Positions 1 to 64,000 of a DNA stretch of 64,000 nucleotides are shown one piece after another; position 1 is the first letter of the stretch; each line of letters opens with the position of its first letter. The stretch is from NCBI GenBank assembly GCA_029009155.1, contig JAQXJX010000016.1, positions 1 through 64,000 on the forward strand. The letters run 5' to 3'. The notes beneath the pieces were generated by a model. It ran no database searches, was not told the origin of the DNA, and saw only the letters and a program-made list of their open reading frames with translations. This stretch comes from Mycoplasmataceae bacterium (GTDB lineage: Bacteria > Bacillota_I > Bacilli_A > Mycoplasmatales > Mycoplasmoidaceae). A program made the position numbers and the translations under genes.

Positions 1-1148
1 CTAATTGCTACATACATTTGCCCATAAGTAAAAATATTTTTACAGTCTACAACTGCTGTATCTAAAGTCATTCCTTGACTTTTATGAATAGTTAGAGCAT
101 ATGCTAAAATGATAGGAAATTGTATCATTCTAGCAAGTTCAACACCTTTTGCATTCTTTTTACTTCAAACATAAGGAGTAAGTACAATTTCCTTGTTTGT
201 GTCATTTAACTTTATTGTTATTTTGTCTTTTTGCAATTTAGTAATAATAGCTTTTGAACCATTATAAAATCTTTTATCTGGATCGTTAATAATAGTAATA
301 ACAGATGCACCCTTTTTTAAGGATAATATTTTTCTAGCAATACATTCTTTCATTATTGCATTTTCTTGTTCAACACCTCATCTACTATAAACTATTGCTT
401 CATAATTGTGTTGCTTATTTTGAATTTTTGATAATTTGTAATTGTTATAATCATCACATTCATCTTTTCTTGAAAAGAATATAGTATCATTATCTAAAAT
501 TTTCCGACTTGAACATTGGTCTATTATTTGTTGAACTGTAGTATCATGTTCTATTTCACCTATTCTCATTTTGTTTAGGAAATTAATAAATTTTATTTCT
601 TCTTGACGTTTAACTTTTGATAATTCATAAGTTTTTATATTCATATTCTGTCAGGATTTAGAATTAAAAACTCATTGATCTTTTAGTGATTCAAAATTTT
701 TAGTAACAGGGGGTAGTTGATAAAAATCTCCTGTTAAAATTAATGTTTTTCCTCCAAATGGAATATCTTTTTTAGTTACTTCTCTAAAAATTAAATCAAT
801 CAAATTAAATTGATCAGCACGAAGCATTGATATTTCATCAATAGCAACAATATTTACTTTTTTTATTCTTGAAGCAAGAGATTTAAAATTAGAACTTTCT
901 TTTATTGTTTTAATATAGTCAATATCTGTTTGAGTGTTAATCCCAGAAAAACGATGAATTGTAGTTCCACCTAAATTAATAGCATTCATTCCAATAGTTG
1001 AAGTTAGCACTATTTTTAATTTTAATTTTTCTTTTAATATGGCATAAAGCTGTAATAAAATTGTAGTTTTACCAACACCTGCAGCACCAGTGATAAAAAC
1101 CGATTGCTTATTTTTAATGTCATTAATTAAATCATCAATTAAAGCCAT
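1..1148 (-). CDS. PIF1/RecD-like DNA helicase, C-terminus cut by window edge
   Basis: A superfamily-1B helicase of the PIF1/RecD2 type, expected to unwind DNA 5' to 3' using ATP. Visible motifs in order are Walker A GAAGVGKT near residue 20, TSTIGMNA, Walker [19 protein letters not shown] (motif III), and a late [13 protein letters not shown] block (motifs V/VI). Four in-frame TGA codons read as Trp join what otherwise look like three fragments. The start ATG at 1148 is preceded by AGGGGTGA. At least 382 residues are present; the C-terminus lies outside the window. It stands alone on minus, divergent from the gene at 1276. A RecD2-like exonuclease partner cannot be excluded, but the short N-terminus starting directly at the P-loop favours the PIF1-like form. 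Confidence 0.85.
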
Positions 1149-1275
1149 ATGAGTATAAAAATCACCCCTACAATATTAATTTAACCCTATAGTATACTTT
1201 ATTTCCAGTATTGAAAATACCATTTTTGTAATGATATAATTTATTAATTATATTTTAATTGCTGAAAGAGGAATT

Positions 1276-2277
1276 ATGATAACTAAAAAATTCATAATAG
1301 ATGTATATGGTAAGTTCAAAATGTTAGGTTTTGACATAGGCGATGATTATAAGCAAAATAACTTTAAAATGGATTGACAATATTTTTTTAAAGAAGTTAT
1401 TAAGCTTTTAAATCAAGCGGCAAATTTTAATGAAACAGCCAAAATTTTATCAATAGCCTTGTGATGTATCAAAAATTACAAGAAGATTGATTATATGTTT
1501 TATAAACATTGATATGAATGACATCAAATTAAACGTGATAATGTTGTTCATACTCAAATGATTAAAGCTCTTTCTCCTGCTGCTATAAAGAAACAATTTG
1601 TTATTTCTAATATCTTTCAAAATGGTCAAATAATAGGTACAATAACTGGTCTTGCATTAGAAAAACCTGCACACATTTTAAAAGATCAAAAATATTATTT
1701 TTTAAATACTCCTAAAAAAACAGCATGCATTGTTGCAAAAAGCTCTGAAGCTAGATTGTATGATATACAAACAAAAGAGCTCCTTGCAGAAGTTGGATTA
1801 GATATTAAAGGTCAAATTGTTCTAGGTAAAAATAAATTACCTTTTGAATTTGTTACATTTAATCAAATTGATTATGCTTTTGATAAAGAATATTTATCAA
1901 CACTTAAAAAAGGTAAAACTCCTGATATAGATAAAGCAATTGCATCAATAGCATGAGATAGTTTATCACCAAAGAATTTCAAATATGGTTTAGCTGTGCT
2001 AACTCCAATTAATTTGAAATCTACTCAAATATCAGAACATTTATTTTTAATTTCTGCTGCAACGTTCTTAGTATTAAATAAACAATTAAAAATTATTAAA
2101 TTTGCAGAAAGTCATAATAGATATTTAACAGATAAACAAAAGAGACAAAAAGAAATATCAATCAGAAAATTGATGAGTAGGAAAAACAAGAGTGAAAAAA
2201 CTCCACCACCTTTTGTTCATTTGATCGAAACAAAAAGTGAAAATCAAAAATCAAAAGATAAGAAAGGAATAAAATAA
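1276..2277 (+). CDS. Conserved-looking protein of unknown function, 333 aa
   Basis: I do not recognise this family. The reading frame is continuous from ATG 1276 (preceded by AGAGGA) to TAA 2275-2277 with UGA as Trp. The N-terminal 90 residues are helical and aromatic-rich (WQYFF, HWYEWHQ). The middle has a beta-rich pattern (IIGTITGLAL, KYYFLNTP, IVLGKNKLPFEF), and the last 50 residues are very Lys/Ser-rich and probably disordered. No signal peptide or convincing membrane segment is seen, although one hydrophobic stretch (LFLISAATFLVL) lies near residue 255. It is followed after two bases by the 76-residue gene at 2280, so the two are probably cotranscribed. Confidence 0.7.
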
Positions 2278-2279
2278 TT

Positions 2280-2510
2280 ATGGATAAAATAAAAGATCAA
2301 GAATTAATAATTCAAGCGTTAAAAGCAAGAGGATATAATGATATTGAAATTAATGATGCTTTAAAAGAAATTGAAGCTAAAGGATTAACTTTTCAAGACT
2401 TTGTTGCTGAATTTATTAAAAAAGCAGACAATGATCCTCATTCAATAAACAAAAAGAATTGCCAATCTGGCAAATGTATGGCTTGAGATTTAGATAAAAA
2501 ATTAAGATAA
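2280..2510 (+). CDS. Small acidic helical protein of unknown function, 76 aa
   Basis: Short gene starting two bases after the preceding stop, read with one TGA as Trp (2484-2486) and ending at TAA 2508-2510. The first 45 residues form a predicted helical bundle with the pattern IIQALKARGYNDIEINDALKEI, which looks like a UBA/CUE-type or regulator-type three-helix unit, but I cannot assign a family. The tail contains two cysteines (NCQSGKC). Its 3' end overlaps by nine bases the 3' end of the convergent minus-strand gene that ends at 2502, which leaves no room for a terminator between them. Confidence 0.6.
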
Positions 2511-4277
2511 TTTAAATTTTGTCTTAATTATTTCAATTAATGATTCAGGTTCATTTATTGATTTAATATCTGGATGAAATACTAAACACACTCTATTAAT
2601 TGATTTAAAAACTTCAATTATTGAGTGTTTTTTTAATTCATTATCTTCACTAGCAGGATATCTAAAATCATGCTTATTGTCATTAACAAGGAATGATAAT
2701 ACTAAATAATTAACATGAATTTCTTTATATTCATTTCATTCAATAGGGACATCAACTGTTTCTCCATAAGCATGAACAGTTTCATAATGAGTTCTAGGTG
2801 TATGTGAAAATGAACATGCATCCATTGAAGCAATTGTAAATGTTTTAGTTTTATAGATAACTTTAAATTTAGGAATTGCATCAAAAACAATATTACTTGT
2901 ATTTGGGTGAAAATATTTAGAATCAAAAAATTCATTTGAATTAAAGAAGTCTTCTAAATTAAATTTAATTGTGTTAGGGTTATTTTTAGATAATTTTTCA
3001 GTATCAATATAGTATTTTTCGTTTTGATACAAAGAAACAGCTAATATTGATAAAAAGTAAGCATATAACCCGTCCATAATTGAATACATAGTGATATTAA
3101 AATTTTTAGTAATTCTATCAATTGAATAATCTAAGAAACTTTCACCAAATAAGTTAATTCTTGAGCAAGTCAAAGGATTATCACATTCAACTTGTATAGT
3201 ATCTCCAGTTTTTTTCATTTGAAGTTTGTGAATGTTTCTATTTTTAATTAATTCAACTATTTGTTCTTGAGCATACAATTGAAAAGTAGCTTTAAATTGA
3301 ATTTCATTATTTCTTATACATGGAAAAAATAAATCAAATTCAGGATTTTCCATTAATTTTTGATGATCATTTTGTTTGTAAAATTTTTTAATTGAAGATT
3401 TAGATAAGAATGGCTTTAAATTGTAATATTCTAGATTTGGGTATATTTTTGTTTTTAAATATAGTCTTGAATCACAAGGAAAACTAGGCTTAGGTCTAGT
3501 AATTGATGCACTTACATCATATTCTACAGTTTCAGTTTCATATGAATGTGTATTAGGATTATAAACTTCTTCCTCCACATAAATAGTAGTTCATCCGGTA
3601 TATTCTTTATCAATGATTTCAATTCTTTTATTTGTTAAAAATAAATAAGGACTACAATTAATAGTTCCATGAATTGCAGAAAGTATAGAAGATGTTTCAT
3701 GGTCTTCTAATTCATCTTCTCATAAATTTGCATCAGTATCCGTAAAAATGTCATTAATGGTTAATTTTGGAAAACTTTTTTCTAACAAGTTTTGACATTC
3801 TTTTTTAGAAATTAATTTAGTAATGACTACAAGTTCTTTTTTTGCCGAATTAACATTTTTATCCCTTCTTGCAATAACTGGTGCAATTTTATTTTTTGCC
3901 TCCGATCTTGCTATAAATCCAATAATAGAAATAAACAATAGCAAAACACTTATAATAAGTAAAATAATTCAAGTTGATTGTCCAGTTCTTATTGCTGATT
4001 CTATTGATAATCAGACAATACTTGCTATGATTCCAAGGATGGAAACAACAAGAATAAACTTCAAAAAGCTATGAAATTTTGGTTTATTAATAATTTTTCG
4101 ATTATAGTTATCAATTAGTTTATTATCTTCGCTAATAGATTGTTCAAGTTTAGAAACATAATCATTATTAAAATTGGTTGATTTAATTAGATTTTGTATA
4201 TATTCGTTTGAATTTTTTTGGATTGCAGGTTTTATATCCTGTTCATAAAATTTTAGAACATCTAAAGAATTTGCCAT
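2502..4277 (-). CDS. LemA-linked membrane protein, second paralogue (DUF3137-like), 591 aa
   Basis: Tandem paralogue of the gene at 4456-6225, with near-identical blocks along its whole length (start MA.SLDVLKFYEQD, then SASITRPKP, NNEIQFKATFQ.YAQEQIVELIK, RINLFGESFLDYSIDRITKNFNIT). The first 90 residues are polar, followed by two membrane segments (about 72-130), then a large soluble domain, so the bulk lies on one side of the membrane. The overall pattern resembles DUF3137 proteins, which often neighbour LemA; this is an inference. Start ATG 4277; TGA codons at conserved positions encode Trp. It is separated from its paralogue by a strong hairpin terminator, so it probably has its own promoter in the 178-base gap upstream. 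Confidence 0.75.
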
Positions 4278-4404
4278 ATTTATTTAGATTAAAAACCAAA
4301 TAGAAAGGTTTATATAATTATCATTTATTTTTTAGAATGTAAAAGTAATAATTTACATTGCTTTTAATTATATTAAATCGATTAGAAGTATGCCAATCTA
4401 TATA

Positions 4405-4433
4405 TAAAAAAAATTTGCCAAATTGGCAAATTT
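4405..4433 (-). terminator. Intrinsic terminator after the first LemA-linked paralogue
   Basis: Perfect 10-bp inverted repeat (4411-4420 with 4424-4433, loop of three bases). On the minus strand it is followed by a run of eight or more T residues. It sits 23 bases past the stop of the gene ending at 4456 and separates the two paralogues into different transcripts. Confidence 0.8.
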
Positions 4434-4455
4434 ATGATTGTTATTTAAATGAAAA

Positions 4456-6225
4456 TTAAGCTAATTTAAATTTTTCTTTAACTATTTCAATTAATGTTTC
4501 AGCTTTATCATTTATTGATTTTACATTAGAATCAAATGTTAAACATACTCTATTCATTGACTTAAAGATCTCAATGATTGAGTGTTTTTTAAATTCATCC
4601 CCATCTGAAACTATATATTTAAAATCTTGTTTATTATCGTTGACATGGAATGATAATACTAAATGTTCATTATGAATTTCGTTATATTCATCCCAATGAA
4701 TTGGAACTTGAACTGATTGTCCATAGGCAAAAACAGTTTCATAATGAATTCTAGGTGTACTTGAAAAAGAATATGAATCCATTGAAGCAATAGTATATGA
4801 TTTAGTATTAGAAATGATTTGGAATTTAGGTATTGCATCAAAAACAATATGACTAGTGCTAGGGTGGAAATACTTAGGATCAAAAAAATCATTTGAATTA
4901 AAGAAGTTTTCTAAATTAAATTTAATTGCATTAGGATTACTCTTAGATAATTTTTCTGAATCAATTTGGTATTTTTCATTTTGATATAAAGAAATAGCAA
5001 ATAATGGAGCAAAATATGTGTACAGACCACTCATGATTAAACACATAGTAATATTAAAATTTTTAGTAATTCTATCAATTGAATAATCCAAGAAGCTTTC
5101 ACCAAATAAGTTAATTCTTGCACATGTTAAATCATTGATACATTTAACTTCAACAATATCTCCAACTTTTTCCATTTCAAGCTTATTAATAGCATTCTTT
5201 TTGATTAATTCAACTATTTGCTCTTGAGCATACATTTGGAATGTAGCTTTAAATTGAATTTCATTATTACGTTTACAAGGAAAAAGTAAATCAAATTCAC
5301 GATTTTCCATTAATCTTTGCCCTTTGTTACGTTCATAAAAATTTTTAACTTGAGATTCACGTGTAAAAGGTTCAGAATTGAAATATTCTAGTTCTGGATA
5401 TAATTTAGTTTTAAAATATAACTTTGAATGACAATTGAATGCAGGTTTTGGTCTTGTAATAGATGCAGATACAACATGGACTGTAGCAGTAGTCTCTCAA
5501 TTTTTAGTTGTTGGATTCATTTGTCTTCTTGTTACTGTTACGGTAGTAGTTCCAGTATATACGTGAGGAACAATTTCAATTCTTTTTGTTGTTAAGAATA
5601 AAAAAGGACTAGAATGTGCTGTTCCATGTATTTCAGAATATACTGATGAAGCTTCATGATCTTTTAATACATCTTTTCACAAGTTTGTATCAACGTTTGT
5701 AAAAGTATCATTAATCATTAATTGTGGAAAACTTTTTTCCAATAAACCTAAACATTCTTTTTTAGAAATTAATCTAGTAATAGTAGATAACTCACGTTTT
5801 GCTAAATTTATGGATTTATCTCTACTTTGGATAACAGGTCTTATAATTTTATTTTCCTTATGTTTTTTGACAAAACACAAGATCGAAATTGCAATTAAAA
5901 CAACACTTACACTAATTAAAATTATGTGAATTAATTTATCGCTATGATAATAAACCATAAAGAAAATGCTTAGTGCAATAGTAGTAATTGCAGCAATTAA
6001 AAAAAATCATAATAAACCACCAAATCATGATTTATTAATGATTCTCTTATTATAAGCATCAATTTGTTTACTATCTTTAGCTATAGAATTTTCAAATTTT
6101 GAAACTGAATCATGATTAAAGTCTGCAGTTTTAATTAAATTTTGAATATATTCATTTGAATTTTTTTCAATTGCAGGTTTTACATCTTGTTCATAAAATT
6201 TTAAAACATCTAAAGAATGTGCCAT
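4456..6225 (-). CDS. LemA-linked membrane protein, first paralogue (DUF3137-like), 589 aa
   Basis: Full-length reading frame with four TGA codons read as Trp. The N-terminal 66 residues are polar and helical, two strong membrane segments follow (WFFLIAAITTIALSIFF and IILISVSVVLIAISIL), and a ~450-residue soluble domain ends in KEKFKLA. It shares extensive identity with the gene at 2502-4277. The start ATG 6225 lies 20 bases after the lemA stop, consistent with one transcript. LemA and DUF3137 membrane proteins are often neighbours in bacteria, and the match here rests on context and general pattern, not on a search. The soluble domain contains a repeated FDL.FPC.RNNEIQF-type block of unknown role. 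Confidence 0.75.
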
Positions 6226-6244
6226 ACTAAACTAAAAAAATAAA

Positions 6245-6904
6245 TTAGAAATTGATAGAAAGGTTAACATCTTTCTTTTGTTCAGCACTTGCTTCAAATA
6301 ATGGTAATGTGTGTAAAGACATACCAGCAGCAACGAATTGACTAGGGAATGTAAATATTTTTTGGTTGAATTCATTTACATCTTGGTTGTATATACGTCT
6401 TGCAGCAGAAATTTCTCTTTCATTTGCATCAGCAGCAGCCATTAATTCCATAGCAGCTTGGTTAGCTTTTAAGTTAGGGTAGTTTTCTAAAGTAACATTA
6501 ATTCCAGAAGCTACTTTATCAAGTTTACTGTTTAATTGTGAAATGTTTTCTGGTTTAATATCAGAAGTTTTTAAACTTCTTAATTCAGTAATACCTGTTA
6601 ATGTTTCTTTTTCATATTTCATGTATGATTTTGTAACATCTAATAGTTTTACTAAAGTATCTTTTCTTTGAACTAATTGAACACTAATATTACTTGCAGA
6701 AGTGTTAATTTGTTCTTGTTTACGGTTTAATCAGTTACGCATTGAGATGCAAGAAAACCAAAAAATACCAACAGTAATGATTGTTAAGAAAATTATCATT
6801 ACTCACATTCATGCTGTTCTTTTTGGTGTACGAATAGCATTTTGAACATTAGGGTTAAAACCTTCAGTATTGTCAGCTGATTGATTTCTAGTGTCTAATA
6901 ACAT
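6245..6904 (-). CDS. lemA: LemA family membrane protein
   Basis: LemA proteins have one N-terminal membrane helix and a long helical bundle facing outward; their function is unclear. Here the membrane segment (MWVMIIFLTIITVGIFWF) spans roughly residues 31-48. A helical bundle follows, with the diagnostic AARRIYNQDVNEFNQKI and FPSQFVAAGM elements (LemA usually has AR..YN..V..YN....FP). The C-terminal PLFEASAEQK matches the usual PFFEA. Length 219 residues, typical. The start ATG at 6904 follows AAGGATAAATGTAGACT, giving a reasonable ribosome site. It is first in a transcript with the DUF3137-like gene just downstream. Confidence 0.88.
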
Positions 6905-6943
6905 AGTCTACATTTATCCTTTTTATTTTTTTTAATCTTATAT

Positions 6944-6949
6944 ATTATA
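6944..6949 (-). promoter_or_regulatory. -10 box for lemA
   Basis: TATAAT on the minus strand, 39 bases upstream of the lemA ATG and followed by an A/T-rich leader with an AAGGA ribosome site. No convincing -35 element is seen, as is usual in Mollicutes. Confidence 0.5.
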
Positions 6950-7028
6950 CATTTTTTTACATATAAAAAATAGTATCAACCTAGTTAGAAAATACTATAG
7001 TTTTATGAATATTTAAAATTGTAAAAAT

Positions 7029-10000
7029 CTATTTTTTTAGGCCTGTTTTATTTTTTTTATTTTTATGAACTTTAATTATTATAAATGTTAAGATTCCTAA
7101 TGCTACAACCGCACTTGCAGCAACAATTGATCAAAGAATAATTTTATTTTTATTTGATTCATTAGGTTTAGTAATTGTTAAAGTAATGTTGATTTTACCA
7201 AATACTGTTTCGCTACCTTTTTGTAAAGAATAAGCTTTTAATACTAATTTATATTGACCTTCAGGTAATGCATCTTCTCATAATATATAAGCGTTTTTAT
7301 CTTCAGAAGATTCATTTGCTTCTAATTTAATTCATTGTGGAACACCTTTATCATCTTCCATTTCAAGAATTCATTTAACATTTGGATTAGCTAAACCAGA
7401 AGAATGTACAGTTGAAGTATATTTATCACTTTTTGAAGATTTTCCAAAATCAGATTTAATTTCACTTGATCCACTTATATCAATTGAATTGGTTTGATCA
7501 TATTCAACTGATAAAGTAAATGTTTTTGTACTTTTACCAATTACACTTCTTCCTGATGAGTTTACTCCAATAGATACAGCAACAACTTTGAAACTGTATA
7601 CACCTACTGTTGAATTAGCATCCCATTTAACTAAACCATTTTCATCAATTTTTAGTCAATTTGGACTTACTGATTTATTTTCCATTTCAAGACTTCATTT
7701 TACTCTTGAATCAGTAATTCCTCCAGTTGTATCAGTATTAATTGTAGCTGTGAAAGGAAGATTAAATTCTCCAGATTGTGATGTTGATGTAACATATTGT
7801 TCACATACTTGTGATTCATTAACAACTACATTGCTGATGTCAGCATATTTAATTTTCAAAGTAATTTCATTTGTTGTTTTTTTGGATACAGATGGAAGTT
7901 TAGCAGCAGATGCTTTTAATTTAAAACGATAAGTACCAGCTTCAGAGTTTTTTGATCATTTAATACTTGTATGACCTGTTGATAAGGTTTGTATTGATAA
8001 TCAAGAAGGAACAGAAGCTATAGGCTCACCATCTTTTGTTAAATCTTCAATACTTCATAATGCTGAATCTACATCAGATGTACCATTGTTATATTTAGTT
8101 GTTGCTAGTAATGAAGTAGATTGACTGCCTTCTACACCAACTACACCATTTTCATTTCATCAATAAGCAGATTCATCAATAGTTACTTCAGTAGCAGTTG
8201 CGTTATCTATGACGAAGTTATAATATTCATTTGATGTAGTAGACACATTCCGATTAGCTACAGATGTAGCTTTTACTCTAACCTTATAAGTTCCATCAGT
8301 AACACTATTATCTCAATAAATTAAACCAGATGGTAATGGGTCATTAGAAATTTGTGGAACTAATTCTCCACCTTGAGAAATATGTAATCAACTTGGAACA
8401 TTTGCTGTCATATCATCCTTTTTAAAATCAAATAATGATCAGGTAACATCTTGAGCAACATGTTCTTGAGATTCAACTACAGCAGTATAAGTATCATTAG
8501 CTCTACCTCAACTACTACTTAAACCTCTACCTGTAGTAGTTGGACTGTTAGTTATGCTAACACTTGTTGGTGTATCATAAATAACATTAAGAGTTAATTC
8601 ATCAGTTTCTTTTACTAAACGTTGACCGTTAGATTGAAATCCATCTGTAGTACCTACAATTTTAAATTTATAAGTTCCAGGTGTACCTTTTCCGTTTCAA
8701 CTTAATACACCACTAGTAGGATCAATACTTAATCCTTCTAAGACTGAATATGAATCAGAAGGTTTAATTGATCATACTACTTTTTGCTTTGCTTCAGCTG
8801 GAACAACTGTAGAAGTAAATGGTGAAGTTTCAAAAGGGCGTCCTTTTGTGATGTTTCCTACTGGTAAATCACTTGGTTTAGAAATGTTTAAACTAACAAC
8901 ACTAGCAAAGTCAACAGTTAATGTATAAACATTACTATAACTAATTACAGGATTTTTTAATGATTCACTAGTTAGTTTAGCCTTAACTTTAAAAGAATAA
9001 ACATCAACATCAGTACTTGATTTTTTCGGTAAGTTATTTAAATCAATTTTACCATCACTACTAATATTTAGTCAACTTGGTTTATCAGTCCATTCAGTTC
9101 CATCATCTTTAACTATTGAATAGTCAATAGTTTTTTCTACTATAATGTCAGAAGGATCAAAAATTGTAGTTGTAAATGAAAGTGGTTCAATTCCTGTAGC
9201 AGCTGCTTTAATAGTACGATCTACTGGAGTTTCAACATTAAGAGACAATGTATAAATATTTACATTAGATGTAGACTGTAAATCGTAAAAAGAAGCATAA
9301 ATTTTTGCAGATACAGGTTTTAGCAATGTTGCAGCATTCAATTCATCGGCAGGACATGGATTTTTACTAAAAGAAACACTACCTTCAGGTTCACATCTTC
9401 ATGTTATTGGTAATTCTGGATCAACTAGAGCAATTGGAAATAGTTCAGTAGATAAATTAACAGATTGGCCAACAACAATAGCTGTACTTGAAGTTATTTG
9501 ACCATCTTCTTTTGTAATTCCAATTCCAAAAGATTCAGGAAATTCTCCATTCATTACATCAGATTTTATATATCTAAAGTTAGGTGCTTCTAAATAGGCA
9601 TTAACATATCGTTTATCTTTTGAATATGGTAGACATACTCTATGACCTTTAGTTTTATCAATCTGTAAACTTCAATTTTCATTAAATGTAGGTGGAGTTT
9701 TACCTTTAAAAATTACATATTTACAAAAACAACCAGCAAATCCACCTACACCAATTTCTTCTAATGTTTCAGGGAAAACAAGGGGAATTTTTGTTAGATC
9801 AAAATTTCCACAAAAAGCCTCAGTTCCGATTTTTCTTAAATGAGTAGCATTTTTGAAAGTTACACCTTCAAGTAAAGCTTGATCCAAACTTTTAAATACT
9901 TCATTACCAATTTCAGTGATTCAATATTCAGATCCAAATTCTTCAATAATTTCAGGAATATCAAGAGTAGTAGGTTGAGTTGGAGCAACTTTTATAGATT

Positions 10001-10229
10001 GAATAATTAAACCCTGTGAATCATTTGGGTCAAAACTACATGTAAAAGTAAAATCTCCAATTTTAATATCAGGTTCAATAGGATCATTGCTATTATTTAA
10101 TTTATTTTTTTGACCAATAACATTGTTAGTATTTTGAATATTTTTGTCATTTAATACAAGAACACTAGGAATTGTAATACCAGCTAGTATAGCTGTTGAT
10201 AAAATTAATTTAATTTTTTTATGTCTCAT
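7029..10229 (-). CDS. Large surface protein: LRR domain plus Ig-like repeats and C-terminal membrane anchor, 1066 aa
   Basis: Begins with a basic, hydrophobic N-terminal segment (KKIKLILSTAILAGITIPSVLVL), with no lipobox Cys. Residues about 60-200 hold BspA/LRR_5-type repeats (ITEIGNEVF, LRKIGTEAF, LEEIGVGGF). The rest is a string of about seven Ig/cadherin-like modules of ~90 residues, each with W(S/I/L)...PSWL.I...G.(I/L).W and (G/V)TYKFKV.A motifs. The end is a membrane helix (IILWSIVAASAVVALGILTFIII) and a Lys-rich tail, so the protein is probably anchored at the C-terminus with the repeats outside. ATG 10229 is chosen because GGAGAAAGG precedes it; an in-frame TTG at 10256 lies upstream of that site. 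Likely an adhesin (inferred). Confidence 0.85.
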
Positions 10230-10320
10230 ACAAAATAAAACCTTTCTCCAACTCAATACAATTTTATTTATATAAACATATTATAAAAAAATATTATGGT
10301 TAGAAATTTAGTGAAAATAA

Positions 10321-10346
10321 CAAAAAACATGACCATTTAAGTCATG
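10321..10346 (-). terminator. Terminator after the 498-aa LRR protein gene
   Basis: Six-bp stem CATGAC/GTCATG (10328-10333 with 10341-10346) followed on the minus strand by six T residues. It lies 33 bases past the stop codon at 10379 and upstream of the large surface protein gene. Confidence 0.7.
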
Positions 10347-10378
10347 CTATTAGTTTTTAAGCCTTATTTTTGAATAAA

Positions 10379-11875
10379 TTAGATTAAATTACGGTAAGGA
10401 TTAGTGTCAGAGTTTAATAATTTATTTTTAATTTGCTCTGCATTTTCTCCATTAATTTTTACTCCATTAGTGTAAGCTTTTGAATCTTTTTTATCAACTA
10501 TGATTGTGTATTTAACATAGTCATGTAAATGTTCTGGATCAAAACCACCAAAATTAATTGATGTTAAGTTGTAGCAATTAGATAAAAATCAGTAGCTTTC
10601 TATATAATTGACATTAGCAATTGGAGATAAATCAAGACTTTCTAGAGCTCAGTCTCCTGCTAGGAAACAATCACCAATTTCTTTTACTGAACTAAGATTT
10701 GTAAAATCAACATTTTTAAGTGAATGACATTCTCTTAAGAAACTATTACTAATTGTTGTGAATGATTTAGCATTTGGGAAAATAACTTCTTCTAAACTAA
10801 AATTACCAGACATAAAGAAGTCACCAACATATCTTAAATTAGTTAAACCTGATAAGTCTACAGTTTTTAAATTTAAACAATTAATCAAGAATCAGTTATC
10901 AATTTCTGTAACTTTATCCATGTCATTAATTTTAACAGAAACAATGCTATTACGGTCAATTTGAGTACCATTAATATCAAAATATGATTTGTCTGAAATT
11001 AATGCATTAACATCATTAGTATTATATTTAACACTTGTTCCATCAATTAATGATAATTCAATTGAACTATCAATAATAGGCTCATCATCTTCATAAATTT
11101 CTACAAAAGGGAAGTTTGGTTGATATTTATAAACTTGAGTCATATTTTTTGGAACATAAACTTTACCTGAAATTGTATCAGTAGAGAAAGTATTGTATCC
11201 AAATGAAGGGATAGTATCAATTCCTTTAAATTGAATTTTTTCACTAAACATGCAACCTTCAAAAGCATTTGCACAGATATTCTTTACATTTTTAGGAATG
11301 ATTAAATTACCCATTGGAACTCTACCAATGCCAGTTTTACCTTGAAAGAAAGAAGAAGCACCAATGTATTCAAGCGATTCACATTTAGATAAATCTATTG
11401 CTGAAAGTCTATTATTTCATTGGAAGGCACAAAGACCTATTGATTTTAATGTAGAAGGAAGAGTTAATGTTCCAGAAATATTAAAACCTTCATGGCCTTT
11501 TCCGTTAAAACATCATCTTTGTCATAATGGTAATTTTTGGTCTTCAGTTCTATATCCGATTTCTTCAATTGTATAAGTTACACCTTGAAATTGAAAAGTA
11601 CTAGGGATAGTTCAATCCTTTGCATGAATTGGACAATTATCTGCAGCACCATTAATCAATCTAACAGTGTGAGCTATAGTATTAATTTCTTCAAAACAAA
11701 ATTTTCCACTATCTGCTCCAATTAATTTAGCATCAACTTTATCAAAAGATACATTTTTTAATGCTATTGAAGTATTTCTTGAAGTTTTATTGGAAGTAAC
11801 AACACTAGTAGCAATTAAACCACTAGAAAGTAAGGTACATGCAAAAAGTGCACTAATTATTTTTTTATTTTTCAT
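10379..11875 (-). CDS. BspA-like leucine-rich-repeat surface protein, 498 aa
   Basis: Secreted LRR_5 protein. The N-terminus is a signal-peptide-like stretch (KKIISALFACTLLSSGLIATSVV) with no properly placed lipobox, and no C-terminal anchor is visible. LRR_5 units recur through the protein: LPSTLKSIGLCAF, LEYIGASSF, VKNICANAFEGC, LRYVGDFF, FTTISNSF and VKEIGDCFLAG. A degenerate middle region (about residues 215-330) interrupts two repeat blocks. The opening lines after the signal (VDAKLIGADSG.F.FE...) resemble the start of the frameshifted gene at 50883 (IDAKKLGADKG), so these are paralogues. Start ATG 11875 has GAGGAG seven bases upstream. Binding to host or protist surfaces is a common inference for this family. 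Confidence 0.85.
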
Positions 11876-11976
11876 ACTATTTCTCCTCTATATCTAATAT
11901 AAGATCTTTTAAAATTGCTAAATGCTTTAAAAATCTGTGTAATTATACAATTATTTACACAAAAAATGAAAAAAAT

Positions 11977-12001
11977 TTACCTAATATAAAATATTAGGTA
12001 A
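11977..12001 (-). terminator. Strong hairpin upstream of the LRR gene: terminator or attenuator
   Basis: Perfect 11-bp inverted repeat TTACCTAATAT/ATATTAGGTAA with a three-base loop. On the minus strand it is followed by a run of T residues. It lies 102 bases upstream of the ATG at 11875 and 110 bases beyond the luxS terminator, so it may be a backup terminator for the luxS transcript or an attenuator in the LRR gene leader. Confidence 0.6.
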
Positions 12002-12111
12002 CTTTTATTTAATTAATTTAATATTATAATTTTTAAAAAAATGCTATTATATAAGTGATTTTCATTATAATACCATTTCAAACAACTTGTGAAATGCTTA
12101 AAAAATTAAAG

Positions 12112-12148
12112 GAACTAAGAACATTTTTTGGATCTTAGTTCTTTTTTT
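12112..12148 (-). terminator. Terminator after luxS
   Basis: Nine-bp stem GAACTAAGA/TCTTAGTTC (12112-12120 with 12133-12141) with a 12-base loop. It sits immediately beyond the luxS stop codon (12147-12149). T-rich sequence flanks it on both strands. Confidence 0.7.
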
Positions 12149-12620
12149 ATTTTGTTAATATGGGATATTTAGTTCCTCATTTGTCTTTTTGAGAATAAAA
12201 ACTATCTCAAGCTTTAATTGCTTCTTTTAAGCTAAGTAGTTGATAATTTCCGCAAGAATCAGGATTTTTAGCGGGAACATCATTTAATGAATGGATAAAA
12301 TCATTTAAATCATTAAACGTTAGAAGTAACTCGTTAACTGTCACTTTACCTTTTAATAATAAGTAAAAGCCTGTTAAGCATCCCATAGGTCCAAAATAAA
12401 TTTTTTCATTTGGGTGTTTAGTAGAAAAATAAGTAGCAATAATATGTTCAAGTGAATGGGATGCTAATGGAGTTAAATAATCATTGCTGTTAGGTTTTTT
12501 AAATCTTATGTCAAAAGTAGTAACAAAAACATTAGGAGCTATTTCTTTGACTTCATGTAAATAAACTCCTGGTATTAATTTTTTGTGGTCAATTAAAAAT
12601 GAAGTAACATTACCTTGCAT
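12147..12620 (-). CDS. luxS: S-ribosylhomocysteine lyase LuxS
   Basis: LuxS cleaves S-ribosylhomocysteine to homocysteine and DPD, the precursor of autoinducer-2. All landmarks are present: the zinc motif HSLEH (His55, Glu58, His59), the catalytic-cysteine block GPMGCLTGFYLL (Cys81), and the third zinc ligand in SCGNY (Cys123). FDIRFKKPN near residue 36 and VPAKNP are also typical. Length 157 residues matches the family. The usual GPMGCRTGFY Arg is Leu82 here. The gene starts four bases after rpe and is the third of ktrA-rpe-luxS. Two TGA codons near the end encode Trp. No Pfs/MtnN nucleosidase, which normally makes its substrate, is in this window. Confidence 0.93.
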
Positions 12621-12624
12621 ATTA

Positions 12625-13293
12625 CTAGATTTTCTTAACTGTTTCTACAAAGTCTTTTGGATTTTCTAATTTTATTAAAAAAGAACCAGAAATAAAATTA
12701 TCAACATATTTAGCAGTTTTTTTAACCACTTCAAAGTTAACTCCACCATCTAATTGAATGATTAAATTCGGATTTAATTCTTTTTTAATTTCATTAATGA
12801 CTTTTAAATTATTCATAGTTTCATTTTCCATGAATTTCTGACCACCAAAACCTGGATTTACTCCCATTATTGTTACATAATCACATTTTTTGATTAATTT
12901 TTTGTATTTGTTTAAATCAGTTTGAGGTTTAAAAGCTAATCCACATTTAACATTAGCTTTTTTAATCTTGTTTAGTAAATATGATGCAAATAATTTATTT
13001 GTACATTCAGGATGAAAAATAATGCAATTACAAGGATGAAGTAAAAATCTTTTAATGTATTTTAAAGGATGTTGTACCATAAAGTGAACATTTGATTTCA
13101 TTCCTTTTAAAAAAATCAAATCTAAAAATTCCACATCGAAAGCAGTATTTGGTACAAAAACGTTATCCATTACATCATAATGAATAATATCAATTCCTGC
13201 CTTTTGCATCTTATTTAGTTGGGCTTGCAATATAGTTTCATCATTAGTATTAAACGCTAACAATGATGCCTCAATTTTTTGATTAATACTCAT
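12625..13293 (-). CDS. rpe: Ribulose-phosphate 3-epimerase
   Basis: Interconverts ribulose 5-phosphate and xylulose 5-phosphate in the non-oxidative pentose phosphate pathway. The TIM-barrel signatures are clear: early SLLAFN, HYDVMDNVFVPN (metal His and Asp), VHFMVQHP, IIFHPE, VTIMGVNPGFGGQKF (phosphate/metal region), IQLDGGVN and the C-terminal GSFLI. Length 222 residues is normal. The ATG at 13293 overlaps the ktrA stop (TAATG), indicating translational coupling, and luxS begins four bases after its stop. No in-frame TGA is used. Confidence 0.95.
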   Translation of the reverse strand: MSINQKIEASLLAFNTNDETILQAQLNKMQKAGIDIIHYDVMDNVFVPNTAFDVEFLDLIFLKGMKSNVHFMVQHPLKYIKRFLLHPCNCIIFHPECTNKLFASYLLNKIKKANVKCGLAFKPQTDLNKYKKLIKKCDYVTIMGVNPGFGGQKFMENETMNNLKVINEIKKELNPNLIIQLDGGVNFEVVKKTAKYVDNFISGSFLIKLENPKDFVETVKKI

Positions 13294-14057
13294 TATTTTC
13301 CCTTTCTTTTTGTTTTATTAGAAATTTTATTTTTAATTTTTACTTGTTTTTGTAATTTTTTTGTTTCTTTTTTAGCAACATTACTAAAACTTTGATCAGT
13401 AAAAAATTTTATTGCATTACCTAAGCAAAAATCTGGACACATGATTGTAACAATGTCTCCCAAAGAAATTTTTGTGTGAGGTTTAACTGGAAATTCAATT
13501 TGGTTGTTATGTTTTATGAATAAAATCATTGATTGAATTTTTTCTCTTAAACCTAAGTCCTTAATTTCTATGTCGGTAGCAGCACGATTAGAAACAGTTA
13601 ATCTAGTTCAACTAAAACCTTCAGTTAAACTATGAACACTTTCATCAAAACGGTACATAGCTTGTAGTGCAACTCGATTTGCAACTTCTATTTCTGGTAC
13701 AGTTATATGTTGCACTCCCATGGTTTTTAAAATTCTTTTATGAACCATATTTTGAGCACGAGCAATGATGTTTCCACTAAAACCTAATTCAATTAAATTT
13801 GCACATGTCATGATTGAATCTTGGATATCACTAATGGCAACAATAATACATGTTGCTTTTGTTACACCTGTATCTCTTAATGAATCAATATCAGTTGTAT
13901 CTGTACATATACCATAATCATAATTCTTACTGTTGCGATCAATTACTTCTTGGCTTTTATCAATAGCAATAACTTGTAAACCATTACTTGATAGTGTTGA
14001 AGCTAACTGTGCTCCAAATTTACCACAACCAATAATAAAATATTCATTCTTTACCAT
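13293..14057 (-). CDS. ktrA: Potassium uptake regulatory subunit KtrA/TrkA
   Basis: Cytoplasmic RCK subunit that gates KtrB in response to nucleotides. Residues about 5-140 form the Rossmann RCK-N domain with IIGCGKFGAQLA (GxGxxG), IAIDKS and a conserved VAISD. The C-terminal ~70 residues are a TrkA-C-like domain (IEIKDLGLREKI, SLGDIVTIMCP) ending in a Lys-rich tail. Length 254 residues, slightly longer than the usual ~220 because of that tail. One TGA encodes Trp. It is divergent from ktrB, with 70 bases between the two starts, so both halves of the transporter probably share a regulatory region. Confidence 0.93.
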
Positions 14058-14127
14058 AAATAGTAATGCCTTAAATTAAACTTAACTTGTAAATATTTAT
14101 ATTATAAAATATAAAATATAAAACTTT

Positions 14128-15747
14128 ATGAGTGTAATAGATTCAAGAGTTAAAAAAAGAAAATTTTGAAAAAGTTTTAAAAATATAATTTTTGGAAAAA
14201 ATATTTTCCAAGTTTTCTTTAGAATTTACTTATTAACAATTTTGGTTGGTGCAATTTTTTTATACACTCCATTAACTCACTCTGATTGAAATATTAAGAT
14301 AATGGGATATGAAAGGGAATATACATTCTGAGATGCATTATTTCTTTCTTGTTCATCATTTAGTAACACTGGTTTATCAATGTTAACAATTTCTAGTTTT
14401 TTCAATATTTTTGGCCAAATAGTTTTATTGTTTTTAATTCAAGTTGGTGGTATAGGACTTGTTTCATTAGCTTTTGTTTTATGAAATTTATTTAAAAAAG
14501 AAGATGAAGTTAAAATGAATCAAATCATTATGCTTCAAAATGAAAGAGGAACAACAAAATTAAATTCCTCTTTCAAATCCATTCGTTTTAGTGTTTATTT
14601 AATAATCACAGTTGAAATAATCTTTGGTTTTTTGATGTCATTTTGATTATGCTGATTTCCTGTTCATGCTCAAAGTGAATTAAGTATTGTAGGTAAGAAT
14701 TTAACAATAACATATGATCAAGATGCTTTGATTGAAGCTAATGGTAATTATGGGTTAGCTTTATGACAAGGAATGTTTTGCTCAATTTCTGCCATCAATA
14801 ATGCTGGTTTTGATATTTTTGAAAGCGATTGTTCTTTAGCTGCTTTTAGAAATGATTGAAACATTATTTTTCAATTATTTACAATGATTGAAATTATCAT
14901 TGGTGGTATCGGTTACCCATTAATTTTTGATTACTATGAAAAAATAAGACATAAACGAAAAGGATTAAAATATAACACTTCTTTATTCACTAAGGTAGCC
15001 TTATGTTCATATTTAGGTGTTCTTTTGATTGGTTTAGCAATATCTTACACATATGAATTTTGTGTACCAGGTAATGAGACATTAGTCTCATTACCTAATG
15101 AATTTGTTTTAGAAAACGGTCAGACGATTAAAGTTTTTGGAGAACATCCTACATTTAATAAATGCTGAATTATTTTTTACAATACAGTTTCTACACGTTC
15201 TGCTGGATTTTCTACTATTGATCAACATGTATTTACAAAAGGGACTATGCTAAATTACATTGTTATGATGTTCGTAGGTGGCTCCCCAAGTTCAACAGCT
15301 GGTGGTATTCGTACTACTACATTAATGGTAATTATTGCAGCATTTATTAGTACTTTTAAAGGAAGATCACATACAACTCTATTTAAAAAGACAATTCCAA
15401 ATGAAACAGTAAAGAATTCATTTTTAGCTTTTATTCTAGGTTTATTCATTGTTATCCTTGTAAGTATTATCATTTACTACTTACCAACAAGTAACCCAGT
15501 TGAACAACCAATTTACAAACAAGATTGAGATTTGGTTAGTGTTTTATATGAAGTATCATCAGCTTTTGGAACAGTTGGTTTATCTTATGGTGTTACTTCA
15601 TTAACAAGCTCATATGGACTAGTAGCAATTATTGTTTGTATGTTTATTGGCCAATTAGGTGTTTCTACCTCATTTTTAGCGTGATTTAAAAAAATTCCTA
15701 CTACACAAGAGATTAAATATTCAACAGAAGATATAAAAATTGGATAA
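14128..15747 (+). CDS. ktrB: Potassium transporter membrane subunit KtrB/TrkH
   Basis: Pore-forming subunit of the Ktr/Trk potassium uptake system. The four pore-loop filter motifs are visible in order: SFSNTGLS, INNAGF, STRSAGFS and FGTVGLS. The third-repeat region also shows GGSPSSTAGGIRTTT, which is diagnostic. Multiple membrane helices fill 539 residues. Many TGA codons encode Trp. Upstream, TAAAAT (14112-14117) ends ten bases before the ATG and there is no ribosome-binding site, suggesting a leaderless start. The cytoplasmic partner ktrA is encoded divergently. Confidence 0.93.
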
Positions 15748-15779
15748 AAAGTGTAAAATTATAAAATATTATAAATAAC

Positions 15780-16382
15780 ATGAAAAAAGGTTTATTAATT
15801 GTATTAACAGGTCCTAGTGGAGTTGGTAAAAAAACTATTTGATCACCAATTATCAATAATGCTGATTTAAATTTGGTTTTTAGTGTGTCTATGACCACAA
15901 GAAAACCTCGTAATGGAGAAGTAGAAGGAGTTGACTATTTCTTTAGAACAAAAGAACAATTTGAAGAAGCAATTAAAAATGGTGAATTATTAGAATATGC
16001 AACTTTTGCTAACAACTACTATGGTACACCAATATCTTTTGTAGAAAAATTACGTAATGAAGGAAAAAACGTATTGTTAGAGATTGAGCCAAAAGGTGGT
16101 TTACAAGTCATGGGAATTGCAAAAAGAAACCATGATGACCGCTTTGTTAGTATTTTTGTTGCTCCTCAACACATTGAAGAATTACGTAGTCGTTTATTAA
16201 ATCGTAAAACTGAGTCTGAAAAAGTAATAGAAGAACGTTTAGAACAAGCTAAATGAGAAATTAAACAACAAGACCATTACAAATATGTAATTATTAATAA
16301 ACAAAATTATCCAGAACGTTCTACAGAAGAACTTTATAGAATTTTGTTAAATGAAATAGCTGAAAATGAAAAACGAGACTAG
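15780..16382 (+). CDS. gmk: Guanylate kinase
   Basis: Phosphorylates GMP/dGMP to GDP/dGDP. P-loop GPSGVGKKT (residues 10-18), SVSMTTRKPRNGEVEGVDYFF (GMP-binding region with the TTR.PR..E..G..Y pattern), EYATFANNYYGT and the lid RLLNRKTES are all present. Length 200 residues is typical. Two TGA codons encode Trp. No Shine-Dalgarno is obvious; TATAAA lies just upstream. Its 3' end overlaps rlmN by 17 bases, so the two are cotranscribed. Confidence 0.95.
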
Positions 16383-17421
16383 TTCAAAAATAAATTTTTT
16401 TAACTTATCACTGGAAGAACTTCAAGAATTACTTGTAAGTATTGGAGCCAAAAAATTTAATGCTCAACAAATATATGATTGAGTTTATAAGAAAAATTGT
16501 TATGATTTTTCACAAATGTCTAATATAGCTAAAACTACATTACCATTACTTGAAAAACATCTAGAAATTAAGTTTTTTAAGACAATTAAAGTTTTAATCG
16601 ATCCAAAGGATGAAACAACAAAATTTCTTTTTGAAATAGCTCCTGGAGAAAAAATCGAAACAGTTTTGATGAAATTTGACTATGGATATAGTGTTTGTAT
16701 TTCATCAGAAATTGGTTGTGCCATGGGATGTAAATTTTGTGCTAGTGGTCAATTAAAGTTAGTTAGAAAACTTTCGCCAGGTGAAATTGTTCTACAATAT
16801 GTGATGGCTAATAAATACCTAAATGATTTAAATGGTAACAAAATTAGTAATATTGTAGTAATGGGAATTGGTGAACCTTTTGATAATTATGACAATTTAA
16901 TTAAAGCTATCAAAATTATTAACTGTCAACATGGGATTGGATTAGGCGCAAGACATATAACTGTATCAACTTGTGGATTAGTAAAGAAAATTGTTCAATT
17001 TGCTAAAGACCAGGCTCAAGCTAATTTAGCTATTTCATTACATGCTCCTAATGATGAATTAAGATCAAAAATTATGCCAATTAACCGAGCATATAATCTT
17101 AAAGAACTTTTTAATGCTTTAAATGAATATTGAAAAATTACAAACCGCCGAGTAAGTTTTGAATATTTAATGCTAAAAGATTTAAATGACACTGATGAGT
17201 GTTTAAAACAATTAATAGCATTAACTAAAAATAAATTATGTTATGTAAATTTGATTGCTTATAATTCAGTAGACAACACTGAATTTAAGACAAGCAAAAG
17301 ACTAAACTATTTTCGTGATGAGTTAAACAAAAATAATATAATTACTACATTAAGATTGGAACGTGGTTCTAACATAGATGCGGCATGTGGCCAACTCAGA
17401 GCAAAATATGAAAAAAAATAA
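16366..17421 (+). CDS. rlmN: 23S rRNA/tRNA adenine-C2 methyltransferase RlmN
   Basis: Radical-SAM enzyme that methylates A2503 of 23S rRNA and A37 of some tRNAs. The cluster-binding CAMGCKFC motif, the preceding SSEIGC, VVMGIGEPFDNYDN, ITVSTCGL and LAISLHAPND are intact. The second catalytic cysteine is in the C-terminal DAACGQL. Length 351 residues is normal. Start ATG 16366 lies inside the gmk 3' end, with GAAATAG upstream. The end overlaps the next gene (PP2C) by 14 bases. TGA is read as Trp at several positions. Confidence 0.95.
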
Positions 17422-18175
17422 GTACAAAGTTAACATTTCAATTAGTTCATCTGCTGGTATAAAGAAAACTAACGAAGATTCAAGTTGAGTTGGTTTTAAT
17501 ACTGCTAACCAATGTTTAGCAATTGTATGTGATGGAATTGGTAGTGAAAAAAATAGTGAGATTGCTAGTAGTACTATAGTTAAAACTTTTAAAAAATATT
17601 TTGAAAAAACTAAATGTATTTATTTCCCAAAATATTGATTTAGAAAAGTTCTAAACATTGCATATGAAGAATTAAATAATTATGCATCAAAACTTAATAT
17701 TAATAAAGATATCGGAACAACATTAGTTCTTACTTTATTATCTGGTGGTGTTGCTTACATATTTAATATTGGAGATTCAAGAGCTTATTTTTACAACATT
17801 GAATTTCATTCATGAAATCAAGAGACTGTTGACCACAACTTATATACATTTTTCTTAACTCATAATGCCCCACAAAGTTCATATATCAAACATAAAGATA
17901 ATTTATTATCATTAACTAACTATATTTCTTCTAATTCAACAAAAAGAATGAACTATAGCACAAAAATTGTAAAATTTAAAGTTAATGATGTTTTCTTTTT
18001 AGCCAGTGATGGTTTATACAACTATATTGATATTAATAAAATAAATGAAGTTATTTCTACAAGTAGAAATAAAGGGTTTGATACAATTTGCCCTACTTTA
18101 ATTAAATATGCTTTAGAAAATCAATCAAATGATAACCTTACTGGTATAATCTTGGAAATATCAAATTTAAACTAA
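17408..18175 (+). CDS. PP2C-type Ser/Thr protein phosphatase
   Basis: Metal-dependent phosphatase of the PrpC/Stp type, removing phosphate from Ser/Thr residues. The motifs TNEDS, VCDGIG, IGTTLVL, NIGDSRAYF, ASDGLYNYI and DNLTGI follow the PP2C order and keep the metal-binding Asp residues. Length 255 residues is typical. In most Firmicutes and Mollicutes it is followed by a PASTA or simple kinase gene (prkC/pknB); here obgE follows instead and no kinase is in the window. It overlaps rlmN by 14 bases. Several TGA codons encode Trp. Confidence 0.92.
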
Positions 18176-18198
18176 ATAAAAATATAAAACTAAGAATT

Positions 18199-19491
18199 AT
18201 GCAATTTATTGATGAATGTGTTGTTGAGCTAAAAGCCGGAAATGGTGGAAACGGAATTGTTTCTTGAAGAAAAGAAGCTCATAATCCATATGGTGGACCT
18301 TATGGTGGAGATGGTGGAGATGGTGGAGATATCATCTTAATTGGTGATAATAATATTAATTCTCTTAACGATTTACATCATACTAAAAGAATTAAAGCAC
18401 AAAATGGTGAAAATGGTGGAACTAAGGTTTCAACAGGTAAAAGTGGTGAACATTTATATATTAAAGTTCCACTTGGTACTGTAGCCATTGATTTTGAAAC
18501 TAATGAAGTAATAACAGAAATTATTAATATCGGTCAAACTTTTACTATTTGTAATGGTGGTAAAGGCGGTCACGGCAATTGATGATTTAAAAATCCTGAA
18601 AATAAAGTTCCCAAATTACATGAAAATGGTGATCTAGGTGAATGTAAAAAAGTTAAGTTAGTTTTAAAATATATTGCTGATATTGGTATGGTAGGTTTAC
18701 CAAATGCTGGTAAATCAACTTTAGTAAGCAAATTAACAACTGCTCATCCTAAGGTAGCGAATTATCAATTTACTACCTTAACCCCTGTGCTTGGTGTTTG
18801 TGAATATAAAAATGAAAGAATGGTATTTGCCGATATTCCTGGTCTTATTGAAGGAGCAAGTGAAGGAAAAGGACTTGGCCATGAATTTTTAAGACATATT
18901 GAACGTTGCTCAATATTGATTCATATGATTTCATTAAATCCTGATGACAACATGGATATTAATGAAGCATATGATGTAATTATGTCTGAACTTAAACTTT
19001 ATCAAAGACAAATTATCAATAAACCAATTGTAGTAGTTGCTAATAAAATAGATTGTGATATTGATAATGAACAGATTAATAAATTAAAATCACATTTACC
19101 AAATGTAGAAATCATTGGTATTAGTGCATTAAATTCAATTAACTTAGAAGAACTATTAGAAAAAATCTATCAAAAATATATAGTTCAAAAACAACAAAAA
19201 TTAGCAGAACTTGCTAAACAAAAAAATAAAGTTGTTAAAGTTGTAGAGGTTAAAAAACTTCCTGATTATTCTAAAGACATTAAAATTGAAAAAATTGATG
19301 AAGGTATATTCAAAATAACATCAAAATATCTTGAATATTGAACACACAAAATTCCTTTGGATACAAGTGATAATATTATCAGGTACAATCAAAAATTAAA
19401 AAATTTAGAAATTGAAGAAAAAGTAAAACAATTAGGTGGAAAAAGAGGAGATACAATGTTAATTTATGATAATGAGTTAACATTAGATTAA
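18199..19491 (+). CDS. obgE: GTPase ObgE/CgtA
   Basis: Essential GTPase involved in 50S assembly and the stringent state. N-terminal glycine-rich Obg domain (KAGNGGNGIVSWRKE, GGPYGGDGGDGGD) spans about residues 1-155, then the G domain with G1 GLPNAGKST, G2 FTTLTP, G3 ADIPGLIEGA, G4 NKID and G5 SAL. The C-terminal OCT-type domain (about 355-430) is present (EGIFKITSKYLE, LGGKRGDTMLI). Length 430 residues matches Gram-positive Obg. TATAAA (18183-18188) ends ten bases before the ATG and there is no ribosome site, so it may start as a leaderless message in addition to readthrough from the PP2C gene. Confidence 0.95.
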
Positions 19492-19496
19492 TTAAT

Positions 19497-20237
19497 ATGA
19501 ATAATTTTAAATCATTAGATGAATACATTGAATACTTACATACATGAATTAAAAACGAATTAGATAAAACTCATAAGGATGGAGTTGTTATTGGAATAAG
19601 TGGGGGAGTAGATTCAGCAGTTTGTTTTGCTCTTGCTAAATTACATAATGATATTAAAAAAATAATCCCAGTATTTTTAGATATCAATTCAACACAATTA
19701 GATAAAACTTGTGTTAAGGATATGGAAACAACATTTAATGTGATCATTCCAACAATTGATCTAAAACCAATGCATCAAGATTTTGTGAACTTATTAAAAA
19801 TTACAAATAAACTTGCTGTTGCAAACATTAAACCAAGATTAAGGATGATCAGTTTATATGCATTAGCTCAAGAAAATAATTGTTTAGTATTAGGAACAAG
19901 TAATGCTGATGAAATATATTTAGGTTATTTTACTAAACATGGCGATGGAGCAAGTGATATTTGTCCATTAGCAGATATGACTAAAAATCAAGTTTTTTAT
20001 TTAGCTAAAAAATTAAATGTTCCTACTTCAATTATCCAACGTGCCCCAAGTGCTAGTTTGTATGAAGGTCAAACAGATGAAGCTGAAATGGGCTTAACAT
20101 ACAAAGCTATTGATGACTTCTTAGAAGGAAAAGAAATTGATACTCAAAGCTTAGAAAAAATTAGAAAATATCATACTAATAATTTACACAAACTATCTGG
20201 TTTGAACGTTCCATTAAAATTCAATAATAGAAAATAG
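19497..20237 (+). CDS. nadE: NH3-dependent NAD+ synthetase
   Basis: Adenylates deamido-NAD and amidates it with ammonia to form NAD+. The PP-loop SGGVDSAV lies near residue 35. The ATP/NaAD sites NIKPRLRM, LVLGTSNADEIYLGYFTKHGDGASDICPLADMTK-type block and RAPSASLYEGQTDEAEMG are well conserved. Length 246 residues, typical of the ammonia-dependent form without a glutaminase domain. It begins six bases after the obgE stop. One TGA encodes Trp. Confidence 0.95.
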
Positions 20238-20342
20238 TAAATCTTAATATTAACTTAATCAAAATACAAATATTTAATTATTATTTATAACTTATGTTTT
20301 TAATACTATTTTTGAATAGTTTAATAAAAGTGTTTTTTAATA

Positions 20343-20348
20343 TATAAT
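20343..20348 (+). promoter_or_regulatory. -10 box of the LRR lipoprotein gene, decides the start codon
   Basis: TATAAT at 20343-20348 overlaps an in-frame ATG at 20347. If this is the -10 element, transcription begins near 20355 and that ATG cannot be used, which leaves ATG 20377 (with a proper signal peptide) as the start. Confidence 0.55.
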
Positions 20349-20376
20349 GTTTGTGTTTGTTTGTTTTACTCTGTGT

Positions 20377-21960
20377 ATGAAAAGAATAATTTATAAACTT
20401 ATATTATTTCTATTTTCTTCATTTGTTGTATTATCGACATCTATTTTACTACCGAGTTGTTTTAATAGAAGATATGATCCAATTGATATTATTAAAGCAA
20501 GTGCAAAAAATATTGGCGCAACTAATGGTAGTTTCTTTTTTCAAATTCTAAATGAAAATCGTGATGTTAAAATTGTAAGCGTTAATAGTAATTTTAAAGC
20601 TGTTGACTTCAATTTTAATGGTGGTAAATTTTCAAATAATGGGTACAATTACACAATTGTTGAAATTGGAGATGGCGCTTTCCGTGGTGCAAATCTTTCA
20701 GGTGCATTGACTATTCCTGATACTGTAACAATCATTGGTGATAGTGCTTTTGGATCTTTACTAAATGCTGATCACCATGATAATCTAATTTTGTCTAAAA
20801 ATTTAACAACAATTGGTCCGGCTGCTTTTATTAATGATCAGTTTAAGGGTCAATTAGTTTTACCAAAAGGATTAAAAACTATTAAAGAGCGATGCTTTAA
20901 GAATAACTGCTTTAGAAAAGATTTATTTATTCCAAATAGCATTACAGAAATTGGCAATAATGTATTTGAAAAAAGTGGTTATTATAACGATGTAGAATTT
21001 GAAGAAGATGGAATTCATTCTATTCCAAAAGGATGCTTTAAAAATTGTTTTTTTTATGGAACAATAACTTTTCCTGATTGTATTACACTTATTGATGATT
21101 CAGCTTTTCAATATGTAACATCTACACACTTAATACCATTTCCTAAGCATTTAATTTCTATTGGTAGATATGCATTCGGTAGTACAACATGTACTGATTT
21201 TGCTAGTGAGTTTCATTCATATGATTTAATTCTTCCTGATACTGTTAATTCTATTGCTGAACATGCCTTTTGCAATTCTACATTATTTAATGGTGAAATT
21301 CATTTACCAGATAATGCTGGCTTTCAATATATTGCACCTTCAGCATTTGAAAAGTGTTACAAATTAAAAGGAACATTAACTATTCCTCAGCATGTAAAAA
21401 CAATTAGTAATCTATCTTTTAGTGAATGCAGTTCACTTGATAAAATTGAAGGCTTGGAGAATGTTGATGCAATTGGTGATCATGCTTTTTATAGTTGTGT
21501 AAACTTAGATTGTGATCTTTCTTTTGGATCTTCTTTAAACAAAATTAGTTCTCATGCCTTTAATAATTGTACAGGTATTAAGAGTGTTAATTTTAAAAAT
21601 AATGATCAATTAAAACCTCTTTTTATTGGAGAAAATTCTTTTGATGGTTGTACTTCTTTAACTACAATCAATGATATTCCAGAATACATTGATACTATTT
21701 CAAAAGAAGCTTTCAAAGATTGTACTAATTTAGAAACAATAAAATTTAATGGTGTTCCTAAAACAATTGATGAAAATACATTTCAAAGATGTACTCACAT
21801 CAAAAGTATTTTTATTAATTCCGATAAATATTTTTCATGTCCAAACAATACTTTTAACACTAGAACTCTTCCAAACATTAATTTATATGTAATAAAAGAA
21901 AATATTGATTACTATAGACAACATAATCCTTGAAAAAATATGCATGTTGTTGAATTATAG
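20377..21960 (+). CDS. BspA-like leucine-rich-repeat lipoprotein, 527 aa
   Basis: Signal peptide with a lipobox ending in LLPSC (Cys28), predicting a diacylated or triacylated surface lipoprotein. Nearly the whole mature part consists of LRR_5/BspA repeats of about 23 residues: VEIGDGAFRG, VTIIGDSAFGS, LTTIGPAAF, ITEIGNNVFE, VNSIAEHAF, FQYIAPSAFEKC, VKTISNLSFSEC, VDAIGDHAFYSC and further copies, about 17 units. The last unit ends in a typical cap and no membrane segment follows. One late TGA encodes Trp. Likely adhesion role, by analogy to BspA proteins. Confidence 0.88.
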
Positions 21961-22101
21961 CTTAATGTTTATTGCTAGTTTAACAAGTTTTCAATGAAAT
22001 AATATCAATATTAGGTCATAGAATATAGCCCTAAAACAAATACCAAAATATATTTCCAATATTTATATAATTAATATAAATTAAAGAAGGGGATAATAAA
22101 T

Positions 22102-22953
22102 ATGTTAGATTCATCAAAATTTACTTATTCTGATTCTCGTAGAAATACAAATCAACCAAACATAAATAATAGTAATACTAAAGTTTTTTCACTAAACAAA
22201 AACCAATTTTCTGTTTTTGCTCGTTCAATGTTTATTAGTGGATTATCTTACTTGCTTTTATGCGGATTATCAATTGCAGCCGCTGTTTTATTTGAAAAAA
22301 CCATCAAAACTGATTGATCTTTATTTCAAGCTTTAGCTCCGATATTTGCTATTCTTATTTTTATTTCTGCTATTTTAAGTGGAGCTTGAACATCAATAAT
22401 TGCAAAAAGATCATTGCCTTTTGCTATTAGTGTTTATATTTTCACTATTTTAGCTAATGCTTTGGCATTTGGCTGATTCGCATCTGCTTCACAGTTACTT
22501 TTCAATGGTTCTAATGTTACATTATTACTTATTTGCTTTGGTGTTGGAGCAATCATTTTATTAATTGCAGGTTTAATTGCTTCAATCTTAGGTTGAAAAG
22601 GAACATTAGCGTTATCAAAAATTTATATGTCATTAAGCATAGGATTAATGGTAGTAATGCTAGTTAGTTTTATTGCTGCCCCATTAATACTTGTTTATGG
22701 TGGTTTTAATTTTTTACAATGATGATATTTCTTAGTATACGCTTTATTTGGCGTTTACATCTTCATTAATGTAATTTTTGACATTAAAAAAGTTCAAAAA
22801 ACAAGTGAATTTATAAAAATTAGTGACACATCAGATAAAAAAGAAATTACATTTGTATCTTTATATTGCGGATACTTATTATTATCAAGCTTTATTAGAG
22901 TTGTTTGAATTGTAGTTATGCTTTTTACAAGACTATCTAATGTTCGTAAATAA
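22102..22953 (+). CDS. Multi-pass membrane protein, Bax inhibitor-1/YccA-like
   Basis: About seven membrane helices after a 45-residue polar, Asn/Ser-rich N-terminus. The helix order and signature segments (VYIFTILANALAFGWF, YALFGVYIFINVIFDIKKVQK, then FVSLYCGYLLLSSFIRVVWIV) follow the bacterial BI-1 family (in YetJ: YTFAFVSG, YILYDLNQIK, SLYLDFINLF). YetJ-like proteins are pH-dependent calcium leak channels. The usual acidic residue in the last helices (Asp of YLDF) is replaced by Cys/Gly here, which is a caution for the assignment. Ribosome site AGAAGGGG precedes the start. The stop overlaps the next ATG (TAATG). Confidence 0.65.
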
Positions 22954-23699
22954 TGAGTTATATTTTTGGTAAAAAAGCATTATTTGATGCTTTAAAAAGC
23001 AATAAAGACAATATAGCTGTAGTTAACTTAATGGCAAATAATAATTTATTAATTAATAAGTTAGCTACATTAAATATTCCTTATGTTGCTCATAAAAATC
23101 AAGATTTTTTTAAACAATTTCCTATACATTTAAATCATCAATATATTGTTACTGAAATTAAAAATACTAAAGTAACCAAATCACATGCTAATGATTTAAA
23201 AAGTTTTTTATTAGAAAAAAAAGATAAAAAACAAATGCTTGTGTTAATTGTTGACTCATTAAATGATCCACAAAATTTTGGTGCTATATTAAGAACATGC
23301 AATGTATTTGGTGTTGATGCTGTAATTTATAAAAATTCAAATCAAGTTCAAGTTAATGATTTTGTTCAAAAAGCAAGTATGGGTGCAACACTAACATTAA
23401 ATATGTTTAAAGTTGCTAATTTATCTAATGCTATTGAATTATTAAAACAAAATAATTTTTGAGTATATGCAACATCATTAAGTGATGATGCAAAATATAA
23501 TGATGAAATTGAATATGAAAATAGAACTGCAATAATTGTAGGAAATGAAGAAAAAGGCATTTCTCCAATAGTAGTAAAGAATTCTGATTTCAATATCATT
23601 ATTAAAATGTATGGAACAATGCAATCTTTAAATGTTTCTGTTGCCACAGGTATTTTATTATTTGAAGCTAGAAAACAATTGGAGAAAAAATGCAAATAA
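22953..23699 (+). CDS. SpoU/TrmH-family rRNA 2'-O-methyltransferase (RlmB-like)
   Basis: SPOUT-fold methyltransferase. An N-terminal substrate-binding domain begins with YIFGKKALFDAL, then the three SpoU motifs appear: LNDPQNFGAILRT (motif 1), AIIVGNEEKGIS (motif 2) and MQSLNVSVATGILLFE (motif 3). The layout and length (248 residues) match RlmB/TrmH proteins that methylate G2251 of 23S rRNA, though YsgA- or TrmL-type specificity is not excluded. It is translationally coupled to the upstream membrane protein and its end overlaps ribF by ten bases. Confidence 0.9.
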
Positions 23700-24565
23700 T
23701 TAACATCAGTTTATCATCTGTTATTAAAAAAACTAGAATGCCATTGATTATTGGTGGTTTTGATGTTATTCATAAAGGACACATGTTACTATTTAATGAA
23801 ACAACTCCAGATGAATTCTGTGTTCTTATTATTGATAATATTCCAAGAAAAAAACAAAATTTCAATTCATTAGAAGATAGAATTGAAAATGTAAAAAAAC
23901 TAAGACCAAAGATTATATTTGTTTACGATGTCAATAATTGTAATATGACAGCAATTGATTTTGTTAAAAATATCTTAACCAAAATAGCACCAAGTCAAGT
24001 AATTATTGGATCAGATTTTATGTTTGGTATTGATTTTAAAAATGGGTCAGATTTATTATCTTCTTATTTTAAAGTTAAACCAATACCATGTAATAAAAAT
24101 TATCAAACATATTTAATTAGAAAATTATATAGTGCAGGTAACATTGAACAAGCAAGAGATTTGCTATGTTTTCCTGTTTTTATTAAAGGAATAGTAACTC
24201 ATGGAAAAAAGTTAGGAAGACAAATTAGTTTTCCAACTTTAAATTTTTATATTGATATTGATAAAACAATTGATTATAAACCTGGTGTTTATGCATGTAT
24301 TGTATCAATTCATAATAAAGAATATAAATCAGCGTTATATGTAGCTACTCCAGAAAATAATTTGCAATTGCTAGAAGCTAATATTGTAGAAAATTTTCCT
24401 TACGTTGATGAACAAGAAAATATTGGTCAGCCAATCAAAGTAGAATTGCTAAAGTATATCAATGAATTAAAAAAAGTTCATGACATTGATGAACTTAAAG
24501 AATGCGTAAATAAAAATGTTTTCTTAGTTAAACAATTTTTTAGAAGAAAAGACAACAAAATTTAA
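23690..24565 (+). CDS. ribF: Bifunctional riboflavin kinase / FAD synthetase
   Basis: Makes FMN and FAD from riboflavin. The N-terminal nucleotidyltransferase part has GGFDVIHKGHMLL (the G.FD..H.GH signature) and VIIGSDFMFG; the C-terminal kinase part has GIVTHGKKLGRQISFPTLNF (usual G.V.HG...GR..GFPTAN) and KPGVYAC, followed by a region matching the E.....D.Y...I.V pattern. Length 291 residues, close to typical. The start lies inside the end of the rRNA methyltransferase gene. No TGA codon is used. Confidence 0.93.
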   Translation: MQIINISLSSVIKKTRMPLIIGGFDVIHKGHMLLFNETTPDEFCVLIIDNIPRKKQNFNSLEDRIENVKKLRPKIIFVYDVNNCNMTAIDFVKNILTKIAPSQVIIGSDFMFGIDFKNGSDLLSSYFKVKPIPCNKNYQTYLIRKLYSAGNIEQARDLLCFPVFIKGIVTHGKKLGRQISFPTLNFYIDIDKTIDYKPGVYACIVSIHNKEYKSALYVATPENNLQLLEANIVENFPYVDEQENIGQPIKVELLKYINELKKVHDIDELKECVNKNVFLVKQFFRRKDNKI

Positions 24566-24569
24566 TTAA

Positions 24570-24980
24570 TTATTTATTAATTTGTTTTTGAATATAGTCT
24601 AAATCATTATTGACATAATGATTTTTTTCTAAACCAAATTTAAAGCCTTCTTCTTTTCCGTATTTAGGAATAACATGCATATGTATATGCATAACTTCTT
24701 GTCCTGCAATTTTACCTTCATTTGATAAGTAGTTAAAACCTCATGGTTTTAATGAAGAATTAGCTATTTTATTAGCAACTTCATGACATAGTTTAATCAT
24801 GTCAGACAAAACCTCTACTGGAGTTTCACTTAAAAATTTATAGTGTTTTTTGCTAATAATAATAGTATGACCATCTGATATTGGGTTTACATCTAAAAAA
24901 GCAAGAGCATTTTCATTTTCTGCTATGACTCTAGCAGGAATTTCTTTATTTAAAATTGCACAAAATACACAATTAGACAT
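24570..24980 (-). CDS. HIT-family nucleotide hydrolase (HinT-like)
   Basis: Histidine-triad protein, expected to hydrolyse AMP-lysine-type or related nucleotide phosphoramidates. CVFCAILNKEIPA at the N-terminus, FLDVNPISDGHTIIISKKHY in the middle and HIHMHVIP (the histidine triad) near residue 100 are typical, as is GEVM-like AGQEVMH. Length 136 residues. One TGA encodes Trp. It is convergent with ribF, with four bases between stops, and its start faces the small gene at 25057. Confidence 0.92.
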
Positions 24981-25056
24981 ATAATGATTCCTTAAAATAT
25001 TTGTATTGTAATTATATATATAATAATAGTATTACAAAGAAGGGAGAGAGCTATAT

Positions 25057-25260
25057 ATGTCAAAAGAACAAGGAAAAATTGGTGTTTCAGCAGATCAAAT
25101 TCGTAAGATGGATGAAACTCAATGAAATGAATATCGTAAAGCTTCTTGACTTAGAAAACGTGCATATTATGATGCAGAAATGCCAGACTATTATTTAAGT
25201 AATAAAGAAAAATACGCAAATTACATTGAGAAATTAGCATCAAGAAAAGGAAGTAAATAG
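25057..25260 (+). CDS. Small basic protein of unknown function, 67 aa
   Basis: Starts at ATG 25057 after AAGGGAGAG and ends at TAG 25258-25260; two TGA codons encode Trp. The composition is charged and aromatic (WNEYRKASWLRKRAYYDAEMPDYY). I do not recognise a family with confidence. A clear ribosome site, a -10-like TATAAT upstream and a terminator overlapping the stop mark it as a real single-gene transcript. Confidence 0.75.
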
Positions 25261-25273
25261 TACTTCTTTTTTT
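25250..25273 (+). terminator. Terminator of the 67-aa gene
   Basis: Six-bp stem GAAGTA/TACTTC (25250-25255 with 25261-25266) followed by seven T residues. The 5' arm and loop overlap the last codons and the stop of the gene. Confidence 0.7.
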
Positions 25274-25346
25274 ATTATTCAAAAATAATTTTTATACTTA
25301 ATGAGAGTTAAATTATTTTTTTGTATTAGGTAGAAAAATATAGTGT

Positions 25347-27092
25347 ATGAAACATTTAAATTTTAAGAAAATAATCAGTTCTTTGTTTATTGGCAGTTCT
25401 ATTTTAGTACCTTCAATTTTATCAAGTTGTTCTAATGTAAAAATTGATGCAGAAATTGCTAAACATGATGAAAATGGATGAAAAAATACAGTTGAAGAAT
25501 TATCAAATGCAAAAATTCCAACAATATTTTTTAATGTAAGTGCTTCTTTTCAAATTTATCAAAACACATTAATGGTTTTATCAGCTGATAGTTTAGCAAA
25601 GCAAAAAGGTCATACTTATCAAGATGAAGAATATAAGTTTGCTGATAGAATATCGATCATTACTTCTGATTTATATAAATATAAAACTAAAACTTCACCT
25701 TCATTATATGCATATAACTATGGTGAATATGTTTCAGATAATGACATTCTTACAGATGGTATTGATAAAGCTAATAATATGTTAATAAGCAATTACGAAG
25801 ATTTTGATTTATCATTACCTGATTATGTTGATAAAAGCAATGAACTTTCATTAGGTAATTTTAATAAAGTTATTGATACTTATAATCATATTTTTAAAAT
25901 GTATGATGAAGCAAGTGGGAAAAGAATGAATTTCAATTTCTTTTTTAATGATTACACACCCTACACAGTTGATGATGAAATATTTTCAAAATTTATGGGA
26001 TTAATATTACCTCGTGCAAATAAAATATACATGTGCTCAGATGGTCGTAATAGTTGATCATATGTTAAAGATAAGTATATTAATCAATGAAAAGAAAATG
26101 GCTATACTTCAGCTTCTAAACAAAAAGAAATATGGGATAGCTTACATAATGCAAGTAGTATAGATGAAGCAGCAAAAATTTTTTCAAAAAACAAAATTGC
26201 TTTACAAAATAATGAAAATTATTTCCAATGATTTGCTGCTGATAGCAATTTCTATAAATCAGAATTAAATAGTCTACCTGATAAAAATTTAACACCAGAT
26301 ACATGAACTAAATATTCTCGTTCCTTATTAGATTGAACAGAATATAAAACTTTATTTAACATGACATCAGATGTTTATAATGATTTTTCTAATAAAATTA
26401 AAAAGTTCTTTAATTGGCATGAAGGTGAAAAATTTGAAAACTTTGTAAATTATGGAACATATGATCTAAATAAGAAAAATTTAATTATTCCATTACCAAA
26501 ATTTGTTAATACAGCCAATGAAATTAGAGACAATAACATAATAAGTATTTTTAATGAAATAGTTAAATCATATCCTATTGAACAATACAATTACATTTGA
26601 AAAGCTCATCCACGTTCAACACAAGAAGAAATTGAAAGTGGAATCAAACGAATTTTTAATAATCAATTACCACTAAACACCATTATTTTAAAAAATACTT
26701 ACCCATTAGAATTTCTAACATTTCTAGATTGGGATCTTGTTAAAAACAATGTTGAAACTAAATACCATATGATTGATCCAAATTCATTTGCAAAAGATGA
26801 AAATGAGGTTAGTGGTTTATTCGCTGGTTTTAGTTTTGATACAAGCTGTGTTATGTCTACCATGAATGCATTAGCTTTTTATAAATTGCCTAATGGTGAT
26901 CTTTTAGGATGAAATAATGCATTGAAGTTGTTAAGTAATAAATCAATGTTTTTACCAACAAGATTTCAATATTCTGGTGGAGTAACTGGTGATGATATGT
27001 ATCAAAATAATTTAGATTTTTTAAAATATGAATATGAACAATTCTGTTCTATTGGTGAATTTCATAAAATGGATTACTTTAAAAAAATATAA
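25347..27092 (+). CDS. Lipoprotein with sialyltransferase-like (GT80-type) motifs, 581 aa
   Basis: Signal peptide and lipobox end in LSSC (Cys28), so the protein should sit on the outer face of the membrane. The mature part has no repeats and is rich in Asn, Lys and Tyr. Two segments recall bacterial GT-B sialyltransferases of family GT80: YMCSDGRNSW near residue 230 (family: YDDGS..Y, catalytic Asp) and KAHPRST at 419-425 (family: KGHPRG, CMP-binding His). A later TYPLEFL corresponds in position to the family ISFEVL, and FAGFSFDTSCVMST to the GG.ASS element. This is a motif-level inference, and the protein may be a divergent or inactive relative. Many TGA codons encode Trp. The Lnt-like gene starts six bases after it. 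Confidence 0.6.
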
Positions 27093-27098
27093 ATAATA

Positions 27099-28574
27099 AT
27101 GAAAACTTTTATTAAAAATAACCTTGCTACAATACTAACTTATGCTATTTTCTTGATAGGTATCACATTTTGCTGTCTATCAAGATTCTCATATAACATA
27201 TTTTTTAGTGTATTTATTTACCCTACTTGTTTTTTAATATTTAGCAGAAGAACAAATGCAAAAATAGGATTACCATTAATTTACTGTGGTTTAGTAATTG
27301 GATGGGGTGTTGGCTTAAGCAATGCTTTAGAATCTGTAATAATTGACATAGGCGTTTCATTTGCAATTGCTATTGTTTATTTAATGCCATTTTTAGTTGA
27401 CAAACTTGTTGTTTGTAATTTTTTTAAAACAAGTAAATGGTTACAACCTTTAATGTTTGCATTACTATGAGTTACTATTGATGTAATAATTTCATTCCAA
27501 CCTTTTGGTAACGTTTCTTCAATAGCTTATTCTTTATGTCAAGTATTACACTTGTGTGGAATACTTTCTTTGTTTGGATTAAATTTTTTAACTTTAATAA
27601 TTATTTATTTTGATGCTTGTATTGCTGATTTTATTGAAAATAGAAAAATTAAAAAATTAATCCCATGTATTGTTGCATTATCATTTGCATCAGTTTATGG
27701 TGGAATATACGGAATGTATCCTACAACTAATACATTAAATAAAGCAAAAGTAATGACAACAATTTGTCCTGAAATTAATTCTGATAAACCCTTATCTTAT
27801 GAAGAAACCGAAGATGCTTTATTATCATGCGTTAATCGAGCACATAATAATAGCATTAATGCGAATATTTTAGCAACAGCAGAAGAATGCTTTTACATAA
27901 AAGAAAGCAAACGTGATACTTTTAAAACATTTTGTTTAAACAATTGTACTTTTAATGATCTATGTGTTATTATCGGGGTTAGATTAATACAAGATAATAA
28001 TGAACAAAAATTTAGAAATGAAGCCTGAATATTTGGTAAAGGTTTACAAAATAAACCTAATGAAGTTTATTTTTATACATATGTAAAAGTACATCCTGTA
28101 CCTGGTGCTGAAAGCGGAATGATAATAGGTGATGGAACTATTCCTTTAGTTGATACACCATTTGGAAAAATATCTGTAGTAATTTGCTTAGACTTAGAAT
28201 TTGAACATTACGTTTCAACAGTTGGGAGAAATGGTGCTGATATTTTAATTGCTCCAAGTTGAGATTGAGATACAGTTCCAACTAACCATTCATTAACTAA
28301 TGCTTTTCGAGCAGTAGAAAATGGTGTAAATTTTATTAGACCTGTTAAATGTGGATATTCTATTGCTACAGATTATAAAGGTAATATAATTAGTCAATTC
28401 TATACAGGAAATATTAGTCAACAAGAAGATCATGTTTTCTATATACCAACAAAAGGTATTTTTACACTTTACCCTTATTTATCATTCTTTATTGATTATT
28501 TATATCCAGTTACATATTTAACAATATTAGGTTATTGCATTTATAGTAGAAATAAAAACAAGGCTAAATCATAA
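27099..28574 (+). CDS. Apolipoprotein N-acyltransferase-like protein (Lnt-type nitrilase domain)
   Basis: N-terminal six or so membrane helices (residues about 8-210) are followed by a carbon-nitrogen hydrolase domain and a C-terminal helix near 465-482, the layout of Lnt. Triad candidates are Glu262 or Glu263 (ATAEECFYI), Lys330 (YVKVHPVPGAESG, cf. KRHLVPFGE) and Cys363 (VVICLDLEFE, cf. ICYE..F), with Glu338 matching the second essential Glu of Lnt. IGVRL and NFIRPVKCG occur at expected places. Length 491 residues is near that of Lnt (~510). It follows a lipoprotein gene by six bases without a ribosome site. The expected reaction is N-acylation of the lipoprotein Cys; a different acyl acceptor is possible. 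Confidence 0.75.
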
Positions 28575-28600
28575 TTGATTCAACCTTGTTATTTTTTTAT
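28557..28600. terminator. Shared terminator between the lnt-like and SWIB genes
   Basis: Seven-bp stem AACAAGG/CCTTGTT (28557-28563 with 28583-28589) around the lnt-like stop codon, followed on plus by ATTTTTTTATT. It lies between two convergent genes and may serve both. Confidence 0.6.
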
Positions 28601-28606
28601 TAATGA

Positions 28607-28849
28607 TTATTTTAAATTAGCTGCAATGATTTTTCCAACTTCGAACATTGTAATGCTGTCTTTTCCAAATAATGGAAGTAATTTACTGTCAGCATTAATT
28701 TGTCTTCTGTTTTTAGAATCTTGTAGATCTTCTTTTTTAATATAATCTCATAATTTCTTAACAGCTTCAGGACGAGTAACTTTTTCTGAACCAATCACAT
28801 TTGCTAATTCCTTAGAAGGTGTTAATTTAACTTCTGTTATTTTTGCCAT
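28607..28849 (-). CDS. SWIB/MDM2-domain protein, 80 aa
   Basis: A stand-alone SWIB domain: LTPSKELANVIGSEKVTRPEAVKKLWDYIKKEDLQD, then RR.INADSKLLPLFGKDSITMFEVGKIIAANL, which follows the SWIB pattern (L...L...G....R.E....LW.YIK...LQ......I..D..L..LF....I.MF.....I..HL). One TGA encodes the conserved Trp. Start ATG 28849 is preceded by AGAGAGGATTT. SWIB domains are best known from eukaryotic SWI/SNF complexes; in bacteria they are prominent in Chlamydiae, where some are fused to topoisomerase. A DNA-compaction or topoisomerase-accessory role is only a guess. Confidence 0.88.
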
Positions 28850-29038
28850 AAATCCTCTCTTATGTTCTTCTATGAAATTATTATATATGTATTAATGACT
28901 TATTACAAGATAATTATATGTATTCTTTATAAGAATAAAAAAATGCATTTTAGCATTATTGCCTATAAACATGTAATTACAAAATGAAATTAATTATAAT
29001 TATGTATGTATTTTCTTTGTAATAAAAGGAGCAAATTT

Positions 29039-30022
29039 ATGGAATTAAAAACTCAAAATCAAGAAACTATTAATGAAAATATTAAAGTAGATGATTTGAT
29101 TGTTCTAGATTCAAAAAACATTTCTAAATCTTACAAAAATGTCCAAGTTCTTAATAATATTTCCATTAAAATAGAAAAAGGTAATGTTTATGGTTTAGTT
29201 GGAGAAAATGGTAGTGGTAAAACTACCTTCATGCGTTTAATTACTGGATTACAAAACCCAACAAGTGGAGAATACAGCCTTTTTAATGTTAATTTTAATG
29301 ATAAGAAAATTATTCAATCTCGCAAAAAAGTAGCTGGAATAATCGAAGCACCTTCATTTTTTCCTAATTTTACAGCGTTTGATAATCTTAAATTTCAAGC
29401 TACTTTATTAAATGTTAAAACAACTGATGAAGAATTAAAGAGTATTTTAACTAGTGTAGGTTTAAGCGATAGTACTTTAGATAAGAAAAAAGTAAAGAAC
29501 TTTTCTTTGGGTATGAAACAAAGATTAGCAATAGCTATGTGCTTAATCGGAAAACCAGAATTTTTAATTTTAGATGAACCAATCAACGGTCTTGATCCTG
29601 AAGGTGTAGCTGAAATTAGAAAATTAATTAATCATTTAAGTCAAGATAAAAAAATAACTATATTAATTTCTAGTCATATTTTAAGTGAGTTATCAAAAGT
29701 AGCAACTAAATATGGTTTTATTCATAAAGGTAAGTTAGTTCAAGAAATATCAGCTGAAGAATTAGAAAATAGAGTTTCTAAAAAAACATCAATCATTGTT
29801 AATGATGCTGCTGAAGCTACAAAACTTTTAGATGATAAAAAGATTGAATATTCTATGTCAAGCAAACCAAATGAAATTATTCTTGATGGTGGAAAGACAA
29901 TTAAAGAAGTTAATGAAATTTTCAATGGTACAAATATAGAAGTTACTGACATTAAAGTTAACCAAGAAGATTTAGAGTCATACTACATTAACTTAGTAAA
30001 TAGTTCTTCAAAAGGTGTGTAA
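29039..30022 (+). CDS. ABC transporter ATP-binding subunit (BcrA-type)
   Basis: ATPase of an ABC-2 exporter. Walker A GENGSGKTT, Q-loop region GIIEAPSFFPNFTA, signature FSLGMKQRLAIAM, Walker B FLILDEPINGLDP and the switch ISSHIL are all intact. The C-terminal ~90 residues match the extra domain of BcrA/NatA-type ATPases. Length 327 residues. The start ATG 29039 follows AAAGGAG; an upstream in-frame start at 29006 would place it before that site. Two permease genes follow directly, forming a three-gene operon. The substrate is unknown; related systems export lantibiotics, bacitracin or lipids. Confidence 0.93.
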   Translation: MELKTQNQETINENIKVDDLIVLDSKNISKSYKNVQVLNNISIKIEKGNVYGLVGENGSGKTTFMRLITGLQNPTSGEYSLFNVNFNDKKIIQSRKKVAGIIEAPSFFPNFTAFDNLKFQATLLNVKTTDEELKSILTSVGLSDSTLDKKKVKNFSLGMKQRLAIAMCLIGKPEFLILDEPINGLDPEGVAEIRKLINHLSQDKKITILISSHILSELSKVATKYGFIHKGKLVQEISAEELENRVSKKTSIIVNDAAEATKLLDDKKIEYSMSSKPNEIILDGGKTIKEVNEIFNGTNIEVTDIKVNQEDLESYYINLVNSSSKGV

Positions 30023-30028
30023 TAAAAT

Positions 30029-30892
30029 ATGAAAAAACAAAACTTTTTTAATGATCCAATGTTAAAAGAAAATTTGTTTAATTTAACAAAATTTAATTTC
30101 TTATATTTTAAAAAAATCGTTTTTACCTATGTCGCTTTAGGCTTGTCAGTATTATCATCAATTTTCTTACCCTTACTTATTTTGTTAATTATTTGTATCA
30201 CAAATTCTGCAGGTAAACCTGGTATATCAGGTCTTGGAAATCTTGCGATTGTTTCCCCTTTTTATGCAGGCATATTTACTACTCTTTTTATTATCATTTT
30301 AATATCAGTAAAACAAAAAGATGAAAATAAAAATGGAATATGAAGAAATAAAATTCTAACTGGTAATTCAAGATTACAAATTTTGGCTTCTGAATATATT
30401 GCATCATTTATTATTTTTACACTTTATTTCATAATAGCTATATTAGCTAATATTATTGTTTTTGCAATTCTTATTGGTACACAAGCTAAAGTATTAAGTA
30501 ATCCTTATTATCAAAATTTAGGTATGCAAGCATTCAACTCTTATTGTGTTGGAATTAGTTGATTAATTACTATTTTATTGTTGAATTCTTTGTTTTGTGA
30601 TTTAAAACTAAAATTTGTTGGATTTATTTTCTTAGCAGTATTAATGATTTCCTATTATGCTGCAAGTTTTACTGCTTCAATAATACAAGAGAATGAAGGT
30701 CTATTTACTTTTACTTTATTTAGTCCAATGACTGCAATTCAATCTTGTCAAATTAAATTTGGAATTTTTAATTATACTCCTTTACATATAAATACTGACT
30801 CATATAATTACATGTCACTAACATTAATACCTTGAGATATCATATGTGCAATTGGTTCAATTTATGTATGAAGACAAAAGGAGCTAAAATAA
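30029..30892 (+). CDS. ABC-2 type permease subunit, first
   Basis: About six membrane helices in 287 residues, with the first near 30-60 and a second just after a GIWRNKILTGNSR loop, typical of the BcrB/NatB-like permeases paired with BcrA-type ATPases. The same KIITG/KILTGN loop occurs in the next gene, showing that the two permeases are related. It begins six bases after the ATPase stop and ends overlapping the next ATG (TAATG). Two TGA codons encode Trp and one ends up near the C-terminus. Confidence 0.85.
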
Positions 30893-31803
30893 TGATTCAA
30901 TCTTCACAAATTAATAGATACACAAATTTTATTAATCTATTAAGATTAAACTTTAAACTTTTAACAAAAAGTATTAGTTTTTATGTAATACTAGCTATTT
31001 TATTTGTTGGATCTATTCTGATTAATTTCTTGATCTACAGAAATGGAGGAAGTTTTAGAATAGCATTATCTACACTAACTCCTGAATTCTTATTATCAAT
31101 TTGTTTATCAATAACATTATTCAACTTATTATCATCACAATATCGAGACGGGTTTTATCGTAATAAAATTATCACAGGTAATGATAGAAGTTCAATTTAC
31201 TTTGCAGATTTAACATTTGCAGCAATTATTAGTATTTTATTTGCACTTGTTATAATTATTATTCAACCAATAATGTATTCAATTGTTTCGATTAGTGGTA
31301 ATCCATCATTAGGTGGTGAAAGTGCACTATGAAAAGCTGGGAAATTATTAAGTTTATATAATAGTACATTTCCTCTATATGTCTTAACTGATATTTTTAC
31401 AGCTTTAACAGTTTGTTCATTTGTTACTATGATTGTTAGTGTGTTAAACATTAGTATCAAATGAGAACAAACTATTATATATACATCAATTATTTTTCTT
31501 TCTCTAATAAGTTGTTTTTGTTCATTAATGGATATTGTTCCTGATTTGGATTTTAGAAAAGAGATTGTTTATAGTAATAATACATGTTTCTTTATTCCAT
31601 TTTCATTACCATTTGGATCACCTAATGTTGCAAATTTATATCATTACTTTTTAAGCATAGAATGGTCTAATGGTGTAGGTGTTAAATCCAACATATTAGT
31701 TAATTTTAATAGTGCTTGATATTGCTGCATAGTTCAAATTGCATATAGCATTTTATTTATCTTTATTGGTGTAACATCATATAATAAGAAGAACTTTAAA
31801 TAA
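30892..31803 (+). CDS. ABC-2 type permease subunit, second
   Basis: Multi-pass membrane protein of 303 residues with six predicted helices and the loop YRDGFYRNKIITGNDRS after the second helix, matching the upstream permease. It likely forms a heterodimer with that subunit, powered by the ATPase at 29039. Start codon overlaps the previous stop. Several TGA codons encode Trp. No substrate clue is visible. Confidence 0.85.
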
Positions 31804-31820
31804 GTCTAATTTATAACAAT

Positions 31821-32330
31821 ATGAAAAAAATCTACTTCGGTGCACCTTTATTTAGTAAATCAGAACAAATGTTTAATGATTTTGTAGCAAATAAAATTGA
31901 CGAGTTAAACAAATTTAAAATTTATGTTCCTCAAAGAAATGAGGCTATTAATGATAAAAGAAATTGTGCTACTGCAATTCAAATTTATGATGGTGATACA
32001 AACGAGCTTCTTACAACAGATATTTTAATAGCAGTAATTGATGGACTTGCTATTGATCCTGGTTTAGCTACAGAAATAGGATGATTTGCTCGAGAAATTG
32101 AGTTAAATCCTAATAGCAATAAGATTATCTTAGGTTTATACACAGATTGTCGTGATGGTACTAATGTAACAATTAAAGAAACATTAGATCAAAAAGCTGC
32201 AATGCTAAATAATAATATTGCTGAAAGTCAATTTTCATATGTAAATCTTTATAGTGTTGGAGCAATTAAAAAATATGGTAAATTGTTCAAAACAGTTGAA
32301 GAATTAATTGATTTTTTGAAAAAATATTAA
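31821..32330 (+). CDS. Nucleoside 2-deoxyribosyltransferase
   Basis: Transfers deoxyribose between bases in nucleoside salvage. KKIYFGAPLFSKSEQ at the N-terminus, the YVPQRNEA loop, DILIAVIDGLAIDPGLATEIGWF (Asp and catalytic Glu) and IILGLYTD.R are typical of the family. Length 169 residues matches the usual ~160. It starts 17 bases after the second permease stop and is followed by a hairpin. Purine versus pyrimidine preference cannot be read from sequence. Together with the deoxynucleoside kinase at 55036 it fits a salvage-dependent organism. Confidence 0.88.
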
Positions 32331-32379
32331 TTTTTTTGTAAAAAACAAATCTTTATTTTATTTTTATGTATTATATATA

Positions 32380-32416
32380 CATACTCTTTTTTCTCAAGGA
32401 GTATGCTATTTTTATT
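32380..32416 (+). terminator. Hairpin before rplK: terminator of the upstream gene or 5' leader element
   Basis: Seven-bp stem CATACTC/GAGTATG (32380-32386 with 32399-32405) followed by CTATTTTTATT. It lies 50 bases after the deoxyribosyltransferase stop. An AT-rich -10-like stretch directly upstream leaves open that it is the first hairpin of the rplK transcript. Confidence 0.5.
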
Positions 32417-32423
32417 GTAGCAA

Positions 32424-32455
32424 GTGGAAGTAATTTATTAATTACGTTAAACCAC
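32424..32455 (+). promoter_or_regulatory. Candidate L1-binding site in the rplK-rplA leader
   Basis: GTGG (32424-32427) pairs with CCAC (32452-32455), enclosing a second stem GTAATT/AATTAC (32430-32435 with 32440-32445). The two helices are joined by an asymmetric internal loop of two bases on one side and six on the other. Autogenous control by L1 through such a two-helix, asymmetric-loop site is established for L11-L1 operons; the match here is by shape only. Confidence 0.4.
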
Positions 32456-32493
32456 GTAGAGATATATCACAATTATATAGGAGGATTATACTT

Positions 32494-32970
32494 GTGGCTG
32501 CAAAACAAAAACAAATATCACGTATTGCAAAAATACAATTAATCGGTGGACAAGCTAAACCAGGACCTGCATTAGCATCAATTGGTATTAACATGGCTGA
32601 ATTCACTAAACAATTTAATGATTTAACAAGAAAAGACCGTAATGGTGATGTAGTACCATGTGTTATTACTGCATATTCTGACAAATCATTTAATTTTGTT
32701 ATTAAATCAACACCATCAAGTGTTTTATTAAAGAGAGCTGCTAAAGTTGAAACAGCTGGTAAAAACCAACTAACTGATACTGTAGCAACTATTACAAAAG
32801 AACAAGCTTTAGAAATTGCTAAACAAAAAATGGCAGATTTAAATGCTTATGATGAAGAAGCTGCTCTAAGAATGATTGCTGGTACAGCAAAACAAATGGG
32901 TATTAAAATTAAAGATGTAGATCTTTGCCCAAGAAAAACTGAAAAATTAGCAAAGAAGGGAAATAAATAA
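32494..32970 (+). CDS. rplK: 50S ribosomal protein L11
   Basis: Part of the GTPase-associated centre, binding 23S rRNA helices 43-44. [25 protein letters not shown] is the conserved N-terminal block, and the C-terminal rRNA-binding domain has [13 protein letters not shown]-like sequence. GTG at 32494 is used as the start, with AGGAGG at 32480-32485; no ATG is available. 158 residues, slightly longer than the usual ~142 owing to the Lys-rich end. It is followed by rplA after two bases. Confidence 0.96.
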
Positions 32971-32972
32971 TT

Positions 32973-33653
32973 ATGGCTGGTAAAAAATATATTGCTGCTA
33001 AAAAATTAGTTGACCCTAAAAAAGTTTATAGTGTAGCTGAAGCTGTTGATTTAGCTAAAAAAACATCAACAACTAAATTCGATTCATCAATTGATATTGC
33101 TATTAAGTTAAACGTAGATACAACTAAAGCTGAACAACAATTAAGAGGTACTATGACTCTTCCTCATTACTTTGGAAAAGTTTCTCGTATTTTAGTAATT
33201 GATGATTCTATTACATTTGAACAAGCTAAAATGGCTGGTGCTGACTTCTTCGGTGGTGATGAAAAAATTGCTGAAGTTAAAGATGGTTGATTAGATTTCG
33301 ATGTTTTAATTACAACACCAAAATTCATGCCTAAAATTAGTAAATTAGGTAAAGTATTAGGTCCTAAAGGATTAATGCCAAACCCTAAATTAGGTACAGT
33401 TACTACTGATGTACTTAAAACAATTAAAGAATTCAAAGGTGGTAAATCAACATACCGTACAGATACTTATGGTAATGTACACATGATTGTTGGTAAAGCT
33501 TCTGCTGCTAATGAAAAAATCATTGAAAACATTGATGCTTTAATTTCATTCATTAAAACAAAGAGACCATCAACTGTTAAAGGTGAATACATTAAATCAA
33601 TTTATATTTCATCTTCAATGGGTCCATCAATTAAAGTTGCATTTGAAAAATAA
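32973..33653 (+). CDS. rplA: 50S ribosomal protein L1
   Basis: L1-stalk protein and probable translational repressor of its own operon. KVYSVAEAVDLAKKT, FDSSIDIAIKLNVD, GTMTLPHYFGK (usual RG...LPHGTGK), LGPKGLMPNPKLGTVT and SIYISSSMGPSI are conserved. Length 226 residues is typical. In the LPHGTGK loop, HYFGK replaces HGTGK, a mild departure. One TGA encodes Trp. A strong terminator follows, closing a two-gene L11-L1 operon. Confidence 0.96.
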
Positions 33654-33677
33654 TCATTGTAGCTTAATAATTTAGAA

Positions 33678-33707
33678 ATAGTTAGACATTAGTCTAACTA
33701 TTTTTTT
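33678..33707 (+). terminator. Terminator of the rplK-rplA operon
   Basis: Ten-bp stem ATAGTTAGAC/GTCTAACTAT (33678-33687 with 33692-33701), four-base loop, followed by TTTTTTT. It lies 25 bases after the rplA stop. Confidence 0.9.
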
Positions 33708-33719
33708 ATCTTAGACAGT

Positions 33720-33930
33720 AAAAGTTAATTTATACCACTAGGAGGAATTATAACAAGAAGACCCAAGCCCTGACAAGCAGTATGAATAATTAAAAAAACA
33801 AAACAAGAATTTCACATATCACAAAACTATATTGATTTAAATTAGATAAAAGTGAGATTAATGCTTTGAAAGCAATGCTAAATAACGCACTTTTTATTAA
33901 TTAACTAAATGATGTTTTGGTAAATAAAAA
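33720..33930 (+). other. Unexplained intergenic segment with a strong ribosome-site-like AGGAGG
   Basis: Between the rplA terminator and the terminator of the convergent glycosyltransferase gene. AGGAGG at 33740-33745 is followed by no ATG, GTG or TTG at usable spacing, and 33755-33785 is locally GC-rich (ACCCAAGCCC) compared with its surroundings. With UGA as Trp a frame from ATT 33747 runs 32 codons to TAG 33843-33845. A second frame (33852 region to TAA near 33903) gives a short helical peptide. It may be a decayed gene, a small RNA or a tiny gene with a non-standard start. I recognise no family. Confidence 0.35.
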
Positions 33931-33933
33931 ATA

Positions 33934-33981
33934 AAATATCTTAACTAGTAGAATAAAAACAATTCCATAATTAAGATATTT
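33934..33981 (-). terminator. Terminator of the GT2 polysaccharide synthase gene
   Basis: Eleven-bp inverted repeat AAATATCTTAA/TTAAGATATTT (33934-33944 with 33971-33981) with a 26-base loop. On the minus strand it is followed by TATTTTTTATTT. It lies 44 bases past the stop of the gene at 34025. Confidence 0.6.
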
Positions 33982-34024
33982 GATTTAGTATGAGTTTTGA
34001 AATAAACAGTAACTATTAAATTTA

Positions 34025-35884
34025 TTATTTATTTTGTTCTTGCTTATCACCTGATAATGATTCAACTATATTAATAGGTTGAGTTTTAATAAACTTACCT
34101 TTTAAATCTCCACTTTTTGCTTCGTTATTAGGTTTTAAAATAATAGGACGTTCAATTTTCTTTAATGGTTTTGCATCAACATAATCCCATGTAACAGGGT
34201 TAAAATCTTTAGGTGCATCATGGTTTGAAGAATATGAAATAGGGATAATTCATAGGAATGATAAGAATGAGATGAATAATAATGGGTTTAGTAACCATCA
34301 TCATAGACCAGAACATCAACATGATGTTATAGCTAAACTAAATAATCCAATTCATGAAATAAAATCTTCTCAATTAGTTTTTCATATAGCTCCAAATGTC
34401 ATTTTTGTGTTATGTTTGATTGAACGATTGAATCTATTTTTACCACCAAATAAAACCATAACAACTTTAAAGAATAAACTAGGAAGCATACTAGTAGTTG
34501 TTAATGTAGAGGCGAGTGAAAACAACAAAGCTTCTCTAATACTAGTTTTTGTTATAATTGCATTTCCTATTACTAACAGCAATCCTACAATAAACAGACC
34601 TATAATCATGTAGAAAAAGATTCCAGGTAATAAAGAGAACGAGGTTCCACTTGGAATGAAGAATAAAATAATAAATGAGAGTATATTTAAAATAAAACTA
34701 ATAAATGATGTAGTTCAACAATTTGATGTGTAATTAATTAAGAAATACTTTTCAGCTAATGTAAATTTACCGAATAAAATTCTGAAATGATATTGACAAC
34801 AAAATTGGAAAGCTGATCTAGTTCATCTCATTTGACGTTTTTTAAATGCAGTATAATTTGGTGGAATTTCTTCACAACATAAGATATTTGGAGCATATGC
34901 TGTATGAAAACCTTGATTTCTTGCATCAATTGATAATGATCAATCTTCAGAAATACAGTCACGATACATACCACCAACTGATTCATAGCATTTTCTAGAA
35001 ATCATACAAGCATGACCTGTACATTGTGTTGCCCCATACTTGTCTAATAAGATACCATCTAACCCTCAATATAAAGGATTCTTAGTAACAGATGGAGTCA
35101 TATATTTTTGGAAATTTGTTTTTGAGTTTACAATTGCATTATTAGCTGCTTGTAAAATACCAATGTCCTTATAGTATGTGAAGTACTTTAATGAATTCAT
35201 TACATATGTATATGGTAAATATGTATCAGCATCTTGAATTACAAAATAGTCATATTTCTTTAAATATTTCTTGAAAAAGAAATTAATGTTACCAGCTTTA
35301 TTTTTAGGTCCTACTCCATTACGTCTAATAATTTGAATTTTTCTTTTTCCTCTTCCTTTAAATTGATTTTTAAATTCATCAATTTGTTTAATGTATTCTG
35401 GTTTATTTGAATCATCTAAAACAAAAACATCGATAAATGCTTTATATTTGCCATCTGTTCTTCTTTGTCTTAGAGAGTATTGTAATGATTCAGGAATGAA
35501 ATCATTCATAGTTACATATAATATTGCAACTTTGTGATTCTTTGTAATGTGATAATTATTGATGATATTATCATAGAACTTGTATAGTCTATTTCTAAAT
35601 AAAAATTTTAATACAAGTAATACAAGAGAAAAAATTGAATGATATCAGAATACAACAAAGACTATTGCGCATAATATAACAAATGCTTCAACAATAGGAA
35701 CTCTTTCATTTTGAAAATAAGATTCAAATGCAAAATAGAGTACAAAAGAAACAAAAGTTATGTAAATTAGTAATGTAATAAGTGACACTAACCAAGCATA
35801 TTTCTTATGTTCTCTAAACGAATGAGATTCTTGTTTTTTAAGTGAATATTTTTTTTGATTCGCTTTATCCTTTTTTACTTTCAT
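34025..35884 (-). CDS. Processive family-2 glycosyltransferase (BcsA/hyaluronan synthase-like), 619 aa
   Basis: Membrane-embedded synthase expected to polymerise and extrude a polysaccharide. Two N-terminal helices (about 30-100) precede the catalytic domain with VFVLDDSNK, VIQDADTYLPY (DxD), GILQAANN, CTGHACMISR, SEDWSLSIDARNQGF (ED base) and KKRQMRWTRSAFQ (the Q..RW motif of processive enzymes). At least four further helices follow. The C-terminal ~70 residues are polar and cytoplasmic. No PilZ domain is seen. Length 619 residues. Start ATG 35884; many TGA codons encode Trp. Mollicutes use single synthases of this kind to make capsular glucans or galactans; the product here is unknown. Confidence 0.88.
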
Positions 35885-35962
35885 ATGGTTATTCTTAATT
35901 TCATTATATTTTAATAAAAAATTAACTTTTTAAAATTATTTTTTATTTTTTTAAAAATTAAT

Positions 35963-36140
35963 TATAATTTAGTCATATATGAAAATAAATTCATGAACTA
36001 TTACTTTAAGGAAGAACAAGAAGTATGCTGCAAAGCATATGCTATTTTTAGGTATTGTTCTCTAATAGATTTTTAGAAAAAAATAGATTCATTGTATTAA
36101 AGAACAGTCCTACACAAAGATTGTTCTTTTTATTTTTACA
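35963..36140 (+). promoter_or_regulatory. Structured leader with alternative hairpins before the APC permease
   Basis: A TATAAT box (35963-35968) starts a ~180-base leader. AGAACAA (36013-36019) can pair with TTGTTCT (36055-36061), enclosing a TATGCT-GCAA-AGCATA hairpin. Further down, AAAGAACA (36099-36106) pairs with TGTTCTTT (36122-36129) and is followed by T-rich sequence, a terminator 30 bases before the permease ATG. The 36055-36061 arm can instead pair with the 5' arm of the terminator (36101-36107), so the two states exclude each other. This is the architecture of an attenuator or riboswitch; the ligand is not recognised. Confidence 0.6.
35979..36065 (+). CDS. Candidate 28-residue leader peptide
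   Basis: Reads from ATG 35979 to TAA 36063-36065 with one TGA as Trp. The middle is rich in Lys and Arg (TLRKNKKYAAKH). The ATG lies ten bases after TATAAT, so it would be translated from a leaderless message. The GCAA hairpin lies within it and its stop codon directly follows the 36055-36061 pairing arm, so ribosome position on it could choose between the two leader structures. It could equally be chance coding in a riboswitch. Confidence 0.4.
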
Positions 36141-36158
36141 TATAGGTAGTAATTAATT

Positions 36159-37772
36159 ATGAAAGTTACAGAAAATATTCAAAAACAAAAAACATTTAAA
36201 TCTTCTCAACCTTCCCCAAAAGAAGTAAAACATAAAAAAATATCATTTTTTTCAGCAATATTATTAGTAATTGGTTCTTCAATCGGTGCTGGTATATTCT
36301 TAAAAAATGGTGAAATTTTAAATAACAATAACGGAAGTATAATTCTCTCACTTATTTCCTGAATAATCTCAATTGTTGGTGTTATTGCAATGGGATTATC
36401 ACTTGCAGAATTATCAAGTGCTAGTACAAATAGTAATCAAGGTATTATTGGATGAGTAAAAACCTTTAATAGTAAATTTCTTTATAAATCATCTAAAAAC
36501 TTCATGGCATTCTTTTATTTGCCAATTAATTGTTTTATTATGCCATACTATGTCGTTATGACAATCCAAGATGCATTTGGATGACAAACTGAATGATATT
36601 ATGCAGCATTAATTTCATTTGTAATATTCTTATGATTCCAAATAGTATCTGGTTTATCATCTCGTGCTGGTAATATTCAAAACTGAGTTATTACATCAGT
36701 AAAATTCTTACCTTTAATCTTTGCAATATTAGTAGGATTTATTTTATTAAGTTTAAATTTAACTGGTTCTCCAACTGGAGATGTTCCTACACCATGACCA
36801 ACTTGAGATAAAGACAATAAATTATTAACACAAATTTTACCAGGATTAGGAATGATAGGTTCAATTCCAGCAATTGTATTCTCATTTGATGGTTTCTATA
36901 CTTCAGCTGGAATGCAATCTGAAATGGAAAAACCAGAAAAAACTTCAATTGCAATGTTAATTGGCTTAATTATTGTATCCGTAATTGATGTATTAATTTC
37001 TTTATCACTATTATTTGGTTCATCTAATGGAAAAATTAATGGCTTAACTTGATTTAATGATAATGCTCATTGAGTAATTACAGTAGTAGAAATTTTAATT
37101 GCATTTGGAATATTAGGTATTATTAATGCATTTGCAATGTACAACCCACGTTTCTATGAAGAATTAATTCATGATAATGAATTACCATTTTCTAAAAAAT
37201 ACCAAAATAAATTAAACCCTCATAAACCAATGGTAGGTGTAATCTATTCAGGTATTATTGCTGCTACTGTATTCATTATCTTTACAATTATTGGAACATA
37301 TGGTTATTTAGATGCTAATGGTTATGGTACTACAGAAATGTACAACATTGCAGGTGCGCAATTAGCTAATAATGGATATGGAATAAATAACAATAATGAA
37401 ATTAATAAATTATATTCATTTGTTGATTTAGTAGGAAATTGAACATCAATTATTACATTTATTTACATTATTATTGCAATGATTGGTTGTATTAAAAATC
37501 GTAAAACTAATAAAATAACTGTTAAAAAAGATAAATTATTTGTTCCATGTGCTTATGTAAGTATTATCATCATCGGTCTTGGCGTTCTATTTGTGATTAT
37601 CTCTGCATTTGCAAATATTGGATTAGTAGCAAATTGAAAAATAACAGAAAATTATACAGAAGATGATCATTTTAAAGATATGATTGGTGCAATTATGACT
37701 CTAGTAATGTTATTTGTATTTGTTGGTGGTTGCACAATTCCAGCATATTTTGAAAACAAACAAAAAAAATAG
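36159..37772 (+). CDS. APC-family amino acid/polyamine permease, 537 aa
   Basis: Twelve or so membrane helices after a 27-residue polar N-terminus. The first helix carries VIGSSIGAGIFLKNG, the APC substrate-binding loop (usual G..IG.GIF). Later SFDGFYTSAGMQSEMEKPEKTSIAM matches the helix-6 to loop region (F.F.G.......E...P...IP). Length 537 residues. Multiple TGA codons encode Trp. Transcription is probably controlled by the attenuator-like leader immediately upstream. Substrate not determined; the Lys-rich leader frame hints at a basic amino acid, which is only a suggestion. Confidence 0.9.
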
Positions 37773-37829
37773 AAATAAAATAATTATCTTTATAAATATA
37801 ATCATTACTTATAATTAATACATGTAATT

Positions 37830-38795
37830 ATGATCGATAAAATGGTATATGATGTATTAATTTTAGGTGGTGGTCCGGTAGGTTGTTTTGCAGCTTATTT
37901 GGCTAATGATAAAGGATTAAAAACAGTCTTAGTAGAGTCCACTAATCAATTAGGTGGTCAACCTATAAACTTGTTTGCTCAAAAAAACATTACTGATTAT
38001 CCAGGTTTTGCTTCTATTAATGCAAAACAGTTAGTAGATAATTTAGTGAATCAATTAAAACATCATGATGAAATTGATATATTCTTAAACAAACAATTAA
38101 TTAGTTTTAAAAATCAAAATGGAATGTGTAATTTCGTTTTTAATGATGATTTAATTATTGAAACAAAATTTTTAATAATAGCTACTGGTAATGGTTCTTT
38201 TTTTCCAAATCTATTACAAATTCCAGGTAGTGAAAACAATAAAAAATTACATTATATAGTTCAACCATATGAAGAATATAATGATAAAAAAGTAATTATT
38301 TTAGGTGGTGGAGATTCTGCAGTTGATTGAGCTAATAATTTAGCCAACAAAACAACTGCAGATATTTCTATTATTCACCGTCGAGATATTTTTAGAGCAA
38401 ATGGTGAAAATGTTAAATTATTAAGTAAAAATAATGTTCGTATTTTATTAAATAAAGAGTGCTTAAAAATTAATGATAATGCATTATTTGTTAAAGATAA
38501 TTTATCTAAAATAGAAGAATCAATTTCTTTTGATAATATTATTATTCAATATGGTCAAAAAATTAACAATACATTAATTGAACCAATTCTTAAAAATGTT
38601 GAACATAATGTTGGTAATAAGATTATTGTTAATCGTAATCAGCAAACAAATATTGATAACATTTATGCTATAGGTAATGCATGTACATATATAAATCGTC
38701 CTAACATGATTATTACTGGCCACGGTGAAGCAGCAGTTGCTATTAATGACATTATTACAAAAATAAAAAAATATGATGAACACAAAACTTTCTAA
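37830..38795 (+). CDS. Ferredoxin/flavodoxin-NADP+ reductase-like flavoprotein (thioredoxin reductase family)
   Basis: FAD/NAD(P) oxidoreductase of 321 residues. FAD-binding GGGPVGCFAAYLA near residue 14, NLFAQKNITDYPGF, an ATGNGSF motif, the NAD(P)-binding GGGDSAVDWA near 155-165 and the C-terminal AIGNACTYINRPNMIITGHGEAAVA are typical of YumC-type reductases. The active-site CxxC of thioredoxin reductase is absent, which separates it from TrxB. TATAAT at 37810-37815 lies just upstream. Its 3' end overlaps miaA by 23 bases. TGA codons encode Trp. Confidence 0.88.
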
Positions 38796-39678
38796 AATTA
38801 TTGTTATAGTTGGACCAACAACTAGTCACAAAACTAAATTAGCTATTAAATTAGCTAATACATTTAATGGTGAAATTATTAATGCTGATGCATATCAAGT
38901 TTATGCTGATATGAGTATTGGGACAAATGCTCCAACACAAGAAGAAAAACAATCAGCCATTTTTCATTTAAATCAATTTTTAAAACTTGATGATAAATGG
39001 GATATTAAAAAATTTAAAGAAATGGCTGAGGCTAAAATATTAGAACTTACTAATCAAAATAAATTACCAATAATAGTTGGAGGTTCTAATTTATATATTG
39101 ATACACTAATTAACAATTATCAATTATTAGATTTACCACGTAATAGTGATTATGATAATTTAACTAATCAAGAATTATATGATCGATTATTTAAATTAAA
39201 TTCAACTATTGCTGATAAAATTGGAATAAATAACCGTAAAAGATTAATTAGAGCAGTTCAAATAATTGAACATACTAATGATCCAAATGCAATGGTTAAA
39301 AGATCAAATCCACAATATGATTTTTTAATGATTGAATGTAATTATCCTACACGTGATGAATTGTATCAATCAATTAATTCAAAAATTAGTTCTATGTTTG
39401 ATGAAGGATGAGTTGATGAAGTTAAACAATTAATTCATAAATATCCTAATTTAGATGTTAACACTAATAATGCATATAAAGCAATAGGATATCGTGAAGT
39501 ATATGATCATATTGTTAACAACTCACTTTTAGATATTGAATTAATTAAACAAAAGGTTCGTCATTATGCTAAAAGACAAATAACTTGAATTAATAATAAA
39601 TATCCAAGCCATTTATTATTTAAACAAGATAACGAATCTGAAATACTTAATAAAGTAGAACAATGATTAAAACAATAG
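38773..39678 (+). CDS. miaA: tRNA dimethylallyltransferase MiaA, with altered P-loop
   Basis: Adds an isopentenyl group to A37 of tRNAs reading U-starting codons. INADAYQVYADMSIGTN, FHLNQFL, PIIVGGSNLYIDTL, INNRKRLIRAVQIIEHT and NAYKAIGYREVYD are conserved. The P-loop reads GPTTSHKT in place of the usual GPTxSGKT, so the glycine just before the catalytic Lys is His. Length 301 residues. The start (ATG 38773 or the adjacent 38776) lies inside the reductase gene and its end overlaps hemW by 16 bases, giving a tight three-gene unit. TGA codons encode Trp. Confidence 0.92.
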
Positions 39679-40739
39679 AAGATAAAGATTATCCTAATCA
39701 TTTGTATATTCATATTCCTTTTTGTAAGCATATATGTGCTTATTGTGATTTTGTTAGAAAAGTTCCACAATGTGAAAATGAAGTTAACAATTATTTAGAT
39801 AAGATTATTAATCAATTAAAACAAATCGATAATAATAAAAAGTTTAATACTATTTATATTGGTGGTGGAACTCCAAATTCATTAACCAATAATCAGCTTA
39901 TTAAACTATTATCTATATGTGCTCAACATATTTTTTTTGATACAGAATTTACAATTGAATGCAACCCTGAATTGGTTAATTTACAACAAGTTGAAATATT
40001 TAAAAAATATAGAATAAATAGAATATCACTAGGTGTACAGACTGTTAATGAACATATCTTAAAACTATTTAACCGTAAACATAATGTTAGTGATGTATTA
40101 AAAGCTATTAGCATTTTTAGAGCAAATGGGATTAACAATATTTCACTAGATTTTATTTATGGTTTTAAATTAATGAATAAGAATGATATTCAAAATGATA
40201 TTGATTTTGTCATAAAAAACAAAATACCTCATGTTTCAATGTATTCATTAGAAATAAAACCAGGAAGTTATTTTGCTAAGCAAAATTATGAACTAAATGA
40301 TGAATTAATTGATCAACAATTTAAACAAATCATTGATCAATTACAAGAAAATAAATATGAAAGATACGAAGTAAGCAATTGGTGTTTAGATTCTAATTTT
40401 TGTTCTAAACATAATTTAGCATATTGACACACTAATGATTGATTAGCAATAGGTTTAGGTGCATATGGGTTAGAAAAAATGAATTATTACCATTATGAAG
40501 GTAATGTCAATAATTTTAAAAAAGTTAACCAACAATATAGTTTAAAAGAATATTATCAACATATCTTAATCATGGGATTAAGATTAATTGAAGGAATAGA
40601 TTTATCAATCGAAAAAAATTTAAAAGCCTATGAGTTTTTTAAAAATGATATTAATCCTAATCTAATTGAAATTAAAAACAACCATTTAAAAGCAAAAAAT
40701 ATTAATCAATTAGATGATATATTAATTAGTATTATCTAA
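39663..40739 (+). CDS. hemW: HemW-like radical SAM protein
   Basis: Radical-SAM protein of the HemN/HemW group, often misannotated as coproporphyrinogen oxidase. IHIPFCKHICAYCDF holds the CxxxCxxC cluster motif; IYIGGGTPNSL, ECNPE, RISLGVQT and ISLDFIYGF follow, with VSMYSLEIKPGS. Length 358 residues. The shorter C-terminus and absence of the fourth Cys place it with HemW, a proposed heme chaperone. As Mollicutes lack heme synthesis, its role here is unclear. Starts within miaA. Two TGA codons encode Trp. Confidence 0.9.
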
Positions 40740-40744
40740 ACATA

Positions 40745-40750
40745 TATAAT
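40745..40750 (+). promoter_or_regulatory. -10 box giving a leaderless start for the 238-aa membrane protein
   Basis: TATAAT ends nine bases before the ATG at 40760, and no ribosome-binding site lies between. Transcription would start at or within three bases of the start codon. Confidence 0.55.
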
Positions 40751-40759
40751 AATTTATAT

Positions 40760-41476
40760 ATGTGATTTAAGAAGAAAAAAGAAATATATAAGTTGATTAA
40801 AGAAGAACAAAAGAGCATGTCTAAAAGAGTTATGTATGACTCTGATGACCATTTATTGTTAAAACTTACAAGTAAAGAAGTTAAAAACTCTTTAGATTTA
40901 AAAGAAGGAGAAGAAAAAATTTATTGAGTTTTTAAAGCTGATTGATGCACTTTTTTATCAGAATTTAGAAAATATTATGTTAATGAAGAAGATGCATTAA
41001 CAGTAAGAATTGATCCTAATTGTGATGAAAAGATAAAACAAACTTTTAAAGAAACTTGAATTAATTATTTTAAAGTTAGAATTATTCGTCAAACTAAAAT
41101 TAATCGCGACTTGCTTAAAAAGATTTGATATTCATCCATTGCAGGGTTTTTTGTATTATCAATAGTTTTAACTTTTAACTTGTTATCTGAATTTATGTCT
41201 CAAGAAGTTGGCAAGATATTTAGAATTTCTGCTATTTGTACTGAAAGTTTAAGTATTCTAGCATGAGTGTTTTTGTGAGAAGCTTATTATTCATTGTTTT
41301 ATGAATTAAGAACTGGTAGGGAAAAACTCCAAAATTTATATAAAATGTATAAATGTAAATTTGAAGAAAGTAAGGTAAGTGGTTATGTTGTTGATGTTAA
41401 TGCATCTATTAAACAAAAATCTACCCCTAATAACCAACAACCTCTTTCTCCTACAACTTCAATTAATAAGAAATAA
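40760..41476 (+). CDS. Membrane protein of unknown function, 238 aa
   Basis: Not recognised. The first ~120 residues are polar, basic and acidic in turn (MWFKKKKEIYKLIKEEQ, then a domain with WVFKADWCTFLSEF). Two membrane helices follow (about 128-147 and 160-180), and a polar tail rich in Pro, Gln, Ser and Thr ends the protein. It lies two bases upstream of a lipoprotein gene and both precede a metal-transporting ATPase, so the three are likely one transcript. Trp is largely encoded by TGA, including at codon 2. Confidence 0.7.
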
Positions 41477-41478
41477 AT

Positions 41479-42216
41479 ATGAAAAAAAGTTTAAAATGTT
41501 GTTTTTTAGGAATGGCTTTATTATCTCCGTTGTCATTTTGTTTAACAGGATGTAATAATTATTCACCAATTCTATCTCACATAGTTGATGTCATAAAAAA
41601 CAATTTTAATAAAAATCCGAACGAAATAAAATTAGGTGATGTTAATGATTACAATGAAGCTTTAACAAACTTTAAATCTTTGTTAAATCAACAACAAAGA
41701 GAAGATGAGATTATTTATAGTCAATTTAATTTTATTGGTCAAAAAGGAATTAAAGTCAATTCCAAACAAATTTTACCTAATAATGAATCAATAATTGATT
41801 GATATGAACAAGGAAAATGCAATTTATATTTTCCAGACAATTATGTTATTGAAGTAAATGAATTTAATAATACTAATGACTTTTTTACTTATCGATTCCA
41901 AGGATGATTAACAATACAATTTACAACAGATTTTAATCAAGACAATATAAGTATTAAAAAAGGTGATTTCTTACAATTTGTTTTTAATATTAGAGCTAAT
42001 TTTTATGCACAAACATCAATTGATTCTAACGGTTTTACTAATTTAATATATCTTACTTCTAAACCTAATAGTAATTCTATGGAAATAGTATATGGGTTTA
42101 TTGAATGAACAATTAATGGTCAAGCTATGGAAACATTATCTATAGCAAATTTAGATGAAATTAATTATTCTAAACACATTGTAAATTGTGGTTATTACCA
42201 AATAAGAGGTAACTAA
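41479..42216 (+). CDS. Lipoprotein of unknown function, 245 aa
   Basis: Classic signal peptide with lipobox LTGC (Cys25). The mature part has an initial helical region and then beta-rich sequence (YVIEVNEF, FFTYRFQGWLTIQF, YGFIEWTINGQ), with no repeats. It starts two bases after the membrane protein gene and stops four bases before the P-type ATPase gene. This context suggests a surface accessory to the same unit, possibly metal-related, but no metal-binding motif is apparent. TGA encodes Trp at three positions. Confidence 0.75.
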
Positions 42217-42219
42217 TTT

Positions 42220-44169
42220 ATGCAAAAATCTTTTAAAGAAAAAAGTGAAACTAAAAAACATATTTTTAAGATAGTAAGACTAGTTTCTTTTTTAATTATT
42301 TCCATAATTTTGTTTATTTTTTCATTTAATATTTTACACTCTGATGTAAGTGAAAAGATGTTTGAATTTGACCGAAATAAATGAATATTATTTGGTCTGT
42401 TTTTAATTATCATCATTCTTAATGCAGACGAATTATTTATTGATACCTTTAAATCGCTGATTCATTTTAAATTTGATGAAAAAGTATTAATGACAATAGC
42501 AGCCATAGCAGCTTATATTTTAGGTGAATACTTTGAAGCTACAATGATTGTATTACTATTTAATTTAGGTGAAGCTATTGAAGATTATTCTAATTATAAG
42601 TCATCTAGTAACATCCAATCATTATTTAACACAAATCCTACTAAAGCTAATTTATTAGATTTAAATACTAATTTATTAACTTCAATAAATGCTAAGCAAT
42701 TAAAAGTTGGTCAAACCATAGTAATTAAACCTGGAGAGGAAATACCAGTTGATTGTACTATTATCAAAGGAAGTAGTTCTATTGATAATAGTAATATTAC
42801 TGGTGAATATAAACCATGTGATGTAAGTGAAAATGATTATTTACATTCTGGTTCAATAAATATCAATGGTTCACTTACATGTTTAGTAGAACAAACATAC
42901 GATAATTCTACAGTAAGTCAATCAATTAAATTAATTAAAGAATCAGAAAAGAATAAATCAGAAACCCAAAAGTTTATTACCAAATTTGCCAAGATTTATA
43001 CACCAATTATGATTGGTATATCCTTATTGATTTTTATCATTTACATTTGTATTGATACTAATCAATGAGAAAAATCATTAAATACATCACTATCAATTTT
43101 ATTAACAGCATGTCCTTGCGCTTTTGTTATATCTATCCCAATTGCTTACTCTTCTACTATTGCTAGTATGGTAAAACATAGTATTTTGATTAAAGGTGGT
43201 AAATATTTAGATGGATTAGCTAAAACTAAAACCATTATTTTTGATAAAACAGGAACCTTAACTACAGGTCAATTAAAGATTAATAAAATAGTTAGTCTTA
43301 ATAATCACTATACTAATAAACAAATAGTTGAATTAATTGCTAGTTTAGAATTATATTCAAGTCATTCATTAGCTTTAGCCTTTAAAAATCTTGACAATAA
43401 AAAATTAAATATTACCAATGTAAAAGAAATTCCAGGATATGGTTTAATTGGAAAGCTTGATAATAAACAAGTTTTATGTGGAAATAAAAAATTAATGATT
43501 AAAAACAAAGTAGAAATACTTGACTCATTAGACTCTAATGAAACAATTATTTATTTAGCTATTCAAAATAAAATCATAGGTTATGTAACATTAAAAGATC
43601 AAATTCGTCATAATGCTAAAAATATTATTAAAAAATTAAAAAAGATTGGAGTTAATAATTTTTACATTTTATCAGGTGACAATCAAAGTGTTGTAGATGA
43701 AGTAGTGCAAGAATTAAATTTAACTAAAGGATATGGTAATTTACTACCAGAAGATAAAGTTGAAATGTATAAAAAAATCAAAACTGGCAATAAGAATTGT
43801 GTTTATGTTGGTGATGGATTAAATGATGCTCCAATCTTAAAACTTGCAGATATTGGTATAGCATTTGATAAAGGACAAAAATTAATTAAAACAACAGCAG
43901 ATATCATCTTTATGGGAGATAAAAATTATTATGTGACAAATAGTTTAAACCCTATTTATGATTTAATCTTTTATTCAAAGAAAACATGTAAAACAATCTT
44001 GTTTAATTTATATTTTATTTTTATTGTTAAAGCAATTGTGTTTGTAACAATATTAGCTATCTCATTTTATGACAATATGGCAACAACACAATTAATTTTA
44101 GGACTAGTATCTGATGTTGTGTTAACATTATTGACAACTTTAAATTCATTAAGATTATTGAAAAGATAA
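42220..44169 (+). CDS. P1B-type heavy-metal ATPase (Zn/Cd/Co-like)
   Basis: Metal-exporting P-type ATPase of 649 residues. NITGEYKP (actuator; usual TGE), TACPCAF (the CPC metal site in the membrane), DKTGTLT (phosphorylated Asp), SSHSLALA (the HP locus, with His in SHS), GDGLNDAP and membrane segments at both ends are all present. No N-terminal HMA domain (GMxCxxC) is found; the N-terminus starts almost directly with membrane helices. CPC without a preceding copper-type N/Y pattern suggests zinc/cadmium-type specificity, but this is inference. Last gene of a three-gene unit; its stop is three bases from the convergent nuclease gene's stop. Confidence 0.92.
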
Positions 44170-44172
44170 GAA

Positions 44173-45060
44173 TTAGTTTGAATTTTTAATATGTTCTAAA
44201 AAAGAAGATATTGTTTTGTTTTGAGCATTAGTTATACTGATTTCTAAATTCATTTCCTTTAAACCGTTTTCTTTTTTTATTTCAATTTGAGGTAATAAAT
44301 CTTCATCTATTAAAATGTATTTGTTTTCAATTTCATTAAAATCAATTGTTCATGAATCAATTTCCTCTTGATAAAATTTATACAGCTGTTTTCAATCATC
44401 AAGTTGTTTGCTTAAATATTCATTTTTATTTTTAATTTTTTCCATAATTTGAATTATGTTATTTTTACCATGAACTTTATTAATTAAAAAACCAATAAAT
44501 ATACAATCTTCTTGACTCATTTGTCTATAAGATGTCATGAAAGTTTTTTTATAATTTGAGATAACTTTTATATCTACATATTTTTTTATATTGTCAAAAT
44601 AAAAATCATATAAACTTTTTTCAGTAAGTTGATAATGTTCAAGATAATTTATTTTATTTTCCTGTAGCAATAAAATAAATGAGAATTCAGCCAAGTCACC
44701 TAATAATTTTTCTTTTAATAAATATTTATGTTTTTTTGAAGAAAAATAATCACTAGTAAAATATAGTAAATCATCAATTGTAATTTTATCATTTTGATCA
44801 AGTAGATCCTTGATGTACTGAATCATAAAAGTTTCTATAAAAAGAATTTTTTGCTTATCTAAATTTTTAAACTTAAAAAGTGAAACTTTTATCTTGTCAT
44901 TGGGATCATTATCTCATACTAAGTTTTCACTAGAAATTCATTCGATGTTTTCTAATTTTTTTGGATTCGATGTATTACTAACGTATTTTTCATCAATTCC
45001 ATATGTTATATATCCTTCTTGTTTATTTGATCTTTCTTTAATATAGTATATTGTTGTCAT
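44173..45060 (-). CDS. PD-(D/E)XK-motif nuclease-like protein (DUF4420 type)
   Basis: Fourth gene of the putative defence operon. The central region follows the DUF4420 / PD-(D/E)XK motif protein pattern: KLLGDLAEFSFILLLQEN (residues 118-135, acidic residues Asp122/Glu125), YDFYF with Asp152, then VDIKV with Asp163 and Lys165 as the D-x-K pair, and DCIFIGFLINKV after it. The N-terminal 78 residues would be a small beta domain. In related systems this protein accompanies a GHKL ATPase and a Z1 helicase and is presumed to cut DNA. Length 295 residues. Start ATG 45060 lies 23 bases inside the Z1 gene and follows AAAGGATT. TGA codons encode Trp. Confidence 0.72.
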
Positions 45061-46552
45061 TTTTCAATCCTTTATATGTAAGTTTACAGTGTTTAAAATT
45101 TTTTTGAAATTCTTTTAATTTTCTTCTAATATCACTAATGGAATATTTGAATTGTGAGTTTTTAATAAATTTAACCACTTCATTTACTTCTTTTAAAGTT
45201 TCCATGATTTTTTTGTTAATTACAATAATCATGTTTTTATACCTATCATCTTTTTTTCTGTATCCAAATCATCTACAACGTTGCAATAATGTGTCGGCAG
45301 TAGTTGTTTTTTCATCATAAGGTGAATTTATCATAATTTCGGTTAATAAATTTTCAAAGGTACAACCTCTTGATAATAAATTTCCTCCAATTATGATTGA
45401 ATATTCATAATTGTTAATCTTTGAAATATTAAAATTTTCTTTTTTTTGTTCAGAATTTAAAACCACAATAGATTCTTTATTTTTATCAAAATATGGAATA
45501 ATTTTTTTTCAAATTCAATCAAAAATATTATCTATTAAATCTTTTTTGTTGGTATCAATTATTTTAAATAAAGATGCATATTTTTTTAAAATCTTTTCTA
45601 TTAATATTTGTGTAATGTCATTATCATTATTTTTAATTATTAATTCAATATTTTCTCTTATTATTTTTTCTATTTTTTCATGAGGAGAATTTTCTATACA
45701 AACATTAATTAAGAAAGACGATTTGTTATTTTCATTTTTATGTTGCTGAAAAAAGTAAGTAGTAATTAATCATACATAAAAATATTCTTTAATTATTTCC
45801 TTATTTCAACTATTTTTATTAAATAAATTATTATCAATATGGTAACAATTTATGCCATCATTCAAAAAAAATTCTGACCCACAATATTCAATAGGTGGAT
45901 TTAATATGTGAATTTTATCAGGATATAATTTGTCATTCTTGTCAGCCATTATGTTGGCAAATGGTGTTCCAGTAAATTGGATAAATTTTCCCTTTGATAC
46001 ATGAGATCAAATATCTTCAATTAATTTTTTTATTGCTTTATTGTTTTTATTCAGTTCTTTATTTGTTACTGATCCTCAATCACATTCATCATCAATTATA
46101 GCAATACCATTATTATTTTCATTATTTCATGGACCTGTCCAATTATTGGTTCCAATCACTTTGTAAATAAATTTTTCAATCTGTATAGTTCCTTTTAATA
46201 AGTTAAAAATATAAAATGTATTATCAAAATTTGGTGGATTTAGATTATTCTTTAAATCTTCATTTGATAAGATTTTTATATATTTATCTTGATATTTTTT
46301 ATTCTTCTTAAAATGTTGTTTTATTCTATTTTTAGTTTGATCAGTTAATAAATTAGTAGTGCCACCAAAAAGTATTAAATAGGAGTATTTAAGCTCTATA
46401 AGGTGTTCAATTTCTTTTATTATTTTTGATGTTTTTCCTGATTGAACTTCTCCAACAACTAATATTTTTTCTTTTTTATTATTTTTGCAAATTCAATCAT
46501 CTTTGCAAATATGATAATCGTCTCTGATTCTAATTTCATTAAATTTATACAT
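45038..46552 (-). CDS. Z1-domain superfamily-2 helicase/ATPase, 504 aa
   Basis: Third gene of the operon. Walker A GEVQSGKT (34-41), Walker B-like AIIDDECDW, motif III QFTGTPFANI, then the Z1 hallmark IGGNLLSRGCTFENL (389-402) and QRCRWFGYR (to residue 432, motif VI arginines). This fits Z1-type proteins, which in other bacteria are fused to or accompany a superfamily-2 helicase in restriction-like loci. Shorter than many Z1 proteins (~900 residues). Start ATG 46552 overlaps the ATPase gene by eight bases, and the end overlaps the nuclease gene by 23. TGA encodes Trp, including in RWFGYR. Confidence 0.82.
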
Positions 46553-48434
46553 GTTCTTCATCTTTAACTTTTTTTAATTCTTTAAGAATGCTTACAAAAA
46601 TCTCTTTTGGATCCATTGTTTTTAAATTATCAATTAAAGTTTTATAGTCTTCATAAATTTCATGGTTAATATCTTTAAGATCCCTAAGACCTTCATTATT
46701 TTCAGCATCAATATAAAATTGCAAAAATGAAACAATTATACATGTAGGTAAAAAAGTAAAACATAAATCTTTTCTATTTCTTTCTGAATCACTATTTTTT
46801 AAAAAATAACAACAATATTCATTTTGCTTGTTAACAAGAATTTGTATTGTTTTTTCTTTATAAAGGTGTTTAATCATGAAAGGATAAGAATTATCATAAT
46901 TTCATTCATTTTGATAAATAATTTCAAAATGAAATTCAACATCAAAAATTTTTAAAGAGATATTATCTATTTGTGTATTATTTTCGTCATAATGTGTTTT
47001 TGAATGTGTTATGGTAGGTAGACTTTTTGTAAATGAATCATTACGCTTTTTCAAGCTATTAGATGATTCTTTTTTTCCTTGATCTTCAAAATATTTTTCT
47101 GTATCTTTTAGAGCATTTAATATTTCTTTTATGTCAGAATATTTGCTTTTTCAAAAATTTTCTATATCATCACTAGTTTTATAACCACCATTAATAGATC
47201 CTCATTTAAAATCTTTCTTATTTCTTTCAGGAGATTCGATTCCTGTTAAATCAATTCATCCAAACATTCTTCTAATGGTATTATTTCCTCCATTGTTTTG
47301 ACCATTATTACTACAGAAATTTGCAAATTTTTCAATTCCATTGTCATTACCTAAATTAAAACCATGTTTAATACATCTATGCTTATGTATTAATGTAATC
47401 CCACACATTTCAAAATATGAATGATTAGAATTATTATTTTTACATTTATATCCTAATATTCCTCAATTAATTTTTATGTTTTTATTTATTTCAGGTATAT
47501 TTATAACATCATTAAAATATAGTTCCTTATTTGGATTTTTCAATAAATCAATTCAATTAGTAATGGAATTATTTTCCACATCAACACCATTCTTTTTACA
47601 TGTATTAATAAAGTGTTCATAAAATTTATCAGTAGATATATCAATGTTAGAATTTTCTGATTTAATATTATCTACTGTATTTTTGATACTATAAAAATTT
47701 TTAGGTATAAACCCCTCGACCTTTATATTTTCTTCTTCTTTTCCTATTGAATCAACATATTTAAAATTTATTTCTAAATTTTGCTCTTTAATTAACTGAT
47801 GATATCTTCAACCCAATCCATCAATTAATTCTTTTTTTAACTTTTTTACATTAGAAAAATGTCTTGTATTTAATGTTTCTTTAATTACTATTATTGTCCC
47901 AGATGTTAGTGAAGTAAGTTCATTATTACAAATATTATCATTTATAGTGTCTATGTGAAATTTTACAGGTTCTGATTTGTTTTTTTCATCATAATTGAAA
48001 TTAACATAATATTGTCCTTGAATTACATGATTAATAGGTTTTGTATAGATCTCAAATTTATTACCAAGTTGAAAAATTCCATATTTCATTCCAACTCCAT
48101 ATTGATTTAGATTATTATCACTTTTACCAAATACATATCCAGGTTGTAGTGCATTTTTTAATTCTTCATATGTCATACCACCTGCATTATCAACTATTTT
48201 AATCAAGCACTTGTTCTCATCAATATTAAAGTCAATTTTTAAACCTTTTACATCAATATCTTCAGAATCTTGGCTAATTTTTTTAATCTTAGAAGAATAT
48301 GAAGCAATTGAATTATCAATAAATTCAGAAAAAGAATAAATTTGACGTGATTCAACAGTTTGAAAATTTTTTACTAAGGCATCATATGTATAGTCTATTG
48401 AAAAAGTTTCGTTATCTTTTATCTTGCTTTCCAT
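46545..48434 (-). CDS. GHKL-family ATPase (MORC/Hsp90/MutL-like), 629 aa
   Basis: Second gene of the operon. The Bergerat ATP-binding fold is visible: N-box EFIDNS (37-42, catalytic Glu37, Asn41), G1 box IVDNAGGM (80-87), G2 box QYGVGMKYGIF (111-121), and a later SGTIIVIKE strand. The remaining ~400 residues contain a possible S5-like domain and a long C-terminal region with IRRMFGWIDLTGIESPERNKKDFKW, as in MutL/MORC-like ATPases of restriction-type loci. The start ATG 48434 overlaps the preceding gene's stop region (stop 48436-48438). It probably uses ATP-driven dimer closure on DNA, inferred from the family. Confidence 0.82.
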
Positions 48435-48435
48435 A

Positions 48436-49569
48436 TTAAATATATTCCTTTATTATTTTTGATCTTGTTTTTTGATCAATTTTTGTATTTGTTCTGTTCT
48501 CGATTTGATCCAATATTTTATTTAAGTTATTTAAAAAATTTTTATCACTGTATCATTCTTCAATCAACCTTTGTCTTTTATTAAAATATTCTTGGTATCT
48601 TTCATCTGGCACATTAATTTTAATACCAGCATCTGCAAGTGGTTTATACATGTTTATTTTTCCATACATATATTTTTTGTATAAACTTGGGTAGTGCTCA
48701 TATAAGAGTTCATATCTGCTTTTTGCTATTCCTTTTTCACTAAGTTTTTGCTCGAAACTTAAACCAAATCCACAAGCGATACATCCAGTTCTTAATCACC
48801 CCATATCATATGCTTTACTGTAGGGAATGTTATATTTTTTTATATATTTTCATATATCTTCATCCCGCCACAGGCTAATGGGCCTACATCTTAAACCATA
48901 AACAGATTCAAAAATACATCCGTTTTTTAATCAATTAGTTCTTCTTAATTGGGATTCAAAAACAGTTGTTCCATTAATTTGAGGTGTTTTGTTTGTTTTA
49001 ATTTTTCCTTTTAAATAAAAGCAACATTTATCAGTTAACTTATAGTCTATAAGTGTTTCATCTAAAAAATGAAGTTTACTTTTTGGAATTTTTCTTGATT
49101 TTTTTAAACCAAAGCACGCCAATGTTCAATTACCTAATGTTTTTGATGTTCTAACATTATTTATTTTTTCAGCCACTTCTTTAGATAAAACTGGATAACC
49201 AACATTATTTACAATTCATTCAAAATCATGATATGGTTTAACAAAAGTTGTATCATCAATTGTTTTTAAGAATTTAGCTATTTCTGGATGAAAAAGTTCA
49301 GCTGCTGTTAATGACTTTATATTGGGGTCAATTCTATGAACTAAATGCCTTACTACACAGCTATCCTTACCACCACTAAAAGCAATAATGGGTTTTTCAG
49401 TGTTAGATGATTGACATTGTTTTAAAAAACTTTTTATTCTAGATAAAGCAATTTTTTCTTTCTCTTCAAAAGTTAGTTCTTTCTCTTTATTAATTAAAAA
49501 GTCTTTTCTACTGTTTTGTTCAGATTTTAATATTTTTAAATCAAAAATATCAAGTGAGGATTTAGACAT
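48436..49569 (-). CDS. PAPS-reductase-family (DndC/BrxP-like) sulfur-transfer enzyme
   Basis: First gene of the operon. PP-loop pyrophosphatase motif IIAFSGGKDSCVV (SGGKDS at 65-70), a middle CC..LK element (KCCFYLKGK), RPISLWRDEDIWKYIKKYNIPY (family P...W...DVW.YI...N.PY) and a GCIACGFG Cys cluster after YDMGW. DndC, the BREX type-4 protein BrxP and IbrA-type proteins share this build; DndC activates DNA for phosphorothioation. Length 377 residues. ATG 49569 is preceded by GGAGG. TGA codons encode Trp. No DndB, DndD, DndE or cysteine desulfurase is near, so the exact reaction is unproven. Confidence 0.78.
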
Positions 49570-49602
49570 ACAACCCTCCACTTGTTAAATTTAAATTATT
49601 TT

Positions 49603-49618
49603 TATATATATATATATA
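49603..49618. repeat. (TA)8 dinucleotide tract upstream of the defence operon
   Basis: Sixteen bases of uninterrupted TA repeats, 34 bases upstream of the ATG at 49569. It lies in the probable promoter or leader of the operon, where a change in repeat number would alter promoter spacing. Confidence 0.7.
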
Positions 49619-49827
49619 AATGATATAAACATATTAATTAATTGTAATAATAGATATATTATATAAAACTATATGCAAATGTTTGTTGATAATTCATGAT
49701 ATTATTAATCTAACGGCAATGTCATACACATACAATATAACAATTAAAAAAATATTAAAAACACTTATAGAAATTTTTGTGCAACACTTTTGCGATATTA
49801 TTAATATTTTTCTAAAATAGAAATTAT

Positions 49828-50583
49828 ATGTCTTATAGTACTGTCTTAAATTCTTCAATTGCCAACTTTATTTTTTATACCATTTTACCTTTATTCATAA
49901 TTGCCATTCTAAACATGGATATTTTTCAAGTTATAGGTAAAAAACATTACATGAAAAATATAACAAAAGCAAAAATAGATGAAGAAGCAAAGAAAATATT
50001 TAAAAGTGATTGGTCAATATCTTGTGTTGAAAACTTTATTTATTTTGCTCAAAATAAAATAACTGATTTAATATTTTTTATTTTGAGTATTATGATTTAT
50101 TGAGGCTTTGCTATTACAACAACAAATAAATGCGGTTATTTTATTTGATTTAATTATATTTCCTTATTTTTTCACATTATATTTTTAGCTTGATTTATAT
50201 CAAGGTTATTTTCTATGAAACTTAAATACTTTTTTACCAAAATAGTAAGAAAAAAAACAACTTATTTTCAGTGGATTAATATAGACAATATTAATGAAAG
50301 TTTACTTGAATTAAAATCAATAAATTTCAATCCGAATTCTAAAAAAGATAAACAACAAGTTAAACAAATTTTTCAGTTAATTAGTCAAATACAATACTTT
50401 ATTAATATTAATGACAAATTTCCATTATTGTCTTCTTGTTTATTGTTATATTACAAATTATCTATTTACCAAAATAGCGATAATAATGAAGTTATTGAAT
50501 TTGTTAATAATACTTTTATAAAAAATATTTCTATAAATGAAAATGCAATTAAAGTAATGAAAGGTCTTGATGAATACAAATAA
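49828..50583 (+). CDS. Membrane protein of unknown function, 251 aa, divergent from the defence operon
   Basis: Three membrane helices: one at the very N-terminus (about 10-30), then two at about 85-105 and 110-130, followed by a polar cytoplasmic half rich in Asn, Ser, Ile and Lys. No signal peptide or known motif. TAAAAT (49813-49818) ends nine bases before the ATG, consistent with a leaderless start. Two TGA codons encode Trp. It is the first gene on the other side of the 258-base region that drives the sulfur/ATPase/Z1/nuclease operon, which makes it a candidate partner (for instance an effector), though nothing in its sequence proves that. Confidence 0.65.
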
Positions 50584-50725
50584 TAAAGTACTTGTTAGAT
50601 TTTAATACTTGTATCATATATGATTAGAGTAATCTATCTATTTAAATCAAAATTTATTAACCCTAAAATTAAATAAAATTACTGGTTTTATATGGATATA
50701 TTTCTATTAGTAAATTTAATTTATT

Positions 50726-50790
50726 TATAATGCAAAATAGTGGCATAGTTAATACCATTACAACCCCTCATAGAGGGGTTGCTTTATTTA
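50726..50790 (+). ncRNA. Candidate ~50-base RNA with strong hairpin, or a terminator
   Basis: TATAAT at 50726-50731 is followed after ~30 bases by a nine-bp GC-rich stem CAACCCCTC/GAGGGGTTG (50761-50769 with 50773-50781, loop ATA) and T-rich sequence. This could be a very short transcript, or a terminator for the membrane protein gene that ends 178 bases earlier. The rest of 50584-50882 is AT-rich with no other signal seen. Confidence 0.4.
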
Positions 50791-50882
50791 TTAAAATACT
50801 CTAAAATTTATAGAGAGGATGGAGTAGCATATCATATATGTAATATATGATAATATGTTTTTTTCTACAAAAAGGGGTAAAT

Positions 50883-51651
50883 ATGAGAACGAGAAAAAAT
50901 ATTTTAAAAATTAGTTTAGGATTAACTGCAACTACTTCATTATTTGGAGCATGTTATAGTTTATGTGCAAATAAATCCACTTTACTAAAGAGTATATCTT
51001 ACAATGAAATAACAAGAAAATCAATTGATGCGAAAAAACTTGGAGCAGATAAAGGCTATATTGATATTGAATATACAGACCCTAGTCATTGTAAAATCAC
51101 TGACAGACATTGATTTGCTGCCTCTAAAAGTTTTAACTTCAATGGTGGGAAATTTATACAAGATGGAATTGAATATACAATCACAGAATTAGGCTTAAGC
51201 GCATTCTTTTGTCTTATAGTTGATTGAAACTTTAAAGAGTGTAATCTAACTATTCCTGGTACTATCAAAAAAAATTGGAGATCAAGCATTTCACATGAAT
51301 GCATCAACTATTGGTAGTAAAGAAATTATTAGTATTGCATTTGAAGAAGGCGTAGAGGAAATTGGTGAAGCAGCATTTTATAAATGTGATGATTTAACTA
51401 ATAAAACAATTAAATTACCAAATAGTATTAAACACATTGGTAATATTGCATTTGCTATGAAAAGTTTAGATGTGTTAGATCTAAGCACATTAGATCATGT
51501 AATTAAACTTGATGCTAATCCACTTGAATATCAAAAAGGTGCTTTTTATGGAGATGGTATTAAGAAAATCATTGTTAAAAATCAAATGATGAAAGACAAA
51601 TACTGTAATGATGAATATTGATCAGGGGCCCAAGACTTATTTGTTTACTAG
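50883..51651 (+). pseudogene. BspA-like LRR lipoprotein gene split by a frameshift at an A8 tract
   Basis: The first frame (ATG 50883, AGGGGT upstream) gives a signal peptide with lipobox LFGAC and the paralogous opening IDAKKLGADKG, and reaches LTIPGTIKK before reading out of frame and stopping at TAG 51315-51317. The next frame continues exactly in the LRR_5 pattern (IGDQAFHMN, VEEIGEAAF, IKHIGNIAF) to TAG 51649-51651. The break is in AAAAAAAA at 51267-51274; seven A residues would restore IKKIGDQAF. Intact length would be about 255 residues. It is either a pseudogene or a phase-variable gene in the OFF state. Confidence 0.85.
51267..51274 (+). repeat. A8 homopolymer at the LRR gene frameshift
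   Basis: Eight A residues at the precise point where the reading frame of the LRR gene switches by one base. Loss of one A restores a single open frame. Confidence 0.85.
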
Positions 51652-51677
51652 TCTATGTTTATAAAATAATTTAAGAG

Positions 51678-51703
51678 ATACTGTCAAAATGACAGTATTT
51701 TTT
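51678..51703 (+). terminator. Terminator after the frameshifted LRR gene
   Basis: Nine-bp stem ATACTGTCA/TGACAGTAT (51678-51686 with 51690-51698) followed by TTTTT, 27 bases past the final stop. Confidence 0.85.
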
Positions 51704-51866
51704 GTTTGTTTAGAATAGAAAAGTTAATTTACACTACTTTTAGCATATAAAACTTAAATTAAATTAGTCAATCCTATTTACTTAAAACAATCTTATATTA
51801 TCTATTGTTGTTATTGTATCTAACAATTTATTAAAATTGTTTTGTAAAGAAAACTATAATTTAAGT

Positions 51867-52097
51867 ATGGTCTTAACAAGTAAATTCAAAGGTAAAACAG
51901 TTTTGATTAAACAGATTAACTTTAAAGACCCTCACATTCTCCATAAACTAGAAAACATTGGACTATCTGCAGGCAGCATAGTTAAAATTCTAGATTATGA
52001 CAAAAATGAGGATTTGTTACACATTGATATTTACAATGTTGACTATGTTTTTAGAACAAAGGATTGTGAAAACATCGATGTCGAAGAAGTCAAATAA
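51867..52097 (+). CDS. feoA: FeoA-domain protein
   Basis: Small SH3-like cytoplasmic partner of FeoB. KGKTVLIKQINFKDPHILHKLENIGLSAGSIVKIL follows the FeoA pattern (G....V..I.......L..MGL..G..V.V), and the protein ends with a strand and acidic tail. Length 76 residues, typical. ATG 51867 lies six bases after TATAAT (51855-51860), so transcription would begin at or next to the start codon. The end overlaps feoB by 20 bases. Confidence 0.85.
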   Translation: MVLTSKFKGKTVLIKQINFKDPHILHKLENIGLSAGSIVKILDYDKNEDLLHIDIYNVDYVFRTKDCENIDVEEVK

Positions 52098-54237
52098 TAA
52101 TCACTTTAATAACGTTGATTTTAAAGAGAGTAAAACCTTTAAGGAGTGACATAAAGATTTTCATTGTTGTAACACTAAAAGTAAATATTTAGATGCTAAA
52201 ACAATAACTTTATTAATTGGTGCTCCTAATGTTGGTAAATCAACATTTTTTAATAAAATTACAACTTCTACTGCAAGCGTTTCTAACATTGATAGGATGA
52301 CAGTTGATGATGCAATGGGTAGAATCAAAAAACATAAAGATCATGTAGTAATTGATTTACCAGGTCTTTATAATTTATCTCACCCTATTGATGAAGAATT
52401 AGTAGTAGCACATGAAATTTGTCATGAAAAATTTGATCGAATAGCTAATGTTATTGGTGCTCAATCTATTAAAAGAGATTTGTATCTTTCTATTCAAGCA
52501 ATAGAAACAGGAGTATTATCAACTTTAGTTTTAAACATGATTGATGAAGTTAATTCTAAAATCATTGATTTACAAACAATGAGTAAAATGCTAAATAATG
52601 TTACTATTATTCCAACTCAAGCAAATAGGAACAAAAACACAGATTTAGCCATAAAAAGTATTTTAAAAGATAAAGTAGTAGGTGAAAATCTAATCACTTA
52701 TTCTCCAACCATTGAAAAATGAATTGATAAATTAGTAAAGATATTACCAAAGAGAAAAGTTAGCAGTAGATTTTACGCTCTAATGTTATTAGAAGGTAAT
52801 GTTTATGTTAAATCTTTTTATCAATCACATTTCCCTAAGACATTTAAAGAAATTAATGATATTTTAGAACAAACAAAAGATTTTGATTTTTCTACTGAAA
52901 TTAAAAAAACAAGAATAGCTTTTATTGATAGATTAATTGATCAGTGCTTTAAGAATAAAACAACCGAAAATAAACAACCAATACAATATTTAAAAAGTAA
53001 TAAGGCAAAACAACATAAATTTGATAGTTTTATTCTTAATAAAGCATTTGGAATACCATTAGTAATTTTATTACTTGTGGCCATTTACTACATATCATTT
53101 GGACCATACATGGGTGGTTCATTAAAAGATTTATTTGACGAATTTTTGAATGGAGTTGTTTCAGAAAAAGGCTTAAAACCATTATTTTTAGATGTATTTC
53201 ATGCGAGTGAGTGGACAACAGATTTATTTGTTAGCGGAATATTTGGTGGTTTTTTTGCAGTATTAACTTTTTTACCTACAATTATTATTCTTTTTACCTT
53301 AGTAAATTTAATCCAACAGATTGGTGTTATTTCAAGATTATCTGCTTTATTAGACCGAACATTTGAACATTTTGGCTTAAGTGGTAGAAGTGTTGTTAAT
53401 TTAATCACTGGTTTTGGATGTAATGTACCAAGTGTTATGATGGCAAGAAGCTCAAATTCTAAAAAAGAAAAAATAGTTTCCATTATAATCTCACCTTTTA
53501 TATCTTGTAGTGCTAGAGCAATTGTTTATTCGTTTATTTGTAATCTTATTATGGGAGCAACTTTTGGATGAATGGGCATGATAGGATTAATGTTATTTAG
53601 TGCTATTATTGCTCTAACAATTGGCTTAATTTTTTCAAAAACAATGTTTAGAAAACAAAAATCATTTTTCATGATTGAAATGGTTGATTGAAGAAAACCT
53701 GATTTTGTTGTTATTTTTAAAAATGTATGACTAGAAATTAAAAGTTTTGTTAAAAAAATCATCATCATTATTTTAATTGCTAATTTCTTGATTTGATTAT
53801 TCCTTCATTTATCAATTAATGGCGCTATCATGGACGATAAAATTGATGAATCATTATTAGCATATGCTGGAAAAGGAATTAATTATCTAATGTTTCCTTT
53901 TGGTGGAAACAGTATCCATGGATGAGTTAATAATCCTAATGGATGAAAAATGACTGTTTCTTTAATTTCTTCCATTCCTGCTAAAGAAACCGCTATTAGT
54001 AATTTAGAAATTTTGTTTGGCGACGAACATGTACTTAATAGTTTCATGACTAATGAGTTACCAATTACTTTAAGTTATCTTGTGGTATTTATGCTATATA
54101 TACCTTGTTTAACAACAATTCAAATAGTTAAAAAAGAAGGTGGATGAAAAATTTTAGGTATTAATTTGTCAATTATGATGAGTATTTCTTACATATTTGG
54201 AATACTAACTTACTGAATAACTTATGCATGTATGTAA
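52078..54237 (+). CDS. feoB: Ferrous iron transporter FeoB
   Basis: GTP-regulated Fe(II) permease of 719 residues. A ~45-residue N-terminal extension (HFNNVDFKESKTFKEWH) precedes the G domain: G1 GAPNVGKST, G3 DLPGLYNL, G4 NMID. The membrane part shows the two Gate motifs, GFGCNVPSVMMAR and SSIPAKETAISNLEILFG (usual GFGC..P.....R and P.C...L.........W...K.....L). Several helices follow. Many TGA codons encode Trp. ATG 52078 lies within feoA, indicating coupling. The FeoC protein is absent. Confidence 0.94.
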
Positions 54238-54280
54238 TTAGTTCATTATAATTATCAAAGAATATATAATTAAATATGCT

Positions 54281-55024
54281 ATGCTAGCCATTACAAGAAA
54301 AATATTTAGCAAAAAATGATTAAAAGCATTTTTAAAAGCAATTGCTTTAGTTTTTCCTGTTAGTTTCTTAATTTGTTTTTCAAATAGTTGTGCTAGTATT
54401 GATCAAAAAGATACATCAATAGCTATTACTGATGTTAAATGTATACCTAATGAAAATAGTTCAACAAATGTTACATTTAGCTTAATTGTTGAAAATCATA
54501 CTATTTATGACATTAGTAATACTACTTTATACTTTAAATGTCTCAATGCATCAAAAGTTATAGATAGCCATAAGAAATTTGTTTGCAATTTAGAAGTTCC
54601 TCCAAATTTAATTAAAATTTCAAAATATAGTTTCGTTTTTGAAGATGAAATAAACAAAATTGAACTTGAATCATGCGAATATGATTGATTAGGACTATGA
54701 AAAAGTTATGAAGTATGATGAATAGTTGTAGTAGGTTCTTCTGCTATCGGTTTAATTACATTTGAAATTCTATTGTGATATGGAATGTTAGATTGAATGA
54801 TTAATTCAATTGAATCTTATTGATGAGCTTTAACTATTGGTTTTGTTACTTTTTTCATGTTTTTTGGTATCATTATTCCATATTTTATGTTTGGTCCATG
54901 AACTTGAATTCCGGTAACAATGTCCATTTCTGCTTTCTTGTTTTTTATATTTAGCAGTACATGCTCATATGCTATTTATGTTAAAACAAGAAAAAATAAA
55001 AGAGTTAAAACAAATAAAAAATAA
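54281..55024 (+). CDS. Lipoprotein-like protein with C-terminal membrane helices, 247 aa
   Basis: A 36-residue basic, hydrophobic leader ends in a lipobox-like SNSC (Cys37). The mature part is a ~110-residue beta-rich domain, followed by three membrane helices (about 148-166, 178-197, 205-228) and a Lys-rich tail. This combination of lipobox and internal membrane helices is unusual; the lipobox may not be cleaved. ATG 54281 is ten bases after TATAAT (54265-54270) with no ribosome site, a leaderless start; the ATG at 54275 stops after three codons. Numerous TGA codons encode Trp. Confidence 0.65.
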
Positions 55025-55035
55025 GGGTTATTAAT

Positions 55036-55758
55036 ATGAAAAAGCCAGTTGATTATGATAAAAGATTAAAAACAAGATGCTTTTTAAATCAATGAAAAAA
55101 ACAAAAAGAAGCCAATTGCATTGCTATTGGTGGTATGATTGCTGCTGGAAAATCTACCTTAGTTAATGCTTTATCAGAAAAATATGGGTTTGAACCTGTG
55201 TATGAATTAAGTAATAACAAAGATGATTTAATGTATATTTTGCTACAAAAAATGTATGAAAGAGAAGAAAAAGTAGCTGAATCAGTTTGTCAATTACAAT
55301 TCATTTTAAATCGATATGAACGATACAAAGAAGGTAATACAACAAATACTAATATTGTAAAAATTTTTGATCGATCAATTTTTGAAGACCGTTTATTTGC
55401 TTTCCATAATTTATTAGACCAACCTTCAGTTTTTGAATATTATGAACGTTTATGAAGAGAAAAGGTTAATGAGTTAGTTTATAACGTTGGTACTCCTAAA
55501 CTTTATGTAATCCTTGATATTAAATGAGATTTATTTGTTAAACGTTTATACAAACGTTCTAGAGATATTGAAATTAATAACTTTGAAAAGAATAAGTTAT
55601 ACTTCCAATTATTAAACCAATCTTATAGTCAATATTTAAAAAATATATGTGATGCATATCGGATTCCTTATTTAGTTGTTGATGCTTCTAAACCTTTAAC
55701 TGAAAAAATGAACATCATAATGAATAAGTTAAAAACTTTAAACATCCATAATAGTTAA
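55036..55758 (+). CDS. Deoxynucleoside kinase (dGK/dAK type)
   Basis: Salvage kinase phosphorylating deoxynucleosides. P-loop GGMIAAGKST near residue 30, E.....NN.DDLM, the conserved DRSIFEDRLFA block and a late lid region with RLYKRSRDIE fit the dCK/dGK family. Length 240 residues, typical. Two TGA codons encode Trp. It begins 11 bases after the preceding lipoprotein gene and ends in a hairpin terminator before the ribosomal operon. The exact base preference is not readable from the sequence. Confidence 0.9.
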
Positions 55759-55787
55759 TTCTTTTTGTAAAACCTCCTATTAAAAAG

Positions 55788-55824
55788 CTATTTTATGCAA
55801 TTTTTTGCTAAAAATAGATTTTTT
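55788..55824 (+). terminator. Terminator before the ribosomal operon
   Basis: Stem CTATTTT/AAAATAG (55788-55794 with 55811-55817) with an inner GCAA/TTGC helix, followed by six T residues, 29 bases past the kinase stop. Confidence 0.65.
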
Positions 55825-55862
55825 ATTGTATTATTTAAACACAACTAATCATTTTAAGATTG

Positions 55863-55894
55863 CTGATACACCAAGAAGTGTTGTCAAGTATCAG
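55863..55894 (+). promoter_or_regulatory. Hairpin in the rpsJ leader, possible L4 control element
   Basis: CTGATAC (55863-55869) pairs with GTATCAG (55888-55894) with an inner ACAC/GTGT pairing. It lies 50-80 bases upstream of rpsJ. S10 operons are controlled by L4 through leader hairpins in several bacteria; the similarity here is positional only. Confidence 0.35.
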
Positions 55895-55946
55895 GGAACT
55901 TAAAAAACAAGTTGTTAGAGTATTTAAATCAAGGAGACAACAATAT

Positions 55947-56252
55947 ATGAATCAAGAATTACGTATTAAGTTATTCTCATATGATCCAGATTTACTTGAA
56001 AAATCAGTAAAGAAGATTATTGAAATAGCTAAAGAAAGTAATTGTGAACTTAAAGGTCCTATTCCTTTACCTACAAAATGTGAAAAATTCACAATTTGTC
56101 GTAGTGTTCACGTTAACAAACCTTCAATGGAACAATTCGAAAGACGTACACACAAACGTTTAATCATTCTATCTAACACTAATGCAAAAGCGATTGATAG
56201 TCTTAAAAGATTAACAATTCCAAGTGGTGTAGAAATTCAAATCAAGTTATAG
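55947..56252 (+). CDS. rpsJ: 30S ribosomal protein S10
   Basis: First gene of the S10-spc operon. IRIKLFSYD-like start, then [30 protein letters not shown] and [10 protein letters not shown] are conserved. S10 also functions in NusB-linked antitermination. 101 residues, normal. ATG 55947 is chosen because AAGGAG lies 11 bases upstream; earlier in-frame starts from 55860 are not supported. Confidence 0.97.
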
Positions 56253-56267
56253 GAGATATAAAAGATT

Positions 56268-57020
56268 ATGAAATACATTATTGGTAAAAAAGTAGGAATG
56301 GTACAAGTATTCGATGTTAATGGTAAAGTTTTACCAGCTACAGTAGTAACTTGTGAACCAAACAAAGTAATTAGTGTTAAACCTAACAATACAATTGTTG
56401 TAGGTTACAAAGAAGTAGAAGAAAAGAAATTAAATAAACCACAATTAGGTTTCTTTAAAAAACTTGGATCTAAACCATACCAAGTAGTATCTGAATTTAA
56501 AGATGTAAACCCTGAAATTAAAGCTGGTGATGAAATTAAAGTTGACAGCTTCAATAAAGGTGAATACATTGATGTTCAAGGATATACAAAAGGTCGTGGT
56601 TACACAGGTGCCATCGTAAGATGAAACTATAAAATTGGTCCTTTATCTCATGGTGCTGGTTATGCTCACCGTTACCAAGGTTCTATTGCATTTGGTCGTG
56701 GTGGTAGCCAAGGTCAAAGAGTTCCAAAAGGAAAGAAAATGGCAGGTCAATATGGTCATGAAATTATTACAACTGGTAATTTAGTTGTAGTAGATGTATT
56801 ACCTAAATACAATGCTATGTTAATTCTAGGTTCAATTCCTGGCCCACAAGGTTGTGATGTTTTAATTAAGTCATCTCAAAAGAAAGCTGATAAAAACATG
56901 ACTTACACAATCATTAATAAAGAAATTCAAGAAGACATCTTAAAATCTAATGAACAATTAGAAAATAAAGAAGCTCTTCACTCAGCAAATGTAGCTGCAG
57001 ATGCTGCTAACAAGAAATAA
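56268..57020 (+). CDS. rplC: 50S ribosomal protein L3
   Basis: Binds the peptidyl-transferase region and helps 50S assembly. [25 protein letters not shown] (usual GRGF.G), [15 protein letters not shown] and KKMAGQYG are conserved. One TGA gives the conserved Trp. At 250 residues it is longer than the usual ~210 because of a ~35-residue acidic and Ala/Asn-rich C-terminal tail. Ribosome site AGGAG upstream. Confidence 0.97.
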
Positions 57021-57031
57021 GGAGGTTCACA

Positions 57032-57664
57032 ATGGAAAAAGTTAAGTTATTAAATTTAAAAGGCGAAACTGTTAAACAAGTTGAACTAAACGAAAACTTA
57101 TTAGTTGATAAAATTGCAAAACAAGCAATGTTTGATGCAGTTATAGCTGAAAACGCAGGAAATCGTCAAGGTACTCATTCAACTTTAACAAAAGGTGAAG
57201 TTCGTGGTGGTGGTAAAAAACCATTTGCACAAAAACACACAGGTAATGCTCGTCAAGGTTCAATTCGTAACCCTCAATGAGTAGGTGGTGGTGTTGTATT
57301 TGGACCAAAACCTGGTAGAAATTACACAAAGAAAGTAAATGCTAAAGTAAGCAAATTAGCTTTCAAATCAGCAATTACTTTAAAAGTTAAAGATGCTTCA
57401 TTATGCTTATTAGAAGATGCAGCTAAATTAACTAAACCAAGTACAAAAACAATTGTTGAAATGTTAGAAAAATGTGATTTTGCTAATAAGAAAGTTCTAT
57501 TTGTTTTAAATGATAGCACAGACAATGTAACAAAATCTATCCGTAACATTGAAAAAGCTTGTGTTAAAGCTTACAACCAAGTTTCAACAAAGGATATCAT
57601 GCATGCAAATGTAGTAATTATCCAAGAATCAGCTTGTGAAAAATTAGGAAAGGCTAATGCATAA
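57032..57664 (+). CDS. rplD: 50S ribosomal protein L4
   Basis: Lines the exit tunnel and represses the S10 operon in many bacteria. [30 protein letters not shown] is the conserved extended loop (usual R.GT..TK.R.EVRGGG.KP..QKGTG.AR.G), followed by [12 protein letters not shown]. 210 residues. AAGGAGG precedes the start. The stop overlaps rplW. Confidence 0.97.
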
Positions 57665-58088
57665 TATGGAATTTTCAAGAATAATTATTAAACCTTTACT
57701 TACTGAAAAAACTAACATTTTAAAATCAACTGAACCAAGACAATATGTTTTCGAAGTTGATCCAAAAGCAAGTAAACATCAAATTATTGAAGCTTTTATG
57801 GCAATTTATCAAATTGCACCAGCTAAAGTAAATACACAAGTTCGTAAACCAGCAAAAGTTAGAACTGGTACAATTCACCCAGGTTACACTAAGTTAACAA
57901 AAATTGCATACATTACTTTACCAGCAGGTAAGGCAATTGCAATTGATAGTGAATCAGCTCAAGAACTTGCAAAACAAGTTCAACAACCAGCTGCACCAGT
58001 TGCTGAAAAAGCACCAGCTAAAGGAACATTAAAAGAAGCTTCTAAAGAAACTGAAACTAAAAAAGAAGTCGAAAAACCAACTAAATAA
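57657..58088 (+). CDS. rplW: 50S ribosomal protein L23 with extended C-terminal tail
   Basis: Exit-tunnel protein that docks trigger factor and [28 protein letters not shown] and a [22 protein letters not shown] core are conserved. The tail beyond the ~100-residue core is ~40 residues, rich in Ala, Pro, Lys and Glu, with [10 protein letters not shown] at 119-128, a motif repeated in L29. ATG 57657 has AGGAAAGG upstream; ATG 57666 is an alternative three codons downstream. It overlaps the rplD stop by eight bases. Confidence 0.96.
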
Positions 58089-58099
58089 TTGAGGTAAAT

Positions 58100-58942
58100 A
58101 TGGCTATTAAATATATTAAAGCACGCAGTAGCGGTAAAAGAACATCTGTTCTTATCGACTACAAAAAAGAATTAACAACTGATACTCCTTACAAACCATT
58201 AACTAAGATTTTACAAAACAAATCTGGTCGTGGTATGCATGGTTCTATCACTACACGTCACCAAGGTGGTCAACACCGTCGTTTCTATCGTTTAATTGAC
58301 TTTAAACGTAATAAAGACAACATTGTAGCTACTGTAAAAACTATTGAATACGATCCAAATAGAACTGCATTTATTTCATTAGTAGTATATGCAGATGGTG
58401 AAAAACGTTACATCTTAGCTCCTAAGGATTTAAAAGTTGGAGATAAGATTGTATCAGCTCCAAATGCAGATATTAAAGTAGGTAACACTGCATGTTTAAA
58501 AAACATTCCTGAAGGTACATTTGTTCACAACATTGAAATGTATCCTAATCAAGGTGGACAATTAGTAAGATCTGCTGGTTCATCTGCACAAGTTTTAGGT
58601 AAAGATGAAACTGGTAATTTCACAGTTGTTAAATTATCAAGTGGTGAAGTTAGAAAATTCCCTAATGATGCAAGAGCTACAATTGGTATTGTATCTAATG
58701 CAGACCATAATTTAGTAAACTTAGGTAAAGCAGGTAGAAGCCGTCACATGGGTATTCGTCCTACAGTTCGTGGTAGTGTTATGAACCCTAATGATCACCC
58801 ACACGGTGGTGGTGAAGGTCGTCAACCAATTGGTTATGATGCACCAAGAACTCCATGAGGTAAACGTCACATGGGTATTAAGACAAGAAGAAACAAAAAA
58901 GCTTCTACAGCATTAATTATGAGACGTCGTAATGGAAAATAG
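58100..58942 (+). CDS. rplB: 50S ribosomal protein L2
   Basis: Peptidyl-transferase-region protein. RNNSGRIT-type N-terminus ([28 protein letters not shown]), [41 protein letters not shown] and the late [18 protein letters not shown] block, with the catalytically placed HGGGEGR, are conserved. 280 residues. One TGA encodes Trp in PRTPWGK. Preceded by a GAGG site. Confidence 0.97.
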
Positions 58943-58955
58943 AAAGGTATAAAAT

Positions 58956-59261
58956 ATGTCAAGAAGTAGTAAAAAAGGTGCTTTTGTTGAACCATCTTTA
59001 ATGAAGAAAGTAATGGCAATGAAAGATGCACCAAAAAAGAAAAATATTAAAACTTGAAGTCGTAAAAGTGCTATTTATCCAGAATTTGTTGGTTTAACAT
59101 TTGAAGTACATAATGGTAAAGATTTTGTTCCAGTATTTGTTACAGATGATATGGTAGGTCACAAATTAGGTGAATTTGTACCAACTCGTACTTTCAAACA
59201 ACACTCATCAAACAACAAAGCTGCAGATGGTCAAGCTGCCGCTGCCGCTGGTTCTAAATAA
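58956..59261 (+). CDS. rpsS: 30S ribosomal protein S19
   Basis: Binds 16S rRNA with S13 at the head. [58 protein letters not shown] and an Ala-rich tail (QAAAAAGSK). 101 residues. One TGA encodes the conserved Trp. AAAGGT precedes the start. Confidence 0.97.
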
Positions 59262-59272
59262 GGAGAATAAAT

Positions 59273-59767
59273 ATGAAAACAACAGCAACTCAAAATAATA
59301 TCCATGTTTCTTCTCAAAAAGCAAATTTAGTTTGTGATTTAGTTCGTGGTTTACCTGTAACTAAAGCTCTAGTAATTTTAGACAATACTCCAGCTAAAAG
59401 TGCAAAATTCATTAAGAAATTATTAAACCAAGCTATTGCTAATGCAACTAATAATCACTCTATGAATGCAGCTAACCTTTATATTTATGCTATTACAGCA
59501 AATCAAGGTAAAACATTAAAGAGAATGTTACCTCGTGCTAAAGGAAGTAGCAATCAAATTCGTAAACGTTTCATTAACTTAGTTCTTACATTAAGTGATG
59601 ATAAAAACCAAAAAGCTAAAGATTTATTACAAGTTAAAGCAAAAATTGCTAAACGTAACCAACACAAAAACCAAGTTAATAAAGCAGCTACAGTTAAAAA
59701 AGCACAACCTGCTAAAAAACCTGCAAGCACTAAGATTAAAATTGCTAAAGAAGGAGCAAAGAAATAG
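59273..59767 (+). CDS. rplV: 50S ribosomal protein L22 with extended C-terminus
   Basis: Lines the exit tunnel with L4. VSSQKANLVCDLVRGLPV.KAL.IL, SAKFIKKLLNQAIANA and RMLPRAKGSSNQIRKR (the tunnel loop region; usual LPRA.GRA..I.KR) are conserved. 164 residues against the usual ~110; the extra ~50 are Lys/Ala-rich and disordered (KKAQPAKKPAS). AAGGAG precedes the start. Confidence 0.96.
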   Translation: MKTTATQNNIHVSSQKANLVCDLVRGLPVTKALVILDNTPAKSAKFIKKLLNQAIANATNNHSMNAANLYIYAITANQGKTLKRMLPRAKGSSNQIRKRFINLVLTLSDDKNQKAKDLLQVKAKIAKRNQHKNQVNKAATVKKAQPAKKPASTKIKIAKEGAKK

Positions 59768-59769
59768 TT

Positions 59770-60564
59770 ATGGGACAAAAAATTAATCCAAATGGATTTC
59801 GTTTTGGAGTAAATAAAAACTGACAATCTCGTTGAATTGCTAATAGTGATGCTCAAATGGCTGAATGATTAGTTCAAGATGACAAGATTCGTAAAATGTT
59901 CTACAAAGACTACAAAAATAGTCAAATTGACCGTATTGAAATTGAAAGAACAGTTAAAACAATTGATTTATTCATTTACTGTGGTCAACCTGGTGTAATC
60001 ATCGGAAAAGACGGAGAAAACATTAAAAAATTAACTCTTGCAATTAACAAAATTGTAGGTCGTCAAATTAAAGTTAATATTAATGCTATCTTATATGAAA
60101 ATGTAGCATGAAGTGCTAGAGTTATTGCTCGTGAAATTGCTGATGCAATTGAAAACCGTGTTTCATTTAGAAATGCTCAAAAAGCAGCAATTCGTAAAGT
60201 AATGGCTTCTAAAGCTTTAGGTATTAAAACTAATGTTTCAGGTCGTTTAGGTGGTGTTGAAATGGCTCGTGAAGAAGGATATTCAGAAGGTGTTATCCCA
60301 ATGAATACAATTCGTAGTGACTTAGACTATGCAATTGAAGAAGCTCACACTACATATGGTATTATCGGATGTAAAGTTTGAATTAACCGTGGTGAAATTT
60401 TCAAAAAAGGTTTAAATAACCAAAACAAACCACAAAAACCTATGTTTGATCGTAACCGTAGCAACGGATTTAATAACCGTCGCCCAGCTAAAAATGCAAG
60501 ACCAGCAGCTGCTAAAAGTACAACTACTAAACCAGTAGCTGAAAATAAGAAGGATGGTGAATAA
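59770..60564 (+). CDS. rpsC: 30S ribosomal protein S3
   Basis: mRNA-entry protein with helicase-related role. [12 protein letters not shown] start, KH domain [51 protein letters not shown] and [32 protein letters not shown] are conserved. 264 residues; the tail is Asn/Arg/Ala/Lys-rich. Several TGA codons encode Trp. Starts two bases after rplV. Confidence 0.97.
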
Positions 60565-60566
60565 TT

Positions 60567-60989
60567 ATGATGCAACCAAAAAGAACAAAATATCGTAAAC
60601 CACACCGTACTCGTTATGACGGTAAAGCTAAAGGTAACAAATATGTAGCTTTTGGTGAATATGGTTTAATGGCTACTGAAGGTAACTGAATTACTGATAA
60701 ACAATTAGAATCTCTTCGTGTTGTTTTATCAAAAGCTATTGGAACAATTGGTAAAATTTGAATTCGTGTATTCCCACAATTATCACTTACTCGTAAACCA
60801 TTAGAAGTACGTATGGGTAGTGGTAAAGGTAACCCAGAAATGTGAGTAGCAGTTGTTAAAAAAGGAACAATTATTGCTGAAATCGCTGGTATCCCTGAAG
60901 CACAAATGAAAGATGCTTTACGTAAAGCTGGTAACAAGCTTAATGTAACTACTAAAATTGTAAAGAAAGGTGAAATCGCCCATGAATAA
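60567..60989 (+). CDS. rplP: 50S ribosomal protein L16
   Basis: Near the A-site t[65 protein letters not shown] and [12 protein letters not shown] are conserved. 140 residues if ATG 60567 is used, or 139 from the adjacent ATG 60570. TGA codons encode Trp. Its end overlaps rpmC by eight bases. Confidence 0.97.
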
Positions 60990-61407
60990 AGAAGTAGAAC
61001 AATTAAAAACTAAATCTAACGAAGAAATTTGTGCATTAATTACACGTCTTAATTCACAATTATTAGAATCTCGTTTTAAAATGGCAGCAGGTGAAATTGA
61101 AAAAACTCACTTACTTCGTCAAATTCGTACTACAATCGCTCAATGTATGTACATCTTAAATACAAGAGGTTATACAGTTAGTGTAGGTTCACATGGTATT
61201 TACCTAATTGAAAGAAAAGACAACAAAATTAATGATGTTACTGAAAAAGTTAGCAAATTAATTAATGATATGGTAAGCTCTGATAAAACTAGCAAAAAAC
61301 CATCAAATGAAAAAGAAAAATCAGCACCAGCTAAAGGAACTTTAAAAGAAGCAACTAAAAAAGAACAAAAAACTGAAGCTACTGCTGAAGTAAAGGAGAG
61401 TAAATAA
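60982..61407 (+). CDS. rpmC: 50S ribosomal protein L29 with long C-terminal tail
   Basis: Exit-tunnel neighbour of L23. The normal 65-residue L29 is recognisable (EEICALITRLNSQLLESRFKMAAGEIEKTHLLRQIRTTIAQ...L), followed by ~75 extra residues. The tail carries [10 protein letters not shown] at 115-124, identical to a segment of the L23 tail, and is rich in Lys, Glu and Ala. 141 residues, about twice the usual length. ATG 60982 is used; the in-frame GTG at 60970 lies inside rplP. The stop overlaps rpsQ (TAATG). Confidence 0.95.
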   Translation: MNKEVEQLKTKSNEEICALITRLNSQLLESRFKMAAGEIEKTHLLRQIRTTIAQCMYILNTRGYTVSVGSHGIYLIERKDNKINDVTEKVSKLINDMVSSDKTSKKPSNEKEKSAPAKGTLKEATKKEQKTEATAEVKESK

Positions 61408-61706
61408 TGCCTAATACTAATGAAGTAAAAGTTGAAAAAGTTGAAGCAACTAATGAACGTAACCACCGTAAAACTTTTAAAGGTATCGTTACTTCAACAA
61501 AAATGAACAAAACTGTAACAGTTGATGTTCAACGTAAATTCTTACACCCACTTTATAAAAAACAAGTTATTTCTAACAAGAAATACCATGCTCGTGATGA
61601 AAAATCAATTTGCCATGTTGGTGATTTTGTAAGAATTGCTGAAACTCGCCCACTTAGTAAAACAGTTTGCTATTGTGTAGTAGAAGTTATTACTAAAGCT
61701 AAGTAA
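61407..61706 (+). CDS. rpsQ: 30S ribosomal protein S17
   Basis: Primary 16S rRNA binder. After a polar N-terminal extension of ~20 residues (NEVKVEKVEATNERNHRK), the core FKGIVTSTKMNKTVTVDVQRKFLHPLYKK, KKYHARDE and GDFVRIAETRPLSKTVCY.VVEV is typical. 99 residues compared with ~85. Coupled to rpmC by a one-base overlap. Confidence 0.96.
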   Translation: MPNTNEVKVEKVEATNERNHRKTFKGIVTSTKMNKTVTVDVQRKFLHPLYKKQVISNKKYHARDEKSICHVGDFVRIAETRPLSKTVCYCVVEVITKAK

Positions 61707-61738
61707 TTTAAACAAAATTAATGAAAGGAAGATAAATT

Positions 61739-62107
61739 ATGATTCAATTTATGACACGCATGAATGTGGCAGATAACACAGGTGCAAGAGAAGTAGGTGT
61801 AATTAAGATTCTAGGTAACTCTCGTCAACGTTATGCTACAGTTGGTGATATTGTAAAAGTAAGTGTTAAAGATGCTAGCCCAACAGGTCAAGTTAAAAAA
61901 GGTCAAATGTCACTAGCAGTTATTGTTAGAGTACATAAAAATGTTCAACGTCCAAATGGTAACATTGTTTGCTTTGATGACAACGCTTGTGTTTTAATCA
62001 AAGAAGATAAAACACCTAAGGGAACACGTATTTTTGGCCCAGTTGCTAGAGAACTTCGTGATAAAGGCTTTATGAAAATTATTTCATTAGCTCAAGAAGT
62101 ATTATAA
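61739..62107 (+). CDS. rplN: 50S ribosomal protein L14
   Basis: Interface protein near the factor-binding site. [102 protein letters not shown] are all in register with the family. 122 residues, exactly as expected. GAAAGGAAG precedes the start; no TGA codons. Confidence 0.98.
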
Positions 62108-62121
62108 GGAGAATAACCGAT

Positions 62122-62457
62122 ATGCAAAGAATTTGTAAAGGTGATTTAGTTCGCTTAATTTCTGGAAAAGAATCAACAAAGGAAGGTATAGTTTTAAGCG
62201 TAAGCAATAAACATGGTACTGCTATTGTTGAAGGATTAAATATTGTAAGACGTGCTCAAAAAGCTTCACCAGCTAATCAAAATAAAGGTGGCATTATTGC
62301 AAAAGAAGCTCCAATTAAATTATGTAAATTAGCTTTAGTTGTTTCTAAGGCTCCTCAAGGCATTAGTAAAGTTGCTTACAAAGTAAACAAAACAGGTACA
62401 AAAGTTAGAGTTGCTAAAAAAACTAATACTGAATTAGTAGCAGGAAAGAAGAAATAG
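62122..62457 (+). CDS. rplX: 50S ribosomal protein L24
   Basis: Assembly-initiating protein near the exit tunnel. ICKGDLVRLISGKESTKEGIVLSV (KOW motif), VEGLNIVRRAQKASPANQNKGGII and APIKLCKLALV are conserved. 111 residues, with a Lys-rich end in place of the usual short C-terminus. AAGGAG precedes the start. Confidence 0.96.
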   Translation: MQRICKGDLVRLISGKESTKEGIVLSVSNKHGTAIVEGLNIVRRAQKASPANQNKGGIIAKEAPIKLCKLALVVSKAPQGISKVAYKVNKTGTKVRVAKKTNTELVAGKKK

Positions 62458-62460
62458 TTT

Positions 62461-63012
62461 ATGGAAAAAACAATCTCAAAAGCACAAAAATATCAAGCAA
62501 AAATTGTTGAAGCATTAAAACCACAATTTAACTATACAAACATTATGCAAACTCCTCGTTTAGAAAAAATTTGCATTAATGCAGGTATTGGTGATGCTAC
62601 TAATGACCCTAAATTATTAGAAGCTGCAGCTGCTGAATTAGAAGCAATCACTGGTCAAAAACCAGTATTAACAAGAGCTAAAAAAGCAATTGCTACATTT
62701 AAATTACGTGAAAACCAAGCTATTGGTGCTAAAGTAACATTACGTGGTGAAAAAATGTGAAACTTTGTTGAAAATTTAGTTAACATTGCTTTACCTCGTG
62801 TACGTGACTTCAAAGGTCTACCTTATAACTCATTTGACGGACAAGGTAACTATACAATCGGTATTAAAGAACAAATTATTTTCACTGAAATTAATTTTGA
62901 TCAAATTAAAAGAGTACGTGGATTTAATGTTACATTTGTTACATCTACATCAAATAAAGATGAATCACGTGCATTATTAAAAGCAATTGGTTTACCAATT
63001 GTTACAAAATAG
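62461..63012 (+). CDS. rplE: 50S ribosomal protein L5
   Basis: 5S rRNA-binding protein of the central protuberance. [53 protein letters not shown] and [10 protein letters not shown], with [23 protein letters not shown], are typical. 183 residues. One TGA encodes the conserved Trp. Starts three bases after rplX. Confidence 0.97.
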
Positions 63013-63031
63013 TTTAGGAAAGGAGAATTTT

Positions 63032-63217
63032 ATGGCTAAGAAATCATTAATTGCTAAACAAAAACGTACACCAAAATACGCTACAAGAAAATATAGTCGT
63101 TGTGCTCGTTGTGGAAGACCACACGCAGTAATAGGAAAATTTGGTTTATGTCGTATTTGCATGCGTGAACTTGCATACAAAGGTGCCATTCCAGGATTAA
63201 AAAAATCATCTTGATAA
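63032..63217 (+). CDS. rpsZ: 30S ribosomal protein S14, zinc-binding type
   Basis: Short type Z S14 of 61 residues. [22 protein letters not shown] gives the two CxxC pairs of the zinc ribbon, followed by [16 protein letters not shown]. The last Trp is a TGA just before the TAA at 63215. AGGAAAGGAG precedes ATG 63032. Confidence 0.97.
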
Positions 63218-63258
63218 TTTAGCTCAAGATTAATAATAAAAATAAAGGAGAAGAAAAT

Positions 63259-63648
63259 ATGAATGATCCAATCGCAGATTTAGTTGTAAGAATTAAAAAT
63301 GCTAATAAAGCTCGCATTCCTAGTGTGTCTTTATCAGGTAGTAACTTAACAACATCAATAATTGATGTATTAAAAAAAGAAGGATACATCGCTCAATACA
63401 AAGTTGTTTCAACTAACAAAAAGAAAACAACAGTTATTGATTTAAAATACAAAAACTCTATACCAACAATCAATGGTATTAAACAAATTTCTAAACCTGG
63501 TTTACGTGTATACCAAGAATGTGCTAAATTACCAAAAGTTCTTAATGGATTAGGTACAGCTATTATCTCTACTAATAAAGGTATAATGACTGATAAAGAA
63601 GCTCGTCAAGCTAATTTAGGTGGCGAAGTACTAATTTACGTTTGATAA
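63259..63648 (+). CDS. rpsH: 30S ribosomal protein S8
   Basis: Primary binder of the 16S central domain. [83 protein letters not shown] is typical; the terminal Trp is a TGA before TAA 63646-63648. 129 residues. AAAGGAG precedes the start. S8 usually represses its own operon. Confidence 0.97.
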
Positions 63649-63662
63649 GGAAGGAATAGAAT

Positions 63663-64000
63663 ATGTCAAGAAAAGGTAATAAGATATTAACAATTCCAAG
63701 TGGCGTAACAGTTAAAGTTGAAAATAACAAAGTTATGGTAAATGGACCAAAAGGTCAATTAGAAGTTCCATTTCCTAGTGTTATTTCAGTTGCAATTAAT
63801 GGTAATGAAATTAAAGTTTCTCGTGCAAACGATGAAAAACAATCAAAAATGTTCCACGGTACAATTAACGCATTAATTCATAATGCTTTAATTGGTACAA
63901 GTGAAGGTTACACAAAAGCTTTACACATCGAAGGTGTTGGTTATAAAGCAAGTGTAAATGGTGATAAATTCACTTTAGCTATTGGTTTTAGCCATCCAGT
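63663..64000 (+). CDS. rplF: 50S ribosomal protein L6, C-terminus beyond window
   Basis: MSRKGNKILTIPSGVTVKVENNKVMVNGPKGQLEV is the standard N-terminal domain start, followed by GTINALIHNALIGTSEGYTKALHIEGVGYKASV. 112 residues are visible of about 180. GAAGGAATAG precedes ATG 63663. It continues the spc part of the operon. Confidence 0.96.
   Translation, partial: MSRKGNKILTIPSGVTVKVENNKVMVNGPKGQLEVPFPSVISVAINGNEIKVSRANDEKQSKMFHGTINALIHNALIGTSEGYTKALHIEGVGYKASVNGDKFTLAIGFSHP

What the first reader, a model, noticed from the sequence alone, without database searches (positions are those of the whole stretch)
44173..49569. Four-gene operon: PAPS-reductase-like enzyme, GHKL ATPase, Z1 helicase, PD-(D/E)XK nuclease
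Seen: four minus-strand genes with overlapping or abutting ends (stop/start contacts at 48436/48434, 46545/46552, 45038/45060), carrying SGGKDS plus a Cys cluster, a Bergerat ATPase fold (EFIDNS, DNAGGM, GVGMK), Z1 motifs (GGNLLSRGCTFEN, RWFGYR) and a D-x-K nuclease core. Known: MORC/MutL-like ATPase plus Z1 helicase plus nuclease modules are described as restriction-type loci, usually with a cytosine methylase; PAPS-reductase relatives (DndC, BREX-4 BrxP) are linked to sulfur-based DNA modification. Inference: here the methylase is replaced by a sulfurtransferase, so the ATPase-Z1-nuclease effector may distinguish DNA by a sulfur mark. I do not know this exact four-gene set, without DndB/D/E, as a characterised system.
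Basis: partly seen in the sequence, partly recalled or inferred. Interest (0 to 1): 0.92.

Follow-up and report, generated by a model that had tools for sequence, protein, structure and literature searches.

The report
Sulfur enzyme replaces methylase in restriction operon
A mycoplasma-type bacterium carries a four-gene DNA-defence operon in which the usual DNA methylase has been exchanged for a sulfur-transfer enzyme, which suggests that the cell marks its own DNA with sulfur instead of methyl groups.

Summary
Read with TGA = Trp, the window holds a tight four-gene minus-strand operon: A, a PAPS-reductase-like sulfurtransferase; B, a MORC-type GHKL ATPase; C, a Z1 helicase; D, a DUF4420-type PD-(D/E)XK nuclease. 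B-C-D is the known MORC–Z1–nuclease restriction module. In my survey, 28 of 28 such loci outside the family with an adjacent modification gene have a C5-methylase; 7 of 7 inside it have A and no methylase. Across 95 family genomes, 21 of 22 with this Z1 type also have A (Fisher 2e-10).

Three findings tie A to sulfur-marked DNA. First, A (including a second copy in this genome) also pairs with DUF262 nucleases whose solved-structure matches are all DndI or SspE, the phosphorothioate-sensing effectors, with key residues invariant. Second, in two more distant complete Mollicute genomes a true DndC occupies A's slot beside B-C-D, with no DndD anywhere. Third, the genome has a SUF cysteine desulfurase.

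A is neither DndC, SspD nor BrxP by profile scores, and no DndD partner was found. The sulfur mark itself is inferred; no experiment was possible. I found no such combination in the held literature. Verdict: new variant of a known kind; interest 0.75.

The parts
48436..49569 (-). A: PAPS-reductase-like (PP-loop ATP pyrophosphatase) sulfurtransferase, 377 aa; SGGKDS loop; Cys182-Cys183, Cys218 and Cys263-x-x-Cys266 invariant in 25 relatives (CC-X79-CxxC, the ligand pattern of Fe-S APS reductases)
   Evidence: Pfam PAPS_reduct 1.5e-12; alignment A8; AlphaFold2 model pLDDT 90, nearest folds CysH/APS reductase, then TtuA and LarE sulfurtransferases
49574..49579 (-). Ribosome-binding site GGAGGG before the ATG of A
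   Evidence: sequence
46545..48434 (-). B: MORC-type GHKL ATPase, 629 aa (motifs EFIDNS, DNAGGM, GVGMK)
   Evidence: HATPase_c_3 2e-9; family profile matches SMCHD1 5.8e-12 and MORC3 5.5e-9, ahead of topo VI-B and Hsp90
45038..46561 (-). C: SF2 helicase with Z1 domain, 507 aa (VGEVQSGKT, DDECD, GGNLLSRGCTFEN, DTLLQRCRWFGYR)
   Evidence: Z1 1.1e-22, ResIII 1.1e-4; carries the DThhQxuRhFG signature of the Z1 helicases of MORC operons (PMC2292703)
44173..45060 (-). D: PD-(D/E)XK nuclease of DUF4420 type, 295 aa (G121, E125, D152, D163-x-K165, Q180)
   Evidence: alignment A6; profile comparison with DUF4420 nucleases of C5-methylase loci, E 2.4e-15 (DUF4420)

Best explanation
This is a restriction-modification-type defence operon. 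B-C-D is the destroying part (C an ATP-driven DNA motor, B an ATP-switched clamp, D the nuclease). A is the marking part and takes the place of the usual C5-cytosine methylase. A most likely takes sulfur from the cell's SUF cysteine desulfurase, uses its PP-loop to activate the acceptor with ATP and its Cys cluster to hand over the sulfur, and so places a sulfur mark on the host's own DNA, most simply a backbone phosphorothioate. B-C-D then attacks DNA without the mark. Shown by computation: the gene set, its domains, strict co-occurrence of A with B-C-D, replacement of the methylase, and alternative pairing of A with DndI/SspE-like effectors. Inferred: that A acts on DNA, the chemistry, and that unmarked DNA is the target.
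For: (1) Slot replacement: of loci with GHKL next to Z1 and a modification gene within 1.5 kb, 28/28 outside Mycoplasmataceae have a C5-methylase and none A; 7/7 inside have A and no C5-methylase. (2) Co-occurrence in 95 family genomes: A in 36, A-type Z1 in 22, both in 21; Fisher 1.6e-10. In G072 the two sit on separate contigs but both are kept. (3) The Z1 tree puts loci with A, N6-type MTase, C5-methylase, Dam and DndC in one Mollicute clade (100*), with at least 4 swaps of modification gene. (4) In G109 and G144 (one contig each) the slot directly before B-C-D holds a true DndC (339 and 325 bits, cut-off 290) with no DndD in the genome. (5) A also pairs with DUF262 effectors in at least 8 genomes, including this one (G000:C8), with at least 4 effector swaps on the A tree. 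That effector's profile finds five distinct PDB sequences: DndI 9JFL, StSspE and, by its residue numbering, EcSspE. PT-sensing Tyr (DndI Y25, EcSspE Y63), NTPase Arg (R87, R133) and HNH Asn (EcSspE N724) are invariant. (6) One cysteine desulfurase in a SUF operon is present. (7) Z1 helicase N.CglI drives cleavage of unmethylated DNA (PMC4267653).
Against: No experiment; sulfur in DNA of these organisms was not measured. Known phosphorothioation needs an ATPase and a DNA-recognition partner (DndD+DndE or SspC+SspB; PMC12707154). None is linked here; DndD is absent, and the DUF4007 search had no working positive control. A is below every curated cut-off for DndC or CysH. The DUF262 residues P-x-Y-Q-R and DGQQR are widespread in that domain, so they do not prove sulfur sensing. 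DUF262 or GHKL could recognise something else made by A. Related phage genes of the PAPS family have unproven roles.
Confidence: 0.6

Rival explanations
1. A marks self DNA with sulfur, but the mark activates the effectors (as for SspE) instead of only shielding from them; B-C-D or DUF262 senses the mark and is then armed against incoming DNA.
For: SspE needs phosphorothioate to become active (PMC13251355; PMC11662687), and A pairs with SspE/DndI-like proteins.
Against: B-C-D homologues are ordinarily protected against by a methylase in the same slot, which fits shielding; the best full-length match of the DUF262 partner is DndI, which is restrained by the mark, not armed by it.
Confidence: 0.15
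2. A makes a sulfur-containing base (a thiolated base) or another PP-loop product in DNA, not a backbone phosphorothioate.
For: Model of A matches CysH/APS reductase first, then base-thiolating TtuA and LarE; A lacks DndC/SspD identity.
Against: DndC takes the same slot in two related systems, and A's alternative effectors resemble phosphorothioate sensors only.
Confidence: 0.12
3. A does not modify DNA. It is a sulfur or nucleotide enzyme acting on tRNA or a small signal that regulates or is part of the effector (for example abortive infection).
For: PP-loop enzymes act on many substrates (fold hits); no DNA-recognition partner is linked.
Against: Exact replacement of DNA methylases and of true DndC in the same operon slot; swap between two unrelated DNA-nuclease effectors.
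Confidence: 0.1
4. Accidental neighbour: A belongs to another mobile gene set and only happens to sit beside B-C-D.
For: A also occurs without B-C-D in 15 family genomes, some of them fragmentary.
Against: 21 of 22 genomes with this Z1 type have A (p 1.6e-10), in several gene orders and even unlinked.
Confidence: 0.03

Closest known systems
MORC–Z1 helicase–NRE restriction operons (Iyer, Abhiman & Aravind 2008, PMC2292703, third operon type)
   Same: B, C and D are the same three components with the same signatures
   Different: there the modifier is a cytosine (rarely adenine) methylase; here it is a PAPS-reductase-like sulfurtransferase
BREX type 4 (BrxP)
   Same: a PAPS-reductase replaces the methylase of the other BREX types (PMC12839542); BrxP is A's best PADLOC match (1.8e-11 for A, up to 1.4e-16 in relatives)
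   Different: the effector is MORC-Z1-nuclease, not BrxC/PglZ/BrxL; A is half the length of BrxP and only two short stretches match
Dnd (IscS-DndBCDE with DndFGH or DndI) and Ssp (SspABCD-SspE)
   Same: PAPS-reductase-family sulfurtransferase, cysteine desulfurase elsewhere in the genome, and DUF262 effectors like DndI/SspE paired with A paralogues
   Different: A is not DndC/SspD by profile scores; no DndD or linked DndE/SspB/SspC; the main effector is MORC-Z1-nuclease
CglI / NgoAVII (C5-methylase, Z1 helicase, PLD nuclease)
   Same: Z1 SF2 helicase coupled to a separate nuclease
   Different: no PLD nuclease, no methylase, and an added GHKL ATPase

Membership tests
MORC–Z1–NRE restriction-modification operon (Iyer 2008) | GHKL ATPase of MORC/paraMORC kind | tested here: met
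   HATPase_c_3; profile's best solved relatives are SMCHD1 and MORC3/MORC2
MORC–Z1–NRE restriction-modification operon (Iyer 2008) | SF2 helicase with Z1 domain and DThhQxuRhFG motif | tested here: met
   Z1 1.1e-22; DTLLQRCRWFG in C
MORC–Z1–NRE restriction-modification operon (Iyer 2008) | restriction-fold nuclease with E-D-(D/E)xK | tested here: met
MORC–Z1–NRE restriction-modification operon (Iyer 2008) | DNA methylase in the operon | tested here: not met
   none among the operon's genes or their neighbours; the genome's one C5-MTase match lies on another contig, C21
Dnd phosphorothioation system | DndC equivalog | tested here: not met
   TIGR03183 15.5 bits, cut-off 290.4
Dnd phosphorothioation system | DndD ATPase | tested here: not met
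   no match over cut-off in G000 or 14 relatives; only fragments of about 20 bits
Dnd phosphorothioation system | DndE and DndB | not tested
   no genome-wide search was left for them; none seen beside the operon
Dnd/Ssp phosphorothioation | cysteine desulfurase available | tested here: met
   one, G000:C22, next to SufC/SufU/SufB-like genes
Ssp / BREX type 4 | DUF4007 (SspB-like) DNA-binding partner | tested here: inconclusive
   no match in 15 genomes, but the controls did not ring either
BREX type 4 | BrxP full-length match | tested here: not met
   only two short stretches of a 779-position model
BREX type 4 | BrxC, PglZ, BrxL | not tested
   none recognised beside the operon; not searched genome-wide
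MZA (MzaABCDE) | MzaB and MzaC equivalogs | tested here: not met
   MzaB 13 bits (cut-off 850), MzaC 61 bits (cut-off 1500)
Any phosphorothioate system | phosphorothioate in genomic DNA | not testable with these tools
   needs mass spectrometry or iodine cleavage

The most novel reading that the evidence does not exclude
A stand-alone, one-protein sulfur-marking enzyme, without DndD/E or SspB/C partners, serves as an exchangeable 'sulfur methylase' in minimal genomes. It is combined with either a MORC-Z1-nuclease or a DndI/SspE-like nuclease, and true DndC has independently been recruited into the same operon slot.
Probability: 0.4. Interest if true: 0.88.

Novelty: new variant of a known kind. 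Interest (0 to 1): 0.75.

Why it matters
If true, DNA sulfur marking can be done with one dedicated protein plus the housekeeping cysteine desulfurase, far less than any known phosphorothioation system uses. It would also be the first link I know of between sulfur marks and MORC-type ATPases, whose role in restriction operons is still unexplained. The natural swap of methylase, DndC and A in front of one effector makes a direct test possible: does the same motor-nuclease read absence of a methyl group in one genome and absence of sulfur in the next? It would also add DNA sulfur marking, not known to me there, to the Mycoplasmoidaceae.

Tried and rejected
(a) The HNH protein with a P-Y-K-P N-terminal domain that accompanies A in many genomes looked like a ScoMcrA-type sulfur-binding endonuclease. 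Pfam gives HNH_2 only, and its AlphaFold2 model (pLDDT 79) matches VcaM4I and TagI HNH parts, with no sulfur-binding domain among the hits; rejected as evidence for sulfur. (b) A as a CysH/APS reductase of sulfate assimilation: all curated cut-offs failed. (c) A as DndC or BrxP proper: rejected by scores. (d) A phage or plasmid origin for A: only distant matches, about 30% identity at most. (e) Spread of A beyond the family: strong matches in only 1 of 395 class genomes, the window's own. (f) No Rfam family in the window; promoter-like sites at chance level and no terminator-like site in the operon.

Full report
WHAT IS THERE. The window lies in a Mollicute: the genes are open only when TGA is read as Trp; the assembly G000 has 885,581 bases in 33 contigs. 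Its nearest named relatives with this operon are Mycoplasmataceae, Malacoplasma and Ureaplasma MAGs. The contig of relative G128, placed in the same genus, has the length of that of 'Mycoplasmataceae bacterium Po218_bin18'. On the minus strand four genes run without a break: A 49569-48436, B 48434-46545, C 46561-45038, D 45060-44173. A and B are 1 bp apart, B/C overlap by 17 bp, C/D by 23 bp. A has a clear ribosome-binding site. D ends 3 bp from the end of the convergent P-type ATPase gene.

WHAT THE PROTEINS ARE. A is a PAPS_reduct-family PP-loop protein. Across 25 relatives Cys182-Cys183, Cys218 and Cys263-x-x-Cys266 do not change. CC-X~80-CxxC is, from established knowledge of APS reductases, the ligand set of their [4Fe-4S] cluster. 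The AlphaFold2 model (pLDDT 90) is nearest to CysH/APS reductases, then to the sulfurtransferases TtuA and LarE. B is a MORC-type GHKL ATPase. C is a SF2 helicase with a Z1 domain. D is a PD-(D/E)XK nuclease: it has no convincing Pfam match itself, but its family profile joins DUF4420 nucleases at E 2.4e-15, with E125, D152, K165 and Q180 invariant. B-C-D is thus the third kind of MORC operon of Iyer et al. 2008: MORC, Z1 helicase with DThhQxuRhFG, and a novel restriction-fold nuclease, usually with a cytosine methylase (PMC2292703).

THE METHYLASE HAS BEEN REPLACED. A search of 84,980 genomes with the Z1 family gave 80 best loci. Among those with GHKL beside Z1 and a modification gene within 1.5 kb, all 28 outside Mycoplasmataceae have a C5-methylase and none has A; all 7 inside have A and none a C5-methylase. 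The method detects C5-methylases by similarity to three Mollicute seeds, so some could be missed. In all 95 genomes held of the window's family, A is in 36, the A-type Z1 in 22, and both in 21 (Fisher 1.6e-10). These genomes are related and the test does not correct for that. The exception G174 lies on a 5-kb contig that begins at B. Gene order varies: A first (window, L019, L021, L024), A last (L022, L025, L068), A divergent (L023, L027), A on another contig (G072). This is what selection for function, not inheritance of one block, would leave. G102 even holds both kinds: an A-B-C-D locus and, elsewhere, a C5-methylase–GHKL–long-Z1 locus.

OTHER MODIFIERS IN THE SAME SLOT. In the Z1 tree the Mollicute branch (100*) contains loci with A, one with an N6-type methylase by its motifs (G143; no Pfam hit), C5-methylase loci, a Dam-type locus and two DndC loci; at least four changes of modifier are needed (quick tree, several weak forks). 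The DndC loci matter most: in G109 and G144, both one-contig genomes, a DndC above NCBI's own cut-off (339 and 325 bits, cut-off 290) stands directly before B-C-D, with two Dam-type methylases nearby. Neither genome holds a DndD. A known phosphorothioation enzyme therefore sits in A's slot.

OTHER EFFECTORS FOR A. The window's own genome has a second A (C8:622-1860, 44-47% identical), followed 2 bp later by a DUF262 protein; the same pair or a similar one occurs in G108, G114, G140, G153, G156, G157 and, with a different DUF262, in G148 and G194. On the A tree at least four changes between B-C-D and DUF262 partners are needed. The profile of four A-linked DUF262 proteins matches exactly five distinct PDB sequences: DndI (9JFL, nearly full length, 5.7e-14), StSspE (6JIV and kin) and two 818-residue DUF262 proteins. 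The latter are EcSspE by residue position: their Tyr63 and Arg133 are the residues named for EcSspE (PMC13251355). The sensing Tyr, the NTPase Arg and the HNH Asn (EcSspE N724) are invariant in the A-linked family. DndI and SspE are DUF262 nucleases shown to read phosphorothioate (PMC11662687). Caution: P-x-Y-Q-R and DGQQR are common in DUF262 at large, including enzymes that read modified cytosine.

SULFUR SUPPLY. The genome has one cysteine desulfurase, in a SUF gene row. Known systems can use the housekeeping enzyme (PMC12839542).

HOW IT MOST LIKELY WORKS. Inferred steps: SufS passes sulfur to A; A's PP-loop activates the acceptor with ATP; the Cys cluster transfers sulfur to host DNA; B-C-D scans DNA, the Z1 motor working with the nuclease as in CglI, where ATP hydrolysis is needed for cutting unmethylated DNA (PMC4267653), and cuts DNA without the mark. 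The open gap is target choice: Dnd uses DndD/E and Ssp uses SspB/C, and nothing of the kind is linked to A. A's C-terminal helical part (residues ~280-377) or a small HTH-like protein found beside A in many relatives, but not seen at the window locus, may do this.

WHAT IS NOT SHOWN. That A acts on DNA; that the product is a phosphorothioate; that unmarked DNA is the target; any phage or plasmid restriction. DndB/E, SspB/C and BREX genes were not excluded genome-wide (the DUF4007 search had no positive control).

NOVELTY. Seven text searches of the held open-access library found MORC–Z1 systems and sulfur systems separately, but no paper joining them. Subscription papers, preprints and supplements were not searched. 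BREX type 4 is a precedent for replacing a methylase by a PAPS reductase. Hence 'new variant of a known kind', with an unusually minimal and modular make-up.

Noticed in passing
G000:C8 (L053:622-4034): Second copy of A followed 2 bp later by a DUF262 (DndI/SspE-like) nuclease gene: a two-gene candidate sulfur-based defence unit in the same genome; a transposase-like fragment lies just upstream.
   Followed up: yes
L032:9770-11260 and L033:6656-8083 (G109, G144): True DndC (over the NCBI cut-off) directly before GHKL-Z1-nuclease, with two Dam-type methylases, in one-contig genomes without any DndD.
   Followed up: partly
L021:2997-3977, L024:6644-7633, L057:8773-9702, L248, L249, L264: HNH endonuclease with a conserved PYKP N-terminal domain, next to A or B-C-D in at least 8 family genomes and co-occurring with A (17 of 20 genomes, p 2e-6); HNH part resembles the modification-dependent enzymes VcaM4I/TagI; N-domain unknown.
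   Followed up: partly
L058:7840-8202, L023:6323-6565, L025:14028-14291, L261, L265, L268: Small 80-120 aa HTH-like protein (MGWSNEKYYQQIVNGYK...PTINYIF) beside A in about a dozen loci; the copy scanned (L058) has no Pfam or NCBIfam match; possible regulator or target-recognition partner of A.
   Followed up: partly
L057:4033-7430 (G143:C51): An A-B-C-D locus with two tandem GHKL genes and an overlapping HNH gene; the same genome has a second B-C-D with an N6-type methylase in A's place (L026).
   Followed up: partly
G000:C21:426-2688 (L251): C5-methylase gene (378 aa) with an overlapping 380 aa partner, an ordinary type II-like pair unlinked to the operon.
   Followed up: partly
L060 (JAITXI010000070.1): Contig labelled 'Bacteroidales bacterium' carries a Mycoplasmataceae-type B-C-D read with TGA = Trp; probably a mis-binned MAG contig.
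   Followed up: no
L254, L255, L257 (genus g2 genomes): GHKL-like gene plus long Z1 helicase as a conserved two-gene unit with neither nuclease nor modification gene beside it.
   Followed up: no
L054:8892-10132 and L056:9343-10555: In G108 and G140 the A gene is split into two ORFs while the DUF262 gene stays open, so the pair may be decaying there (or the assemblies carry errors).
   Followed up: no
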